A stretch of 48,740 nt of DNA from a virus, in IMG/VR virus record IMGVR_UViG_3300028394_000112, positions 1 through 48,740 of that record, one strand, 5' to 3'. Positions 1 through 48,740 of the stretch are shown piece by piece. The translations under genes were made by a program, and so were the position numbers. The stretch's first letter is position 1, and every line of letters begins with the position of its first letter. Under the pieces are notes generated by a model, which was not told the origin of the DNA, searched no databases, and saw nothing but the letters and a program-made list of their open reading frames with translations.

Positions 1-179
1 CCGACGCTGTAGGACACCGCGGCCGCGGACACCGCAGGAACCGCAGTCGCCCACGCATCACCGTCAGGAGTGGATACCGCGAAACTGAACGAACCCGCAT
101 CAGCGGCCAACATCGGCACCGCCGCCGCCGAACACCAAGACGTCGAATCAGCCCGCGCAAGGTTCACCGCCAGGTCTGG
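1..179. repeat. Terminal overlap marking circularity, with a discordant first 53 bases
   Basis: Bases 54-179 are identical to 48615-48740 (126 bases), as expected when a circular or terminally redundant genome is assembled as a line. Bases 1-59 are identical to 48328-48386. The two alignments share only the six bases cgcatc at 54-59 and differ in offset by 234 bases (78 codons). Confidence 0.9.
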
Positions 180-272
180 CCACACCAATGCGCTACCGAG
201 GTACAGCTGCGCCACCGGCGCAGCACCTGCGAACAGCTTGACGATGGCGGCCGCGCCGAGGGTGAAAGCCAC
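1..272 (-). CDS. N-terminal part of the repeat-rich tail fibre protein (gene split by the circular junction)
   Basis: This is the 5' end of the same gene that fills 45561-48740. A GTG start at 270-272 overlaps the TAG stop of the upstream minor tail gene by one base, a coupling used throughout this genome. The first 36 residues contain KLFAGAAPVAQLYLGSALVW, the kind of short leader seen at the start of actinophage minor tail proteins. The Ser/Ala/Val repeats follow. Reading through the 54-179 / 48615-48740 overlap gives a protein of about 1090 residues. Bases 1-53 do not match the bases expected upstream of the overlap. They match 48328-48380 instead, which leaves the frame open but skips 78 codons. 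The reading frame is certain; which arrangement is real is not. Confidence 0.8.
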   Translation of the reverse strand, partial: MAFTLGAAAIVKLFAGAAPVAQLYLGSALVWPDLAVNLARADSTSWCSAAAVPMLAADAGSFSFAVSTPDGDAWATAVPAVSAAAVSYSV

Positions 273-1045
273 TAGATCACCGCATACAACGTGTTGGGAT
301 CCTTCACCGGCAGGGCCGTGTACTCCGCTTCAGAACCGGTCCACACGGTGATACCCGCCCGGGAACCACGCACCGCCCCAATCACATCAGCGGCAGCCTG
401 AACGGTCGCCCCGGCGGCGATCACCGCGGGCTTACCGGGCAGCGTCGCCCACGTCGAACCACCACCACCGAAGCCACTGAGGTCCAGCGGATCCGGGATA
501 TCCACCCCATCGAAGGAGAACACCGCGTTGCCGTCAGCGTCGAGGCGCACCCTGTCCGGGGAAATCCGTGTGATCCCACTGGCCGGCTGGCCGGGCTGGC
601 GCATCACCGTGATCAAGTTCAGTTCGACATCGGAGACCGGGGCCTGAATGGTGAACGGGGCGATGATCCCGGGTTTTCCGTTGAACTTCACCTCGGCGAA
701 GCTGACCCGATAGAACAGCGGGGTTTTCAACTCCAACAGTGCCGTATCCGCCAACAATCTGATCTCGGTGAACTCCGACACCCCGTCGTCGGCTTTGCGC
801 CGCAACTTCACTCGGCCGTCGGTGTCGATCACACCTTGGATCGGGACGGGCACGAACCCGGTCGGCCGCGGGGAGGCGTGGGTGGCCAGGATGACATCCC
901 CGGTCGCCAGCAGCGGTGTGAACAGGATTTTCGCGGTGACCGGCGCCGAATCCGGGTCGTGGTCGGTGTCGTTTTCGGTGTCGGCGACGATCGCCCGGAA
1001 ATCCCCGGCCACACTGAAATACGTCGGAACACTAGGTGCAGTCAC
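272..1045 (-). CDS. Minor tail protein
   Basis: A 257-residue protein in the minor tail gene series, just upstream of the repeat-rich fibre gene (the stop overlaps the next start by one base). It has an N-terminal beta-rich domain of about 160 residues, a short glycine run (residues about 193-198), and a C-terminal segment ending in a pattern typical of actinophage fibre proteins (WTGSEAEYTALPVKDPNTLY). No enzymatic motif is visible. The N-terminal domain is clearly related to the product of 30097-30834: both share the AIVAD motif, PVPI/PAPI, an LLA...L segment and a PFTIQAP/PFAIRAP motif in the same order. The role is inferred from position: an accessory baseplate or fibre-attachment protein. 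Confidence 0.8.
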   Translation of the reverse strand: MTAPSVPTYFSVAGDFRAIVADTENDTDHDPDSAPVTAKILFTPLLATGDVILATHASPRPTGFVPVPIQGVIDTDGRVKLRRKADDGVSEFTEIRLLADTALLELKTPLFYRVSFAEVKFNGKPGIIAPFTIQAPVSDVELNLITVMRQPGQPASGITRISPDRVRLDADGNAVFSFDGVDIPDPLDLSGFGGGGSTWATLPGKPAVIAAGATVQAAADVIGAVRGSRAGITVWTGSEAEYTALPVKDPNTLYAVI

Positions 1046-1104
1046 GACCCTCTCCTCACCGGAACATCAGCCACAACATCACGATCAGCGCCCTCATCGA
1101 CACC

Positions 1105-1290
1105 TCACGACGGAACCTCGATAGCGGTGATCGACCGCAGAAGACCGACAGCAGCAGCGGTTTCGCTGCGCGGCGCCTTGCAGTGGGCGGTGTGGTACAC
1201 CGCAAGCGCGTCCCCCAGCACCAGCATTTCCGCGAACGTGCCCTCGACGTAGCCGTAATGCTGATGGCATGCCTGGCAGACAACCTTCAT
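1105..1290 (-). CDS. Small CxxC protein after the holin candidate
   Basis: A 61-residue protein starting MKVVCQACHQHYGY. The start at 1290 overlaps the stop of the upstream membrane protein gene (TGATG), so it was chosen over an in-frame start further upstream. A CxxC pair (Cys5, Cys8), nearby His residues and a later HTAHCKAP could form a small zinc site. It is not recognised. Its place in the lysis cluster could mean a lysis role, but nothing in the sequence shows it. Confidence 0.65.
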   Translation of the reverse strand: MKVVCQACHQHYGYVEGTFAEMLVLGDALAVYHTAHCKAPRSETAAAVGLLRSITAIEVPS

Positions 1291-1751
1291 CAACGAACTT
1301 TCATCTTCATCGTGTACGACATCGCAGTCTGTACAACGGTTTTCACCATCATCACCCCGACGATGGTCCACGCTTCCTTGTCGAAGGCGTTGAAGTCGGG
1401 GCCGATCATCGTGGCCACCACCGCGAACACCGCGGCACCGATGTCAAGGACCGCGCCCTGGATGAAGGTGCGCACCGTTGCAGGGCCGGCCTCAAATGAC
1501 TGCTCCAGGTGCACCTCGGGGGAACGCCCGGTAACTGCGGCGGCCAGGGCGCTCTTGCCGTTGGCCAGCAGGATGTCCTTGTTCTCGACTGCCGCCTCGA
1601 CGAGTGCCTGCCGCATCATCTCCCGAATGTCGGGTGGCACCGTGACCTTGACGACGGTGCCGGTCTCGGGGTTGCGGGCGCTGACAGACATCGGCGGCTC
1701 GGGACGCTGCGGCGGCCCCGGGTCCGGTTTGCGTTCCCACGGAAGGCTCAT
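1290..1751 (-). CDS. Probable holin / lysis-cassette membrane protein
   Basis: A 153-residue protein that directly follows lysin A (the ATG at 1751 overlaps its stop). The N-terminal half is soluble and charged. Two hydrophobic segments lie at roughly residues 95-116 and 126-147, separated by a short polar stretch (GPDFNAFDKEA), and the protein ends in a basic tail (KMKVR). Two membrane spans, a basic C-terminus and position beside the endolysin fit a class II-like holin, but the long soluble N-terminus is unusual for one. Holin is an inference from topology and neighbourhood. Confidence 0.6.
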   Translation of the reverse strand: MSLPWERKPDPGPPQRPEPPMSVSARNPETGTVVKVTVPPDIREMMRQALVEAAVENKDILLANGKSALAAAVTGRSPEVHLEQSFEAGPATVRTFIQGAVLDIGAAVFAVVATMIGPDFNAFDKEAWTIVGVMMVKTVVQTAMSYTMKMKVR

Positions 1752-3169
1752 TAGAAGCCCTCCCGGACACGGTCGTAGAGTTCACGGGCTTCGATGCCCG
1801 CACGTTCGGCGAGGGCGAAGACGAGTGACTGGGTGAGCAGACCTTCGGCCCGGATGTTGCGCAGCTGCGACTCGAGGTCTTCGTCCTGGCTGTGATGGTG
1901 CGGATAGCCGGTCAGCGGCGTCCCACCGTAGGTGGATGTGACGGTCTCGTAGGTCGGCTCGACGGGTGTGGGCTCGCGGTAGACGACATCGGGGGCCAGC
2001 GGGTGGTCCATGTCGGCGACGAACGCCGAGGCCACTTCCAGGGCGCGCCAGTACCGGCTGCGACGGTCCTCTATGCCGTGGAGTCCCCCGTTGATGGCGC
2101 GGGTGACACCTTCAAGGTCTTCCGAATCAGCCATTGCATTGATGCCCGGTCGAGCAACAGTCCAATACCAGACTGCGCCAAGAAAACCGTATCGGTCACC
2201 GCCCAGTTCGTCAGGGAACTCAAGGAAGTAGGTCGCGGATGGAACCAGTCCTCGCTGAAAGGCCCACTCGGAGACGGCGCGCACGTTATGGCGACCTGTG
2301 ATCTGGATCGGGCCTCTGCCCTTGAAGCGAGGACCGTCGCCAGGCTCAGTGTTGCCAAGGTCAGCGCGGCCTTCGTATGCCCACCCATCGTCGGCGATTT
2401 CCTCCATGTAGAGCAAGCCGGCACTTTCGTGGCCGATCTGAGCGATCCACTGGGCCACCCGGCGCGGGGTGTAGCACTGCGACTGCTCCAGGGCGTCCCG
2501 GACCTGGGGCAGCAGTTCCCGGTAGCGTTCCATCGGCAGCGAGTCGCCCATGGCGTAGGACAGCAGGGCAGCGTCGTCCGGTCCTGCCGGGTTGGGCACA
2601 CCGACCACACCGTGGACGCGGGCGTAGCTGTAGCCCTTCGGGGCCATCAGGATCATGCACTGCCGCAGCGTGATCCAGTATCCGAACGGGTGTCCGCCGG
2701 AATCGACAACCCAGACGTAGCGTTCGCCGTTCTCCTCGGCCCACCCCATGAAACTCACGTAGTGGTAAATAGTCCCGGAGCCGTAGAAGTTCGGCGCGGG
2801 ACCGCTGCCGCGCTGCGGCCTGGGCGGGTTGTTCGCGGGGGATACGAAGTTGCCCACCACACCGAACCCGGCGTCGATGGACGACTTCAGGTTGTCCCAG
2901 AACTCCTCCATCTGCGCGTCGGACGGTGGGTCCAGCGGCAGGTCCACGGTGATGTAGTCGGCGTCGTGGACGTGCTCGTTGAGCACTGCGGTGATCTGGC
3001 CGATGTAGTCGGTGCCGCCCTCGTGGGTGTTGCACTGCTGTGCCAGCCAGGACTCGTCGAAGTGGATGTCGCGGGTGTTGAGCACCGTCTGTGCCGACGC
3101 TGGGCCGCACCACCAGCCGGTCTCCTGGGGGACCAGGTCCCGGTCGTAGGGGAGGATCTTCTCGGTCAT
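1751..3169 (-). CDS. lysA: Endolysin (lysin A): C39-like peptidase + GH19 glycosidase
   Basis: A 472-residue peptidoglycan hydrolase with modular layout. Residues about 1-185 form a peptidase C39-like domain: catalytic Cys21 in WWCGPASAQ, His136 in GTIYHYV and Asp156 in VWVVDSGG. Residues about 195-375 match glycoside hydrolase family 19, with likely catalytic glutamates in IGHESAG (about E247) and AYEGRADLGN (about E265) and the family motif FKGRGPIQITGR. The C-terminal ~90 residues have a linker and a helical tail and may bind the cell wall. This combination is well known among mycobacteriophage lysin A proteins. It lies between a small unknown gene and the holin candidate, with 4-base overlaps on the upstream side. 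Confidence 0.93.
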   Translation of the reverse strand: MTEKILPYDRDLVPQETGWWCGPASAQTVLNTRDIHFDESWLAQQCNTHEGGTDYIGQITAVLNEHVHDADYITVDLPLDPPSDAQMEEFWDNLKSSIDAGFGVVGNFVSPANNPPRPQRGSGPAPNFYGSGTIYHYVSFMGWAEENGERYVWVVDSGGHPFGYWITLRQCMILMAPKGYSYARVHGVVGVPNPAGPDDAALLSYAMGDSLPMERYRELLPQVRDALEQSQCYTPRRVAQWIAQIGHESAGLLYMEEIADDGWAYEGRADLGNTEPGDGPRFKGRGPIQITGRHNVRAVSEWAFQRGLVPSATYFLEFPDELGGDRYGFLGAVWYWTVARPGINAMADSEDLEGVTRAINGGLHGIEDRRSRYWRALEVASAFVADMDHPLAPDVVYREPTPVEPTYETVTSTYGGTPLTGYPHHHSQDEDLESQLRNIRAEGLLTQSLVFALAERAGIEARELYDRVREGF

Positions 3170-3528
3170 GATGTTTCCTGTCCCTTCATCGCTGCGGCTA
3201 CGTCGGAGGGTTTGATCATGATCGACTGCCCTTGGGTGTAGGACGGGATGAGGTCGGCGGCGATCATGCGGTTGAGTTTGGTGACGGTCAGGCCGATCAC
3301 CATGCCGGGCAGGTAGGACTTCGGCACTGCCTTGTCAGGATCCACGCCAGCGGCGTACACGGTTTTGACGGTGTTGACCGTTTCGGTCTGCACCGGTACT
3401 GGACTTCCGCGTCCCGCGATGGGGTTGAGTCCCTTTTGGGTGAGCCAATATTCGACTACGCCGGCTGTCGGTTCCGGGGCGATCCGCTTCTCGGGCCGTG
3501 TGGGTGGTGTGGTCAGGGTGAATGTCAT
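3166..3528 (-). CDS. Unknown protein between lysin B and lysin A
   Basis: A 120-residue protein overlapping both lysin genes by 4 bases, so it is translated as part of the lysis cassette. No membrane span or signal peptide is evident. The N-terminal ~30 residues are proline-rich. A segment resembling a small peptidoglycan- or HTH-type fold (EYWLTQKGLNPIAG, then KSYLPGMVIG and IPSYTQGQSIMIKP) follows. It is not recognised; lysis function is inferred only from the tight coupling. Confidence 0.7.
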   Translation of the reverse strand: MTFTLTTPPTRPEKRIAPEPTAGVVEYWLTQKGLNPIAGRGSPVPVQTETVNTVKTVYAAGVDPDKAVPKSYLPGMVIGLTVTKLNRMIAADLIPSYTQGQSIMIKPSDVAAAMKGQETS

Positions 3529-5018
3529 GTCTCTCCTACGCCACCGGGTAGATGATTGACTTCCCGCGTCTCCCCGGCGTCCGGGCAGACTTGGGCGGGG
3601 TCAGCTTTGATCGGGTAGTCCAACCAATGCGCCGGCCCCACAGTCTTGTTCAAGTGATCCAACGCGATCTGAACCCCGGACCGGCTGTCCCCCTGGACCG
3701 GCTTCCAGGTGTCCAAGTGGTAGACGTTGTGCGCTGAACTCATGCCGGTGAAAAGTTGAACGATGGCATCGAAGGCGGTACCCAGCGGGATGAGTGACGA
3801 AGTTTGCCCCATCAACAGTTCGAATATTGCCGTCAACGCCTGATCGTTCACACCATCGCCGTTGGCACAGACCGGATCGCCTTCGGCGGCGAACTCCCAC
3901 ACCAGATCGGTGGTATTGGTGAGCCTGCGTCCGTAGGCGGCGATACCGTGACCCGAAGGCACCGGGGTGCAACCAGGGAATGCCCTGCCCTCTTGGCGGA
4001 TTGGGTTGCCCATCAGGACAATTCCCAGGCAGTCGGAAAGCCGATTGACCTCACCGGAGCGGAGCTTCTTGTAAACCTCGCCCATGATCAGCGCACCCTG
4101 CGACAGACCGACCAGGATGAACCGGCCAGGTTTGGCGTTGATCGCCTCGACCACCCGTTGGATGCCCTGAGCGGAGGATTGCCCCATGAAGATGTTGTTG
4201 GGATAGCCGGTGATCTTGGTGTGGGCGAAAAACTGAGCGTTGAGGCCCAGCTTGAACGGCGTCAACTCAAGATTTGAGTTGGTCCCGACGCACTCGTAAA
4301 CATTGATTTTCAGGTGCGGCGAGGGGGCGTGGTAGCGCACAGCGCAGTACCCGATCCCACCGGCGCTCCCAGCGCCCATGCCGGCACCGCCACCCGATCC
4401 GCCACCACCGGGCTTGTTCACGTTCGGCGATGCGGGCCCGGCCCCGATGCCACCGACGTAGACGACATCGTCAAATTCCAGATCGCGTCCACCGCTGAGG
4501 TTTCCGCCCTGCGCGTCCTGACCAACCATCGCGGAGAGGATGGTGCCGCTGCTCATGCTTCCACTGTTGCCGGTGGGGTCAGACCCGCCAGCGCCGACGA
4601 AATGCCCGAACTCAAGGACACCTGTCGAGGTTTTGGCGTACAACCTGACAGAGCTTTGCGACCCCGGCTTGCCTGGGTTGCCACCATTGGGGAACGTGAC
4701 TCCGGTTCCGCTCGCACCACCCGGCCCTGGCCGCAGTTCCACATGGATCGACTGCACCTCGCGTCCAGCGAGCCAGTCTTGGATGCCCACCGTGGTGGCG
4801 TTCCACTTCGCGCCGTAGCCGCCCCGCCCGACCCCGGTGAGGCTTCCGCCCTGACCGCCGCCGCCGCCGCCGAGTGCGATCAGATCGACATGCGTCGCCC
4901 ACGACGGGATGTCGACGGTCGCCGGGGTGGTGGACTGGGTTGCGAACAGCACCGGCTCATTAACGGGTGGCTGTGCCTTCGCAGCTGAATCATCGTGCGA
5001 TACGGACTTATTACCCAT
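3525..5018 (-). CDS. lysB: Lysin B (cutinase-type mycolyl esterase) with N-terminal glycine-rich virion domain
   Basis: A 497-residue protein in two parts. Residues about 25-230 form a glycine-rich domain with the pattern VDIPSWATHVDLIALGGGGG, closely similar to the C-terminal glycine-rich domain of the fibre encoded at 45561-48740. Residues about 235-470 form an alpha/beta hydrolase of the cutinase family: nucleophile Ser306 in GLSQG, probable Asp381 in AEGDPVC, and His430 or His434 in SSAHNVYHLD. Lysin B cleaves the ester bond between mycolic acids and arabinogalactan and frees the outer membrane of mycolata. Most lysin B proteins lack a tail-type domain, so this one may be carried on the virion. 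It is followed by 3166-3528 and lysin A. Confidence 0.9.
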   Translation of the reverse strand: MGNKSVSHDDSAAKAQPPVNEPVLFATQSTTPATVDIPSWATHVDLIALGGGGGGQGGSLTGVGRGGYGAKWNATTVGIQDWLAGREVQSIHVELRPGPGGASGTGVTFPNGGNPGKPGSQSSVRLYAKTSTGVLEFGHFVGAGGSDPTGNSGSMSSGTILSAMVGQDAQGGNLSGGRDLEFDDVVYVGGIGAGPASPNVNKPGGGGSGGGAGMGAGSAGGIGYCAVRYHAPSPHLKINVYECVGTNSNLELTPFKLGLNAQFFAHTKITGYPNNIFMGQSSAQGIQRVVEAINAKPGRFILVGLSQGALIMGEVYKKLRSGEVNRLSDCLGIVLMGNPIRQEGRAFPGCTPVPSGHGIAAYGRRLTNTTDLVWEFAAEGDPVCANGDGVNDQALTAIFELLMGQTSSLIPLGTAFDAIVQLFTGMSSAHNVYHLDTWKPVQGDSRSGVQIALDHLNKTVGPAHWLDYPIKADPAQVCPDAGETREVNHLPGGVGET

Positions 5019-5054
5019 TGTCGTTCTCCTTAGTGCGTTCGCGGTTACCGACGA

Positions 5055-7574
5055 TCACTTTTCTGCTCCGATCTTCCCGCCAGGTAACTCAATTCCGGTG
5101 GCTTCGATCAACGCCGTGAGAACGTCGTTGAGCAGCCAGAACATGGCCTCGATGGATTCCAGTGTCGCGTTTGGTCCGTTCATGGCGTCGATGATGCCCT
5201 GGCTGAACGCCGTAACCTCCGCGATCTGCTCCTGAATGTAGGCAGCAATCGCGGTCAGGTTCTCGGCCACCCACCCATCCTGCTGTATCAGGTATTCGCT
5301 TATCTCGGTTTGGGTTTCGATAACGCCGTGCTGCGCTACCAGCGCGTCGTACAGCGTTTCGATGGTTTGACCGGACGCGCCGTAGCCACCCTCGACACCC
5401 CACGTCAGAGCGTCAACGAACAGTTGCAGACCTTGTTGCAGGTTGGGCAGTATCTCCGCGCCGCTGGAATCTAAGAAACCGTCGCCCAGGACGTTTGCCG
5501 TGGACAGGTTGCCGTCAGCGGTGAGGTTCTTCGTCTTCGCTTCCAGCGCGTCGAGTCGAGCTTTCAGCGCCGCGTTCTCGGCTGCCAACACATCGACCTT
5601 GGCGAGTGTCGCGTTGGTGGACTGACACCAGTCCACGATGGCCTGCAACGCTTCCTGCTCGGTGCTGCCAAGCGCAGTGATGGGCTTGCCCAGGAACCCG
5701 CCAAGGAAAGCCGACGCAATTTTGGAACCTGTCTCCGCGTCTTTGGTGATGCGCCGGATGGCGTTGACGGCACTCTCTGGCGTTGGCGTGGGTGTCGTTG
5801 TGAAAATGCTGGTGATCCCGGCGATGAGCGCACCGAGATCGGTGGACGTGTCGAGGATCATCTGTGCTTGCTCGGCAGTCAGGCCGGTGCCGTCGCCGCC
5901 GCCAACACCCAACGCCGCAAGTGCATCGACCGCGACCTGCGCCGCCGCAATATCGGCACGAATCTGATCCATCGCAGGTTTGACAGCCGCAACCGCAGGC
6001 CCGTCCACACCGTTACCGACGCTGGTGTCGGTTGAGCCGGTAATCGCCCGGATGGTGGGCAGCACAAGGGTTTCGCGCAGATGCTTGTACCCCAGGTTCA
6101 AGCCCTCGATCTGCTGGGTGCGGGTCAGAATCTCCTGCGCCAAGTCCTGGCCGAGACCATTCACATACGCGCCAACTAAACCGTTGCCCTGGTTCAGGTC
6201 GGCGGCAAGCCACGTCTGCACCACCGCCAACGCCAAGTCGGTGATCTGCGACGCCGACAGGATCTGCTCACTGTTGGCTAGGACCACGCCATTTGGTGCC
6301 AACAAATTGAGGTTGAGCGACTTGCCGTCGGGGGACACCGCCACAACCTCGGCATCCCCGGCAATCCCGGCATTCAAGCTGGGGCTGACGTTCAGGGGAC
6401 CGGCGAAGGGCTTACTCAAAACCATTTGAACGATGGCCTCAACCAGCCTCGGCAGCCCGGCCTGCACATCAGCGATGGTGACGTTGCTGTTGGCACCTTG
6501 ACCGGACAGCAGGGAAAGCAGGACCATGAAATCGTTGGCCTGATTCGACAGGGCTTGCCATACGACCTCCACGTCGGCGACTGTGGCACCGGGCTTCAAG
6601 CCGAGCAGGTCCAGTAGCGGCTGCAAATCAGCCCCCAGGTTGCCGCCGCCGCCAGCGACGACAGAGAGCAAGTCGTTCCACGCGGTGACTGCCAACCCAA
6701 CAAGCCCGCCGCCCGCAATCGTGATCGCCGACGCCGGCGGATCGCCTGCAACCGCCGTGAGGAACTGCTGCAAGCCGACACTCGTTGCGTACGCGCTGAC
6801 TCCGGTCGAGGCAAGGTTGTCGTCAACCCCGCTGATGTAAGCGACCAGGTCCGCGACGGTGGCGTTGGGCTTGCCACCGAAAGCGTCGACGATCTGCTGC
6901 GCCAAAACCTCACTACCGACACCGCCGCCACCCAACGCCAGGATCGCCGCGACCGCATCCGCAACCGTCGCACCCGGCTTAACGGCCACACCATCAAGCA
7001 GCTGCGTCAGCGTGACCGAAACCGTCGACGCCTGCATAGCCGCGTTAGCCGCGGTCATGCTCGCGGCCCGGATACCCGATAACACCTCGTTAGCGGCCTC
7101 AATAGGGGTCGCCCCGCTTTTACGGGCCAGTTCGTCGATCAGTTTTTGCAGGTTGGCGGTGATCGGCATGTTGTCCACCACGATCGTCACCAGATTCGCC
7201 AGATCCGGGGTGATAACGTTCAGCAGATCCATGGCAGAGGTGGTTACCAACGCCCCCGCAACGGCCTCCGCCACAGTGGCATTCGGCTTGCCGGCCAAAC
7301 CGTCGAGAAGTTGTTGAAACGCCGCGAAATCCGCCCCACCCAGGGATGCGATCACCGCCTCCACATCCGGCAACGTCGCACCAGGCTTACCGGTAATCGC
7401 GTCGATCAACGCCTGCAAGGCACTGCCGGCACCGCCCACGCCCGCGAGCAAGTCGTCGAAGCTGGCACCCGGCCACATGTCAGCGGCGATCCGCTGCAGC
7501 AGCATCGTGTGGTCGTTGCACATCCCAAGTTTGGCGATGGGACTGTCGCAGCTACTGAAGATGCAGTTCGTCAT
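5055..7574 (-). CDS. Tail fibre / minor tail protein with KPGATVAD repeats and an N-terminal zinc-knuckle motif
   Basis: An 839-residue tail protein. Six clear copies of a KPGATVADA-type motif (also GKPNATVAEA, KSGATPIEA, GKPNATVADL, LKPGATVADV) and two or three weaker ones recur every 40-60 residues, each followed by a short helix. This predicts a long repeated rod. The middle (about 400-560) is less repetitive, and the C-terminal part contains a coiled-coil-like LAAENAALKARLDALEAKT stretch. The N-terminus, Cys4, Cys9, Cys19 and His22 (ending GMCNDH), looks like the small zinc knuckle usually found at the N-terminus of phage HNH or HTH proteins. Receptor binding or fibre function is inferred from the repeats and the position after other minor tail genes. 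Confidence 0.82.
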   Translation of the reverse strand: MTNCIFSSCDSPIAKLGMCNDHTMLLQRIAADMWPGASFDDLLAGVGGAGSALQALIDAITGKPGATLPDVEAVIASLGGADFAAFQQLLDGLAGKPNATVAEAVAGALVTTSAMDLLNVITPDLANLVTIVVDNMPITANLQKLIDELARKSGATPIEAANEVLSGIRAASMTAANAAMQASTVSVTLTQLLDGVAVKPGATVADAVAAILALGGGGVGSEVLAQQIVDAFGGKPNATVADLVAYISGVDDNLASTGVSAYATSVGLQQFLTAVAGDPPASAITIAGGGLVGLAVTAWNDLLSVVAGGGGNLGADLQPLLDLLGLKPGATVADVEVVWQALSNQANDFMVLLSLLSGQGANSNVTIADVQAGLPRLVEAIVQMVLSKPFAGPLNVSPSLNAGIAGDAEVVAVSPDGKSLNLNLLAPNGVVLANSEQILSASQITDLALAVVQTWLAADLNQGNGLVGAYVNGLGQDLAQEILTRTQQIEGLNLGYKHLRETLVLPTIRAITGSTDTSVGNGVDGPAVAAVKPAMDQIRADIAAAQVAVDALAALGVGGGDGTGLTAEQAQMILDTSTDLGALIAGITSIFTTTPTPTPESAVNAIRRITKDAETGSKIASAFLGGFLGKPITALGSTEQEALQAIVDWCQSTNATLAKVDVLAAENAALKARLDALEAKTKNLTADGNLSTANVLGDGFLDSSGAEILPNLQQGLQLFVDALTWGVEGGYGASGQTIETLYDALVAQHGVIETQTEISEYLIQQDGWVAENLTAIAAYIQEQIAEVTAFSQGIIDAMNGPNATLESIEAMFWLLNDVLTALIEATGIELPGGKIGAEK

Positions 7575-7597
7575 CCTTCACAACCTCTTCTCGAACA

Positions 7598-8704
7598 TCA
7601 GGGACTGCGGGTGTCTGCGACGGTGACGGAATGCACCGAGCTGGGGGTGATCTGGCCGAGCACACCGAACTGGGCGCGCCCGCCGAACCCCCAGCCGCGG
7701 TTGGTGATCAGCGGGGTGGTCAACCGGGTCGGGTCGTCCCACTCGATCAGCACCGAGTTCTCGCGGATCACCCTGTAGGAGTAGGGCGCTTTGGTGGGGT
7801 CGGGGTTGGCGTCGCCGCACTCCAGGGTGAGGGGAACCCCGGGGGCGGGTTTCGGGCACGGCACAACCTCAACCGGCACATCTGCGGCAGTGCCCAAGTT
7901 GTAGCCCAGATGCAGGCGCCCCTTGCCGTCCGGGCCGATGTCCCACCACGCCACCATGTAGGACTTGTGATCGGCTGACACCCGGGCAAAAACCATGTCC
8001 TGGGCGGAGTTACCCAGCGGAACCGTTTGCAGCACAGTGGTTCCGGTCACCCGCGTTACCGCCTGGAACGGGGTGGCGGTCTGCGCATCCTTCGGGTCGA
8101 CGCGCCAGCAACGGATCGTGTTCGCCGCGATGCCGCCGCGTTTTAACACCGCCTGCCCGCCGGCCAACACCATTGACCCGGCCCCGTTGTCGACGACCAG
8201 CCAGCCCGGACCCAGATCGGGGGCGTCGGGGCGTTCGAAGTCATCCCCACCGACGACACCCCCTGCCGGCTTGTTCACCGCCGCAAGAAGTTGCGCGATC
8301 GTCGTGGCCTGCGCCGCCGTCGACGCCATCAACAGGGCGAACTGATCGGCCGCATCATCAGCAGTGATCGTCGTGTCCGGTTTCACCCCAGTCAGTGACT
8401 GCCAGAACTTGTCCAGCCAGGCCTGCCACTCGGCGACGTGCAGCCACTCCCCGATCTTGTTAAGTGCGTCCTGAATGAGGTGGATGATCGACGCGACCAG
8501 CGCCTGCCCGGAGGACAGGTCCAGGCCGGTCAACTCCAGCACTGCCGGAACGACGAACTTTTCCCATGTCTTCTTGAACTGCTCGATGATCTCCAGGAGG
8601 TCGAACGGCTTGATCTTGGGGTTGGGGTCGAGCCGGTTGAGGGGGTTCTTGTCGGCGGGGAGCTGCAGCTGCCGCAACTCGGCGGGGTCGAACGAGCGTG
8701 GCAT
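7598..8704 (-). CDS. Minor tail protein with lectin-like beta domain
   Basis: A 368-residue protein. The N-terminal ~150 residues are helical and include the segment FDLLEIIEQFKKTW. From about residue 150 a beta-rich domain begins (DDFERPDAPDLGPGW), resembling the concanavalin A-like domains common in mycobacteriophage minor tail proteins. It overlaps the upstream gene by one base. Likely role: baseplate or fibre component that contacts the cell surface. The family assignment rests on recognition of the DxFxRPDxxxLGxGW pattern and on position. Confidence 0.82.
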   Translation of the reverse strand: MPRSFDPAELRQLQLPADKNPLNRLDPNPKIKPFDLLEIIEQFKKTWEKFVVPAVLELTGLDLSSGQALVASIIHLIQDALNKIGEWLHVAEWQAWLDKFWQSLTGVKPDTTITADDAADQFALLMASTAAQATTIAQLLAAVNKPAGGVVGGDDFERPDAPDLGPGWLVVDNGAGSMVLAGGQAVLKRGGIAANTIRCWRVDPKDAQTATPFQAVTRVTGTTVLQTVPLGNSAQDMVFARVSADHKSYMVAWWDIGPDGKGRLHLGYNLGTAADVPVEVVPCPKPAPGVPLTLECGDANPDPTKAPYSYRVIRENSVLIEWDDPTRLTTPLITNRGWGFGGRAQFGVLGQITPSSVHSVTVADTRSP

Positions 8705-9843
8705 CAGACGGGCTGGACCTGGATGGACAGCTGGGCGCCGTCACGTTTGAACTCGATCAGCGCCGGCAACCCGAGCACACCGTTGTTGAGGATCCGCACG
8801 TAGAGAGTGCCCTCGTTGCCGGTGTGGTTGGCCCGCACTCTGGCCAGACCGTTGTCGGGGGTGACGGCGTCGCCGGGAGCGGACTGGGTGGAGAAGTGCG
8901 GCACGAGCGTGGTCCAGGTCGACACGTTGCCCCACCCTTTGGCGACGACTTTCCCGTCCTTCGGATCACCCAAGAGCACCTCGATGGCGAAGATCATCGG
9001 GTCGGCGTCGGCTTCCATGCCCCGGATGCGCATGTGCCCGAACACGATCGGCGTCCACGGGAAGTCCTGCGCCGGCAGAGCGTAGGAGCCGATCGGCACC
9101 GACACCGAGGCTTGCAGTCCGGACACGGATTTGAACGCCGCCTCGGGCATCGTGAAGAACCGTTGCCCGATCTCCGAGGCCGGCCGCGGCTCCCACAGGT
9201 CGGTTTTCTCGTTGAACGTCAGCACGTCCCCGGTCTGCGGCACGATGTTGCCGTTGACGTCGGGGGCGTCGGCGATGGAAGTGGCCGGCCCGCGCGGACC
9301 GCGCGGGGCTTTGAGGTACATCGTCCAGTTGGGCAGGGTGTCGGTGCCGGTGACGGTGATGTAGGAGTCGACGTCGGGGTCGTCGGGGTCGAGGAGCTCG
9401 ACGTTGGGGGTGATGATCGGCACCGGGCCGGGCGGGCCCTGGGTGCCCATCTGGAACACCTGCCAGTGCGTGCCGTGCCACAGGTACGCCTTCGAGCCCA
9501 GGACGTTGCCGAGGTCGTCGCGTTCCTCGATGATCCAGTACTTACCGATGTCGGCGGGGTCGTTGGTGAGGTTCGTCGGCAGGTCCTCGACCACGACGAT
9601 GTTGTCGGACTGCAGTTTCAGGATGGGGGCGTTACGTCCGGGCGGCCCGGGAGGACCCATCAGGGCGGCCAGTGACAGGGTGCCGTTACCTCCGAACAGT
9701 TCCAGGGTGGCCGACACCTGGTCGGGTGTGTCACCGTCGGAGAGCACCCCGAACATGTGGACGTTGGCCAGCACCGTGCCCAGGTGGACGCGGTCTCCTA
9801 TCTGTGGCTTGATGACGGGGATTACGCCTCGGTTGCTGTCCAT
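8704..9843 (-). CDS. Minor tail protein with collagen-like GPPGPPG segments
   Basis: A 379-residue protein, starting at the ATG at 9843 (MDSNRGVIPV) rather than 16 codons further upstream, because the longer start only adds an Arg/His-rich shadow stretch. Short collagen-like stretches occur at MGPPGPPGR, QGPPGPVP and APRGPRGPA, which in phage tails act as trimerisation stalks between globular domains. The C-terminal ~150 residues are beta-rich. Position and architecture match mycobacteriophage minor tail proteins. It overlaps the upstream gene by 22 bases. Confidence 0.85.
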   Translation of the reverse strand: MDSNRGVIPVIKPQIGDRVHLGTVLANVHMFGVLSDGDTPDQVSATLELFGGNGTLSLAALMGPPGPPGRNAPILKLQSDNIVVVEDLPTNLTNDPADIGKYWIIEERDDLGNVLGSKAYLWHGTHWQVFQMGTQGPPGPVPIITPNVELLDPDDPDVDSYITVTGTDTLPNWTMYLKAPRGPRGPATSIADAPDVNGNIVPQTGDVLTFNEKTDLWEPRPASEIGQRFFTMPEAAFKSVSGLQASVSVPIGSYALPAQDFPWTPIVFGHMRIRGMEADADPMIFAIEVLLGDPKDGKVVAKGWGNVSTWTTLVPHFSTQSAPGDAVTPDNGLARVRANHTGNEGTLYVRILNNGVLGLPALIEFKRDGAQLSIQVQPV

Positions 9844-10403
9844 TGCTCCTCGAACTCGGGGTCGATGGTGATGGCGGGGGTGACGCGCCACGGCCGCGGT
9901 ACGTCAACCTCGGGTGCGGTGTCGTCGGCGGCGGCGGGCAGCCACATGGGCAGTGCGCCGCCGCGGAGTTTGATGCGCCGGCGGCTGCGGTCGAGGTTCC
10001 AGCCGGCGCCTGCCAGGACGGCGGCGATGGCGTCGCGGGCCGCCGGTATCCAGGTCAGATCCAGGACGCCGCCGTCGGCTCCGGTGGGGTGGTCGAGGTC
10101 GGCGTGCAGCAGCCCGCGGGCCGCGGGATCGTGCGCGCCGGTGCGCCGCCACCCGCACAGGGCAAGGTGATAGGCGCAGATGTGCGGCAGGGCCGGCACC
10201 ACGGCCAGTCCGGGGACGGCGCGGATCGTGTCGAAGATGGCCAGCATCGCCGCTGCTGTGTCGCGGATCTCGCGCACGGCGCCCTGTTGGGCCGGGGTGA
10301 GCCCGTCCAGGTGGGGCGGGGCGGCGAGCACGGCGCGGGTGCGGGCCAACCCGTCATGCAGATCCGGTTCCGCTTCGACGTCGGTGACCCCGTAGTGCAG
10401 CAT
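9822..10403 (-). CDS. Minor tail / baseplate accessory protein
   Basis: A 193-residue protein between the large Gp37-like minor tail protein and the collagen-like one; its start overlaps the upstream stop (TGATG). It is largely helical in the first 120 residues and then has a Trp- and Pro-rich tail. No domain is recognised. A small gene of this size at this point is usual in mycobacteriophage tail operons, so a structural or assembly role is inferred. Confidence 0.72.
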   Translation of the reverse strand: MLHYGVTDVEAEPDLHDGLARTRAVLAAPPHLDGLTPAQQGAVREIRDTAAAMLAIFDTIRAVPGLAVVPALPHICAYHLALCGWRRTGAHDPAARGLLHADLDHPTGADGGVLDLTWIPAARDAIAAVLAGAGWNLDRSRRRIKLRGGALPMWLPAAADDTAPEVDVPRPWRVTPAITIDPEFEEQWTATEA

Positions 10404-12247
10404 CAGAAGATGGTTCCCTCGCCGAGTGCCAGGCCGGCGATCGACGCCACCGCCTGCAACGCCCGCACCCCCTGCGTGAGTGCGTCGTCGTCGCGGCTGT
10501 CGTCCCCGATCGACAGCGAATAGGTGATCGGTTTGCGGCGGTCGTACTCGTACTTGATCGCAGAGGCCTGGTCGGCGTAGACGATGCGGTCCTGCTCGAA
10601 CCCGAGCCTGTCCCCCAGTCCGTAGTCGACGAGGACCACCCAGGGGGCGGCGTTGCGGATGGAGGTTTTGAAGGCGCGGTAGGCGCGTTTCTTGTACCAG
10701 CCGACCCGGATCGTCAGGAACCCGGAGACGACGTAGGCGGTGCCGGATCCGCCGCGCTCGAAGTGCTCGCAGTAGGCCAGGCTGCCGGTGTTCAACGCCC
10801 GCCCCGGGTCGGTGAACGCCTGGTAGGCGAAAAACACGTCGTCGAGCTGACCTTGGTAGAGATTGTCCAGGCCTTCGGCGCCGGTCAGCTCGTAGGCGCC
10901 GCCGACCGGGCCCAACGGGATGACCTCCGCGATCTGGGAGATGCCGTAGCGGATCCCATAGGTCTGCAAATCGTTGAGGAGCTTCGGGCTGTGGCCCCCG
11001 GCGAAAATCGTCTTGACCGGGCCCTTGTGCAGGGTGACGTTCGACTCGATGATCCCGGAGTGCTGGCCCTCCCGGTAAATCACCGCGGGCTTCTCCGGGG
11101 CAACCATCGCCAGCCGGCGGAACAGCGGGTCCGGTTCACCGTCGCCGTCGTTGTCGATCTGGATGACGGTGTTGGTGATCAGGTCGTCGGCGGTGGAGGC
11201 GACAAGGTTGATGATCCCGTCGACGGCGGTGCCGGTGGGGCCCTCATATCCGCTCTTGTCTTCGAAGGAGTGGATGACGCAGTTGCGTTGCGGCCGGGCC
11301 AGGTGGGCCAGCTTAGGTCCGACAAGGGCTTCGAGTTCGGTGTGCGGGTTGTCGAGGTCCTCGGTGAAGAACGTGTAGGAGCGGGCGATCACCCCGGCGT
11401 CCTTGAACAGGTCCAGTGTGGCCGAGTGGAAGTCGTTCCATGTTGCGGTGAGCATCGACGTGCGGGACTGGTCGGTCACCGGGTTCACCCACGCCACCTG
11501 CTGCGGATAGTTCATCGGCGAGAGCGCACCGGAGGTGAGGGTGTCCACCCACGCCCCCGGGTTCAGCACAGACTCGACCACCCGCATCGGGGAGTAGATG
11601 CGCAGCAGCTGCAGCCACAACGTCGCCCACGCGATCGTGCAGGTGTTACCGGGCAGGAAGAACATACGCGGCAGGGCGATCTCGGGTGGCTGACCGGGGA
11701 TCGGGGACGGCGAGACCAGGATGTGTTTGAGGTGCTCACGCTGGTGGGTGGCCACCAACTCCACCGTCGCGATCCCGGAAGAGTCCCGCTTGGCGTGGAT
11801 CTGGGTGATCTTGCCGCCCCACCGGGTGCGCCAGGACGGGTTGGTGGGGATGGGATCAATGCTCAGGTGGAGGTCGGTTTCCAGGCGGACCATGGTCTTG
11901 ACGAACGTGGCCAGGTAGTGGCCGTCGCCGCGGATCACCACGGTGGCCTCACCGGAGTCGGTGGCGACTTCCTCGGCGACGCAGCTGATTTCCCCGCCGA
12001 TGCGGGCGATGTGGTCAAGGTGCTCGTTCTGCATGCGGATCAGCGGACGCTGGCGGCCGGCGGCGGCGATGGTGTCGCGGCGTGACCGCAGATACCGGTA
12101 GGCCGACATCGGGTCGGTGACCGGGTCGGGCTTTTCCAGGGCGCCGACCACATGGTCGACGAACAGCCCGGCCAGGTTCTGGGTGAACTGCAGCCCGGGA
12201 GCCCACTGCGCCACGCTTTCCAGCAGTGGGGTGGCGAAGTCGCCCAT
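10403..12247 (-). CDS. Large minor tail protein (ReqiPepy6 Gp37-like)
   Basis: A 614-residue protein, starting at the ATG at 12247 (MGDFATPLLESV), which overlaps the upstream stop. The open frame extends 114 codons further upstream but that part is an Arg/Pro-rich shadow of the neighbouring gene. Size, order (second after the tape measure) and features such as RTRWGGKITQIHAKRD and a YKKRAYRAFKTSI segment near the end agree with the large Gp37-like minor tail proteins of actinophages. These probably form the tail-tip hub that closes the tube and nucleates the fibres. The hub role is inferred from order and family. Confidence 0.83.
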   Translation of the reverse strand: MGDFATPLLESVAQWAPGLQFTQNLAGLFVDHVVGALEKPDPVTDPMSAYRYLRSRRDTIAAAGRQRPLIRMQNEHLDHIARIGGEISCVAEEVATDSGEATVVIRGDGHYLATFVKTMVRLETDLHLSIDPIPTNPSWRTRWGGKITQIHAKRDSSGIATVELVATHQREHLKHILVSPSPIPGQPPEIALPRMFFLPGNTCTIAWATLWLQLLRIYSPMRVVESVLNPGAWVDTLTSGALSPMNYPQQVAWVNPVTDQSRTSMLTATWNDFHSATLDLFKDAGVIARSYTFFTEDLDNPHTELEALVGPKLAHLARPQRNCVIHSFEDKSGYEGPTGTAVDGIINLVASTADDLITNTVIQIDNDGDGEPDPLFRRLAMVAPEKPAVIYREGQHSGIIESNVTLHKGPVKTIFAGGHSPKLLNDLQTYGIRYGISQIAEVIPLGPVGGAYELTGAEGLDNLYQGQLDDVFFAYQAFTDPGRALNTGSLAYCEHFERGGSGTAYVVSGFLTIRVGWYKKRAYRAFKTSIRNAAPWVVLVDYGLGDRLGFEQDRIVYADQASAIKYEYDRRKPITYSLSIGDDSRDDDALTQGVRALQAVASIAGLALGEGTIF

Positions 12248-13269
12248 CAGTACGGCCTGGAGTAGTGCTGGGGCATGAACACCGTCACCTGACCGCCCGG
12301 CCGGGAGTGCCTGACTTTGATGTTGGCCACCGTGCGGGGCGGGATCATCGACAGGAACCGCACACCGTGGGCGCGCCGCCACACCGGCTCCCCGAGGTCG
12401 CCGAGGTCGTGGAGGAAGAAGTCCAGAATCCGCGACGAGCGGATCAACTGGTAGAAGGCGTTGTCGACGGGGTCGGCGGCGCCGGTGACGGTGCGGGCGT
12501 CCTCGTCGGTGTCCACCAGGACAGGGGCTTCCTTCACTGTCACCAAAGGCAGTTCGACCAGCCGGGCGGTCATGCCGTCGGACACCCACGCCTTGCCGGC
12601 GGTGTAGAGGAACTTCGGGGCGGCCGGCATGTCGGAGCGGTTCGCGATCGAGATGACCTGCTCATCCCACGGCTTTTTCTTGGTGAAGTTGTCCTTGTGC
12701 GCGGTAAAGGTTTGGTAGAGAGCGGGTTTGGCCCACACCGGGGAGCACGCCAGGATCTGCATGTCGTGGGTGGCGGTGTTGTTGCCTGCGTAGACGGGAT
12801 CCTTTTTGAAGCTCGTTTCGCATGGGCGGGCCTGCATCACCGCGATCCACCGCCACCCGCACGTCGGGGTCCAGGACCCGAGCCAGCCCGGGACGCCGAC
12901 CGGCCAGGCCTGCCACCACCGCGACTCCACCATCCGATATTGGGTGGCGTTGAGTTTGCGGGTCTGCGAGCCGATCATGGCCCCGCAGTTGATGATCCGC
13001 TTGTTGATGTTGGAGCGCTCGTAGGTGGCGCCGCGCTGGTAGGCGGTCTCGGTGAGCAGATGCTCGAACGGCAGGTGGTAGTGGCCCTGCAGTTCCTCGG
13101 CGAACTGCACCCCCTGCTTACCGGCGTCCGGGCCGGCCAGGTCCCAGCGGGAGCCATCGGGGCCGATGTAGATCAGGCGGGTGGCTTCGGAGCGGAACCG
13201 CGGCGGCAGCGTCTGCCAGTTCGTCCAGATGTGGGCGGCGTTGCCGACGTACTCGACGGCCCCGCTCAC
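12247..13269 (-). CDS. Minor tail protein directly after tape measure (distal-tail-like)
   Basis: A 340-residue protein, overlapping the tape measure stop by 4 bases. It is Trp-rich (for example WTNWQTLPP, RWWQAWPVGVPGWLGSW), beta-dominated and without enzymatic motif. The gene straight after the tape measure in siphophages of Gram-positive hosts encodes the distal tail protein that joins tube and baseplate. That role is inferred from order. Confidence 0.83.
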   Translation of the reverse strand: MSGAVEYVGNAAHIWTNWQTLPPRFRSEATRLIYIGPDGSRWDLAGPDAGKQGVQFAEELQGHYHLPFEHLLTETAYQRGATYERSNINKRIINCGAMIGSQTRKLNATQYRMVESRWWQAWPVGVPGWLGSWTPTCGWRWIAVMQARPCETSFKKDPVYAGNNTATHDMQILACSPVWAKPALYQTFTAHKDNFTKKKPWDEQVISIANRSDMPAAPKFLYTAGKAWVSDGMTARLVELPLVTVKEAPVLVDTDEDARTVTGAADPVDNAFYQLIRSSRILDFFLHDLGDLGEPVWRRAHGVRFLSMIPPRTVANIKVRHSRPGGQVTVFMPQHYSRPY

Positions 13270-16200
13270 GGCGTCTGCCTCAACGCGACGCGGGTCCGGC
13301 CCTGCGCGGCCTGCTGCGGCGCCACGCTGGAAGACAGATCAGGGGTGCCGAACTGCGAGCCGGCCAGGTTCATGGAGTTGTCGACGCTGTAGTTGTTCGT
13401 GGTGTCCCCACCGGGCTGCTGGGCGCCGGTGAACTGGCTGCCCGGGATCACACCCGCACCGCCGGAGCCGGGCCCCCCGGGGACGAACGGGGCGGTGGCC
13501 TCGGCCGGGCCGCCGACGTTGAGCGCACCGAAGGCTTGCGGCACGTTGGACAGCAAAGCACCGAACAGGCCCCCGCCCCCACCGCCGCCGGCGGCGTCGG
13601 CGGTCGCACCGTCACCGCCCTTGACCTTGACCTTCGACAGCCCGCCCAGGAGCTTCACGATGCCCAGGTCGGCGGGGTTGCCGAAGATGCTGCCGTCAAA
13701 ACCGAACGCCTCAGCGATGCCGGACACGAAGTCCTGGCCGAAGCTCTCCCCCATCCCCTTACTGCTGTCCTTCTTCGGGGACTTCTTGGCTTCGGTGTTG
13801 TACTTCTGCTCCGCGGAGGTGAGGTCGTTGAGTGCGTCGATGTGATCGCGTTGCGCTTTGGTGACCGCGTTCTCCGCAGCCGCCCGCTCGGACGGTTTGA
13901 TGGTCGACGGGTCGCCCATGTTCATTTCGGTGAGCTTCTGACCGGCCTGGTCCCAGGCGAACTGGGTGTCCTGGACACGCTGTTGGGCTTCCCGCACCGA
14001 CTTCAGATCCGAATACGAGGTGGAGCCGGGGCCGTTCCAGTCGGGGACGTCGAAGCTGGCCGGGGGTGGCCCGGTCATGTCCACTGCGGGTGAGGAGGCC
14101 GGGGTGTAGGCCGGTGGTGCCGCTGTCACCGCCGGTGCTGGGGCCGCCGCGGTGGTGGCCGGGGCGGGAACGGTTGCGCTCACGGTGGTGGTTTGGGCGG
14201 CGGTCTGGGTGGCAGGGGACGCGGCCTGCACCGCCGGCGCTGACCGGTTAGCGGGGTTGTTCGCGTAGATGTAGCCGCGCCCGCGTGACACCGCGGCGGC
14301 ATTGTCCGCGCTGATCCAATACTCTTTGCCGCCGAACGCGGGGTCGGCGATCTTCAGCGCTCGGTTGGCATCGTCGACGCCCATGACGGCGACGTAGTGC
14401 ATCGTGCCTTCGCTGTAGTTCGGGGCCTGGGTGCCCATGATTCCCTGCGGGCGAACACCGTTGAGGGCGTAGTTGATGACCGCTCCGTATCCGGCTTTGA
14501 CCGATCCGGCGATGTCGTTGTACAGCTTGGCGGGGTTGGCCGCACCGCCCATCACGGGGACACCCTGGTAGTTCGCGCCCCGCAGGTTGCGGTTCAGGCC
14601 GTCGACGACGCGGTCGAAACCAGTGCCGGACGTCGTTGTCCCCATCTCGCTGATGAGCTGGTTCTCGGACTTGATGACGCCGCGGCCGTTGGCCACGATC
14701 TGGACCGACCCGGGGCCACAGTCCCAGGACTGCTCCTGGTTGATGATGCCGCGGTTGAAGTTGAGGACCGCCGCGCTGCCGGACATCGTCGCGCCGGGGT
14801 TGGCGGCGGCGTAGGCCGATTGCCCGACGGCTTGCGCCGCGCCCTCCCGCGCACCCTTGGCCGCCGCCGCCGCGATGGTGCTCGAGGCGGACTTCACCCC
14901 GGAGGTGACCACCGCGGCCGCGGTAGCCGGAACCCCGTTCGCGCCGGCGGCGCCGGTGTAGGGCACGGTCGACCAGTCGGTCTTGGGCTTGGTGTTGTCC
15001 GCCGGGGGCGGCGCCACATACGTCGACACCGGGGGCGCGGCGGGTATCGGGTATGCGCCAGGAGTGGGCATGGATGGGGTGGCGAACGACCCGCTACCCA
15101 CATAGCCGCCTACCGACGGAATGTTCAGATCCGTTGGCAGGTTGGGAATCTGACCGACGTCGATATTCGGGACCAGCTTGCCGATCACCGGGATGCTCTT
15201 CGCGGCGTCGGCGAGCTTCTCGACCCCGCGTAGGACGAAGTTGATGGCGTCGATCATGCCGTCCAGCAGCGGCTTCATGCCTTTGTAGGCGGTCTCGACC
15301 GCCCCGGACACGACCGGCCACACCTTCTCGAAGATCTTCTGCAGCTTCTCCGTCTCTTCCATGACGTAGGGGATCGCCTTCTGGGCGAGTTCAGTCAGCT
15401 TCTCGATCACCGGGATCACGATCGGGACGATGGCCACGAACACCTGCATCAACTGCTGGCCGATGGTCGCAGCGAGCTGGAGAATCTGCGGGATCATCGG
15501 TGTCACCGTCTGAATCAGCTTCATGAACGCCTGCGACAGAGGCTCGATCAGCGGAGCCATGGCCGAGAAGTACTGCATCAGCTGCTGCGCGACGATCATC
15601 GCGACTTCACTCAAGATCGGGGCCAGCTGTTGAAAGATCGGCAGCAGTTGCTGGGCCATCGACTGCCAGATCGGCCCCAGCACCTGCATCAGTTGGTTGA
15701 AGGCCGGGGCCAGCGATGTGACGACCATCGAGGCGACCTGAGCCAGCAGCGTGAACAGCGGAGACGCGGCGGTGAGCAAGTTGGCGAAGGAACCGGCCAG
15801 CGCGGCGATTCCCGGCTGCAACGCCGTGAAGATCGGGGTCAGCGAAGTCATCAACGCCTGACCGATCGGCGCCAGCGAGAAGAACACCGGCGCCAGCGAC
15901 TGCACCAGATCGAAGAATTGGCCCATGCCGGTGATCGCGGTGGAAATCCACTGCTGCAACTGCCCCGACGCTGACGCTTGGGACACGAACTGCGAGAAGC
16001 CCTGCGCGGCCTGGGTGATAGCCGCCCCCAGTTGCGGCATGAACGACGAACCCACCTCACCCAACTGAGCGAACGCCGCGGTGATCGGCTGCAACGCCGG
16101 GGTCAACTGCGCGAACCCGCTGACGATGTTGTTCGTCATCGACTGCAACGTCGACATCATCTCCGGGGTCGTCAGCTGCCGCATCAGATCCGCGCCCGCC

Positions 16201-16958
16201 TGACCGAACACCGACGACAACTGCGACAGGCCGGTGCGGGCCATCGGCAGCATGGTCTGCACGAAGTTCGTCAGCTCACCCTGCATCGGTGCGAAGAACC
16301 CGTCGGCGACGGTGAACTTCAACTGATCGAACAGCGGCATCAAACCCTGAATCTCGGTGGCAACACCTTGGGCGGCCGGGCTCAACTGGGAGAGAGACTC
16401 GGCGAACTTCACCGGATCCTTGATGTTCTTCATGGCGTCGCCGAAACCGTCGAACGCCAACGCCAACGACCCGATCGCCGCCCCGGCCCCGACAGCGGCC
16501 GCGGGCAGCAGCCCAAGGGCTCCGCTCAACTGCGACGCCACACCGGCCAGGCCAACCATGCCGGCCGCCATCGCCGGGCCCCCCATGCCGCCGCCCTTGA
16601 ACGCGCCGCCGGCTGCATCGGAGGCGGCCGAACCGAACTCGGCGCCGTACTTCTGCCCGTCGCGGCCACCGTTGAGCAGCGACCCGAGCCGGTTGCGGTC
16701 CACGTCGACGTTGACATGGACGGTATGGCCGTCCAAGGAGTCGATCTTGGCCCGGGCGCTGGCGGTGTCCGCGTCGACGTCGACATCGACGGAGATGCCC
16801 GACAGTTCCTTGTCGATGTCCTGCTTCCACCGGCGGCCCGCTTCCCGCGCGGCCGGGTCGACTTCCTTGAACGCCCGGGCGATACCCGAAGCGACACGGG
16901 AGGTTTCGGGAATGACGGAGACGAACACGTCTGCGATCGAGCGGCGCTGCCTAGCCAT
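13266..16958 (-). CDS. Tape measure protein with embedded C39-like peptidase domain
   Basis: A protein of 1230 residues, the longest intact gene; start at the ATG at 16958 (MARQRRSIADVF), inside the end of the frameshifted chaperone gene. The N-terminal region is helical, hydrophobic segments fill residues about 120-180, and residues about 200-600 are dense in Gln/Leu/Phe/Pro helical repeats typical of tape measures. Residues about 740-900 hold a peptidase C39-like domain: Cys in SWDCGPGSVQ, His in GTMHYVAVMG, Asp in LKIADPAFGG. The C-terminus is low-complexity and glycine-rich. The protein sets tail length and probably enters the cell envelope with the DNA; a peptidase domain would help cross the peptidoglycan. 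It resembles the C39 domain of lysin A at 1751-3169. Confidence 0.92.
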   Translation of the reverse strand: MARQRRSIADVFVSVIPETSRVASGIARAFKEVDPAAREAGRRWKQDIDKELSGISVDVDVDADTASARAKIDSLDGHTVHVNVDVDRNRLGSLLNGGRDGQKYGAEFGSAASDAAGGAFKGGGMGGPAMAAGMVGLAGVASQLSGALGLLPAAAVGAGAAIGSLALAFDGFGDAMKNIKDPVKFAESLSQLSPAAQGVATEIQGLMPLFDQLKFTVADGFFAPMQGELTNFVQTMLPMARTGLSQLSSVFGQAGADLMRQLTTPEMMSTLQSMTNNIVSGFAQLTPALQPITAAFAQLGEVGSSFMPQLGAAITQAAQGFSQFVSQASASGQLQQWISTAITGMGQFFDLVQSLAPVFFSLAPIGQALMTSLTPIFTALQPGIAALAGSFANLLTAASPLFTLLAQVASMVVTSLAPAFNQLMQVLGPIWQSMAQQLLPIFQQLAPILSEVAMIVAQQLMQYFSAMAPLIEPLSQAFMKLIQTVTPMIPQILQLAATIGQQLMQVFVAIVPIVIPVIEKLTELAQKAIPYVMEETEKLQKIFEKVWPVVSGAVETAYKGMKPLLDGMIDAINFVLRGVEKLADAAKSIPVIGKLVPNIDVGQIPNLPTDLNIPSVGGYVGSGSFATPSMPTPGAYPIPAAPPVSTYVAPPPADNTKPKTDWSTVPYTGAAGANGVPATAAAVVTSGVKSASSTIAAAAAKGAREGAAQAVGQSAYAAANPGATMSGSAAVLNFNRGIINQEQSWDCGPGSVQIVANGRGVIKSENQLISEMGTTTSGTGFDRVVDGLNRNLRGANYQGVPVMGGAANPAKLYNDIAGSVKAGYGAVINYALNGVRPQGIMGTQAPNYSEGTMHYVAVMGVDDANRALKIADPAFGGKEYWISADNAAAVSRGRGYIYANNPANRSAPAVQAASPATQTAAQTTTVSATVPAPATTAAAPAPAVTAAPPAYTPASSPAVDMTGPPPASFDVPDWNGPGSTSYSDLKSVREAQQRVQDTQFAWDQAGQKLTEMNMGDPSTIKPSERAAAENAVTKAQRDHIDALNDLTSAEQKYNTEAKKSPKKDSSKGMGESFGQDFVSGIAEAFGFDGSIFGNPADLGIVKLLGGLSKVKVKGGDGATADAAGGGGGGGLFGALLSNVPQAFGALNVGGPAEATAPFVPGGPGSGGAGVIPGSQFTGAQQPGGDTTNNYSVDNSMNLAGSQFGTPDLSSSVAPQQAAQGRTRVALRQTP

Positions 16959-17397
16959 TCCCACCACCTCCGATCATGGTCATGCCCACCCGGGCCAGAT
17001 AGTCCTCAACGGTCATCGTGTTGTCGTCCGCCTCGTCGGGGTCGCGGTAGACCACGCCCGGCCGCTGCAGCGGCGTGGGCCGGTACTGCTGGTCAGCCGG
17101 ATCGCGGGTGGCGTCCTCGGTGTTCAGCCAGGTCTGCACCCGCAGCTCGTCGACCGCCATAGCCAGCAGGTGCGATTCCGGGGAAAAGCGTTCCGAGCGG
17201 GCGAAATGCGTTGCCGTGCCGGGTTGGGCGTGCAGGACGAAGCTGACAAGTTCACCGAAACTGAGCCGTTCGGTTCCGACGTCAGCCCAGCGCAGGCGGG
17301 CGCAGATCAGGTCACGCTCGACGGCACCGAAGTGCTGGCTCAGGATGCCGACGAGCGCGAGGATTCCCCCGCGATGGCCTGATTCCACTGCGACCAC
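16951..17397 (-). CDS. Tail assembly chaperone, -1 frameshift extension (GT part)
   Basis: Second of two overlapping frames before the tape measure. It is not expected to be expressed on its own: the sensible product is a fusion of about 260 residues, made when ribosomes on the 17340-17732 gene slip back one base at 17364-17370. The extension is rich in acidic residues near its end (DPDEADDNTMTVEDYLARVG), as in other tail chaperones that bind the tape measure. The frame ends 8 bases inside the tape measure gene. Confidence 0.85.
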   Translation of the reverse strand: MVAVESGHRGGILALVGILSQHFGAVERDLICARLRWADVGTERLSFGELVSFVLHAQPGTATHFARSERFSPESHLLAMAVDELRVQTWLNTEDATRDPADQQYRPTPLQRPGVVYRDPDEADDNTMTVEDYLARVGMTMIGGGGNG

Positions 17398-17732
17398 GCC
17401 TCGAACATGCCGCCGTAGTCCTCGTCGTCGAAGTCGTCGGACACCTCCAGCGCCTTCTCACTGGCGACCCGTTCCAGGACGAACCACATCTGCTCGACGG
17501 CGTTCTGCAGGCGCAGCTTGCGCAGCACACCCGGCTTGGGGCGGCGTTTGTCGTTCAACGCGGCCAGGCCGACGGTGCGGCCGTCGGCTGCGGTGAACAC
17601 GAACACCTCCTCGCCGGGGTATTCGGTCTGCCAGTCGAACCCGGGGTCGCCCGGCTGTGCGGCCGGGGGCTCCGGGGCGTCATCAACAGCGACTTCGGCC
17701 TCCGGGGCCTTCTTCGTCTTTGCTGTTGCCAC
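17340..17732 (-). CDS. Tail assembly chaperone (G)
   Basis: A 130-residue protein between the major tail protein and the tape measure, the invariant site of the tail chaperone pair in long-tailed phages. It is acidic, with an Ala/Pro/Glu-rich N-terminus and a core resembling the DUF-type mycobacteriophage chaperone (PGVLRKLRLQNAVEQMW). The unshifted product ends at 17340. A minority product continues in the -1 frame to 16951. The pair coats the tape measure during tail assembly and is not in the virion. Confidence 0.88.
   Translation of the reverse strand: MATAKTKKAPEAEVAVDDAPEPPAAQPGDPGFDWQTEYPGEEVFVFTAADGRTVGLAALNDKRRPKPGVLRKLRLQNAVEQMWFVLERVASEKALEVSDDFDDEDYGGMFEAWSQWNQAIAGESSRSSAS
17364..17370 (-). 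promoter_or_regulatory. Programmed -1 ribosomal frameshift heptamer GGGGGAA
   Basis: On the minus strand the sequence reads G GGG GAA in the zero frame of the chaperone gene, the classic X XXY YYZ layout. Slipping back one base re-pairs GGG and GGA and opens the frame that ends at 16951, eight codons before the zero-frame stop. Confidence 0.85.
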
Positions 17733-17763
17733 TGTGGTTGTCCTCCTTGATGATTGGTCGGAT

Positions 17764-18372
17764 TTAGGCGTCGAGGATTCCGTCGTCGGTGCGGGTCCGG
17801 GAGTACCGGCCGGCCGGGTCCGGGTAGAACGTCACCTCGATGTCGTGGGACAGGATTTCCTTGTGGGACCACTTCTGGGTCTTGCGCTTCTTGACCTCGC
17901 CGATCGGGAACCACTTCTGCACCCGCTTCCCGCCGGGGGAGAACGTGTCCAGCAGGAAGGTGTGCTGTCCGAGGGCGTCGGAGGTTTGGAAGATCGTCAG
18001 CTGCCGGCCGTGGGTGGCCGTCGGGGCGATCTCGGTGACCCGGTCGGCGCCGTAGGCGAGCTTGGCGACCTCGACGTTGAGGAACTCCAGCAGCTTGAAG
18101 GCCAGCGTGAGCCCGAACTCGGTCTGCGGCTCGGCCACTTGATCGGAACCCCACGCGTATTTCTTGTCGCTGTTGCGGTTCTCGTCCTCGTCGAGGCCGT
18201 CGTCGGCGACGAAGCCGAGCAGCGTGTAGACGGGGTCGATGGAGAAGTCGTCGTCGGGCATCGGGGCGTCGAGGGAGGCGATGTAGAGGCCGCCGATGGT
18301 GCCGATGGACTTCGGGGAGGGCAGGACGATGTTGCGGACGTCGCCGACGACAGCGGTCTGTGGTGCGGTCAT
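17764..18372 (-). CDS. Major tail tube protein
   Basis: A 202-residue protein; the start at 18372 (MTAPQTAVVGDV) is preceded by an AAAGG ribosome site and overlaps the upstream gene by 4 bases. Position between tail terminator and tail chaperones, size and beta-rich character (TLLGFVADDGLDEDEN, TFGL-like TEFGLTLAFKLLEF, then EVTFYPDPAGRYSRTR at the end) identify the tube protein that forms stacked hexameric rings of the tail. Confidence 0.88.
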   Translation of the reverse strand: MTAPQTAVVGDVRNIVLPSPKSIGTIGGLYIASLDAPMPDDDFSIDPVYTLLGFVADDGLDEDENRNSDKKYAWGSDQVAEPQTEFGLTLAFKLLEFLNVEVAKLAYGADRVTEIAPTATHGRQLTIFQTSDALGQHTFLLDTFSPGGKRVQKWFPIGEVKKRKTQKWSHKEILSHDIEVTFYPDPAGRYSRTRTDDGILDA

Positions 18373-18794
18373 GGTTTTACCTTTCGGTGGAAGGGAGTGG
18401 TGTCCGACAGCGGCACGGTGAACCACCAGGTGACGAGCCAGCGCCGGACACCGGCGAGTGCTGGGTCGGGTAGTTCGGTTGGCCCGCCGGCGTGTTCGGC
18501 CCCCTGGACTTCAAGTCCTTCGGGGATGGTGGCGGCCAGCCCGTTCACGAGCTGGGCGATATGGAGGCCGCGACGGTTGTCGGGGTCGTGGATGCGGAAC
18601 TGGGTCAGGATGTCGGTGAAGAACGCGGTGTCCTGCCGGGTGTTGAGCTGGTCGATGACGATGAACCGGTGGTCTGGCGGCAGCTGTTCGGGGGCGTCGC
18701 CGGTGAACCACGGCACCTCGACGCCGTAGTCGGCTAGTTCGGGGATCATGTGGTCGCGCACCAGCGGCGCCAACTCGGGCGGCAGCAGCAACAT
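18369..18794 (-). CDS. Tail terminator protein
   Basis: A 141-residue protein upstream of the tube gene, overlapping it by 4 bases. The N-terminal LAPLVRDHMIPELADYG and the following short strands fit the small alpha/beta tail terminator proteins (lambda gpU-like) that cap the tail tube and dock it to the head. Assignment is by position and size, with weak motif support. Confidence 0.75.
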   Translation of the reverse strand: MLLLPPELAPLVRDHMIPELADYGVEVPWFTGDAPEQLPPDHRFIVIDQLNTRQDTAFFTDILTQFRIHDPDNRRGLHIAQLVNGLAATIPEGLEVQGAEHAGGPTELPDPALAGVRRWLVTWWFTVPLSDTTPFHRKVKP

Positions 18795-19169
18795 CTAGCG
18801 GTCATTCCCGAACGGGTCACGCATGTCGAAGCCCTGCCGGTTGCGTTGCGCAGCCTCCCGCCGCCCGGCCCGCACCCGCTGCGTCTCAACCGATGTGCCG
18901 TCGATGCGGCGCAGGATGGACTGGTGTTTGGCCTCGTGGGCCTGGGCGCGGGCGGTGTAGGCGACGATCTGGAGGCGGTCGCGGCTGCCGCCGGTGGAGA
19001 CGTGGTATCCGTAGCCGTCGTTGACGGGCTGGCGGCGGGCCGTCTGCGCCTGGGCGAGTTCGGCATTGAGGGCCGTCACGGTCTCCTCCCCCATCTCGCG
19101 CAGCACCGCGTTCATCCCTTCGGAGGTGCGGATCTCTTTGAACCCGTCGAGGTTCCAGTCGATTTTCAT
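18795..19169 (-). CDS. HK97 gp10-like neck / tail completion protein
   Basis: A 124-residue protein; start at the ATG at 19169 (MKIDWNLDGFKEI), overlapping the upstream stop (TGATG). An open frame of 50 more codons upstream is a shadow of the neighbour. Helical N-terminus with LREMGEETVTALNAEL, then RDRLQIVAYTARAQAHEAKH, the kind of pattern seen in HK97 gp10-type connector proteins. The gene sits between head-closure and tail-terminator genes as expected. Confidence 0.78.
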   Translation of the reverse strand: MKIDWNLDGFKEIRTSEGMNAVLREMGEETVTALNAELAQAQTARRQPVNDGYGYHVSTGGSRDRLQIVAYTARAQAHEAKHQSILRRIDGTSVETQRVRAGRREAAQRNRQGFDMRDPFGNDR

Positions 19170-19546
19170 CAGCCGGTGACTTTCTCGATGACGACCGCAC
19201 CGCCAGGCCGGAAACCGAACGGGCCGTTCGACATGTCGCGGACGTCCTCGGATACCAGGTAGAAGCAGTTCGGGTGGGAGGGGGTGAACTCGTCTCCGTC
19301 CGGGGCGCCGTGCAGCCACACCCGGTCACCCGGATGCCACAACGACGTGTCGGGGACGAGGAGCAGCAGCGAGGTGATCACCCGGAAGGAGATTTCCGCC
19401 CCGAACGGCATGTCCGAGGACACCGGCTGCCACCCGTACACCGCGACCGGTTCGGGCTGACCCCACCCCTCGGGGCGGGTGTAGCCGTCGGCGTCGACCG
19501 TGGAAGCGATCCGTTGGGCGCGGCCGACAACCCTGCGAGCCAGCAT
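19169..19546 (-). CDS. Head closure (stopper) protein
   Basis: A 125-residue, beta-rich protein in third place after the capsid gene. A TSLLLLVPDTSLWHPGDRVWL stretch resembles the small OB/beta-barrel head-closure proteins that bind the adaptor ring and retain DNA. Assignment rests mainly on position and size. Confidence 0.72.
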   Translation of the reverse strand: MLARRVVGRAQRIASTVDADGYTRPEGWGQPEPVAVYGWQPVSSDMPFGAEISFRVITSLLLLVPDTSLWHPGDRVWLHGAPDGDEFTPSHPNCFYLVSEDVRDMSNGPFGFRPGGAVVIEKVTG

Positions 19547-19550
19547 CGGG

Positions 19551-19970
19551 TCAGTACCTGTACAGGCCTGGCGCGGTGAAGCTGGCCGCGCCGGTATTCG
19601 CCCCGCCGTGCACCAGGCGCAGCAGGTCGTTGAGTTCCCGGTCGTACAGGAACAGCGCCCCGTCGGGGTTGCGGTACTTGATCTGCTCGACGTAGATGCC
19701 GGCCATCTCGTAGGTCGATTCCGCCCCGGCCGGGGTGTCCCGCTCGGCGGCCTGCATGGCCCGCTTGACCATGCTCACCGACACCAGCTTGGCGCCCTCG
19801 GCCGCCGCGGCGGCGCCGCTGTCGACCGAGGCCCGCAGCCCGGGAACCCAGGCGTCGAGCCAGAACGCGGCGTCCTCGAGCAGGGTATTGGCCTGCACGG
19901 CCTCGTCCTCGGTCAGGGGACGCCAGCGGGGGGCGAGGTCCACCGCGGCGTCGGCGTAAGGGACAGCCAC
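19551..19970 (-). CDS. Head-tail adaptor protein (Gp19/gp6-like)
   Basis: A 139-residue, mostly helical protein with RPLTEDEAVQANTLLEDAAF near the start and VSMVKRAMQAAE in the middle. This matches the four-helix head-tail adaptor family (Phage_Gp19 type) that extends the portal ring. It starts one base inside the stop of the small upstream gene and is followed by the head-closure gene. Confidence 0.83.
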   Translation of the reverse strand: MAVPYADAAVDLAPRWRPLTEDEAVQANTLLEDAAFWLDAWVPGLRASVDSGAAAAAEGAKLVSVSMVKRAMQAAERDTPAGAESTYEMAGIYVEQIKYRNPDGALFLYDRELNDLLRLVHGGANTGAASFTAPGLYRY

Positions 19971-20194
19971 TATTCGACCCGGCGGGCCCGGCGCGGCTTG
20001 TCGGGTTCGGCGCCGTCGGACACTTCAGGTGCGCCCGCGGCGGCTGGCGGGGCGGTGACGCCGACGTTGGCCTTGTCGAAGTGGGCGACGTGGTCAGGGT
20101 GGACGTCCACCTCTTCGCCCTGGCGGCCGATCCGACGGTTGCCTTCTACATCGAAATACGAGGCGAGGGTGGTGTGCACAGTGCGTTTGGCCAT
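19970..20194 (-). CDS. Small charged protein after the capsid gene
   Basis: A 74-residue protein; start at the ATG at 20194 (MAKRTVHTTLAS), with a GGAG-type site upstream. It has a short beta-type N-terminal half (YFDVEGNRRIGRQGEEVDV) and a disordered, charged C-terminus (PDKPRRARRVE). Proteins of this size are common between the capsid and adaptor genes of mycobacteriophages, but no function is known to me. Confidence 0.72.
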   Translation of the reverse strand: MAKRTVHTTLASYFDVEGNRRIGRQGEEVDVHPDHVAHFDKANVGVTAPPAAAGAPEVSDGAEPDKPRRARRVE

Positions 20195-20261
20195 TGGCTT
20201 CTCTCTCCTGATCAAGGGTGCGGCGGGACGGAAGACGAGTTCGTCCCGCCGCCCTGACGGA

Positions 20262-21152
20262 CTACAGTCCGACGACCTTGGCGATGCTGTAGGGGTTGGT
20301 CACGTAGAACACCGGACGCACCCCGGACTGCACCCAGGTGACCTCGCGGCCGTCGGTGTCCTCCCACGTCCTGGTGGACAGCGGCACCTCCAGTCGCATC
20401 TCCCCGACGGTGCCCGACTGGAACACCCACGCCTCACCGGCGGTCTGCCGGTTGGTGACGACGAACGACGCACCGTTGTCGTTGAGGACCTCACGCCAGT
20501 TGGAGCCGTAGGTGAGCTTGAAGTTGACCGCGTCGGCCGGGTTGAGGATCCAGGTGTCGAAGGTGACACCGAGTTCCTTCTCGTCGGCGGCGAGCTGCAC
20601 GATCTGGAAGTCCGCCGCGGGCATCGCACCGGGCTTCACGTTCTGCACAGTGGTCGACGCACCGGCAGACCAGCCGACCGAGGTGACGACCTGGGCGTTG
20701 GCGCCCAGCGCGGTGAACTCTTCGGCGAGTTCCTGCAGAGCACGGTCGTGGATCTTGCGCTGGATCGCATTCGCCAGCTTCTGCACACCCTGGCGAAGCA
20801 GCGAACTGTCGTTGCGGCGCACCGCCTCGTCGGTGACGAAGAACTTCCCACCGAACTTCTCCACCTGCGCGGTACGCGGGGTGGGGCGGGCGAAGTCCAC
20901 GATCGGGAACTCCGCACCCGGCTCCACGAAATCGACGTCGCGGGTCGGGTACAGATCGTTCTGCGTCAGCTGGTTGTACAGAACCGCCCCACCGGACACA
21001 CCGCCGGCGTTGGGGAAGATCCGGTCAGCGAAGAAGCCCTGCAGCGTCAAATCCGACAGGTATCGGGTGATGCGGGTGGGCTGGGTGAGCATCAGGTCGA
21101 CGGTGATGTCGTTGCCGACCACCGCGGGACCCGCCAACGGGTAAGGAATCAT
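20262..21152 (-). CDS. Major capsid protein
   Basis: A 296-residue protein; start at the ATG at 21152 (MIPYPLAGPAVVGNDI), with a GAAAGAGG ribosome site just upstream. It has the expected features of an HK97-fold actinophage capsid protein: an N-terminal arm (DLTLQGFFADRIFPN), a central helix (SLLRQGVQKLANAIQRKIHD), and a C-terminal domain ending in VFYVTNPYSIAKVVG. It follows the scaffold and decoration genes and precedes the connector genes. Confidence 0.92.
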   Translation of the reverse strand: MIPYPLAGPAVVGNDITVDLMLTQPTRITRYLSDLTLQGFFADRIFPNAGGVSGGAVLYNQLTQNDLYPTRDVDFVEPGAEFPIVDFARPTPRTAQVEKFGGKFFVTDEAVRRNDSSLLRQGVQKLANAIQRKIHDRALQELAEEFTALGANAQVVTSVGWSAGASTTVQNVKPGAMPAADFQIVQLAADEKELGVTFDTWILNPADAVNFKLTYGSNWREVLNDNGASFVVTNRQTAGEAWVFQSGTVGEMRLEVPLSTRTWEDTDGREVTWVQSGVRPVFYVTNPYSIAKVVGL

Positions 21153-21183
21153 GGGTGTACCTCTTTCAGGGGTGTGGGGCTGT

Positions 21184-21564
21184 CTAGAACAGCTCGATGA
21201 ACACGGGTGCGCCGATGGTTCCCGCGGCGAGCGCCCGGCCCACCGCCACACCACTTGTCTTCTTGACGGCGCGGCCATTCGCGCCGACCTCGACTTCGTC
21301 ACCGAAGGCCAGGTTGGCTCCGGCGGTCACCGGGAGCACGATCTTCGAGCCGCGGATCACCGGGACCCGGTTGGCGTCGCTGGACACCGAGTCGCGGGCG
21401 GCCACACCGAACGCGCGGACGCCGGCGGTGGCGGTCTTCACCTGGGGCAGCGCCCCGGCGATGTTGCCTGACAGTTCGACGAACGTGCCGCCGGTGACGG
21501 CGGCGGTGGCCTTGCAGGTGATGTCGTTGCCTGGCCGGTACAGCGGGATGACTTCATTGGACAT
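21184..21564 (-). CDS. Capsid decoration protein A
   Basis: A 126-residue protein of the DUF2190-like head decoration type, beta-rich, with IPLYRPGNDI at the start, FGVAARDS in the middle and VGRALAAG...PVFIELF at the end. It is a paralogue of the 22281-22655 product, sharing these motifs in the same order. The two copies lie on either side of the scaffold gene. Decoration proteins bind the expanded capsid lattice and stabilise it. Confidence 0.83.
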   Translation of the reverse strand: MSNEVIPLYRPGNDITCKATAAVTGGTFVELSGNIAGALPQVKTATAGVRAFGVAARDSVSSDANRVPVIRGSKIVLPVTAGANLAFGDEVEVGANGRAVKKTSGVAVGRALAAGTIGAPVFIELF

Positions 21565-21577
21565 GGGGACTGCTCCT

Positions 21578-22210
21578 TTAACGGTCGGTGCGGAGGTGGT
21601 TTGGGGTCCACCCCGGCGGGTAGTCGTCGTCGGCTGCCGGGGGCGGTTCGGGGCTGGCTCCAGGGCGCAGCCCCTCCACGGGGCGGTTCGACGGCGGTGG
21701 GGTTACAGGCTGCGACGCCACGGGGGCGGCGGCGGCCTGCTGGGCGACGAGCGCGGCGATATGGGCGGCGTTGCGTTCCATGTCCTCGGGGCTGCCAGAG
21801 CCGATGAGGGCGATGCTCTGCGGGTCGGAGATGCCGTACTTCGACGCGGACTGGTACCGGTTGAGGGCCGCCTGGGCCTGCTCGTACTGATCCCGGTACT
21901 GCTCGTTCTCCTGGGCCCGCATCCGCAGGTTGCGGTTCTCCTTGCGCAGCTTGCGGGCCTGGTTCAGGTTCCGTGGCAGTTCGTCGTCGAAATCGTCGTC
22001 GTCATCGTCGTAGTCGACCGGCGGCGCCGGGGGAGCCGGCGCGGGCGCGGGGGGCGGCGGCGGGGACGGCGGGGGCGGGGCGGAAACCGCGGGAACCGGC
22101 GTCAACGCCACCTCAGACGGGGCGGCCGCAACACGGGCAGGCATCTGCGCCGGAGACGGCACCTCAGCAGCGGGTGCGGCCTGGTCGACAACGGTGGATG
22201 AATCGGACAT
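21578..22210 (-). CDS. Scaffolding protein
   Basis: A 210-residue acidic protein upstream of the capsid gene. It has a Pro/Ala-rich disordered N-terminal third, then an Asp run (residues about 66-75), a coiled-coil stretch around LNQARKLRKENRNLRMR, and a Pro-rich C-terminus. This composition and position fit a scaffold that guides capsid assembly and then leaves or is degraded. No protease gene was recognised nearby. Confidence 0.85.
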   Translation of the reverse strand: MSDSSTVVDQAAPAAEVPSPAQMPARVAAAPSEVALTPVPAVSAPPPPSPPPPPAPAPAPPAPPVDYDDDDDDFDDELPRNLNQARKLRKENRNLRMRAQENEQYRDQYEQAQAALNRYQSASKYGISDPQSIALIGSGSPEDMERNAAHIAALVAQQAAAAPVASQPVTPPPSNRPVEGLRPGASPEPPPAADDDYPPGWTPNHLRTDR

Positions 22211-22280
22211 CAGTTAGCCTCCTCGGGCTTCCTTCGGGGGTGGCCCACCAGGGGCCGGAATGAAAATCGGGGGCGAAGCG

Positions 22281-22655
22281 TCAGAACAGGTCGATGAACA
22301 CCGGCTCGCCAGGTCCGGCCGCCGACAAGGCGCGGGCCACCGCGGACGCACGGGTTCCCTTGGCGGCCTTACCGCCCGCACCGACCTCGATCCAGTCGCC
22401 GGCCGCGATCGCCACCCCAGCGGTCACCGGGATGACCAGGTTCGGGCCGCGCAGCACCGCAACCCGGGTCGTCTTCGGATCCGAGTCGCGGGCGGCCACA
22501 CCGAACGGCTTGTTCCCGGCCGGGCAGGTCTTCACCGTCGGCAGGGCGTTACGCAAACCGTCCGCCTCGACGAAGGTGCTGCCAACCACCGGGGTCACCG
22601 CGTACACCGACACGTCATGACCGGGCCGGTACAGCGGAATGCAGTCGTTAGCCAT
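22281..22655 (-). CDS. Capsid decoration protein B
   Basis: A 124-residue paralogue of the 21184-21564 product (IPLYRPGHDV, FGVAARDS, VARALSAAG...PVFIDLF). It has an AAGGAG ribosome site 7 bases before the ATG at 22655. It lies directly downstream of a terminator-like hairpin that follows the MuF/immunity pair. Two decoration proteins could occupy different lattice sites or one could be a diverging duplicate. Confidence 0.83.
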   Translation of the reverse strand: MANDCIPLYRPGHDVSVYAVTPVVGSTFVEADGLRNALPTVKTCPAGNKPFGVAARDSDPKTTRVAVLRGPNLVIPVTAGVAIAAGDWIEVGAGGKAAKGTRASAVARALSAAGPGEPVFIDLF

Positions 22656-22789
22656 CAGGTATCTCCTTGTTGTCGTTCACTTTTCGATCAGAGAAGGCCC
22701 TCGACCGCAGCGTGGGTTAGGGCAGACGGGTTCCATCAACGAACCAGGGCTGGAAAGGATCAAGGGGCCGAGAGACGCGCATACGAAAG

Positions 22790-22815
22790 AACCCCGGAGC
22801 GAAAGCTCAGGGGTT
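22790..22815 (-). terminator. Stem-loop after the MuF toxin/immunity genes
   Basis: Two nested stems: AACCCC pairs with GGGGTT, and inside it GAGC pairs with GCTC around a GAAA loop. On the minus strand the stem is followed by TTCTTTCG, a weak T-rich tail. It lies between the stop of the small gene at 22838 and the start of the decoration gene at 22655, so it could lower or separate expression of the capsid genes from the portal/MuF genes. The surrounding 22656-22837 holds no other gene. Confidence 0.6.
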
Positions 22816-22837
22816 CAATTTCAGCGGAAGTTTCGGG

Positions 22838-23104
22838 CTACGCCCGAGAAAGCTCCAGATCAAGTTGCTCGGTAATCCACTGATTCGCCTTTCCGAACGA
22901 ACCATATGCCGCGTATTCACGAGCGGTGTCCAGATCGGCGCGGCTCAGGTCATGCCGCTTCAGTCCGAAGACGATCAAGTCCTGAGCCACTAAGGCCTGC
23001 TCACCCATGTCGATCAGCCGACGCTTCTGGCCCAAGATCTCCGGAGAGAGATCCCCCGCGTATCTGTCCAACAGATTCCGCGCCCAATCCCGCAGGCTAG
23101 TCAC
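22838..23104 (-). CDS. Candidate immunity protein for the MuF-EndoU toxin
   Basis: An 88-residue soluble, mostly helical, acidic protein. A GTG start at 23104 overlaps the end of the MuF gene by 8 bases, so both are translated together. No phage structural family is recognised. Its features are MTSLRDWARNLLDRYAGDL at the start, then VFGLKRHDLSRADLDTAREY and a C-terminal ITEQLDLELSRA. A small acidic gene immediately after a toxin-tailed gene is the usual layout of a polymorphic toxin and its immunity protein. The role is inferred from this layout only. Confidence 0.6.
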   Translation of the reverse strand: MTSLRDWARNLLDRYAGDLSPEILGQKRRLIDMGEQALVAQDLIVFGLKRHDLSRADLDTAREYAAYGSFGKANQWITEQLDLELSRA

Positions 23105-24719
23105 GCAGCCGATTGTATCGAAGATCGTCGGGTATCACAGAAGCAATCATCCACCGCCCATATGGCCTGATGGCTAAAGTACCGACCTGCCCACGATAAA
23201 CGCCGTAGAGGTAAAACCCGTCAGCGGTTGTGTCGTCCTCTGCCCACGAGGGGCTGTCGACAATCGCATTCGCGAAATCGACGACATCGGCCGGCGACCA
23301 CCCCTCAGGAAATTCGCTGATCTTGATACCGAGCCCGTACCCGTGATAGCCATGGCCAGCGTCCATCCGCGCTTTCGAGATGTCTCCGTTGTGACGCAGC
23401 AGTGCGGCTTCATAGGAACCGTCGCCGTCTAGGGTGATGACGGCATCCTCGATCGAGAATCCCTCGATGTCGCTGCGCGTCGTTGGCGGCTCGAAATCGC
23501 CGAACCGGCCGAATTCATCTGGCATGCCAGGGCCGAGCATTCCCCTGGTTCGATCGGGCGGTTTGGGTGGGCCTCCGGTCCCACTGGCTGTAATGGGTGG
23601 CACTCCTTCGCTGCGGGCAATCCGAGTCGGCCCATTGTCCTCCAGCGACCCGCCGCCGCCCCCGGAATTCGCAGCGACAAGAATCTTCTCGGTCTTCAGC
23701 AGCGGCACAGCTGGTTCGTGTTCCAGGTCGGCGCGCAGCTCGTCAATTCGCCGCTTATGCCAGACGATCCTCGGGTCGTCCTCCGGCAGGCCTTGCGACC
23801 GAAGGTCGGCCAGGATCTTCTCCATCCCGGGCAGCAGTCGGCGGGCGACTTCGGCCTTGGACTCGGCCTTCACCGACGGCTTCTTCACGGCCTGCTTCGA
23901 CATGGATGGCTTCGATGCCGCTGGCAGCGGTGCAGCGTCGGGCATCGACGGGGCGATGTAGTGAGGGCCCTTGCCGTCGCGGACAGTCTGTTCCCACCAG
24001 GATCGGAACACCAGCCGGTCGGGGCGAGCATCGTCGTCGGCGCGGTGGTCACCGTCGGGGCCGCACTCGTCCCACGCCTTCTGAAGTGCCAGCCACTGGG
24101 CCCGGCCCTCCCACGCCTTCGAGCCCTTCGGGACGAACGCGGTGACACAGTCGCAGCCGTCGTGAACTGCCGCGACCTCGGTGCCTTCGAACATCGTCTT
24201 ACCCGGCCCGGAGCGCACCGCGTTCTCGCTGGACTCGTACACCGGGCCGCGGGAGGCCATCATCACGCAGAAACTGCACGACGTCGGGCCTGTCAGCACG
24301 CGGGCCCACGAACCTCCGGTCACCGCGGCGGCCTGGCGCACCAACGCCCTGGCAGGTTCCTCAGCGTGGCGCCGCAGCGCCCTCGTCAAGTCCTCCGCGA
24401 CTTTGGCCGCCACTTGGGGCGACGAGGCTTCAGCGACGGGGTCGATCACCCGATCCAGGGTGTCGATCACCGACTTGAACCGGTATTCCTGCGGGCGGGC
24501 TGGAAAACCGGACACATCGACACCGCGGTGCTGCAGATAGTTCGCCGCGATCCGATGGGTGTCCAACCGGGCCGCCCGCACACCACCGGTCAGCAGGTAG
24601 GCCGCCTCGATCTTCTGGTCCCGCGTGCGCGGAACACCCGCCCCCAACACCAGCCGCACCAAACCAGCAAGGGACCTCATGGCGTTGTCCAACGACCGGC
24701 GGTAGGTGGAAACGTCCAC
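23097..24719 (-). CDS. MuF-like capsid protein with C-terminal EndoU-type nuclease domain
   Basis: A 540-residue protein right after the portal gene, the usual MuF position. Residues about 1-215 match the MuF domain, including a cysteine pair in GPTSCSFCVMM and the terminal HDGCDCVTAF motif. Residues about 235-400 are a Pro/Lys-rich linker. Residues about 405-540 look like a bacterial EndoU ribonuclease toxin: a His in LLRHNGDIS, a second in AGHGYHGYG, then FPEGWSPADVV, IVDSP, and GQVGTLAIRP...IASVIPD, in the family order. MuF proteins sit inside the capsid, so the toxin could be delivered with the DNA. Ordinary MuF proteins are 250-300 residues, so the extra 240 residues are an addition. EndoU is a pattern-based call. 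Confidence 0.8.
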   Translation of the reverse strand: MDVSTYRRSLDNAMRSLAGLVRLVLGAGVPRTRDQKIEAAYLLTGGVRAARLDTHRIAANYLQHRGVDVSGFPARPQEYRFKSVIDTLDRVIDPVAEASSPQVAAKVAEDLTRALRRHAEEPARALVRQAAAVTGGSWARVLTGPTSCSFCVMMASRGPVYESSENAVRSGPGKTMFEGTEVAAVHDGCDCVTAFVPKGSKAWEGRAQWLALQKAWDECGPDGDHRADDDARPDRLVFRSWWEQTVRDGKGPHYIAPSMPDAAPLPAASKPSMSKQAVKKPSVKAESKAEVARRLLPGMEKILADLRSQGLPEDDPRIVWHKRRIDELRADLEHEPAVPLLKTEKILVAANSGGGGGSLEDNGPTRIARSEGVPPITASGTGGPPKPPDRTRGMLGPGMPDEFGRFGDFEPPTTRSDIEGFSIEDAVITLDGDGSYEAALLRHNGDISKARMDAGHGYHGYGLGIKISEFPEGWSPADVVDFANAIVDSPSWAEDDTTADGFYLYGVYRGQVGTLAIRPYGRWMIASVIPDDLRYNRLRD

Positions 24720-26198
24720 TTAGCCGGCCGGTGGGAACACTTGAGTCGAATCCGGCTTCGTCTGCTGCTGCCCGAACGTCGAGCTCTGCGCGGCGCGCAG
24801 CTGCTTGGCACGCTCCACCGTGGCGTTCGTCCACCCCGGGATGGCTTCCCACGCCATCTCCTCCGGGATGTTCAGCATCGCCGTCAGCTTGCCCAACGCG
24901 TCCACGGTCTGCGCGAAGCTACGGGCCGTGGTGTCCTGCCACTTCACCTCGGCGTTGAAATCGTTGGCGCCCTTCTCATCCCCCGTCAGATGCGACGCGG
25001 TGCGAAGCAGCTGCTCGAAGGACTCCCCCAACGAGGTTTGGATCTCGGCGGCCTTGCGGTCCTTACCGGCCTCCAACGCCGCGAGTGTGGCTTCGGAGAT
25101 GTTCGAGATGCCCTCGATGCCCAGATTCTGGGCGGGGACCTGGCCAACGGCGGCCAGGTCACGCTTCGCGGACTGCTGCGAATCCAGATAGGCCTTCAAG
25201 TCGCCGGCCTGGAACTGGCCGACCTTTACCGAGTCCTTGTCGAAGAACCAGGTGTCCGAGGCCGCCATGCGCAGCATCTCGTCCTCATCCTTCGGACGCC
25301 ACCCGGCAACCCAACGCTGAGAGAACGCAGTGAAGTACTGCGACACCAGCATCTCGAAGATCGTCTCGTCGATGCGGGACTGGATCGACAGCAACGGCTC
25401 GATGATGCCGAACACATCGTCACCCTCAAGGGTCCAGCGGTCACGGAAACGCACCACCGGACACACCCCGACACCATGAACACGGTTGTCGATGTACTCG
25501 AAATTCGTGGACGTGTTGAACGTCGACGCTCTCCACCCCAACGTCGAGGTGGGCACGTTCTGGACGCCGATGAAGTGAACCTTGTCCTCGTCATACAGCC
25601 GGATCGACGGCCCGTTGACCTCCATTGCGATGATCGGCCAATCCGCATCCACTGGAGTCACACCCGGGACCCACTCGATCGGATCCCCGTACAGGGCGGT
25701 CATCGACCGCGGCGTCAACGGCCGCATGAACGCACCCACAGCAGGCTGCTCCAACGACGGCACTGAAATACTGGGGGCCCCCGGCAGATAGCCCTGCGTA
25801 TTCGGGCCGAACGGCGACAACGACGGCAACGCCACGCAATACGCCGCCCCGTAGGCCAGCACCGAGCGGATGATCCCGGCCTGCTGCGCCGACATCTTGT
25901 TCCGCTGCCACCACTCCCACGCCTTCGCCGTGTCCTGGGTGTCCGAGGCGATGTAGTTGTCGACCTTCATCGACTGCGAGAACACATCGAGCACCAGAGG
26001 CAGGAAATTCGTCTGAGCCTGCCACGCCAACGAACTCATCGGCCCCTGCGGTAAACCCTTCTGACGCAGCCGCTCAGAAGCGACAGCAGGATCCCACGGC
26101 CGAAGCGCAGCAGCGATACGGTCCAGGCGCTGCTGCTCATACACGTACGGCCCGGCCATGATCTGCCGCGCAGCATCAACCGCCGCTTTCCTATCCAA
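24720..26198 (-). CDS. Portal protein
   Basis: A 492-residue protein following the large terminase. Features of SPP1 gp6-type portals: an N-terminal YVYEQQRLDRIAAALRPW, a central LTPRSMTALYGDP, IQSRIDETIFEMLVSQYFTAF in the stem, and a C-terminal alpha-rich NISEATLAALEAGKDRKAAE followed by a low-complexity tail. Twelve copies form the channel through which DNA enters and leaves the head and to which the adaptor ring binds. The stop is immediately before the MuF start. Confidence 0.9.
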   Translation of the reverse strand: MDRKAAVDAARQIMAGPYVYEQQRLDRIAAALRPWDPAVASERLRQKGLPQGPMSSLAWQAQTNFLPLVLDVFSQSMKVDNYIASDTQDTAKAWEWWQRNKMSAQQAGIIRSVLAYGAAYCVALPSLSPFGPNTQGYLPGAPSISVPSLEQPAVGAFMRPLTPRSMTALYGDPIEWVPGVTPVDADWPIIAMEVNGPSIRLYDEDKVHFIGVQNVPTSTLGWRASTFNTSTNFEYIDNRVHGVGVCPVVRFRDRWTLEGDDVFGIIEPLLSIQSRIDETIFEMLVSQYFTAFSQRWVAGWRPKDEDEMLRMAASDTWFFDKDSVKVGQFQAGDLKAYLDSQQSAKRDLAAVGQVPAQNLGIEGISNISEATLAALEAGKDRKAAEIQTSLGESFEQLLRTASHLTGDEKGANDFNAEVKWQDTTARSFAQTVDALGKLTAMLNIPEEMAWEAIPGWTNATVERAKQLRAAQSSTFGQQQTKPDSTQVFPPAG

Positions 26199-26204
26199 CC
26201 GAGC

Positions 26205-27881
26205 TCACCACCTTGATCCGAAGAAAGCCTGCGCCGGCTCCTCCGGCTCCGGGGCGTTGGACAACGCCACCCGGTACAACATCCGAGCCCCGATCACACA
26301 CACGCACGCGTCGATCTTGTCGGGGCTGTTGGGGGTTTCCTTACGCACCGTCACCGCACCCCAACGGGTTTCGGTCGTCCGCGCATTGCACACATGCCGC
26401 TCAGTGACCGGATGCCCGTCGTGGGTGAACGCCCCGTCGCGGATCTCGGCCTGGCACATCTCGGCGGCGAACGCGAACTCGCGGGAATGCGACCGCATGT
26501 CCCAGGCGATCGGCTCCGGCAATTTCCCACCCGGAACCGCCCACAGCTTCGGGGCGTACAGGTCCCGCCACCGCTCCGGCCACGTCACCTTCACCAGGCC
26601 CTCGATCTCACGCACGTCAGCCCAGAACGCCAGCACATCGAAACGCTCGTGCATCGCCTGGACCACCGCGTCCACCTCGGCGAGGTCGATCTGGGCGGTG
26701 TCCGTGCCCTCGTCGCGGCTCGTCGTCGGCTTCGGCTCCCACACCCCGGCGGTGAACACGTGCCCGTCATCCAGGCAGCACCCCACCACCGCAGTCGCAT
26801 CACGGGACTTCGAGCCGTCCACGAACAACACGACCCGCTCACCATCGACCAACTCCCGGCCCGGGTCGGCACAGCCCTGCCACGACTGCCGCTCCACCCA
26901 CGCATCCTCCGGCGCAACAGGCCAGTTCATGTACTTTCGCATCGAGTCGTCGATGCGAGATGCCTTGTGCCAGATGCGGTTAATGATGAACTTGGTGTCG
27001 GTCCACCAACAGTCCTCGTACACGTAGTCCAGGGCGGCTTTGAGGCTGTCATGGTCGGCCATGTCGGTGTCCGGCGGGGCCTGGCGGGCGTCGTAGAGGA
27101 TCAACGACTCAGTCTTCGTCGGCTTGCCCGCGGCGAGGAGTTCCTCCTGCTGAACCCAGGTGTCGAACGTCGATTCCGCGACACTGCTCGCCCCCGGTAT
27201 CCAGCAGTTTGCCGTCTCCAGCATCCGGCTGCCCGACTTCGCCAGGTTGTCGGCCAGGGTGTTCGAGAACATCTGACCGGGCTTGCCGTACCAGTGCTCC
27301 ACCTCATCGGCGACGATGAACGACGCCTCAGCCCCCTCCGCGCTGGCCGCGGAGTTGGTGACCACTTCAAGCTTGCCGCCCTCGGAGGTGTGGTAGATCT
27401 TCAACCCGGGGTCCAGGCCGTGTTCGACCGCCACACGGGACCCTTTGCGCGCGAACGCACGAACCATCCGCATGGTGTTCTCCGTCTGAGCCTCCGACAC
27501 CGCGGCGATCTGAACCAACGGCATTGACACCGGCTTACCGACACACCCGCCGGGCCGGGCAGAGTCGAAATCCTTCAGCCGCACCGGCCCGCACAGCTCG
27601 GTCAGCGCCAGCGACGCCGCCGCCGGCGACTTCCCAGTTCCCTTACTCAGCCGCCGAACACCGTGGTGGTGCAACCAGTTACCCGCCTCATCCACGGCGT
27701 ACCACCACAGAATGAACCTGGCCTGGCGCGGCGTCGGCTGATACCGCTGCCCCGCCTTCGGCCCGTTCGGCTGCACCAGGTACTTACACATCCACCTGAT
27801 CGCCTCGTAGCCGAGCGACAGACCAGGAACCCCTACCGGCAGCGTGTCCAGACGCGCCGCCGGGCTGACGATCTCAGCCAC
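26205..27881 (-). CDS. terL: Large terminase subunit
   Basis: A 558-residue packaging motor and nuclease. The ATPase domain has Walker A at about residues 79-86 (LSKGTGKS) and Walker B with catalytic Glu in FIVADEVEHW. The C-terminal RNase H-like nuclease domain has acidic metal-binding residues in VLFVDGSKSRD and SPDKIDACVCVIG near the end. It lies between the small terminase and portal genes. It follows the small terminase by 3 bases, so they are probably co-translated. Confidence 0.93.
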   Translation of the reverse strand: MAEIVSPAARLDTLPVGVPGLSLGYEAIRWMCKYLVQPNGPKAGQRYQPTPRQARFILWWYAVDEAGNWLHHHGVRRLSKGTGKSPAAASLALTELCGPVRLKDFDSARPGGCVGKPVSMPLVQIAAVSEAQTENTMRMVRAFARKGSRVAVEHGLDPGLKIYHTSEGGKLEVVTNSAASAEGAEASFIVADEVEHWYGKPGQMFSNTLADNLAKSGSRMLETANCWIPGASSVAESTFDTWVQQEELLAAGKPTKTESLILYDARQAPPDTDMADHDSLKAALDYVYEDCWWTDTKFIINRIWHKASRIDDSMRKYMNWPVAPEDAWVERQSWQGCADPGRELVDGERVVLFVDGSKSRDATAVVGCCLDDGHVFTAGVWEPKPTTSRDEGTDTAQIDLAEVDAVVQAMHERFDVLAFWADVREIEGLVKVTWPERWRDLYAPKLWAVPGGKLPEPIAWDMRSHSREFAFAAEMCQAEIRDGAFTHDGHPVTERHVCNARTTETRWGAVTVRKETPNSPDKIDACVCVIGARMLYRVALSNAPEPEEPAQAFFGSRW

Positions 27882-27884
27882 GCA

Positions 27885-28322
27885 CTAGCCATGCAGTTCG
27901 GTGACGAGGGCCAGCACTGCCCGGTCGGCCGCCGCTTCGTCCTCGTCGACGCCGACAGGCTTCATTTCCACACCACTGCGACGCTTGTCGGCTGGGGAAA
28001 CCAGCAGTGCGTTCAGACCCGCTTGGAACGCGCTCCAAGCTTGTGCTCCCGGGATCTTCCCGCTCGACATCAGCTGGTTGCCGTAGTGCAGTTCGATCCG
28101 CACCCGCTGCCAATCCGCCGCCGAGTAGAACTTCGGCTCGATGCTGTGGTGCAACCGCTCCCACAACCCGAGGATCAGCGGGTGTGCGTCGAACCCGAGC
28201 TCGGCCGGCGCCGGGCTGGCCGGCTGCGGCTCGGTCGGTGTCGCCTCACCATGCGAGGCAGGCGCATTCCGGCGACGTCGCTGCGCCGCCCGCTTGGGCG
28301 GCGGTCCAGTGGGTCTAGCCAT
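27885..28322 (-). CDS. terS: Small terminase subunit
   Basis: A 145-residue protein directly before the large terminase. A basic Pro/Arg/Ala-rich N-terminal tail of about 40 residues is followed by a helical core (HPLILGLWERLHHSIEPKFYS, then YGNQLMSSGKIPGAQAWSAF) and an acidic end. It should recognise the packaging site and deliver it to the motor. Assigned by position plus the core resembling small terminases of mycobacteriophages. A GGAGG ribosome site sits before the ATG. Confidence 0.85.
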   Translation of the reverse strand: MARPTGPPPKRAAQRRRRNAPASHGEATPTEPQPASPAPAELGFDAHPLILGLWERLHHSIEPKFYSAADWQRVRIELHYGNQLMSSGKIPGAQAWSAFQAGLNALLVSPADKRRSGVEMKPVGVDEDEAAADRAVLALVTELHG

Positions 28323-28365
28323 GTGAACGAAACCTCCAGGGTCGCGTCAGAGGAGAGGGGCGGAA

Positions 28366-28452
28366 TCAGCCCTTACAGCCGGAGCCGTCATTACCGCAGT
28401 GATGATGACCGGACTTACACAGACCGCAGTGGCAGTCACAACCCGGGATCAC
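28366..28452 (-). CDS. 28-residue Cys/His-rich peptide (metallothionein-like)
   Basis: A very short frame with a GTG start whose bases overlap the TGA stop of the acidic coiled-coil gene (GTGA). The product has 28 residues with six cysteines (5, 7, 9, 12, 19, 26) and four histidines (8, 16, 17, 18), and reads MIPGCDCHCGLCKSGHHHCG at its start. Such density is like a metallothionein or zinc knuckle. It lies between 28449 and the small terminase. No ribosome site stands out, so translation would depend on coupling. The metal-binding pattern is clear; that the peptide is made is an inference. Confidence 0.5.
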   Translation of the reverse strand: MIPGCDCHCGLCKSGHHHCGNDGSGCKG

Positions 28453-28886
28453 TCGTCGTCTTCTGCGTCGCCGGAATGTCCGTCGGTCACCTCGACGGTG
28501 TCGGTGTCGTCGTCAACCTCGTCGACCTCAACATCGTCAACCTCAACCTCGTCGACCTCGTCGACCTCGGGATCCACAGCAGGATCGACCACCGCATCCG
28601 GGACGATGTCGTCCAGCGCCTGGGCGATCGCGGACAGCTCCGACAGGTCGATGATGTCGGCGGCCACACCGGCGTCGACGAGCTGGGAGGCGATGTTCTG
28701 CTCAGCCGACTCCAAGCGGTCGACGATCTCGTCCTTGGCCTTACGGAGCTGGTCGACGATCTGGTTGATCTGGTTCTGCACGGACATGGTGTGCCTTTCG
28801 ATAGAGCGGATGATGTCGTGATGGATGGTGATGACAACCGCAGCCAAGGCCGCGATCACGAGTGCGAGGACGAGCGTAGCGTTCAT
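28449..28886 (-). CDS. Membrane-anchored acidic coiled-coil protein ahead of the terminase genes
   Basis: The reading frame from the ATG at 28886 gives 145 residues. An N-terminal hydrophobic segment (about residues 4-21) is followed by a helical coiled coil (MSVQNQINQIVDQLRKAKDE ... AEQNIASQLVDAG) and a very acidic tail of Asp/Glu/Val repeats (about 100-145). A second ATG at 28787 (MSVQNQ) has a better GAAAGG ribosome site, so a shorter 112-residue form without the membrane segment is possible or even the main product. The function is unknown. Its place at the head of the late operon suggests a virion or assembly role. Confidence 0.7.
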   Translation of the reverse strand: MNATLVLALVIAALAAVVITIHHDIIRSIERHTMSVQNQINQIVDQLRKAKDEIVDRLESAEQNIASQLVDAGVAADIIDLSELSAIAQALDDIVPDAVVDPAVDPEVDEVDEVEVDDVEVDEVDDDTDTVEVTDGHSGDAEDDE

Positions 28887-28925
28887 TCCTTTTGGTTCCT
28901 TCAGCCGCCGGGGACTTTCAAATAT

Positions 28926-28939
28926 GTTGCAGCGCAATG
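28926..28939 (+). repeat. 14-base motif, copy 1
   Basis: GTTGCAGCGCAATG, exact inverted match of copy 3. Confidence 0.75.
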
Positions 28940-28969
28940 CGATTGGCACGTTTTGAGTCATCCAAATCG

Positions 28970-28983
28970 GTTGCGGCGCAGCG
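28970..28983 (+). repeat. 14-base motif, copy 2
   Basis: GTTGCGGCGCAGCG, three mismatches to copy 1, preceded like copy 1 by a CAAAT-containing stretch. Confidence 0.6.
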
Positions 28984-29108
28984 CCTTTCAGCGGGGCTGA
29001 GGGCCTTCCGGAATTCGAGTCACAACCCGTACAAATCTCGGGCAGGTATCGACACTTGGGGCGGCGTGTGGGCTGACCTTGGGTGATGCCCCACCCTATC
29101 CCCGATCC

Positions 29109-29122
29109 CATTGCGCTGCAAC
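29109..29122 (-). repeat. 14-base motif, copy 3 (inverted)
   Basis: Plus strand reads CATTGCGCTGCAAC, the exact reverse complement of copy 1. Confidence 0.75.
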
Positions 29123-29154
29123 GGGTTTCGCGTTCGCCGAACTGCTTGGTGTTC

Positions 29155-29168
29155 GGTTGTGCCGCAAC
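29155..29168 (-). repeat. 14-base motif, copy 4 (inverted)
   Basis: Plus strand reads GGTTGTGCCGCAAC and is followed, like copy 3, by a GG(G)TTTTCG-type extension. Confidence 0.55.
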
Positions 29169-29192
29169 GGTTTTCGGGTCGGCCTGGGTTGG

Positions 29193-29432
29193 TTAGTCGG
29201 TGGTGGCGGTGAGGTGTGGTGATGGGCAGCTGTGCCGCCGGCGGTGGGCGGTGACGGCTGCGGATAGGGCTGCGGTGTCTGGCTGGATGCGCTGGACGCG
29301 GGTGGCCTTGCGGTGGGCGGCCCGCTGTTCGGTGATCCTGGCGATGGGGACGGGGGTGATGGTGGTGTCGCAGGTGTCGCAGGTGAAGGCGATTTCGCGT
29401 TCGGCTTCGGTGGTTCGCTGCTGCTTGGCCAT
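29193..29432 (-). CDS. Small CxxC protein next to the HNH nuclease
   Basis: A 79-residue basic protein; start at the ATG at 29432, overlapping the HNH gene stop (TGATG). CDTCDTT near residue 18 gives one CxxC knuckle; a further Cys is at SCPSP near the end. Not recognised. It closes the cluster of small genes before the 28.9-29.2 kb intergenic region. Confidence 0.65.
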   Translation of the reverse strand: MAKQQRTTEAEREIAFTCDTCDTTITPVPIARITEQRAAHRKATRVQRIQPDTAALSAAVTAHRRRHSCPSPHLTATTD

Positions 29433-29767
29433 CAGTGCACATCTCCTGGATGTGGTCGGTGCAGGGTGAGGCGTTGGCGTCTGGCTGCTGCTCGCTCGCG
29501 GTTGTGTTGGGCTAACGCTGCTGAGGTTTCGCGTCTTGTCTTGATGGTGTGGCAGTGGGTGCAGGCGGACTGCAGGTTGTGGGGGTTGATCGCGGCGGGG
29601 TGGTTTCGGGGGATGCCGAGTTGCGCCAGGCCGACGATGTGGTCGACGGTGGTGGCGTGTCCGGTGCAGCCAGGTTCGCGGATCTGGCAGTGGTGTTGGT
29701 CGCGGTCGAGGATCTGGCGGCGGACGCGCTGCCATCGGGGGTGTTCGCCTTGGCCCCAGCGGCTCAT
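29432..29767 (-). CDS. HNH endonuclease
   Basis: A 111-residue HNH nuclease. It has a CxxxxxC pair (HHCQIREPGC), the core TTVDHIVGLAQLG with catalytic His, then NLQSACTHCHTIKTRR that supplies the second zinc pair and the final His. Small HNH proteins close to terminase genes are needed for packaging-site cleavage in many cos-type phages. That role here is an inference. ATG at 29767, overlapping the tiny gene upstream by 4 bases. Confidence 0.88.
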   Translation of the reverse strand: MSRWGQGEHPRWQRVRRQILDRDQHHCQIREPGCTGHATTVDHIVGLAQLGIPRNHPAAINPHNLQSACTHCHTIKTRRETSAALAQHNRERAAARRQRLTLHRPHPGDVH

Positions 29768-29883
29768 GGTTTGAGGCTTGCGAGGAAGGCGATCACCTGG
29801 TCGGTGATTGCCTTGGCTTCGGCGTAGGTGAGTTTCCCCATCTGCCAGATGGTGGTGGTGATGGCGGTGCGGAGTTCGGTCAC
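29764..29883 (-). CDS. 39-residue protein upstream of the HNH gene
   Basis: A short frame with a GTG start at 29883 and ATGA overlap with the HNH start. The product is amphipathic and helical (TELRTAITTTIWQMGKLTYA then KAITDQVIAFLASLKP). Not recognised. Supported only by the tight packing and consistent codon use. Confidence 0.5.
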   Translation of the reverse strand: MTELRTAITTTIWQMGKLTYAEAKAITDQVIAFLASLKP

Positions 29884-29884
29884 G

Positions 29885-30079
29885 TCACAGGGCGGTGGCG
29901 TTGGCGTGGGCGTTGCCGGGGTCGAAGTAGACGCGGTGTTCGGGGCAGGCGACGACGTGGGTGTCGGCGTCGACGAGGCAGGCGACGCAGAGGTAGCTGG
30001 TGCAGCCGCACCGTTTGGTGGCCCGGTAGGCGGCCTGGTTGGTGCAGGGGTCGGGGTTGTGGACGTCGCAGGTGGGCAT
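29885..30079 (-). CDS. Cys-rich zinc-binding protein
   Basis: A 64-residue protein starting at the ATG at 30079, with a strong AAAGGAG site. It carries at least eight Cys and several His: CDVHNPDPC, KRCGCTSYLCVACL, then VVACPEHRVYF. This is enough for two zinc sites. Not recognised as a named family; perhaps a protein- or DNA-binding treble-clef fold. Confidence 0.7.
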   Translation of the reverse strand: MPTCDVHNPDPCTNQAAYRATKRCGCTSYLCVACLVDADTHVVACPEHRVYFDPGNAHANATAL

Positions 30080-30096
30080 CGTCGGTGGCTCCTTTG

Positions 30097-30834
30097 TCAG
30101 AAGGGTTGGATGCCGGGTTGTGGGGTGAGGCGTTCCACTGAGGCGAGGTCGATTTCGGCGGTGGCGGTGGGGGCTCGGATGGCGAAGGGTTGGAGGTATT
30201 GGTCTGCGCCGTTGTAGCGGACTTTGTGGAAGACGAGGTCGTAGATGAGTTCGTCGATGGGGAGTTCGGTGGTGCAGGCGAGGAGTTCGACGCCGTCGCG
30301 GCCGTCGCCTTTGAGGGCTTCGGTGATGGTGATGCCGGTGCGGTCGGCGGTGAGGAGGGGGACGTCTTGGCCGGAGAGTCGGCCGATGAAGTAGACGTTG
30401 AGGTTGCCGGCGTTGCCGGTGACGGTGACGTTGCCGCGGCCGATGTTGGTGAGGTCGGCGAGGGCGGTTTCGATGGCGAAGGGGTTGGCGTTGGCGGGGA
30501 TGGGGCCGGTGGTGTCGCCGGCGCCGAGGGGGAAGGTGAGGGTGTAGGTGGTGATGCCGGTGACTTGAATGTTTTGGCGTTCGTTTTTGGCTTGGATGGC
30601 GATGGTGCGCAGGCGGCCGTCGGTGGCGTCGAAGCGGGCGCGGATGGGGGCGGGGACGACGCCGCGGGGTGGGGTGATGGTGGGGCACCAGAGGACGGCG
30701 CCTTTGGGGAGTCTGGGGATGATGTCGATGAGGGCGCTGATGGCGCGTTGGTCGGGGTGGGTGTCGGCGTCGACGTAGTCGGCGACGATGGCGGTGAGTT
30801 GGCCGGTGAGCCGGAACCATTGGAGTTCGGGCAT
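30097..30834 (-). CDS. Tail-type protein paralogous to the minor tail protein at 272-1045
   Basis: A 245-residue protein lying in the early region far from the other tail genes. It has the same ordered motifs as the N-terminal domain of the 272-1045 product: LTAIVADYVDADTHPD, PRGVVPAPI, DGRLR, LLACTTELP...ELIYDLVFHKV, then PFAIRAP and ERLTPQPGI. It contains an extra ~70-residue insert (about 85-155) with Gly/Asn-rich strands and lacks the C-terminal Gly segment. A structural role is inferred from the paralogue. It could also be a moron expressed during lysogeny. It ends 17 bases before the Cys-rich gene. Confidence 0.7.
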   Translation of the reverse strand: MPELQWFRLTGQLTAIVADYVDADTHPDQRAISALIDIIPRLPKGAVLWCPTITPPRGVVPAPIRARFDATDGRLRTIAIQAKNERQNIQVTGITTYTLTFPLGAGDTTGPIPANANPFAIETALADLTNIGRGNVTVTGNAGNLNVYFIGRLSGQDVPLLTADRTGITITEALKGDGRDGVELLACTTELPIDELIYDLVFHKVRYNGADQYLQPFAIRAPTATAEIDLASVERLTPQPGIQPF

Positions 30835-30837
30835 TGG

Positions 30838-31200
30838 CTAGTCGGTGGTTGGGCGTCGGCGGGTGGCGCGTTTGATGGCGTCGGTGGGGTCGAGTTGGTC
30901 GAGGGCTTTGTCTGCGCCGTCGCGGTCGTCGTCGCCGTCGTCGTGATCGTCGTCGGGGGCGCCGAAGACGCCGGCGGGGACGGCGGGCTTGGCCGGGGCA
31001 CTGGTTTTTCCGCGTTCGACGTAGTTGACGTCGACGGTGAAGATGGCTTCGTCGCCGTCGCGGCGGTGGGCGGTGATGATGGCGTCGACTTTGGTGGTGG
31101 CGGGGAGTTGGTTGCGGACCTGGCGGATGGCGGTCTGTTGCACGGTGGTTTTGGGGATGGGGCCGGTGGGGACGCGCACCTCGGTGGTGATGGCAGGCAT
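30838..31200 (-). CDS. Unknown protein with acidic Asp-rich stretch
   Basis: A 120-residue protein immediately upstream of the tail paralogue (the two frames are 3 bases apart). The N-terminal half is mixed alpha/beta (VRVPTGPIPKTTVQQTAIRQ). From residue about 84 there is a PDDDHDDGDDDRDG stretch followed by a basic tail (IKRATRRRPTTD). Not recognised. Confidence 0.65.
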   Translation of the reverse strand: MPAITTEVRVPTGPIPKTTVQQTAIRQVRNQLPATTKVDAIITAHRRDGDEAIFTVDVNYVERGKTSAPAKPAVPAGVFGAPDDDHDDGDDDRDGADKALDQLDPTDAIKRATRRRPTTD

Positions 31201-31215
31201 GCGGTTCTCCTGGGG

Positions 31216-31467
31216 TTAGGCGGTGCGGCGGGTGGTGGTGAGTTCTCGTCGGGCGCGGTTGTCGCGTTCGACGGTGACGATGTCGGCGAGGCGGTAGAGC
31301 TTGCGGCCGGCGTCGTTGGTGCCGACGGGGGTGATGCGCTTCTCCTTGACCCATTTCGTGATGGTGCACATGGCGATGCCGCAGTGGGTGGCGGCTTGCG
31401 CTGAGGTGACCTGCATCGCGTCGAAGGTGGTGTGGTCGAGGTAGAGCGCCAAATCCGTTGTCCTCAC
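31216..31467 (-). CDS. Small HTH (MerR/excisionase-type) DNA-binding protein
   Basis: An 83-residue protein from the GTG at 31467, or 66 residues from the ATG at 31416. A winged HTH of the MerR/Xis type is clear: SAQAATHCGIAMCTITKWV then a beta wing with GRKLYRLADIV. The longer start lies 15 bases after a strong terminator-like hairpin (31482-31517). Its target and role are unknown; excisionase or regulator of the downstream genes are both possible. Confidence 0.75.
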   Translation of the reverse strand: MRTTDLALYLDHTTFDAMQVTSAQAATHCGIAMCTITKWVKEKRITPVGTNDAGRKLYRLADIVTVERDNRARRELTTTRRTA

Positions 31468-31481
31468 GCTGGCCGGGCATG

Positions 31482-31517
31482 AAAAAACCCGCTTACCCCC
31501 GGGGTGGGGTTGCGGGT
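31482..31517 (-). terminator. Factor-independent terminator / attenuator ahead of the HTH gene
   Basis: On the minus strand ACCCGC pairs with GCGGGT and, inside, CCCC pairs with GGGG, followed by a run of six T (31482-31487). It would stop leftward transcription coming from the early operon before the HTH gene. No T-run exists on the other side, so it acts only leftward. Confidence 0.72.
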
Positions 31518-31624
31518 GTGGATTCGTTGGCGGGCATAGCTTCGCCAACTGAAGTGAACTTTACCATCCGGTGCCGACGTGGGCGCGAATGGCGCGTTTG
31601 TGCTGGTCAGTACGGCAATTCGAC

Positions 31625-31653
31625 TTGTTTTAGCAAGGTTGATTGCGTAGAAT
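31625..31653 (+). promoter_or_regulatory. Candidate rightward promoter for the small-gene island
   Basis: TTGTTT (31625-31630), a 17-base spacer, TAGAAT (31648-31653). It is followed about 8 bases later by a perfect inverted repeat, TGGCCCGG and CCGGGCCA (31661-31682), which would sit at the start of the transcript and could be an operator or a 5' hairpin. The intergenic 31549-31624 holds nothing else of note. Confidence 0.6.
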
Positions 31654-31660
31654 ATAGGTG

Positions 31661-31682
31661 TGGCCCGGAACTGGCCGGGCCA
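31661..31682. repeat. Perfect inverted repeat at the predicted transcript start
   Basis: TGGCCCGG, six bases, CCGGGCCA. It fits an operator for a dimeric repressor or an RNA hairpin protecting the 5' end. Confidence 0.7.
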
Positions 31683-31710
31683 CACCCGTTAAGGGAAGGA
31701 GGTGGGGGCA

Positions 31711-31794
31711 ATGATGATCGAGATCATCACCCTCATCCTCACCCTGCCGGTTGCGGTGCAGGCGATCCTTGAGATCGTCGACCGCTTCCGGTAA
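31711..31794 (+). CDS. 27-residue hydrophobic peptide
   Basis: A short frame with one of the best ribosome sites in the window (GGAAGGAGG) ten bases before the ATG. The product, MMIEIITLILTLPVAVQAIL followed by EIVDRFR, is one membrane helix with a charged end. It resembles single-span phage holin-like or type I toxin peptides in shape but cannot be assigned. Confidence 0.65.
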   Translation: MMIEIITLILTLPVAVQAILEIVDRFR

Positions 31795-31868
31795 GTGAGG
31801 GTTCCGGCTCGGGTGTTCACGCACCCGGGTCGGGCCTCCTGACACACATCGTACGGAGGTCGTTGAGC

Positions 31869-32036
31869 ATGAGCAAGAAGACGCTGAGCCTGCTGGCCGG
31901 GCTGCTGGCCACGGCCGCGCTGCTGGTCGTGGTGGCCGAGTCGACATGGCTGCGGATCGTCCTGGCGGTGTTCGTCGCGATCGAACTGGTTGCGGCGGGC
32001 CTGTCCTGGGCGGGGGATCGCCGTGGCTCGGCGTAA
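31869..32036 (+). CDS. Small two-span membrane protein
   Basis: A 55-residue protein: MSKKTLSLLAGLLATAALLV, a short WLR link, then a second span (ATWLRIVLAVFVAIELVAAG without the first residues), ending in GDRRGSA. Second gene of the rightward island and coupled to the next gene by a 14-base overlap. Possible roles are superinfection exclusion or holin-like activity; none is shown. Confidence 0.7.
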   Translation: MSKKTLSLLAGLLATAALLVVVAESTWLRIVLAVFVAIELVAAGLSWAGDRRGSA

Positions 32037-32238
32037 GTTGCCGCCGCTGACAGCGGAGCGGGAGGCCGCGCTGGCGTCGCTGGCCGTGGCGGCGCAGGTG
32101 CGTCGGGCCGCCGACGCCGCCTATGTGGCGGCGATCCTGGCGGCCGCCGGGACCGGGTTGACGCCGACGCAGATCGCCCCGTCCGCCGGCTCGACGCGGC
32201 AGGCGGTCGAGCAGATGGTGGCCCGACACGCGACGTGA
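32023..32238 (+). CDS. Small helix-turn-helix protein of the rightward island
   Basis: A 71-residue protein from the GTG at 32023 overlapping the membrane gene. It is helical and Ala-rich; the C-terminal GLTPTQIAPSAGSTRQAVEQ looks like a sigma-region-4 or TrfB-like HTH. It may regulate its own island through the inverted repeat at 31661. It converges on the leftward gene ending at 32245. Confidence 0.65.
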   Translation: MARRKLPPLTAEREAALASLAVAAQVRRAADAAYVAAILAAAGTGLTPTQIAPSAGSTRQAVEQMVARHAT

Positions 32239-32244
32239 CCCCCG

Positions 32245-32862
32245 CTACCCGGTTGCGTTGGCCGCCTCGGCGGCGGCGAGGGCGGCGTCCAGGGCGATGC
32301 GGACGAGTAGCGGGTAGTACTCCTCGCGGGCGCGGTAGTTGCATTCGCCGCAGGCGATGAGGTCGCGCCCGACGGCGTGTTCGCGGACGAGGGCGCGTTT
32401 GGCGCAGTCGATGTTGGGGCAGGGCATGGGCAGGATTTCGCGGCGGTAGGTGGCGCCGAGTTCGCGTTGGATTTTGTGGTGCAGGGTGGAGAGTTCGGCG
32501 AGGGCCTCGGCGCGGACGAGGTGGCAGAGCTGGTCGATGCGGGGTTCGAGGTACTGCCAGGCTTTGGCGACGCGGACCTGTTCGGCGGCGGTGGGGGGTG
32601 GGGGGTTGCGTTCGTTGCGGGCTTGGGCGAGGAGGTCGTGCCAGGACCAGAGGAGGTGGGCGATGAGGGCGGCGTTGTCGCTGGCCCATTCGGCGGGGTG
32701 GCCGGATGTGCGGTAGGCGGGTTTGCGGGCGTCTGCGCCGCGGACCGGGGAGGGCATCTGGCGGAGGTGGATCCAGTCGGTGGCGAGGCGGTAGAAGTCG
32801 CGGCGGATGTGGTCGGGGTTGGCCGGTTTGGGTTCGGTTCTCGGGTCGGTTTCGGTGGTCAT
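32245..32862 (-). CDS. Zinc-finger protein of the early region
   Basis: A 205-residue protein; the ATG at 32862 has an AGGAGG site six bases upstream. The upstream open frame is an Arg/His/Pro shadow and was left out. Helical N-terminal two-thirds (RRDFYRLATDWIHLRQMPSP) and a C-terminal zinc-ribbon: PCPNIDCAKRAL then IACGECNYRAREEYY. Proteins like this recur in the early regions of mycobacteriophages; the function is not known. Confidence 0.78.
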   Translation of the reverse strand: MTTETDPRTEPKPANPDHIRRDFYRLATDWIHLRQMPSPVRGADARKPAYRTSGHPAEWASDNAALIAHLLWSWHDLLAQARNERNPPPPTAAEQVRVAKAWQYLEPRIDQLCHLVRAEALAELSTLHHKIQRELGATYRREILPMPCPNIDCAKRALVREHAVGRDLIACGECNYRAREEYYPLLVRIALDAALAAAEAANATG

Positions 32863-32885
32863 TGATCCTCCTGCGGGAATCGTGG

Positions 32886-33122
32886 TCACTGTTCGCCTGC
32901 GTCGGCGACGACGGTGGTGACGACGCGGGCTGAGGCGGAGGTGCGGCGCAGGCTGTCTGCGATTGCGGCGAGGGTGACAGCGGCGGGGAGGAGGGCGTCG
33001 TCGCCGGTGTTGCGCATCTGGGTGGCGCACTGGTCGATGACGATCGCGGCGCGGCCCATGCCGTGGCGGTAGCCGTCCATGAGGGATTCCGCGGCTTTGC
33101 AGGTGCAGCAGTGGTCGGTCAT
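32886..33122 (-). CDS. Small CxxC protein
   Basis: A 78-residue protein (MTDHCCTCKAAESLMDGYRH at the start). Cys-x-x-Cys near the N-terminus, a helical middle, and a Val/Ala-rich end. Overlaps the next upstream gene by 4 bases (ATGA). Not recognised. Confidence 0.68.
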   Translation of the reverse strand: MTDHCCTCKAAESLMDGYRHGMGRAAIVIDQCATQMRNTGDDALLPAAVTLAAIADSLRRTSASARVVTTVVADAGEQ

Positions 33123-33337
33123 GGGTTTTCCAGGCGGCCGTGGTGGACGTGGCGGCCGGGTAGTGGCTGTCCGGGGCGGATGGGGTTGGTGCATGGCTGG
33201 CCGGGCTTGGCTTGGCAGATGTCGCACGGGCGGCTGAGCGCCTCCGTGACGGCTTGGGATCGCGGATCCGATGTCGGGTATGGGCGGGGCATGGTTTGTC
33301 CGCAGGCGTGGCACACAGGCGGCTGTGGCGCGGTCAT
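33119..33337 (-). CDS. Small protein with two CxxC knuckles
   Basis: A 72-residue protein from the ATG at 33337. Two pairs, CHACGQTMP and CDICQAKPGQPC, followed by RHVHHGR, make a likely zinc ribbon. It overlaps both neighbours by 4 bases. Similar C-terminal CxxCxxxPGxPC motifs are common in actinobacterial and phage zinc ribbons of unknown role. Confidence 0.7.
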   Translation of the reverse strand: MTAPQPPVCHACGQTMPRPYPTSDPRSQAVTEALSRPCDICQAKPGQPCTNPIRPGQPLPGRHVHHGRLENP

Positions 33338-33525
33338 GGGCGGCCCTTCCGTGCGAGCGCTTCGAGGCAAAGGGCTTTGCCGCGTCTCGCCGCGGCGGCG
33401 TGGTCGTAGTGGTCGCACACCGTTGACCCGAGGTAGCCGTTGTCGTCGCACAGATCACAGGCGTCGATGCTGCGGTAGTCGGCCAGGCGCTCGACGTCGG
33501 GCTCGTCGCCGTAGCGGTCAGGCAT
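33334..33525 (-). CDS. Small CxxC protein with His pair
   Basis: A 63-residue protein (MPDRYGDEPDVERLADYRSI at the start), with CDLCDDNGY and CDHYDHAAA giving one zinc site. Resembles the short mycobacteriophage proteins that carry a DNA-J-type single zinc knuckle. Overlaps the HNH gene stop by 8 bases. Confidence 0.7.
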   Translation of the reverse strand: MPDRYGDEPDVERLADYRSIDACDLCDDNGYLGSTVCDHYDHAAAARRGKALCLEALARKGRP

Positions 33526-34108
33526 TGACTACTCCCAACGCCCTGGTCCGATGGTGGTAGCAGAACGCCACATCGACGCTGGGATCGTCGCGCGGTAGAT
33601 CGGGCCAGCACCTCACGCACTCATAGGTGACGGGTAGCGGATTCCATTCGTCATCAAGGTCGGTCCGAGTGTTCGAGCGTTCCTCGTTGCAGTCCCAGCA
33701 GAGCGTGCGCAGGTTGTTGACGTGATCACTGCCGAGCGCGGACCAGGGGATGACATGGTCCAAAACGAGCTGGACGCGGTCACGCTCCCATTCCTTTCCG
33801 CTTCGTCCGCAGAAACAGCAGCAGAATCCGTCCCGGGCGTAGACGAAGATGCGATCACCTTGGGGTATCTCGCGACGCTTTTCGGTTCTGGCCGTGCGAA
33901 GCACCGGCCATCTCTCGCCGACATTGGGCCAATTTTCGCCTGCCCCCCTGCGCACGTTGCTTACGTAAGTTTCAAGCGAAACGTAAGTAGTTTCTCTGTT
34001 AGTCGCGTGCGTACGTACGTGCATTGCTCGATTCAAAAGTCGCATGCATTGCTCGGGCACATGCTTGAGCAATGCTTGAGCAATGCCCTGAGCATCTGAG
34101 TCAGACAT
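33518..34108 (-). CDS. HNH endonuclease with repeat-rich N-terminal coding sequence
   Basis: A 196-residue protein; start at the ATG at 34108 (MSDSDAQGIAQAL), 8 bases inside the upstream gene. The HNH core is clear: CCFCGRSGKEWERDR, VLDHVIPWSALG, then NNLRTLCWDCNEERSN. The N-terminal ~60 residues are not related to the core and are encoded by AT-richer DNA carrying repeated GCATTGCTC/GAGCAATGC and TTACGT blocks (33955-34090). It may be a homing-type nuclease or act in early DNA metabolism. Confidence 0.83.
   Translation of the reverse strand: MSDSDAQGIAQALLKHVPEQCMRLLNRAMHVRTHATNRETTYVSLETYVSNVRRGAGENWPNVGERWPVLRTARTEKRREIPQGDRIFVYARDGFCCCFCGRSGKEWERDRVQLVLDHVIPWSALGSDHVNNLRTLCWDCNEERSNTRTDLDDEWNPLPVTYECVRCWPDLPRDDPSVDVAFCYHHRTRALGVVNA
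33955..34090. repeat. Iteron-like cluster, candidate replication origin
   Basis: Lies inside the start of the HNH gene. On the minus strand GCATTGCTC occurs twice in tandem (12 bases apart) and its inverse GAGCAATGC twice more; further on there is CGTACGTACG and a TTACGTTTC ... GAAACTTACGTAAG block. The stretch is AT-richer than the surroundings and next to the probable replication gene at 34101. Origin function is inferred. Confidence 0.45.
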
Positions 34109-34466
34109 CCTTGAACGCCCTTCCGTTTCGGTTCGCCCACCGCGCCGCAGCCGCCTTCTTGGCTTTGTCGCTGCGCCTGGTCGCCTCTTCGTCTGCAAGC
34201 TGGAACTCATCCCAACCATTGATGTCCCAACCGCCCGGAGCCGGCCGCCACAGGTCATGGCTCACCAACTGCTGAGCATCGGAAACCGTTGCGCCGAAAA
34301 CCCGTAACGCCGCCTTTGGCACGAACCCGCCGAGGTTGTGCCGACCGGAATAGCACATGGCCTGGAGGTGGGCGACGATGGCGCGATGATGCTTGTCCTC
34401 CTGTAGGTACAGCAGTTTCGGGTTGTCAAACATCGCCGTATCAAGTCGTATCCACATCAATCCCAC
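34101..34466 (-). CDS. Probable replication initiator / helicase-loader-like protein
   Basis: A 121-residue protein. The GTG at 34466 has GGGAGG six bases upstream, better than the later ATG at 34457. The product begins VGLMWIRLDTAMFDNPKLLY, then GGFVPKAALRVFG, GGWDINGWDEFQ, and ends in a basic helix (KAKKAAAARWANR). This order is found at the N-terminus of phage replication organiser proteins that bind the origin and load helicase; the loader part is absent. Assignment is by resemblance. Confidence 0.6.
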   Translation of the reverse strand: MGLMWIRLDTAMFDNPKLLYLQEDKHHRAIVAHLQAMCYSGRHNLGGFVPKAALRVFGATVSDAQQLVSHDLWRPAPGGWDINGWDEFQLADEEATRRSDKAKKAAAARWANRNGRAFKDV

Positions 34467-34615
34467 TAGAAACCTCCCTTCCGTGTCGTCGGGCATCCAT
34501 CCCGATGCCCCTGTGTTCTGACGTGGAATGCGCACCGCGGGCAGCGGCCGGCGCCGGTGGGTGGGGTGAATCCGGCGGCCTTGAGGGCCAGGAACTCCCG
34601 ATAGGCGTCACTCAA
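34466..34615 (-). CDS. Small zinc-knuckle protein
   Basis: A 49-residue product from a TTG at 34615 that overlaps the preceding stop (TTGA) and follows GGGAG. A longer open frame (to 34750) is an Arg/Pro-rich shadow. The product contains CPRCAFHVRTQGHRDGC, a CxxC...H...H/C zinc site. Not recognised. Confidence 0.6.
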   Translation of the reverse strand: MSDAYREFLALKAAGFTPPTGAGRCPRCAFHVRTQGHRDGCPTTRKGGF

Positions 34616-34761
34616 GCTGTCTCCCAGGTGGATACGCCGCAGCAGCAGCGGTGGTCGTCGTCGGTGATATCGGCGACGTGTTCGGGTGGCTTGATGCATA
34701 CGTGGTCGGTGCCGTCGGTGCCGGGCCAGCGGTGGCCGCATTCGGCCCAAGAGTCAGGCAT
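34612..34761 (-). CDS. Small Cys-rich protein
   Basis: A 49-residue product from the ATG at 34761 (MPDSWAECGHRW at the start) with a GGGGAG site. Cys/His at AECGHRW, DHVCIKPPEH and DDHRCCCG suggest one zinc site. Related small proteins (CGHxWPG...HxC) are common in mycobacteriophage early operons. Stop overlaps the next start. Confidence 0.6.
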   Translation of the reverse strand: MPDSWAECGHRWPGTDGTDHVCIKPPEHVADITDDDHRCCCGVSTWETA

Positions 34762-34776
34762 CGACTCCCCCGCCGT

Positions 34777-34923
34777 TCACCGGTCACCGTCCAGTTCGCC
34801 GTCCGGGCAGTGGCAGAACCCGAGGCCGGGCTCATCGACGTAGGAGTGTCCTTCGCACGGCCCGCGGTGGAACTTGTGGCCGCAGATGCAAAGTGGCGGC
34901 GGGCTGGCTCCGAGTCGGTTCAT
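34777..34923 (-). CDS. Small CxCxxH protein
   Basis: A 48-residue product from the ATG at 34923: LCICGHKFHRGPCEGHSYV then GFCHCPDGELDGD. Six Cys and several His in 48 residues, likely zinc-binding. ATGA overlap with the upstream gene. Not recognised. Confidence 0.62.
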   Translation of the reverse strand: MNRLGASPPPLCICGHKFHRGPCEGHSYVDEPGLGFCHCPDGELDGDR

Positions 34924-35096
34924 CCTTGGACCTGCCAGGCGGGGATGTGGTCCAGGTCGAGGGTGTCGAGCCAGTCCTGATGCTTATTCCATTGGGCGAC
35001 CTCGCGGGCGTGGTCGGCGTCGCGCTGCGCCTGGAGCTCGGCGTCGCTGGGTCCGGGAAGGCTTTGGATGATCGGGAAGTCGGAGAGGTCACTCAC
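34920..35096 (-). CDS. Small acidic protein
   Basis: A 58-residue product from a GTG at 35096 (GTGA overlap with the upstream stop). Acidic, with a helical middle (SDAELQAQRDADHAREVAQW) and LDHIPAWQVQG at the end. Not recognised. Confidence 0.6.
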   Translation of the reverse strand: MSDLSDFPIIQSLPGPSDAELQAQRDADHAREVAQWNKHQDWLDTLDLDHIPAWQVQG

Positions 35097-35893
35097 GACG
35101 CCACCCCGATCCCGTTGCGGTCCAGGAACCGTTGCAGCGACTCGACCTGGATTCCGGCCCGGGCGGCGATCTGAGCATCGGAGAACCCGAGTCCGCGAAG
35201 GTCGTCGTACTCGTCGGCGTCGAGGCGGCGGCGGCCCGAACCCCTGCGCACTCCGTCCGGGCGCGCGGCCGGGTCGTCGATGGTGTCGTCGTCCCACGCC
35301 AGCGGTGGCGCCCAGCCGAGCCGGTGTGCGCGGTCCCGGGCGGCCTGCGACGGCCCCGCGGTCATGAACAGCTGGTCGTACAGCTCAGCGACCCGCAGTG
35401 CTGTGGCCGCCAGTACACGCCCTTCGGCGTGGAACAGGCTGGTGCTGTTGGCCGCGGTGATGCCGAGGCGCACGCACAGGTCGCTTTGGGTGTAGCCGAC
35501 GGCGACCAGCGCCCGTAGCCGGCGGGTGGTGCCGGTGATGTCGACGCGGGCACCGGCAGCGAGGTGGCCGGTGGCCGGCAGTGGGACGGCCAGGATCGCG
35601 CGGGCGTTGCCGGCGGCGATCTGCCTGCTGGGGCCGGTTCCGCGTTCGGGTCTGCCGTTGACGAGGACGTGGATGACTGAGTCGCTGACGCCGCACAGTT
35701 CGGCCAGGCGGCGGCGGCCCATCCCGGCGGCCCGCAGCCGCAGGACGTGCTGGCGGGCCGGTTCGGCATCGACGTAGCCGGATTGCCATCGCCCGTAGGC
35801 GATGTCGCGTTCGCGGCGGGTGTTGTAGTGCGAGGAGCACATCCCGCGGCGCTGCGCCCGCCGACCGCAACCCTTGGAGCACAGGGTGGTCAC
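35093..35893 (-). CDS. Multi-HTH DNA-binding protein with N-terminal zinc knuckle
   Basis: A 266-residue protein from the GTG at 35893. The N-terminal LCSKGCGRRAQRRGMCSSHY is the same Cys-x4-Cys-x9-Cys-x2-His-type knuckle as in the tail fibre at 5055-7574. It is followed by at least three HTH-like segments: MGRRRLAELCGVSDSVIHVL, YTQSDLCVRLGITAANSTSL and FSDAQIAARAGIQVESLQRF. Similar proteins occur widely in actinophages and are annotated as HTH DNA-binding proteins; a host-takeover or replication control role is possible. Confidence 0.8.
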   Translation of the reverse strand: MTTLCSKGCGRRAQRRGMCSSHYNTRRERDIAYGRWQSGYVDAEPARQHVLRLRAAGMGRRRLAELCGVSDSVIHVLVNGRPERGTGPSRQIAAGNARAILAVPLPATGHLAAGARVDITGTTRRLRALVAVGYTQSDLCVRLGITAANSTSLFHAEGRVLAATALRVAELYDQLFMTAGPSQAARDRAHRLGWAPPLAWDDDTIDDPAARPDGVRRGSGRRRLDADEYDDLRGLGFSDAQIAARAGIQVESLQRFLDRNGIGVAS

Positions 35894-36090
35894 AGCAGAT
35901 CCCCTGTCAGGTCGGCGTCCACAACCGGCAGGACGATGGGTTGGGCGTGCCCGAGGCTGCAGTCGCACTCCCCCGCCCCGGCGAACTCCTGGGCAACGGC
36001 CAGCACGGCATGGACCAGCGCGGCCTGCAGCAGGCTCGCGTCGCTACCCGCCTTGAGGAGCCGCTCGGCTTCTTCGTAATGGCTGCTCAT
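35890..36090 (-). CDS. Small protein upstream of the multi-HTH gene
   Basis: A 66-residue product from the ATG at 36090 (MSSHYEEAERLLKAGSDASL at the start). Helical N-terminal half, then AGECDCSLGHAQP, which could bind a metal. Overlaps both neighbours by 4 bases. Not recognised. Confidence 0.65.
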   Translation of the reverse strand: MSSHYEEAERLLKAGSDASLLQAALVHAVLAVAQEFAGAGECDCSLGHAQPIVLPVVDADLTGDLL

Positions 36091-36380
36091 GCCGCCACCC
36101 AGTGCGGCCGGTAGCCGGCGGCGAGCGCCTCGACGGTGGCGATGTGCCCTTTGAGGGCGTTGAGTTCGCTGCTGTAGCGGTTGATTTCCCCGTTGTGGGG
36201 TCCGCCGAAGATCATCGTTTCGAACACGAGCCGGTAGTTGTTGTGGCACAGCCCGACCCACACGGTGGACACTTCGGTGTCGCCGATCTTGGTGCGGGCG
36301 ATCCGGTTGTTGGACAACTCGGACGCCCACTCGGACAGGTCGATTTCATGGCCGTCGCGGTCGTAGTAAGCGGCGCTCAC
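36087..36380 (-). CDS. Unknown small protein before the RecT-like gene's downstream end
   Basis: A 97-residue product (MSAAYYDRDGHEIDLSEWAS at the start), beta then alpha, with TVWVGLCHNNYRLVFETMIF and a C-terminal helix. The N-terminal part resembles small mycobacteriophage proteins of unknown role that accompany recombination genes. ATGA overlap with the RecT-like gene upstream. Confidence 0.68.
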   Translation of the reverse strand: MSAAYYDRDGHEIDLSEWASELSNNRIARTKIGDTEVSTVWVGLCHNNYRLVFETMIFGGPHNGEINRYSSELNALKGHIATVEALAAGYRPHWVAA

Positions 36381-37354
36381 TGCTGGGCCTCGGCGGCGGC
36401 GAGGGCGGCGTTGTTGAGGATGTCGGTGACGACCTGGCCGAGGGTGCCGTCCTTGCGGGCGGCGTTCAACGCGTTGACCACGGTGCGCAGTTCGTCGTCG
36501 GTGATGCCGTCACGGTGCTCGGGCGGGTCCTGGCGGCGCTGGGCCAGCTCGGTGATGACGGTCAGCTGGTCGTCGCGGTCGGAGCAGTCCGCCTCGGCCA
36601 GGGCGGCGAACATCGCCCCGATCCACTTCTTCCGGGCGGCCGGGCTCATCGCGTTCGGAGCCGGTTCCGGTGCGGCGGGTCCGGGTTCGGCGTCGACCAC
36701 CTGAGCGGGTGGGGCCAGCGCGGCGCGCAGGCCGTCGACACCGCGGCGCGTGGACTGCACCCGCCGCGGGGCCTGCTGGGGTGCCGCCTCGAACTCCAGC
36801 TCCTCCGACGAGAAGGCGATGCCCAGCAGGACATCGGGGGCGATCCGCCTGCACACCTCCATCGCAGCCTTCGCCCACAGCATCGCCCGGGGCTCCGTCG
36901 AATACTTCTTGTTCGAGGTGAACCCGGCGCGTTCGGCGCGGGCGAGATCCCACGTCGACACCTCCACCTGGCCGGTGCGCGGATCGGTGGCCGACACCGT
37001 CACTGATTCGTCGGTGTCCTCGACGGTGCGGATCTGGTAGCCGTGGCGCTTCACCAGGGCGACAGCGGTTCTGGCGTAGATCGCCGGGGTGCCGTGGACG
37101 ACGAAGATCTGTTGCATGGACTGGATGGGGGTCAGTCCGAGTTCGGCGCCGTAGAGGATTGCGGCGGCGCCGTTGCCGGGTTTCCCGCGGTAGGTGGCGG
37201 GCACCATGTCGGTGTCGCAGAGGGCGTCGGCGAGTTGCTTGGCGGCGCTCATCGCCTGGGCGTGTGCCATCAGCTGGCCGGCGGCGTGGGCCTGCACGGG
37301 CCGGGCGGCGGGCAGGATTTCCAGTTCGGCGCTGATGGTGTTGTCGATGGTCAT
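36377..37354 (-). CDS. RecT-like single-strand annealing protein
   Basis: A 325-residue protein; the ATG at 37354 overlaps the nuclease gene stop. Core motifs of RecT/Bet-like annealing proteins: KQLADALCDTDMVPATYRGK, AAAILYGAELGLTPIQSMQQ, IFVVHGTPAIYARTAVALV, then AKAAMEVCRRIAPDVLLG. The last ~100 residues are Pro/Ala-rich then helical and vary in the family. Together with the adjacent exonuclease it forms a recombination pair that anneals 3' ends, likely used in replication or end joining. Confidence 0.85.
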   Translation of the reverse strand: MTIDNTISAELEILPAARPVQAHAAGQLMAHAQAMSAAKQLADALCDTDMVPATYRGKPGNGAAAILYGAELGLTPIQSMQQIFVVHGTPAIYARTAVALVKRHGYQIRTVEDTDESVTVSATDPRTGQVEVSTWDLARAERAGFTSNKKYSTEPRAMLWAKAAMEVCRRIAPDVLLGIAFSSEELEFEAAPQQAPRRVQSTRRGVDGLRAALAPPAQVVDAEPGPAAPEPAPNAMSPAARKKWIGAMFAALAEADCSDRDDQLTVITELAQRRQDPPEHRDGITDDELRTVVNALNAARKDGTLGQVVTDILNNAALAAAEAQQ

Positions 37355-38244
37355 GCTGTTTTCTCCTGGGTGAGTTGGTTGAGGTTCTTCGTGGCGAGCG
37401 CCAGGGCGACGCCGCCGCGGGCGTGGGGGCGTCGGTCGGCGACCTTGATGCCGTTGCACATCGCGGTCGCGGCGTTGCCCATCAGGTCGAGGAGCGCGGA
37501 TTTCGAGCCGCGTAGTTGACGCTCGTAGGTTTTGACGCTGTCGTCGTCGGAGAGCACCTCGAACGCCGTCTGGTAGTCGAGTTGCACGACCGTGTCGGGG
37601 TCGATGTCGGGGTGCAGTTCCTTGACGGCGGTGTAGGTGGCGACGGTGTCGTCCAGGGGTGGCGGTTCGTCGGCCTGCAGCGACTTCCAGAACAGCCGGC
37701 ACTCTTCGACGATCGCGTCAGCGATCCCCACGTCGTACTCGATGACGTAGGTGTGCGCCTCGAAGAACGGGCCCAACACCATCAGGTGCGCCGGATGCTT
37801 GGTGTAGCCGGTGAACAGCATCTGGGCCATCACCTGCGCCACATAGTCAGCGGGGGCCTGGTCGGTGAAGTGATCACCCCACTGCGACAGGTCGCGCGCC
37901 GTCTTCAATTCCAGGATTCTGCGGGCGCGGCCACGGACGGCCCTGCGATCCAGCGTGACCGCCGCCGGAAAGCCGAACTGCTCTGTCGGGCAGACGATCT
38001 GCACCTCGTCGCGGGAGAGCCGCCAGCCGGGGTTCTGCCGCCGCCAGATGCTGGCCATCGCCGGTTCGAAATCATGCCCGAGGGCGAAGATCTCACTGGC
38101 GGGCTCGGGCGGAAGGTTGCCGCGCATCTGATGCCAGATCCGATAAGGCGACGTGAACCTGGACACGCCCAGGATGGCGCTCACCTTCGACGGCGTCACC
38201 ATCCGCATGTGCTCGGGTGAACCCGGCGCGATCGCGACACTCAT
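37351..38244 (-). CDS. YqaJ/RecE-like 5'-3' exonuclease
   Basis: A 297-residue nuclease from the ATG at 38244. YqaJ-type features: VTPSKVSAILGVSRFTSPYR, FALGHDFEPAMASIW, an FPAAVTLDRRAV strand, RILELKTARDLSQWGD with the acidic/Lys metal-binding residues, and AQVMAQMLFTGY. It generates single-stranded tails for the RecT-like partner with which it overlaps. An upstream extension of the frame is a shadow and was dropped. Confidence 0.87.
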   Translation of the reverse strand: MSVAIAPGSPEHMRMVTPSKVSAILGVSRFTSPYRIWHQMRGNLPPEPASEIFALGHDFEPAMASIWRRQNPGWRLSRDEVQIVCPTEQFGFPAAVTLDRRAVRGRARRILELKTARDLSQWGDHFTDQAPADYVAQVMAQMLFTGYTKHPAHLMVLGPFFEAHTYVIEYDVGIADAIVEECRLFWKSLQADEPPPLDDTVATYTAVKELHPDIDPDTVVQLDYQTAFEVLSDDDSVKTYERQLRGSKSALLDLMGNAATAMCNGIKVADRRPHARGGVALALATKNLNQLTQEKTA

Positions 38245-38834
38245 TCGGCCACCTGCCCGTTCATCGCCCGCCATTGCGCCAGGCACCACTTGACGTCGCC
38301 GAGTGCGGTATGGCGGTCGAACTGGTCGGGGTCGATGCCGAGCCTGCGGGACAGGTCGTTGGAGCGCCACACCAAGCCCAGCCGGACCTCGTCGCCGAGT
38401 TCAGCGGACGCCGCGACGACCGAGCGTGCCACCTGACCGGCGGCCATCGACGGGATGTCGAGCGGGTGGTAGTGCCACTCCGGTGTCAGATCGAATCGGG
38501 ACATCAGAAGGTCGAGGCGTTCCATGTCGAACGACGGGTTCGAGCCGGCGATGATCGCGCCCGCGGTGAACGCCTGAATCTCGCGGGCGGCCTGCGCCGG
38601 CGGCAGCGCCAGCTGGATGTCGAACCGGGAGCGGTAGTCGTCGACGAACGCCTCCGGCAGCGACTCCAGCCAGGAGTCCTGCTGGTGGAGGATCTGGAAG
38701 GAGACAGGGGCGAACGTCGGCAGCGACGGATCGAAGCGGAGCCGCACCGCCGCGAACTCCCAGACGGGGGCGGCCCGTTCCAGGCCAAGAGTTTCGGTGT
38801 CGACGAAACACAGATCGCGGTCCAAGGTGATCAT
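38241..38834 (-). CDS. DnaQ-like 3'-5' exonuclease
   Basis: A 197-residue DEDDh exonuclease from the ATG at 38834. Exo I: CFVDTETLGLERA (Asp, Glu); Exo II: AGSNPSFDMERLDLL (Asp); Exo III: FDRHTALGDVKWCLAQW (His, Asp). No polymerase gene was seen, so it may work with the RecET-like pair or with the host polymerase. ATGA overlaps on both sides. Confidence 0.87.
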   Translation of the reverse strand: MITLDRDLCFVDTETLGLERAAPVWEFAAVRLRFDPSLPTFAPVSFQILHQQDSWLESLPEAFVDDYRSRFDIQLALPPAQAAREIQAFTAGAIIAGSNPSFDMERLDLLMSRFDLTPEWHYHPLDIPSMAAGQVARSVVAASAELGDEVRLGLVWRSNDLSRRLGIDPDQFDRHTALGDVKWCLAQWRAMNGQVAE

Positions 38835-38995
38835 GCGACGTCCCGTTCGTTGAGGATGACGGTGACGGTGGTGCGGAACGGCTGACCGCCACTCGGGCAG
38901 GTTTCCCGGCAGATGCTGTCGAGGTGGGCGGGGATGTTCTGTGCGCGTGTGGGTTTCACCGGTTGGTGGCAGGTGGGGCACAGGTGGGCGTTCAC
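38831..38995 (-). CDS. Small zinc ribbon protein
   Basis: A 54-residue product from a GTG at 38995; CPTCHQPVKP and a later CRETCPSGG give four cysteines for a zinc site. The upstream open stretch is Arg/His shadow. Overlaps the membrane gene upstream by 4 bases. Not recognised. Confidence 0.62.
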   Translation of the reverse strand: MNAHLCPTCHQPVKPTRAQNIPAHLDSICRETCPSGGQPFRTTVTVILNERDVA

Positions 38996-39174
38996 CGGTG
39001 GTTCTCCCACCAGGTGGCGGCGGCGGTGATCGCGGCGCCGGTGATGGCGACAGCGAGTCCGGTGGCGAATCCGTGGTCCTGTTCGGTGGGGCCGGGGCTG
39101 TACAGGAGGGCGAGTACCGCCCACAGGCCGCCGATGAATGTGGTGCCGACAGCGGCAGCTTTCACGGTGATCAC
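38992..39174 (-). CDS. Small two-span membrane protein
   Basis: A 60-residue product from a GTG at 39174, with hydrophobic segments at about residues 5-25 (VGTTFIGGLWAVLALLYS) and 37-55. Not recognised. Overlaps both neighbours by 4 bases. Confidence 0.65.
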   Translation of the reverse strand: MITVKAAAVGTTFIGGLWAVLALLYSPGPTEQDHGFATGLAVAITGAAITAAATWWENHR

Positions 39175-39527
39175 ACGATCACCACCGCAGCGGGGGCCGG
39201 GTGCCGGTCGGGGGTGTGGCCGGCGGTGGAGAGCATGACCACCGCCATGCCGAGGGTGGCGACAACGGCCAGCAGCAGGGCCACCGCCAGGAAGTCGTAG
39301 ACCTGGGCGCGGCGGAACCTGGACCGGGAGAACAGGAAACGGGTGGTGCGGCTGTCCGGGGCGCGGTGCCGGCCCACATACTCTCCGGTCAAGTCACCGC
39401 GGTCGACCAGCCTGACCGGTTCGTGCAAGGCGGCCGCGGCCAGGGCGGCGTCGTAGTCGTTTTTGGACCACACGAGGCGCACCAACTCCGACGTCACCTC
39501 CCCCGGGTAGGATTGTGTTTCTCTCAC
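39171..39527 (-). CDS. Single-span membrane protein
   Basis: A 118-residue product from a GTG at 39527 with an AAAGGA site. A soluble N-terminal ~75 residues (TSELVRLVWSKNDYDAALAA, then GDLTGEYVGRHRAPDSR), followed by one membrane span (about 79-100). Not recognised. The 39528-39596 gap contains only this gene's leader. Confidence 0.65.
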   Translation of the reverse strand: MRETQSYPGEVTSELVRLVWSKNDYDAALAAAALHEPVRLVDRGDLTGEYVGRHRAPDSRTTRFLFSRSRFRRAQVYDFLAVALLLAVVATLGMAVVMLSTAGHTPDRHPAPAAVVIV

Positions 39528-39596
39528 TGCTGTGTTCCTTTCCGTTCTCAGTGGTGGTGTGGCCGTCGCGGAACTTGTCCTTCCGCGGCGGCCTTC

Positions 39597-39854
39597 TTAC
39601 GTGCCGGGCTTGGGCGAGGGGGAACCGGCGGGAGCGGCAGGGCATCCCGCTGGTTCCCCCTCGTCGGGCGCGCTGGCTGGCGCGGCCCGGTCTGCGGGGT
39701 CCCCGAGGAGCGGGGACAATTCGGCGCAGTCGAACACCCGGTGCACGACCAGCGCGTCGAGGAGCCGCCGCCCGACCGCCACCTCGCTGGTGGCGAGGTC
39801 GACGGTGAAGTGTTCACCGCAGCCGTCCGGGCAACGGACATCGACGGCGGTCAT
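39597..39854 (-). CDS. Small protein with CxxxC motif and Pro/Ala tail
   Basis: An 85-residue product from the ATG at 39854: VDVRCPDGCGEHFTVDLATS, then RRLLDALVVHRVFDCAELSP and a disordered tail. A possible zinc site near the start. Overlaps the excisionase-like gene by 4 bases. Confidence 0.62.
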   Translation of the reverse strand: MTAVDVRCPDGCGEHFTVDLATSEVAVGRRLLDALVVHRVFDCAELSPLLGDPADRAAPASAPDEGEPAGCPAAPAGSPSPKPGT

Positions 39855-40045
39855 GCGCTGACCGCCAGCGAATCGGCATACGCCTCGAGGTCGGTGTGCC
39901 GGTACTTGTGCTCCCGGCCCATCCGGACGGCGGTGAGCAGGCCCGCGCGCCGCAGTTCGTCGATCTGGCGGGCCGAGCACGACAGCATCACCGCCGCCGA
40001 CTCTTTGTCGTAGAGGATGCGGGTGCCAACGTCGGGGGTGCTCAC
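39851..40045 (-). CDS. Excisionase-like HTH protein
   Basis: A 64-residue product from a GTG at 40045. It is a winged HTH of the Xis/HTH_17 class: LYDKESAAVMLSCSARQIDE for the recognition helix, GLLTAVRMGREHKYRHTDLE for the wing. It may direct excision with the integrase or bind DNA as a regulator. It is in the early leftward operon, as would suit an excisionase. Confidence 0.75.
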   Translation of the reverse strand: MSTPDVGTRILYDKESAAVMLSCSARQIDELRRAGLLTAVRMGREHKYRHTDLEAYADSLAVSA

Positions 40046-40254
40046 TTCGCGCCGCCGTCCCGGCATGCGGTGGGCGGGCAGTGACGGCTATCAAGCTGTG
40101 CCGCTCGTTGGTTGATGCGGGCGAGGTCGTCTGAGGCCAGGAGCGCCCACCGGTGGGCGCGGACGGCTGACGTTCCCGCTGCGCGCGCTGCCATACCGGC
40201 TACCGCGAGGGCTGCCAGCGAGACGAGCAGCGCGAACACCGCTGCGGCGGTCAC
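40042..40254 (-). CDS. Small membrane protein
   Basis: A 70-residue product from a GTG at 40254. The N-terminal AAAVFALLVSLAALAVAGMA is one membrane span; the rest is basic, with a CPPTACRDGG end. Not recognised. Confidence 0.6.
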   Translation of the reverse strand: MTAAAVFALLVSLAALAVAGMAARAAGTSAVRAHRWALLASDDLARINQRAAQLDSRHCPPTACRDGGAK

Positions 40255-40481
40255 GAGGTCACCTCGTTGTAGGTGCGGGTGTCGGGGTTCCAGCGGGCCG
40301 CCCAGCTGTTCGCTTCGGCCACAGCGGACTGGAGGTCGGCGGCGAGCTGGACGGCCTCGGCGGGGGTGAGGCGGCCGGACCAGCCGTCAGCGAGGTTGAT
40401 CTCGACCAGGCCGCCGTTGACGTGGACAGCAGCGCCGATGATGTCGTCAGCCCACACCGGCCGCGGAGGCGTGGCGGTCAT
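40251..40481 (-). CDS. Small unknown protein
   Basis: A 76-residue product from the ATG at 40481 (MTATPPRPVWADDIIGAAVH at the start). A small alpha/beta domain with VEINLADGWSGRLTPAEAVQ. Proteins of this size and motif (LTPxEAxxLAxxL) are frequent in mycobacteriophages. Not assigned. Confidence 0.65.
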   Translation of the reverse strand: MTATPPRPVWADDIIGAAVHVNGGLVEINLADGWSGRLTPAEAVQLAADLQSAVAEANSWAARWNPDTRTYNEVTS

Positions 40482-40789
40482 ACGGACACCTCCGGCCATT
40501 CGATTCGGCTGGAACGCTCGATAACCGCTGTCGCGCCTAACGATTCGAGGAGTTCAACGCGGCGCTTGACAGTCCTGCGGTTCTTGAATTGACGCCCGAC
40601 GACCGGCCAAATGAATTGGTCGGTGCCCAAACGCTCGATGTATTCGGGAGTGGCAACCCATCCGGGTGGCGCCCATCCCTCAACCGGAACTTGCCATTCC
40701 TCACCAGGAAGAAACCGGTGCGGCTCATGAGAGCCTTCGGGGTATGAGATGACCCGCGCTCGATAGAGATACGTGTAGCTCTTGGTCAT
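40478..40789 (-). CDS. Unknown early protein
   Basis: A 103-residue product (MTKSYTYLYRARVISYPEGS at the start), basic and rich in aromatics, with WQVPVEGWAPPGWVATPEYI. Its codon use is less GC-rich at third positions than its neighbours, which may mean more recent acquisition. ATGA overlaps on both sides. Confidence 0.68.
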   Translation of the reverse strand: MTKSYTYLYRARVISYPEGSHEPHRFLPGEEWQVPVEGWAPPGWVATPEYIERLGTDQFIWPVVGRQFKNRRTVKRRVELLESLGATAVIERSSRIEWPEVSV

Positions 40790-41610
40790 GCCGCCATCTC
40801 CTTGGAGACGAGACGGGCGATCGCTTCGGCGCCCTGCGGGGTGATCTTCAGCGTGTGCATGACTTCCGAACCGTGGAACCGCGGGGCCTCATGGTTCTCG
40901 ACGCGCCGGAAGTAGCGTTTCTTGTCGGCCTTCTCGCTGTACCGGTTGCGGATGACCTTCTTGCCCTGCTTCTCCGACCACCGCGAGTCGGTCTGCACGT
41001 AGATCCAGTCCCGGCTGATGAGTAGTTCCCTCAGCCACTTCTCGGTGACGTTGTTCGTAGAGGCGACTGTGGAGAAGGACAGCAGGTCGGTGTCGGTGAC
41101 GTAGGTGTCGACGTAAGTGACCTTGGAAGCGGACTCGGCGACGTGGGATTCCAGCTGATGGATGCGCGCGTCGCGGGCCTGCAGCGTCTGTTGCGCTTCC
41201 ATCAACGCAGCTGCGAGCAGTTCCTTGCCGGTGAGCGCAGGCTGAGCCGGCGCGGTCTCGGCCTCGCGGGTCCGGACAGCGAAGTAGTGCTGTGCGGCGG
41301 CAACTTCGGGGATGTTCGGGTCACCGTTCATCGCGACGAGGTAGGCGGCGTACCGGGCCAGCTCGAAATCCTCGCGGGGACGGCCACCAGTCTTTTCACG
41401 CGATCCCGTAAAAAGGCCGTCCGCGTCCATGCCCTGGTTCTCGGCGGTCTTCATCGCACGCCGGATCGGCGTCTCGAAGTGGTGCCACATTGAGTAGCCC
41501 ATCAACGGCATGAGGTCGCGGGCCGACCAGAACTCGGTGCCATCGGCGCGGACCTGGCGGATCGCGTCGAACGGACTGCCGTTGTCGGAGAACAGTTCGA
41601 TGTCGCTCAT
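40786..41610 (-). CDS. Antirepressor (N-terminal AntA/DinD-like domain, C-terminal KilAC-like domain)
   Basis: A 274-residue protein from the ATG at 41610 (MSDIELFSDNGSPFDAIRQV), ATGA-coupled to the Cro-like gene. The N-terminal domain has FWSARDLMPLMGYSMWHHFE, typical of DinD/Bro-type antirepressors. Then a coiled-coil part with LMEAQQTLQARDARIHQLES, and a C-terminal KilAC-like domain (LLSFSTVASTNNVTEKWLRE ... RRVENHEAPRFHGSEV). It probably binds the phage repressor or operators and pushes the switch to lysis. An upstream frame of 57 codons is a shadow. Confidence 0.85.
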   Translation of the reverse strand: MSDIELFSDNGSPFDAIRQVRADGTEFWSARDLMPLMGYSMWHHFETPIRRAMKTAENQGMDADGLFTGSREKTGGRPREDFELARYAAYLVAMNGDPNIPEVAAAQHYFAVRTREAETAPAQPALTGKELLAAALMEAQQTLQARDARIHQLESHVAESASKVTYVDTYVTDTDLLSFSTVASTNNVTEKWLRELLISRDWIYVQTDSRWSEKQGKKVIRNRYSEKADKKRYFRRVENHEAPRFHGSEVMHTLKITPQGAEAIARLVSKEMAA

Positions 41611-41840
41611 GCCACGGACTCCTTCTGCTCCGTCGGACGAGCCAGAACCGAGACGGGCACCTTGAGCGCGACGGCGAGTTTCTTCGTCACCGTGACGTTT
41701 GGCCAACGGTCTCCGTTTTCCAGTTGCGACAAGTAGGGCGCTGATACGCCGCTTTCTCTGGCCAGTTCGGCTGACGACCACCCGGTGCGTTCACGGATGA
41801 CGCGGAGCTCCTGCCACACCCCGTAGGTCTTCTTGATCAT
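41607..41840 (-). CDS. Cro-like HTH regulator
   Basis: A 77-residue XRE-family protein from the ATG at 41840 (MIKKTYGVWQELRVIRERTG). A canonical HTH follows: SSAELARESGVSAPYLSQLE then NGDRWPNVTVTKKLAVALKV. It begins the leftward operon, opposite the rightward repressor gene, with operator-like repeats between. This is the arrangement of a Cro gene; repressor and Cro could in principle be swapped. Confidence 0.82.
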   Translation of the reverse strand: MIKKTYGVWQELRVIRERTGWSSAELARESGVSAPYLSQLENGDRWPNVTVTKKLAVALKVPVSVLARPTEQKESVA

Positions 41841-42006
41841 GCCGCGAACTGTAGTGCGAACAAGTGCAAACCGCAAGCGTTCGCGTCGTGTTCGCGCCAA
41901 TTATCCGTCTACCTGCCGTGTTCGAAAATCACAACGGTGTAACTGCAAACATTCGGGCTTGTGCTAACGCTGGACTTTGCACCTGTTTGCACGCGAACAT
42001 GGCGAC
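41841..42006. promoter_or_regulatory. Divergent control region of the genetic switch
   Basis: Between the Cro-like and repressor starts. TTTGCACYTGTTYGC-type elements lie at 41976-41990 (plus) and, in reverse, 41856-41870, each close to one of the two start codons. A second partial copy (GTTTGCACGCGAAC) overlaps the right one, and shorter GTGTTCG elements repeat in the middle. Leftward promoter candidate: TTGTGA, 17 bases, TAGACG on the minus strand. These look like operators for both regulators. Confidence 0.6.
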
Positions 42007-42552
42007 ATGAGTGGGGACGATCCTGTACGCGACGACTGGCCGTTGGGGCCTGCCCTGCGGAATGCGCGGGAACGCGCGGGCCTATCCGTAAGGGAGGCTT
42101 CCCGACGGACCGCCCCACCGGGCGGCAGACCGACTGTGAGCCCTGGCCGGTGGCATCAGCTTGAGTCCGGGTGGCAGAAGAACAAGGGCGTGCTGATTCC
42201 CATCGGCACGACGGCGGCCACCATCGCGGCCGCTGCACGGGCAGTTGAATGGGACGCGGGCGAGGCACTGCGCACGGCGGGCTTCACATCAGACGAGGTC
42301 CCACGACCGATCCCGACGGCGGGGCTGGATCGCTTCTCCGATGACGAGTTGCTGGCTGAGGTTCGGAAGCGGATGCGGTCGGCCGCCGCTCCTTTCGTCG
42401 CGTCCTCCCCTGCCGCTACCCCGGCCCCCGGCGCGACGGTCGATGACGAGCCCCCGACGAAGCCGCACCTGCGCGCGGTCGCCCGCGCAACCGACCCGGA
42501 AGCCGGGAAGGGCCGGCCAGAGCAGGGCGAGGCCCCGGACGGCGGGGCGTAG
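42007..42552 (+). CDS. Immunity repressor candidate
   Basis: A 181-residue protein from the ATG at 42007. The N-terminal domain is an XRE-type HTH: LGPALRNARERAGLSVREAS, then RWHQLESGWQKNKGVLIPIG; the C-terminal half is Ala/Pro-rich and may be flexible. First gene of the rightward lysogeny block, divergent from Cro and in the same direction as integrase. Lack of an obvious peptidase domain suits a repressor cleared by an ImmA-like protease or by an antirepressor, both encoded here. Confidence 0.7.
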   Translation: MSGDDPVRDDWPLGPALRNARERAGLSVREASRRTAPPGGRPTVSPGRWHQLESGWQKNKGVLIPIGTTAATIAAAARAVEWDAGEALRTAGFTSDEVPRPIPTAGLDRFSDDELLAEVRKRMRSAAAPFVASSPAATPAPGATVDDEPPTKPHLRAVARATDPEAGKGRPEQGEAPDGGA

Positions 42553-42733
42553 GTGGCGTTCACTGCGCAGGAATCCGGCTGGCTGCTCAGCGGGCACTGC
42601 GAGCTGCGGGCCCACGGTCCTATCGCATGGCAAGGCCGTGCAAGCAGTCCTGAAGAACGCGCAGCGAAGAACAAGCGTGTAATTCCTGGTCAGGCGCGTT
42701 TTCTGTCAGAGGGTGTTCCTACCGTTGCGCGTC
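42553..42733 (+). other. Gap between repressor and ImmA-like gene
   Basis: A frame from a GTG at 42553 runs to 42885, but its second half is a shadow of the ImmA-like gene and its N-terminal part (WLLSGHCELRAHGPIAWQGR region) matches nothing known to me. Either a small unrecognised gene or a leader. No hairpin or promoter stands out. Confidence 0.35.
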
Positions 42734-43177
42734 ATGGCCCTCGACTTCGCCTGGCATCCCTGGCGGCACCTGCGCGTCCGCTACCCCGACGTGCAGGTGT
42801 CGTGCCGGCACCGGCTCCCCGACGACGTCATGGGGTTGCAGCAAGGCCGGCGGATCTGGCTGTGCCGCACGCTGACCCAGGCTGAACGGCGCTGCACCCT
42901 CACCCACGAACTCGTCCACCGCGAAAGGGGGCCCGTCCCGCCCGATCCGGCCGCCGCAGCCGCCGAGGAACGCGCCGTCGACGAGATCGCCGCCCGCCGC
43001 CTGATCACCCTCGGCTCACTCGCCGACGGCCTGCGGTGGACCCTCGACGCCCACCAACTCGCCGACCACCTCTGGGTCGACCTGCCCACCCTGCGCACCC
43101 GCATGACAACGCTGGACCCCATCGAGGTCGCCGACCTCGAGAACGAACTGGACGGACAGTGGCTGTGGATCCCCTGA
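42734..43177 (+). CDS. ImmA/IrrE-like metallopeptidase
   Basis: A 147-residue protein from the ATG at 42734. The zinc protease motif is H58-E59-x-x-H62 in TLTHELVHRERG, followed by a conserved Glu in EERAVDEIAARRLI. ImmA-family proteases cleave the partner HTH repressor in ICEBs1 and related phages, so this may inactivate the 42007 repressor on induction. The last residues overlap the start of the next gene. Confidence 0.82.
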   Translation: MALDFAWHPWRHLRVRYPDVQVSCRHRLPDDVMGLQQGRRIWLCRTLTQAERRCTLTHELVHRERGPVPPDPAAAAAEERAVDEIAARRLITLGSLADGLRWTLDAHQLADHLWVDLPTLRTRMTTLDPIEVADLENELDGQWLWIP

Positions 43178-43395
43178 CCGAACAGCAGCGCGCGATCCTG
43201 GACCTCGAGCGGCAGTTCTGGCGCACCGCCGGCGCGAAGGAGGACGCCATCCGCGGGCTCGGCCTGTCACCTACCCGCTACTACCAACTCGCTACTCAGC
43301 TGCTGGACCATCCGGCGGCAATGGCTGCGGAGCCGGTGACGGTGAAGCGGATGCGGCGCATTTCGACGACCAGGCGACTTGTACGCCGTGCGTAG
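43159..43395 (+). CDS. DUF3263-like small protein
   Basis: A 78-residue product from a GTG at 43159 (or 43165), overlapping the ImmA-like gene by 19 bases. The sequence EQQRAILDLERQFWRTAGAK then GLSPTRYYQLATQLLDHPAA matches the DUF3263 family that is widespread in Mycobacterium and their phages. The pattern looks like a small HTH and the ending is basic (RRISTTRRLVRRA). Function is unknown. Confidence 0.8.
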   Translation: MAVDPLTEQQRAILDLERQFWRTAGAKEDAIRGLGLSPTRYYQLATQLLDHPAAMAAEPVTVKRMRRISTTRRLVRRA

Positions 43396-43460
43396 GCGCG
43401 GTGTGCACCCAGCGTGTCGTTTCGTAGATCGTGTACACCACCGTGTGCAGTAAGTCTGAC

Positions 43461-43472
43461 CTAAAACATGCT
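43461..43472 (+). repeat. Arm-type repeat, left copy
   Basis: CTAAAACATGCT, one mismatch from the copy at 43559-43570. The two flank the tRNA-derived core 98 bases apart, as integrase arm-binding sites would. Confidence 0.5.
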
Positions 43473-43478
43473 CTGAAC

Positions 43479-43529
43479 TGGTAGGGCGGGTCGGGCTCGA
43501 ACCGACGACCAGCGGATTATGAGTCCGAC
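43479..43529 (-). other. attP core: 3' half of a tRNA-Met (CAU) gene
   Basis: The minus strand reads as a tRNA from the anticodon stem to the 3' CCA: CGGA, anticodon loop CTCATAA, TCCG, variable loop, then CGTCGGTTCGAGCCCGACC and CGCCCTACCA at the end. The 5' half is absent. Phages that integrate into tRNA genes carry such a half copy so that the gene is rebuilt on integration. It lies 120 bases from the integrase, so integration in a host tRNA-Met is predicted. Confidence 0.8.
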
Positions 43530-43558
43530 ATTTCGGTATCATCGACGGTGTTGATGAT

Positions 43559-43570
43559 CTGAAACATGCT
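43559..43570 (+). repeat. Arm-type repeat, right copy
   Basis: CTGAAACATGCT, direct repeat of 43461-43472. Confidence 0.5.
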
Positions 43571-43595
43571 GCTAGGAAGCACTATCGGTTTAGTT

Positions 43596-43642
43596 GTATA
43601 CATTGCGTATACCTAATGTCGTTGACACCTATGTGGACACCT
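43596..43642. promoter_or_regulatory. Short repeats in the integrase leader
   Basis: Two GTATAC palindromes at 43596-43601 and 43607-43612, then GACACCT twice at 43624-43630 and 43636-43642, each pair about one helical turn apart. They may bind a regulator or the excisionase. GAGGGGG at 43644-43650 is the ribosome site of the integrase. Confidence 0.5.
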
Positions 43643-43650
43643 AGAGGGGG

Positions 43651-44928
43651 ATGGGGATGGCATTCCAGAAGAAGCCGGGCAAGAAGAGGCCGCCCCGCGC
43701 CAAGGGCGAGGGCGGGATCTTTCAACGGCCCGACGGCATGTGGGTCGGCTCGGTCGAGGCGGGATACGACGCCAACGGCAAGCGCCGCCAGAAGCGGGTC
43801 TACTCGAAGGACTACCGCAAGCTCGTCGACAAGCTCAATGAGGTCAAGTCCGAACAGGCCGACGGGCTGAACCTGGACCGAACCGTCACGGTGACGAAGT
43901 GGCTCGACTACTGGCTCCCCCAGATTCACCGCGAACGCATCCGGCCGACCACCTACGACGACTACCGATGCACCGTCAACAACATCAAGCGGACCATCGG
44001 GAACAAGCGGCTCATCGACCTGACCCCGGCAGACGTGCGCCGCATGCACACCCACATCGGCCGCGGACAACGCCGGGCCCAGAAGGCTCACGTCGTGCTC
44101 CACAAGGCATTGAAGGATGCGCTGGCCGAAGGTCTGCTGCGCCGCAACGTCGTTGACGCGGTCGACCCGCCCGAGGTACGTAAAGGTGAACGAGCCGCCA
44201 TGGCGATCACCGATGTGCAGAAGCTCCTCAGCTACGCGGCCGGGAACCGCAACCACATGGAAGCCACCCGATGGCTGCTGCTCTTCCTCACCGGAACCCG
44301 GCAAGGCGAATCCCTTGGACTCACCTGGGACCGGGTCGACCTGGAGCGCGGTGCAATCGACATCTCATGGCAGCTTCAGCAGCTCAAGCGTGCTCACGGC
44401 TGCGGCGACAAGACCGACAAGGGCTGGCCGTGCACCCGCAAGCAGCGCTGCCCCACGCCAGTCTGGGACATGCCGATCAAGTTCGAGTACGAGCCGCTAC
44501 ATGATTCGCTCGCGCTGACCCGCCCGAAGTCCCAGTCGGGGCGGCGCTGGGTTCCCATCATCGAACCTTTGCGCCTGGCGCTGGTCGAGCTACACAGGGT
44601 TGACGGCAGCCCGAACCCGCACGGCCTGGTGTTCCACCGCGGCGACGGCACGCCCGTTCCCCCGCGGGACGACTACGGCGCGTGGAAGAAACTCCTGGCC
44701 GACACCGGCCTTCCCGACGTACCGCTGCACACCACCCGGCACACCGCGGCGACGGTGCTGCGGGCGGCTGGCGCCGATGAGCAGACCCGCATGGAGATCC
44801 TCGGCCACAACTCCCCCGAGGTGACCCGGATTTACGCGCACGCCGACCAGGCGAGGAACTCGACGATGATGGACGCGTTGGGTGTTCTCGCCCCTCCACC
44901 GAACGCGAAAAGCGCCCCCACCCCGTGA
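43651..44928 (+). CDS. int: Tyrosine integrase
   Basis: A 425-residue tyrosine recombinase. The ATG at 43651 follows the GAGGGGG site at once; the second ATG at 43657 has more usual spacing, so either may be used. An N-terminal AP2-like arm-binding part (EGGIFQRPDGMWVGSVEAGY), a core-binding SAM-like domain (about 80-170), then the catalytic domain: Arg in TGTRQGESLGL, His-x-x-Arg in HTTRHTAATV, His in LGHNSPEVT and Tyr in RIYAHADQ. A Cys-rich insert (CGDKTDKGWPCTRKQRC) lies before the second Arg. It integrates the phage at the tRNA-Met site. Confidence 0.94.
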   Translation: MGMAFQKKPGKKRPPRAKGEGGIFQRPDGMWVGSVEAGYDANGKRRQKRVYSKDYRKLVDKLNEVKSEQADGLNLDRTVTVTKWLDYWLPQIHRERIRPTTYDDYRCTVNNIKRTIGNKRLIDLTPADVRRMHTHIGRGQRRAQKAHVVLHKALKDALAEGLLRRNVVDAVDPPEVRKGERAAMAITDVQKLLSYAAGNRNHMEATRWLLLFLTGTRQGESLGLTWDRVDLERGAIDISWQLQQLKRAHGCGDKTDKGWPCTRKQRCPTPVWDMPIKFEYEPLHDSLALTRPKSQSGRRWVPIIEPLRLALVELHRVDGSPNPHGLVFHRGDGTPVPPRDDYGAWKKLLADTGLPDVPLHTTRHTAATVLRAAGADEQTRMEILGHNSPEVTRIYAHADQARNSTMMDALGVLAPPPNAKSAPTP

Positions 44929-44957
44929 GCGGTGAAGCTCTAGGGGTGGGGGCGCTT
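44910..44957. terminator. Stem-loop between convergent genes
   Basis: AAGCGCCCCCACCCC (44910-44924) pairs perfectly with GGGGTGGGGGCGCTT (44943-44957); the loop holds the integrase stop. No clear T-tract on either side, yet the place (integrase against the end of the tail operon) fits a bidirectional terminator. Confidence 0.7.
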
Positions 44958-44983
44958 GGATCGGCTCGGAAGCCGGGCGGGCT

Positions 44984-45077
44984 TTACTGCAGGCCGTACG
45001 CGTGTGCATGGGGTTACTGAAGCACCCTGGCCCGCACGCTATAAACAGGCCCTGACCTGCGGTTACTGCAGGCCGTA
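44984..45077 (-). repeat. Duplicated 3' end of the last tail gene
   Basis: TTACTGCAGGCCGTA occurs at 44984-44998 and again at 45063-45077, where it is the end of the tail gene (YGLQ and stop). The outer copy is probably the remnant of a second similar gene that has been lost. The 44958-45062 stretch has no gene. Confidence 0.6.
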
Positions 45078-45503
45078 AGCGTGGGTCGGCGTGATGGTCA
45101 CCTTCCCTGTCGCCGACAGGTTCACCGCCGGGTTCAGGGCCTTGCCGTACAGGTAGGTCGCACCCTGCCAGACGCCGTAGAACCCGATGTTGCCGGCGGG
45201 TACGTCGAATTGGATTGGGTCGCCGGTGATTTTGCCGCGGCCGGTGCCGGCTTCGACTTCGGACGGGTTCCACACGACGGCTTTGCGGGCGTATCCGCCG
45301 CCGGTCAGTTCCGAGGCTCCGGTGGTGCCGGGGTCGGCGCTGTGCAGGCTGATGGTTTGGGTGGTGAGCGCGGTCAGGGTGTTGCCGCCGGCGTTCGCGG
45401 CCAGTCCGCCGATCAGGTTGGCGACGGCTTTCTTGAATGCGTCGGATCCGTTGACGCGCAGTTGCGCGAATGTCTCGTCGGGGGTGGTTTCGGTGTCGGC
45501 CAT
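45063..45503 (-). CDS. Tail fibre-associated protein (last gene of the tail operon)
   Basis: A 146-residue beta-rich protein (MADTETTPDETFAQLRVNGS at the start), with TLTALTTQTISLHSADPGTT and GNIGFYGVWQGATYLYGKAL. This pattern is typical of small mycobacteriophage tail proteins that follow the fibre gene. It likely is a head-fibre-like or fibre-tip virion component. An AAAGGCTCC leader precedes the ATG at 45503. Confidence 0.78.
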   Translation of the reverse strand: MADTETTPDETFAQLRVNGSDAFKKAVANLIGGLAANAGGNTLTALTTQTISLHSADPGTTGASELTGGGYARKAVVWNPSEVEAGTGRGKITGDPIQFDVPAGNIGFYGVWQGATYLYGKALNPAVNLSATGKVTITPTHAYGLQ

Positions 45504-45560
45504 GATAGGTGGAGCCTTTCTGTGTGTTTGTTGCTGACATTCATTCTCGCGGATTGCCGG

Positions 45561-48500
45561 TCAGGTTTCTTCCCGCACAACACCATCCGCTGTATCCGGT
45601 TCGTCTGCCGGATCGCGTGCGTAGCCGTCTGGTTGTTGTTCGGACCACAATCCGTTTGGTGATTGGAGGGATTGGCGGCGGTCTTCGGCGCGCAGGGCGG
45701 CGGTGATGTAGGCGCGTATCCACACCCTGCCGTTGCCGCCTCTGGTGCCGTCGTCTACGGAGGTGAGGAAAATGCCTTTGCCTCCGGTGCCGCCCGCGCC
45801 TGGTTCGCCGCCGGGTGCGCCGCTGCTGGGGAGGGTGACACCACCGATGTAGGTGATGCCCTTAAGCGTGTAATTACCTGGAGCATTGCCCCAACGGTTA
45901 GGGCTTGTGCTGCCCCGCCCACCACCGGCGGTGACCGCGATAGCACCCACCCGCGCAATAGAGTTCGTCCCCGGCCTGCCGTCGTCACCGACCGTGAAGG
46001 CACTTCCAGCGCCGCCGAGGCCGCCTTGGCCGACTGTGACCGAAATGGTTTGACCGGCAGCGAAATCTGCGCCCTTGTTGAGTGTTCGTGTGGCCCATGT
46101 TCCCGCGCCGCCGCCGGTTCCGTCGCTGTTGAGTGCGCCGCTTCTGCCGCCTTTGCCGCCGCCGCCACCACCGACCGCGATCACGTCGATGTGGTCAGCC
46201 CACGCCGGGATCGTGACGGAGCCGTTAGCGCTGAACACTTGGGTTTGGGTGACGTTGAGGATGGGCGGTTCCACTGATTCGATCAGTGGCGCAATGACAA
46301 GCCCATTACTGCATGCGATGAGCACCCGATCACCGCGAGGATGGGATGCCACCTGGACGGGTTTGGTCACCGCGATCTGCGCGGTGACCTGCTTACGCAC
46401 AACATCAATGACCATCACCTTGTTGTCATACGGCAGACTGGCGAACACGGTCGATTCGGTGGCGGAAGCAATGACTTGCGGGCGGATGAAGAGCCGTTCA
46501 TTGCCACCGGACCCGTCGATGAAGTTGAACGGTATTACCCCGTCTGGGTGACCCATGCCGTCGAGGGTTCCCCGCATCCCCCATATCCCAGTGCCGACAC
46601 CAGTCAAACCCGAAAGTACTCCGGTGCCAAAGATATTCGGCTGAGACTGGTTCGACCAAACTCTTGTTTGAGGGTTGAAGTTCAGAACTGTTCCACCCAC
46701 GGTGTAGAACAGTTGCCCATCGTTGCGGCGAGTTGAATCCACCGCGAAATTGTTTGGCACGGTGCTCAACCCAGGTTCTGGGTAGGTGTTTGTCACCGCA
46801 GCGGTTTGAGTGTCGATCACCCGCATCACCGGACGTGCGGCCTCGTTCACCGAGGTCACGACGTAAAGGTAACGCCCATCGGTTTGCATGGGAGGGGCGA
46901 GCAACCCTGTGCCGTTCCCAATTCCGACCGCGATAGGTGTACCAACAAAATTGTTGGAAGCCGTATCCAAAACAGAAACAAGTCCGGTTAATCCGTTGGC
47001 AGTAGCGAACGCATACACCTTGTCGCCCACCACACTAACTTGCCGCGCCCACGGCAGCGTGAGCCGCTTAGTGATGGTGTTGGTGCGAAGATCAACCACC
47101 ACCAACTCGCCGGTCCTGGCCGCGCCAAGCAAGCCCGCCGCCCACCACGCCGAAATGTTATTGACACACACATACGCTGTTAGGCCGTCATCAGAAACCG
47201 CAACCGCCGTCGGCACACCAGCAACAGAAACCACCGCCCCGATAGTCTCCGGGTCCGGTTTCAACGGTGGCAGCGGATCAACCCAATTTTCCTCAGCCTC
47301 CACACTTGCGTCCACAACGCTGAACGACACCGCCTCAGAGCCTGCGTCCGTACCCGCGTCAGAAATACCGAACGAGTACGACGTCGCGCTTGCAGATAGC
47401 AGCGCCGCTACCGACGCCCACGCCGTCGACACCGAGGTGGCCTCACTACCCGCATCCGTACCAGCATCAGAGACACCAAACGAGTACGACGTCGCAGCCG
47501 CCCCAAGGCGTGCTGTGACAGTCCCACCGACCACGCTCTGAGACACAGCCTCCGACGACGCATCAGAACCAGCATCAGTAATGCCCACACTGAACGAGGT
47601 CGCCTCACCGGCCAGCAGCGCGACAAGGCCCGCGCCGGCCGTCGAGGTCGACACCACCTCAGCTGAGGGATCGGTGGCCAACGTCGAACCGACGCTGTAG
47701 GACACCGCGCCACCGGCAGAGAAGGCCACCAGTTGCGCCCACGACGTCGACGTCGACACCGCAGTTGAGGCCGGGTCGTCAGCCGCCGACGTTGCGACAC
47801 TGGTGGACACCGCAGCCGCCTCAAGCACCGCCACCAACGCACCGCCAGGCGTCGACGTCGAAGTGGCCGCGGATCCCGCATCGGAACCGGCGTCAGAAAC
47901 ACCCACGCTGAACGAGATGGCATCCGCAGCCGACAGCACCACCACCGTCCCGCCCGCAGTCGACAACGACAACGCAGCGGCATCGGGATCATCACTCAAA
48001 GTGGATCCGACACCGTACGAGAGGGCCGCGGCGATAGTCGACGGCACCACCGTCGCCCAAGTGCTCGACGTCGACACCGCCACCGATCCCGGGTCAGCCG
48101 GCGTCGAGGAACCGACACTGCTTGAGGACGCATCGGCGTCCAGTGCCGGCACCACGGTCGCCGACGTCGACGACAGCGACACCGCCGGCGTATCGGCGTC
48201 AGATCCCGACTCGGAGACACCAACGCTGAACGAGGTGGCATCGCCGGCCAGTAGCGGCAGCAAAGTCGCCCCGGCGGTCGACGTCGACAACGCCGCCGCG
48301 TCAGGGCTGTCACCGTTGAGTGTCGAGCCGACGCTGTAGGACACCGCGGCCGCGGACACCGCAGGAACCGCAGTCGCCCACGCATCGGACAAGGACACCG
48401 CAGCGGATCCCGGGTCGGCCGGGGTAGACACACCGACACTGCTCGAGGTGGCGGCAGCATCGAGCAGCGGCACCAACACGCCGCCGGCCAGCGACAAAGA

Positions 48501-48740
48501 CACCGTTTCGCTGGCCGGGTCGTCACTTGCGGTCGAGCCGACGCTGTACGAGACAGCCGGGCCGGTCACATGCACCACCAGCACCGCGCTCGCGAAGCTG
48601 GTCGACGTCGCCGCCGCATCACCGTCAGGAGTGGATACCGCGAAACTGAACGAACCCGCATCAGCGGCCAACATCGGCACCGCCGCCGCCGAACACCAAG
48701 ACGTCGAATCAGCCCGCGCAAGGTTCACCGCCAGGTCTGG
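45561..48740 (-). CDS. Repeat-rich tail fibre with beta-propeller and glycine-rich C-terminal domain (5' part continues at 1-272)
   Basis: At least 1055 residues here, about 1090 with the start at 272. Up to residue about 485 there are about 13 tandem units of ~35 residues, each with an SYSVGST or SFSVGVS core followed by DDP/DAGSDAGS and a VSxSxAxG...LLA strand. Residues about 490-815 form a YVTN-type beta-propeller (VAVSDDGLTAYVCVNN, GELVVVDLRTNTI, MRVIDTQTAAV, MVIDVVRKQV). Residues about 820-1010 are a glycine-rich domain shared with the N-terminus of lysin B. The C-terminus is charged. It is probably the adhesion fibre: a repeat stalk, propeller, and glycine-rich tip. Confidence 0.88.
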   Translation of the reverse strand, partial: PDLAVNLARADSTSWCSAAAVPMLAADAGSFSFAVSTPDGDAAATSTSFASAVLVVHVTGPAVSYSVGSTASDDPASETVSLSLAGGVLVPLLDAAATSSSVGVSTPADPGSAAVSLSDAWATAVPAVSAAAVSYSVGSTLNGDSPDAAALSTSTAGATLLPLLAGDATSFSVGVSESGSDADTPAVSLSSTSATVVPALDADASSSSVGSSTPADPGSVAVSTSSTWATVVPSTIAAALSYGVGSTLSDDPDAAALSLSTAGGTVVVLSAADAISFSVGVSDAGSDAGSAATSTSTPGGALVAVLEAAAVSTSVATSAADDPASTAVSTSTSWAQLVAFSAGGAVSYSVGSTLATDPSAEVVSTSTAGAGLVALLAGEATSFSVGITDAGSDASSEAVSQSVVGGTVTARLGAAATSYSFGVSDAGTDAGSEATSVSTAWASVAALLSASATSYSFGISDAGTDAGSEAVSFSVVDASVEAEENWVDPLPPLKPDPETIGAVVSVAGVPTAVAVSDDGLTAYVCVNNISAWWAAGLLGAARTGELVVVDLRTNTITKRLTLPWARQVSVVGDKVYAFATANGLTGLVSVLDTASNNFVGTPIAVGIGNGTGLLAPPMQTDGRYLYVVTSVNEAARPVMRVIDTQTAAVTNTYPEPGLSTVPNNFAVDSTRRNDGQLFYTVGGTVLNFNPQTRVWSNQSQPNIFGTGVLSGLTGVGTGIWGMRGTLDGMGHPDGVIPFNFIDGSGGNERLFIRPQVIASATESTVFASLPYDNKVMVIDVVRKQVTAQIAVTKPVQVASHPRGDRVLIACSNGLVIAPLIESVEPPILNVTQTQVFSANGSVTIPAWADHIDVIAVGGGGGGKGGRSGALNSDGTGGGAGTWATRTLNKGADFAAGQTISVTVGQGGLGGAGSAFTVGDDGRPGTNSIARVGAIAVTAGGGRGSTSPNRWGNAPGNYTLKGITYIGGVTLPSSGAPGGEPGAGGTGGKGIFLTSVDDGTRGGNGRVWIRAYITAALRAEDRRQSLQSPNGLWSEQQPDGYARDPADEPDTADGVVREET
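48328..48386. repeat. Copy of bases 1-59
   Basis: Identical to the first 59 bases of the window. It is the part of the stalk to which the discordant start of the window belongs. Confidence 0.85.
48615..48740. repeat. Copy of bases 54-179 (circular overlap)
   Basis: 126 bases identical to the start of the window; after trimming one copy the fibre gene reads on into 180-272. Confidence 0.92.

Follow-up and report, generated by a model that had tools for sequence, protein, structure and literature searches.

A putative metal-binding Cys/His mini-protein beside phage terminase genes, with likely relatives in Mycobacterium chromosomes and in other viruses

A 28-codon frame directly in front of the terminase genes in the window (the whole 48,740-nt stretch of viral DNA analysed here) is very probably a real gene, of a size that is easily missed. 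Judged by its sequence, the encoded peptide appears to be a divergent member of a family of 26-55-aa proteins that has no name. The explanation we favour, at a probability of about 0.7, is that coupled re-initiation yields a translated, putatively Zn-binding accessory mini-protein that acts as a structural adaptor.

A Cys/His-rich frame in the packaging operon

The original prediction singled out this frame for its six Cys and four His in 28 residues (10/28, 36%), for a GTG start that shares bases with the preceding stop, and for its location straight before the small terminase gene. All of this is present, on the minus strand, which had been left unstated (Table 1). Read 5' to 3' from 28452 to 28366, the ORF is GTG ATC CCG GGT TGT GAC TGC CAC TGC GGT CTG TGT AAG TCC GGT CAT CAT CAC TGC GGT AAT GAC GGC TCC GGC TGT AAG GGC TGA, and no two of its Cys codons are adjacent. 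The GTG sits within the end of the upstream ORF, in a GTGA overlap (28452-28449) that likely couples translation to that gene. No strong SD precedes the GTG, so initiation likely occurs by this coupling. The peptide stop lies 43 nt from the terS ATG (28322). GC3 is 0.62, compared with 0.77-0.86 in the flanking genes, and the peptide has no signal sequence.

The minus strand carries, in order, an HNH endonuclease, a small Cys-containing ORF, ~300 bp without an assigned gene, an acidic protein, the peptide, terS, terL, portal and head protease. The acidic protein has two in-frame starts, at 28886 and 28787; the latter gives 112 aa, making the hydrophobic segment optional. The protein shows weak similarity (E 0.03) to a Mycobacterium phage protein, gp6 of Marshawn, which is likewise encoded a short way upstream of a terminase. 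The small Cys-containing ORF found no match in a Pfam search; visual comparison suggests a resemblance to Marshawn gp7 and to an ORF in L006/L008. PHROG 226 labels the terS family (27885-28322) 'minor tail protein'; PF25673 and phage annotations identify it as the terminase small subunit, and the PHROG label looks wrong. Elsewhere on the minus strand of the window, at 34612-34761 and 34777-34923, are two more small Cys/His-rich ORFs (MPDSWAECGHRWPGTDGTDHVC...HRCCCG... and MNRLGASPPPLCICGHKFHRGPCEGH...FCHCPDG...), with spacing unlike that of the peptide.

The composition of the peptide stands out within the window. Its Cys+His share of 36% is the highest among 302 ORFs of 20-60 aa, with the runner-up at 21%, and over 200 dinucleotide-preserving shuffles of the window the mean maximum was 23% and 36% was reached in none (0/200). 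When the residues of the peptide itself were shuffled 2,000,000 times, the loose family pattern described below arose in 32 cases and the stricter mycobacterial pattern in 0, which indicates that the match is not a mere by-product of composition.

Table 1. Features of the window discussed in the text, and larger viral proteins that carry the module
Feature	Position	Strand	Details
28-aa Cys/His-rich mini-protein gene	28366..28452	minus	GTG start, TGA stop; MIPGCDCHCGLCKSGHHHCGNDGSGCKG; supported by family alignments
GTGA start-stop overlap	28449..28452	minus	peptide GTG with TGA of upstream gene; from sequence
Upstream gene, 145 aa	28449..28886	minus	N-terminal hydrophobic segment, coiled coil, Asp/Glu-rich tail
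Terminase small subunit (terS)	27885..28322	minus	PF25673 Terminase_7; own SD GGAGGT
Terminase large subunit (terL)	26205..27881	minus	
Small Cys-containing ORF	29193..29432	minus	MAKQQRTTEAEREIAFTCDTCDTTITPV...; ATGA-coupled to HNH gene
HNH endonuclease	29432..29767	minus	
Module in amidoligase-like viral protein	L157:16-1494		
Module in amidoligase-like viral protein	L176:579-2360		
Module in cytosine methylase-like viral protein	L178:2635-3804		DNA methylase
Module at C-terminus of viral AAA ATPase	L160:4197-5594		
Module inside or at end of unassigned larger viral protein	L200:12404-14371		

We found the peptide and the acidic gene at none of the IMG/VR loci that encode related terminases and in none of the three phages inspected; terS homologues are present in these, at 24-61% identity. 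Broken frames between retained flanking genes, which the original prediction had named as evidence against the gene, were not what we saw; the terS/terL relatives are missing both the peptide and the gene upstream of it. The site is thus variable, and the peptide gene is an accessory insert rather than part of the packaging core.

Among terminases, those of Mycobacterium phages MalagasyRose and Nergal are nearest, and the window encodes a PE-PPE/cutinase-like domain, so the host of the phage probably has mycolic acids. The sampled Mycobacterium genomes contain few terS relatives and no closer relative of the window phage. The cutinase-like domain is fused to a glycine-rich domain (PF21722) in one minus-strand protein (3525-5018; the domain itself at 3528-5018), possibly an envelope esterase joined to a tail-type domain. 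The MalagasyRose record annotates as tRNA-Pyl a tRNA with anticodon cta (L001:445-529); it lies near the terminase end and may read amber codons.

A conserved small-protein family in Mycobacterium

A scan of genome contigs (one genome per species) for C.C.C..CK.GHH gave four places. One of them, in a Mycobacterium MAG, is an ORF of 35 aa, MRASEAKAGSGCTCHCNACKGGHHCGNPPNCNIRR, that has the ribosome-binding site AGAGGAG. Alignment of this protein to the window peptide shows GC.CHC..CK.G.HHCGN in common, and family alignments allow all six Cys to be paired. Motif matches in Bacteroidota, Methanoperedens and L064 were rejected, as their frames held no suitable short ORF or overlapped a longer gene.

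Of 297 genomes sampled from the genus of the MAG, 37 (~12%, about 1 in 8) contain C.CHC..C..G.HC, and none contains the reversed control pattern. Nearly all matches are stand-alone ORFs of 31-36 aa, most with ATG and an AGGAG-type SD. The Mycobacterium consensus is GCxCHCxxCDxGHHCGNxPNCNxRR (for example L098, L079 and L137), and the loci of this consensus family (L076-L105 and L125-L141) come from genomes of the genus and the order. A family HMM found members in 20 of 399 genomes of the order, including subgroups beyond the consensus: CTCRCNACDGGHHCHNIGSGCKVKL, in which GSGCK agrees with the window peptide; CRCHCGTCSGGGHCHNIAAGCAVRR; and CGCHCGSCSSGAHCHNMSSGCNVR, with a Pro/Arg-rich N-terminus. 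The N-terminal segment varies among the chromosomal homologues. In a phylum-wide sample, strong HMM matches fell only in genomes already in the genus or order samples, and beyond Mycobacterium-like matches E-values were marginal.

The chromosomal ORFs are real protein-coding genes under strong purifying selection. Pairwise medians are dN 0.11, dS 1.14 and dN/dS 0.09, with synonymous change saturated. None of 38 distinct chromosomal sequences departs from the six Cys, the Gly, the two His of GHHC, or HCGN, and the codons for these residues differ among them. The sequences were chosen for GHHCGN, which in part guarantees the constancy of GHHCGN itself; the Cys and the synonymous variation are informative when taken with the looser HMM matches. 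The original prediction had looked for conserved Cys with synonymous variation in related phages; the pattern comes instead from mycobacterial chromosomes, where relatives keep every Cys and synonymous sites vary freely. In phages, tblastn of the peptide against 50,697 records gave nothing credible, only two irrelevant partial matches.

Chromosomal copies usually follow an AMP-binding acyl-CoA synthetase gene and have genes for DUF4383 membrane proteins or a convergent Ppx/GppA gene nearby. As expression of a DUF4383 gene in M. avium is induced by low oxygen, we looked for a DosR box upstream of the copies, and found none above the level of shuffles.

The Mycobacterium mini-protein family matched no Pfam, NCBIfam or PHROG model in the searches made. 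The peptide has no Pfam match at E ≤ 1, and PHROG, NCBIfam and PDB profile searches returned no match. Text searches of the open literature (motif strings; metallothionein with phage terms), beyond whose reach most subscription papers lie, returned no description. Some chromosomal copies may already be entered as 'hypothetical protein'. An AlphaFold model of a family member is poor (pLDDT 59), so the model lends metal binding no structural support; such a score says little about a metal-dependent fold.

How close is the window peptide to this family? The peptide (GCDCHCGLCKSGHHHCGNDGSGC) retains all six Cys, the Gly and HCGN, and has one extra His. In alignments it conforms to the core C-x-C-x-C-x2-C-x2-G-x(1,2)-H-C-x(3-7)-C, and with 28 aa and a GTG in the GTGA overlap it is a stand-alone short ORF, as family members are. 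However, it departs from the exact mycobacterial spacing G-x-H-C, since its GHHHC is one residue longer. This longer spacing has a single, repeat-like match in the 297 genomes of the mycobacterial genus and occurs in some viral ORFs (L246, L249 and L254). We therefore place the peptide in the wider family and not in the mycobacterial branch.

Viral mini-proteins and modules within larger proteins

Viral sequences yielded nothing to the strictest pattern (C.C.C..CK.GHH, 0 matches), and the 26 matches to a relaxed form, C.C.C..CK.GH, were all rejected as chance frames. C.CHC..C..GH gave 21 matches with one credible (L065), and tblastn of the homologues against phages and plasmids gave nothing credible. 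The looser C.C.C..C..G.HC matched 64 IMG/VR loci; many are chance frames, but nine are distinct short ORFs with an ATG, an SD-like sequence and a sixth Cys. These viral mini-proteins, among them MKKIRRILMAWCTCSCRPCYDGRHCHNRSSGCY, MTDKKCVCYCANCLRGNHCGGSGCGQ and MSGENPCNCGCSACRDGNHCKQGNCWR, follow C.C.C..C..G.HC-x(3-7)-C. The longer G..HC spacing of the window was found at 46 viral loci, mostly by chance, with four short ORFs of the same kind, such as that of L254 (MKIRFAKVLSCSCNCYGCVSGSGHCNSVKCGGG).

Larger viral proteins, enzymes included, also contain the module (Table 1). Its sequence contexts suggest that C.C.C..C..G.HC is a portable, putatively metal-binding insert. Homology across such distant viruses is plausible but depends on a short motif, and the distant resemblances could instead reflect convergence.

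Possible function and comparison with known systems

So, what might the peptide do? Re-initiation at GTGA would produce it within an operon that runs on into terS and terL. Its Cys and His would most likely ligate one or two Zn(II), or another thiophilic metal, to form a compact knob, and this knob could serve as a structural adaptor that binds a partner protein or nucleic acid. The phage copy may be an accessory late gene expressed alongside the packaging genes, and possibly a mimic of a mini-protein of the host. That it contacts the terminase, or captures the partner of the host mini-protein, is a guess from position and resemblance. A broader proposal, which we offer tentatively and consider rather unlikely, is that a portable metal-binding module that matched no Pfam, NCBIfam or PHROG model in our searches is common to mycobacterial chromosomes and diverse viruses, as mini-proteins and enzyme inserts, and that with its own copy the window phage mimics the host mini-protein in late infection so as to capture the partner of that protein. 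The occurrence of the family in phages and hosts provides a small, purifiable target for learning what Cys/His mini-proteins do, and its motif offers a means of annotating phage-borne and host-borne examples.

The original prediction had likened the Cys+His density to that of metallothioneins. A metal store or detoxifier of this type, with Cys and His binding Zn, Cu or Cd and no specific partner, is in our judgement improbable. Bacterial metallothioneins (SmtA/BmtA; MymT) are small and very Cys-rich, with CxC motifs and His, as is the peptide with its repeated CxC and 36% Cys+His, and mycobacteria possess the Cu metallothionein MymT. Nevertheless, the homologues have no match to Pfam metallothionein models at E ≤ 10, sequence and HMM comparisons link the peptide to no bacterial metallothionein, and its spacing differs from that of MymT and SmtA. 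Within ±1.5 kb of the chromosomal copies there are no recognised metal-resistance genes, but instead acyl-CoA synthetase, DUF4383 and Ppx/GppA genes. The single fixed ligand spacing around an invariant Gly and His, and the embedding of the module in enzymes of other viruses, which would be odd for a metal store, lead us to prefer a structural site.

Could the frame matter only in cis? Passage of ribosomes over its Cys codons, or coupling alone, might set terS-terL expression with the peptide itself unimportant. Cys-rich upstream ORFs in mycobacteria have been proposed to act as attenuators that respond to Cys, and small ORFs coupled through RTGA are common there (PMC4633059). The peptide resembles these uORFs in being a short, Cys-rich ORF in an operon context, 43 nt upstream of terS. 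However, the known examples are at different loci, preceding cysA2, Rv0485 and nirA on leaderless mRNAs, and the cysA2 uORF has a cluster of Cys codons (PMC4633059). The window frame has no run of adjacent Cys codons before a gene of Cys or sulfur metabolism; a terminase gene with its own SD lies downstream, and GTGA ties the peptide to the upstream gene rather than to terS. The position of the GTG within the end of that gene may also speak against its being the first ORF of a leaderless mRNA. Moreover, its family conserves residues and not just a supply of Cys. The conserved Gly, His and Asn and the residue-level selection in the chromosomal family favour a protein product, and we give a purely cis-acting leader little credence.

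It is still less probable that the product is a disulfide-rich or modified peptide (a RiPP-like precursor) rather than a metal protein. The shortness, the many Cys and the variable N-terminal segment of the chromosomal homologues would suit a precursor, but there is no signal sequence, the small flanks inspected show no obvious modification or export genes, and the phage copies would be cytosolic products adjoining packaging or replication genes. The least probable reading is a chance open frame that is not translated, which would fit the absence of the peptide from this locus in phage relatives, the low GC3 and the weak SD, but not a Cys+His density that none of the window shuffles reached or a pattern that matches that of a mycobacterial gene family conserved in its own right.

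Two further systems offer close comparisons. Zn-ribbon-like small proteins are encoded upstream of terS in mycobacteriophages; Marshawn gp7, for example, is a small Cys protein similarly placed between an acidic coiled-coil protein and terS, yet its spacing is CxxC...C...C, it has ~66 aa and it shows no evident sequence similarity to the peptide. The mycobacterial small-ORF family has in common with the window copy six Cys, the G.HC core, the CHC triplet, HCGN and a GSGC/PNC tail, and both are stand-alone mini-proteins of similar length. Unlike that family, the window copy has an extra His, a shorter N-terminus, a GTG coupled to the upstream gene and no basic C-terminal tail, and it belongs to a phage packaging operon, whereas the mycobacterial genes lie near DUF4383 genes.
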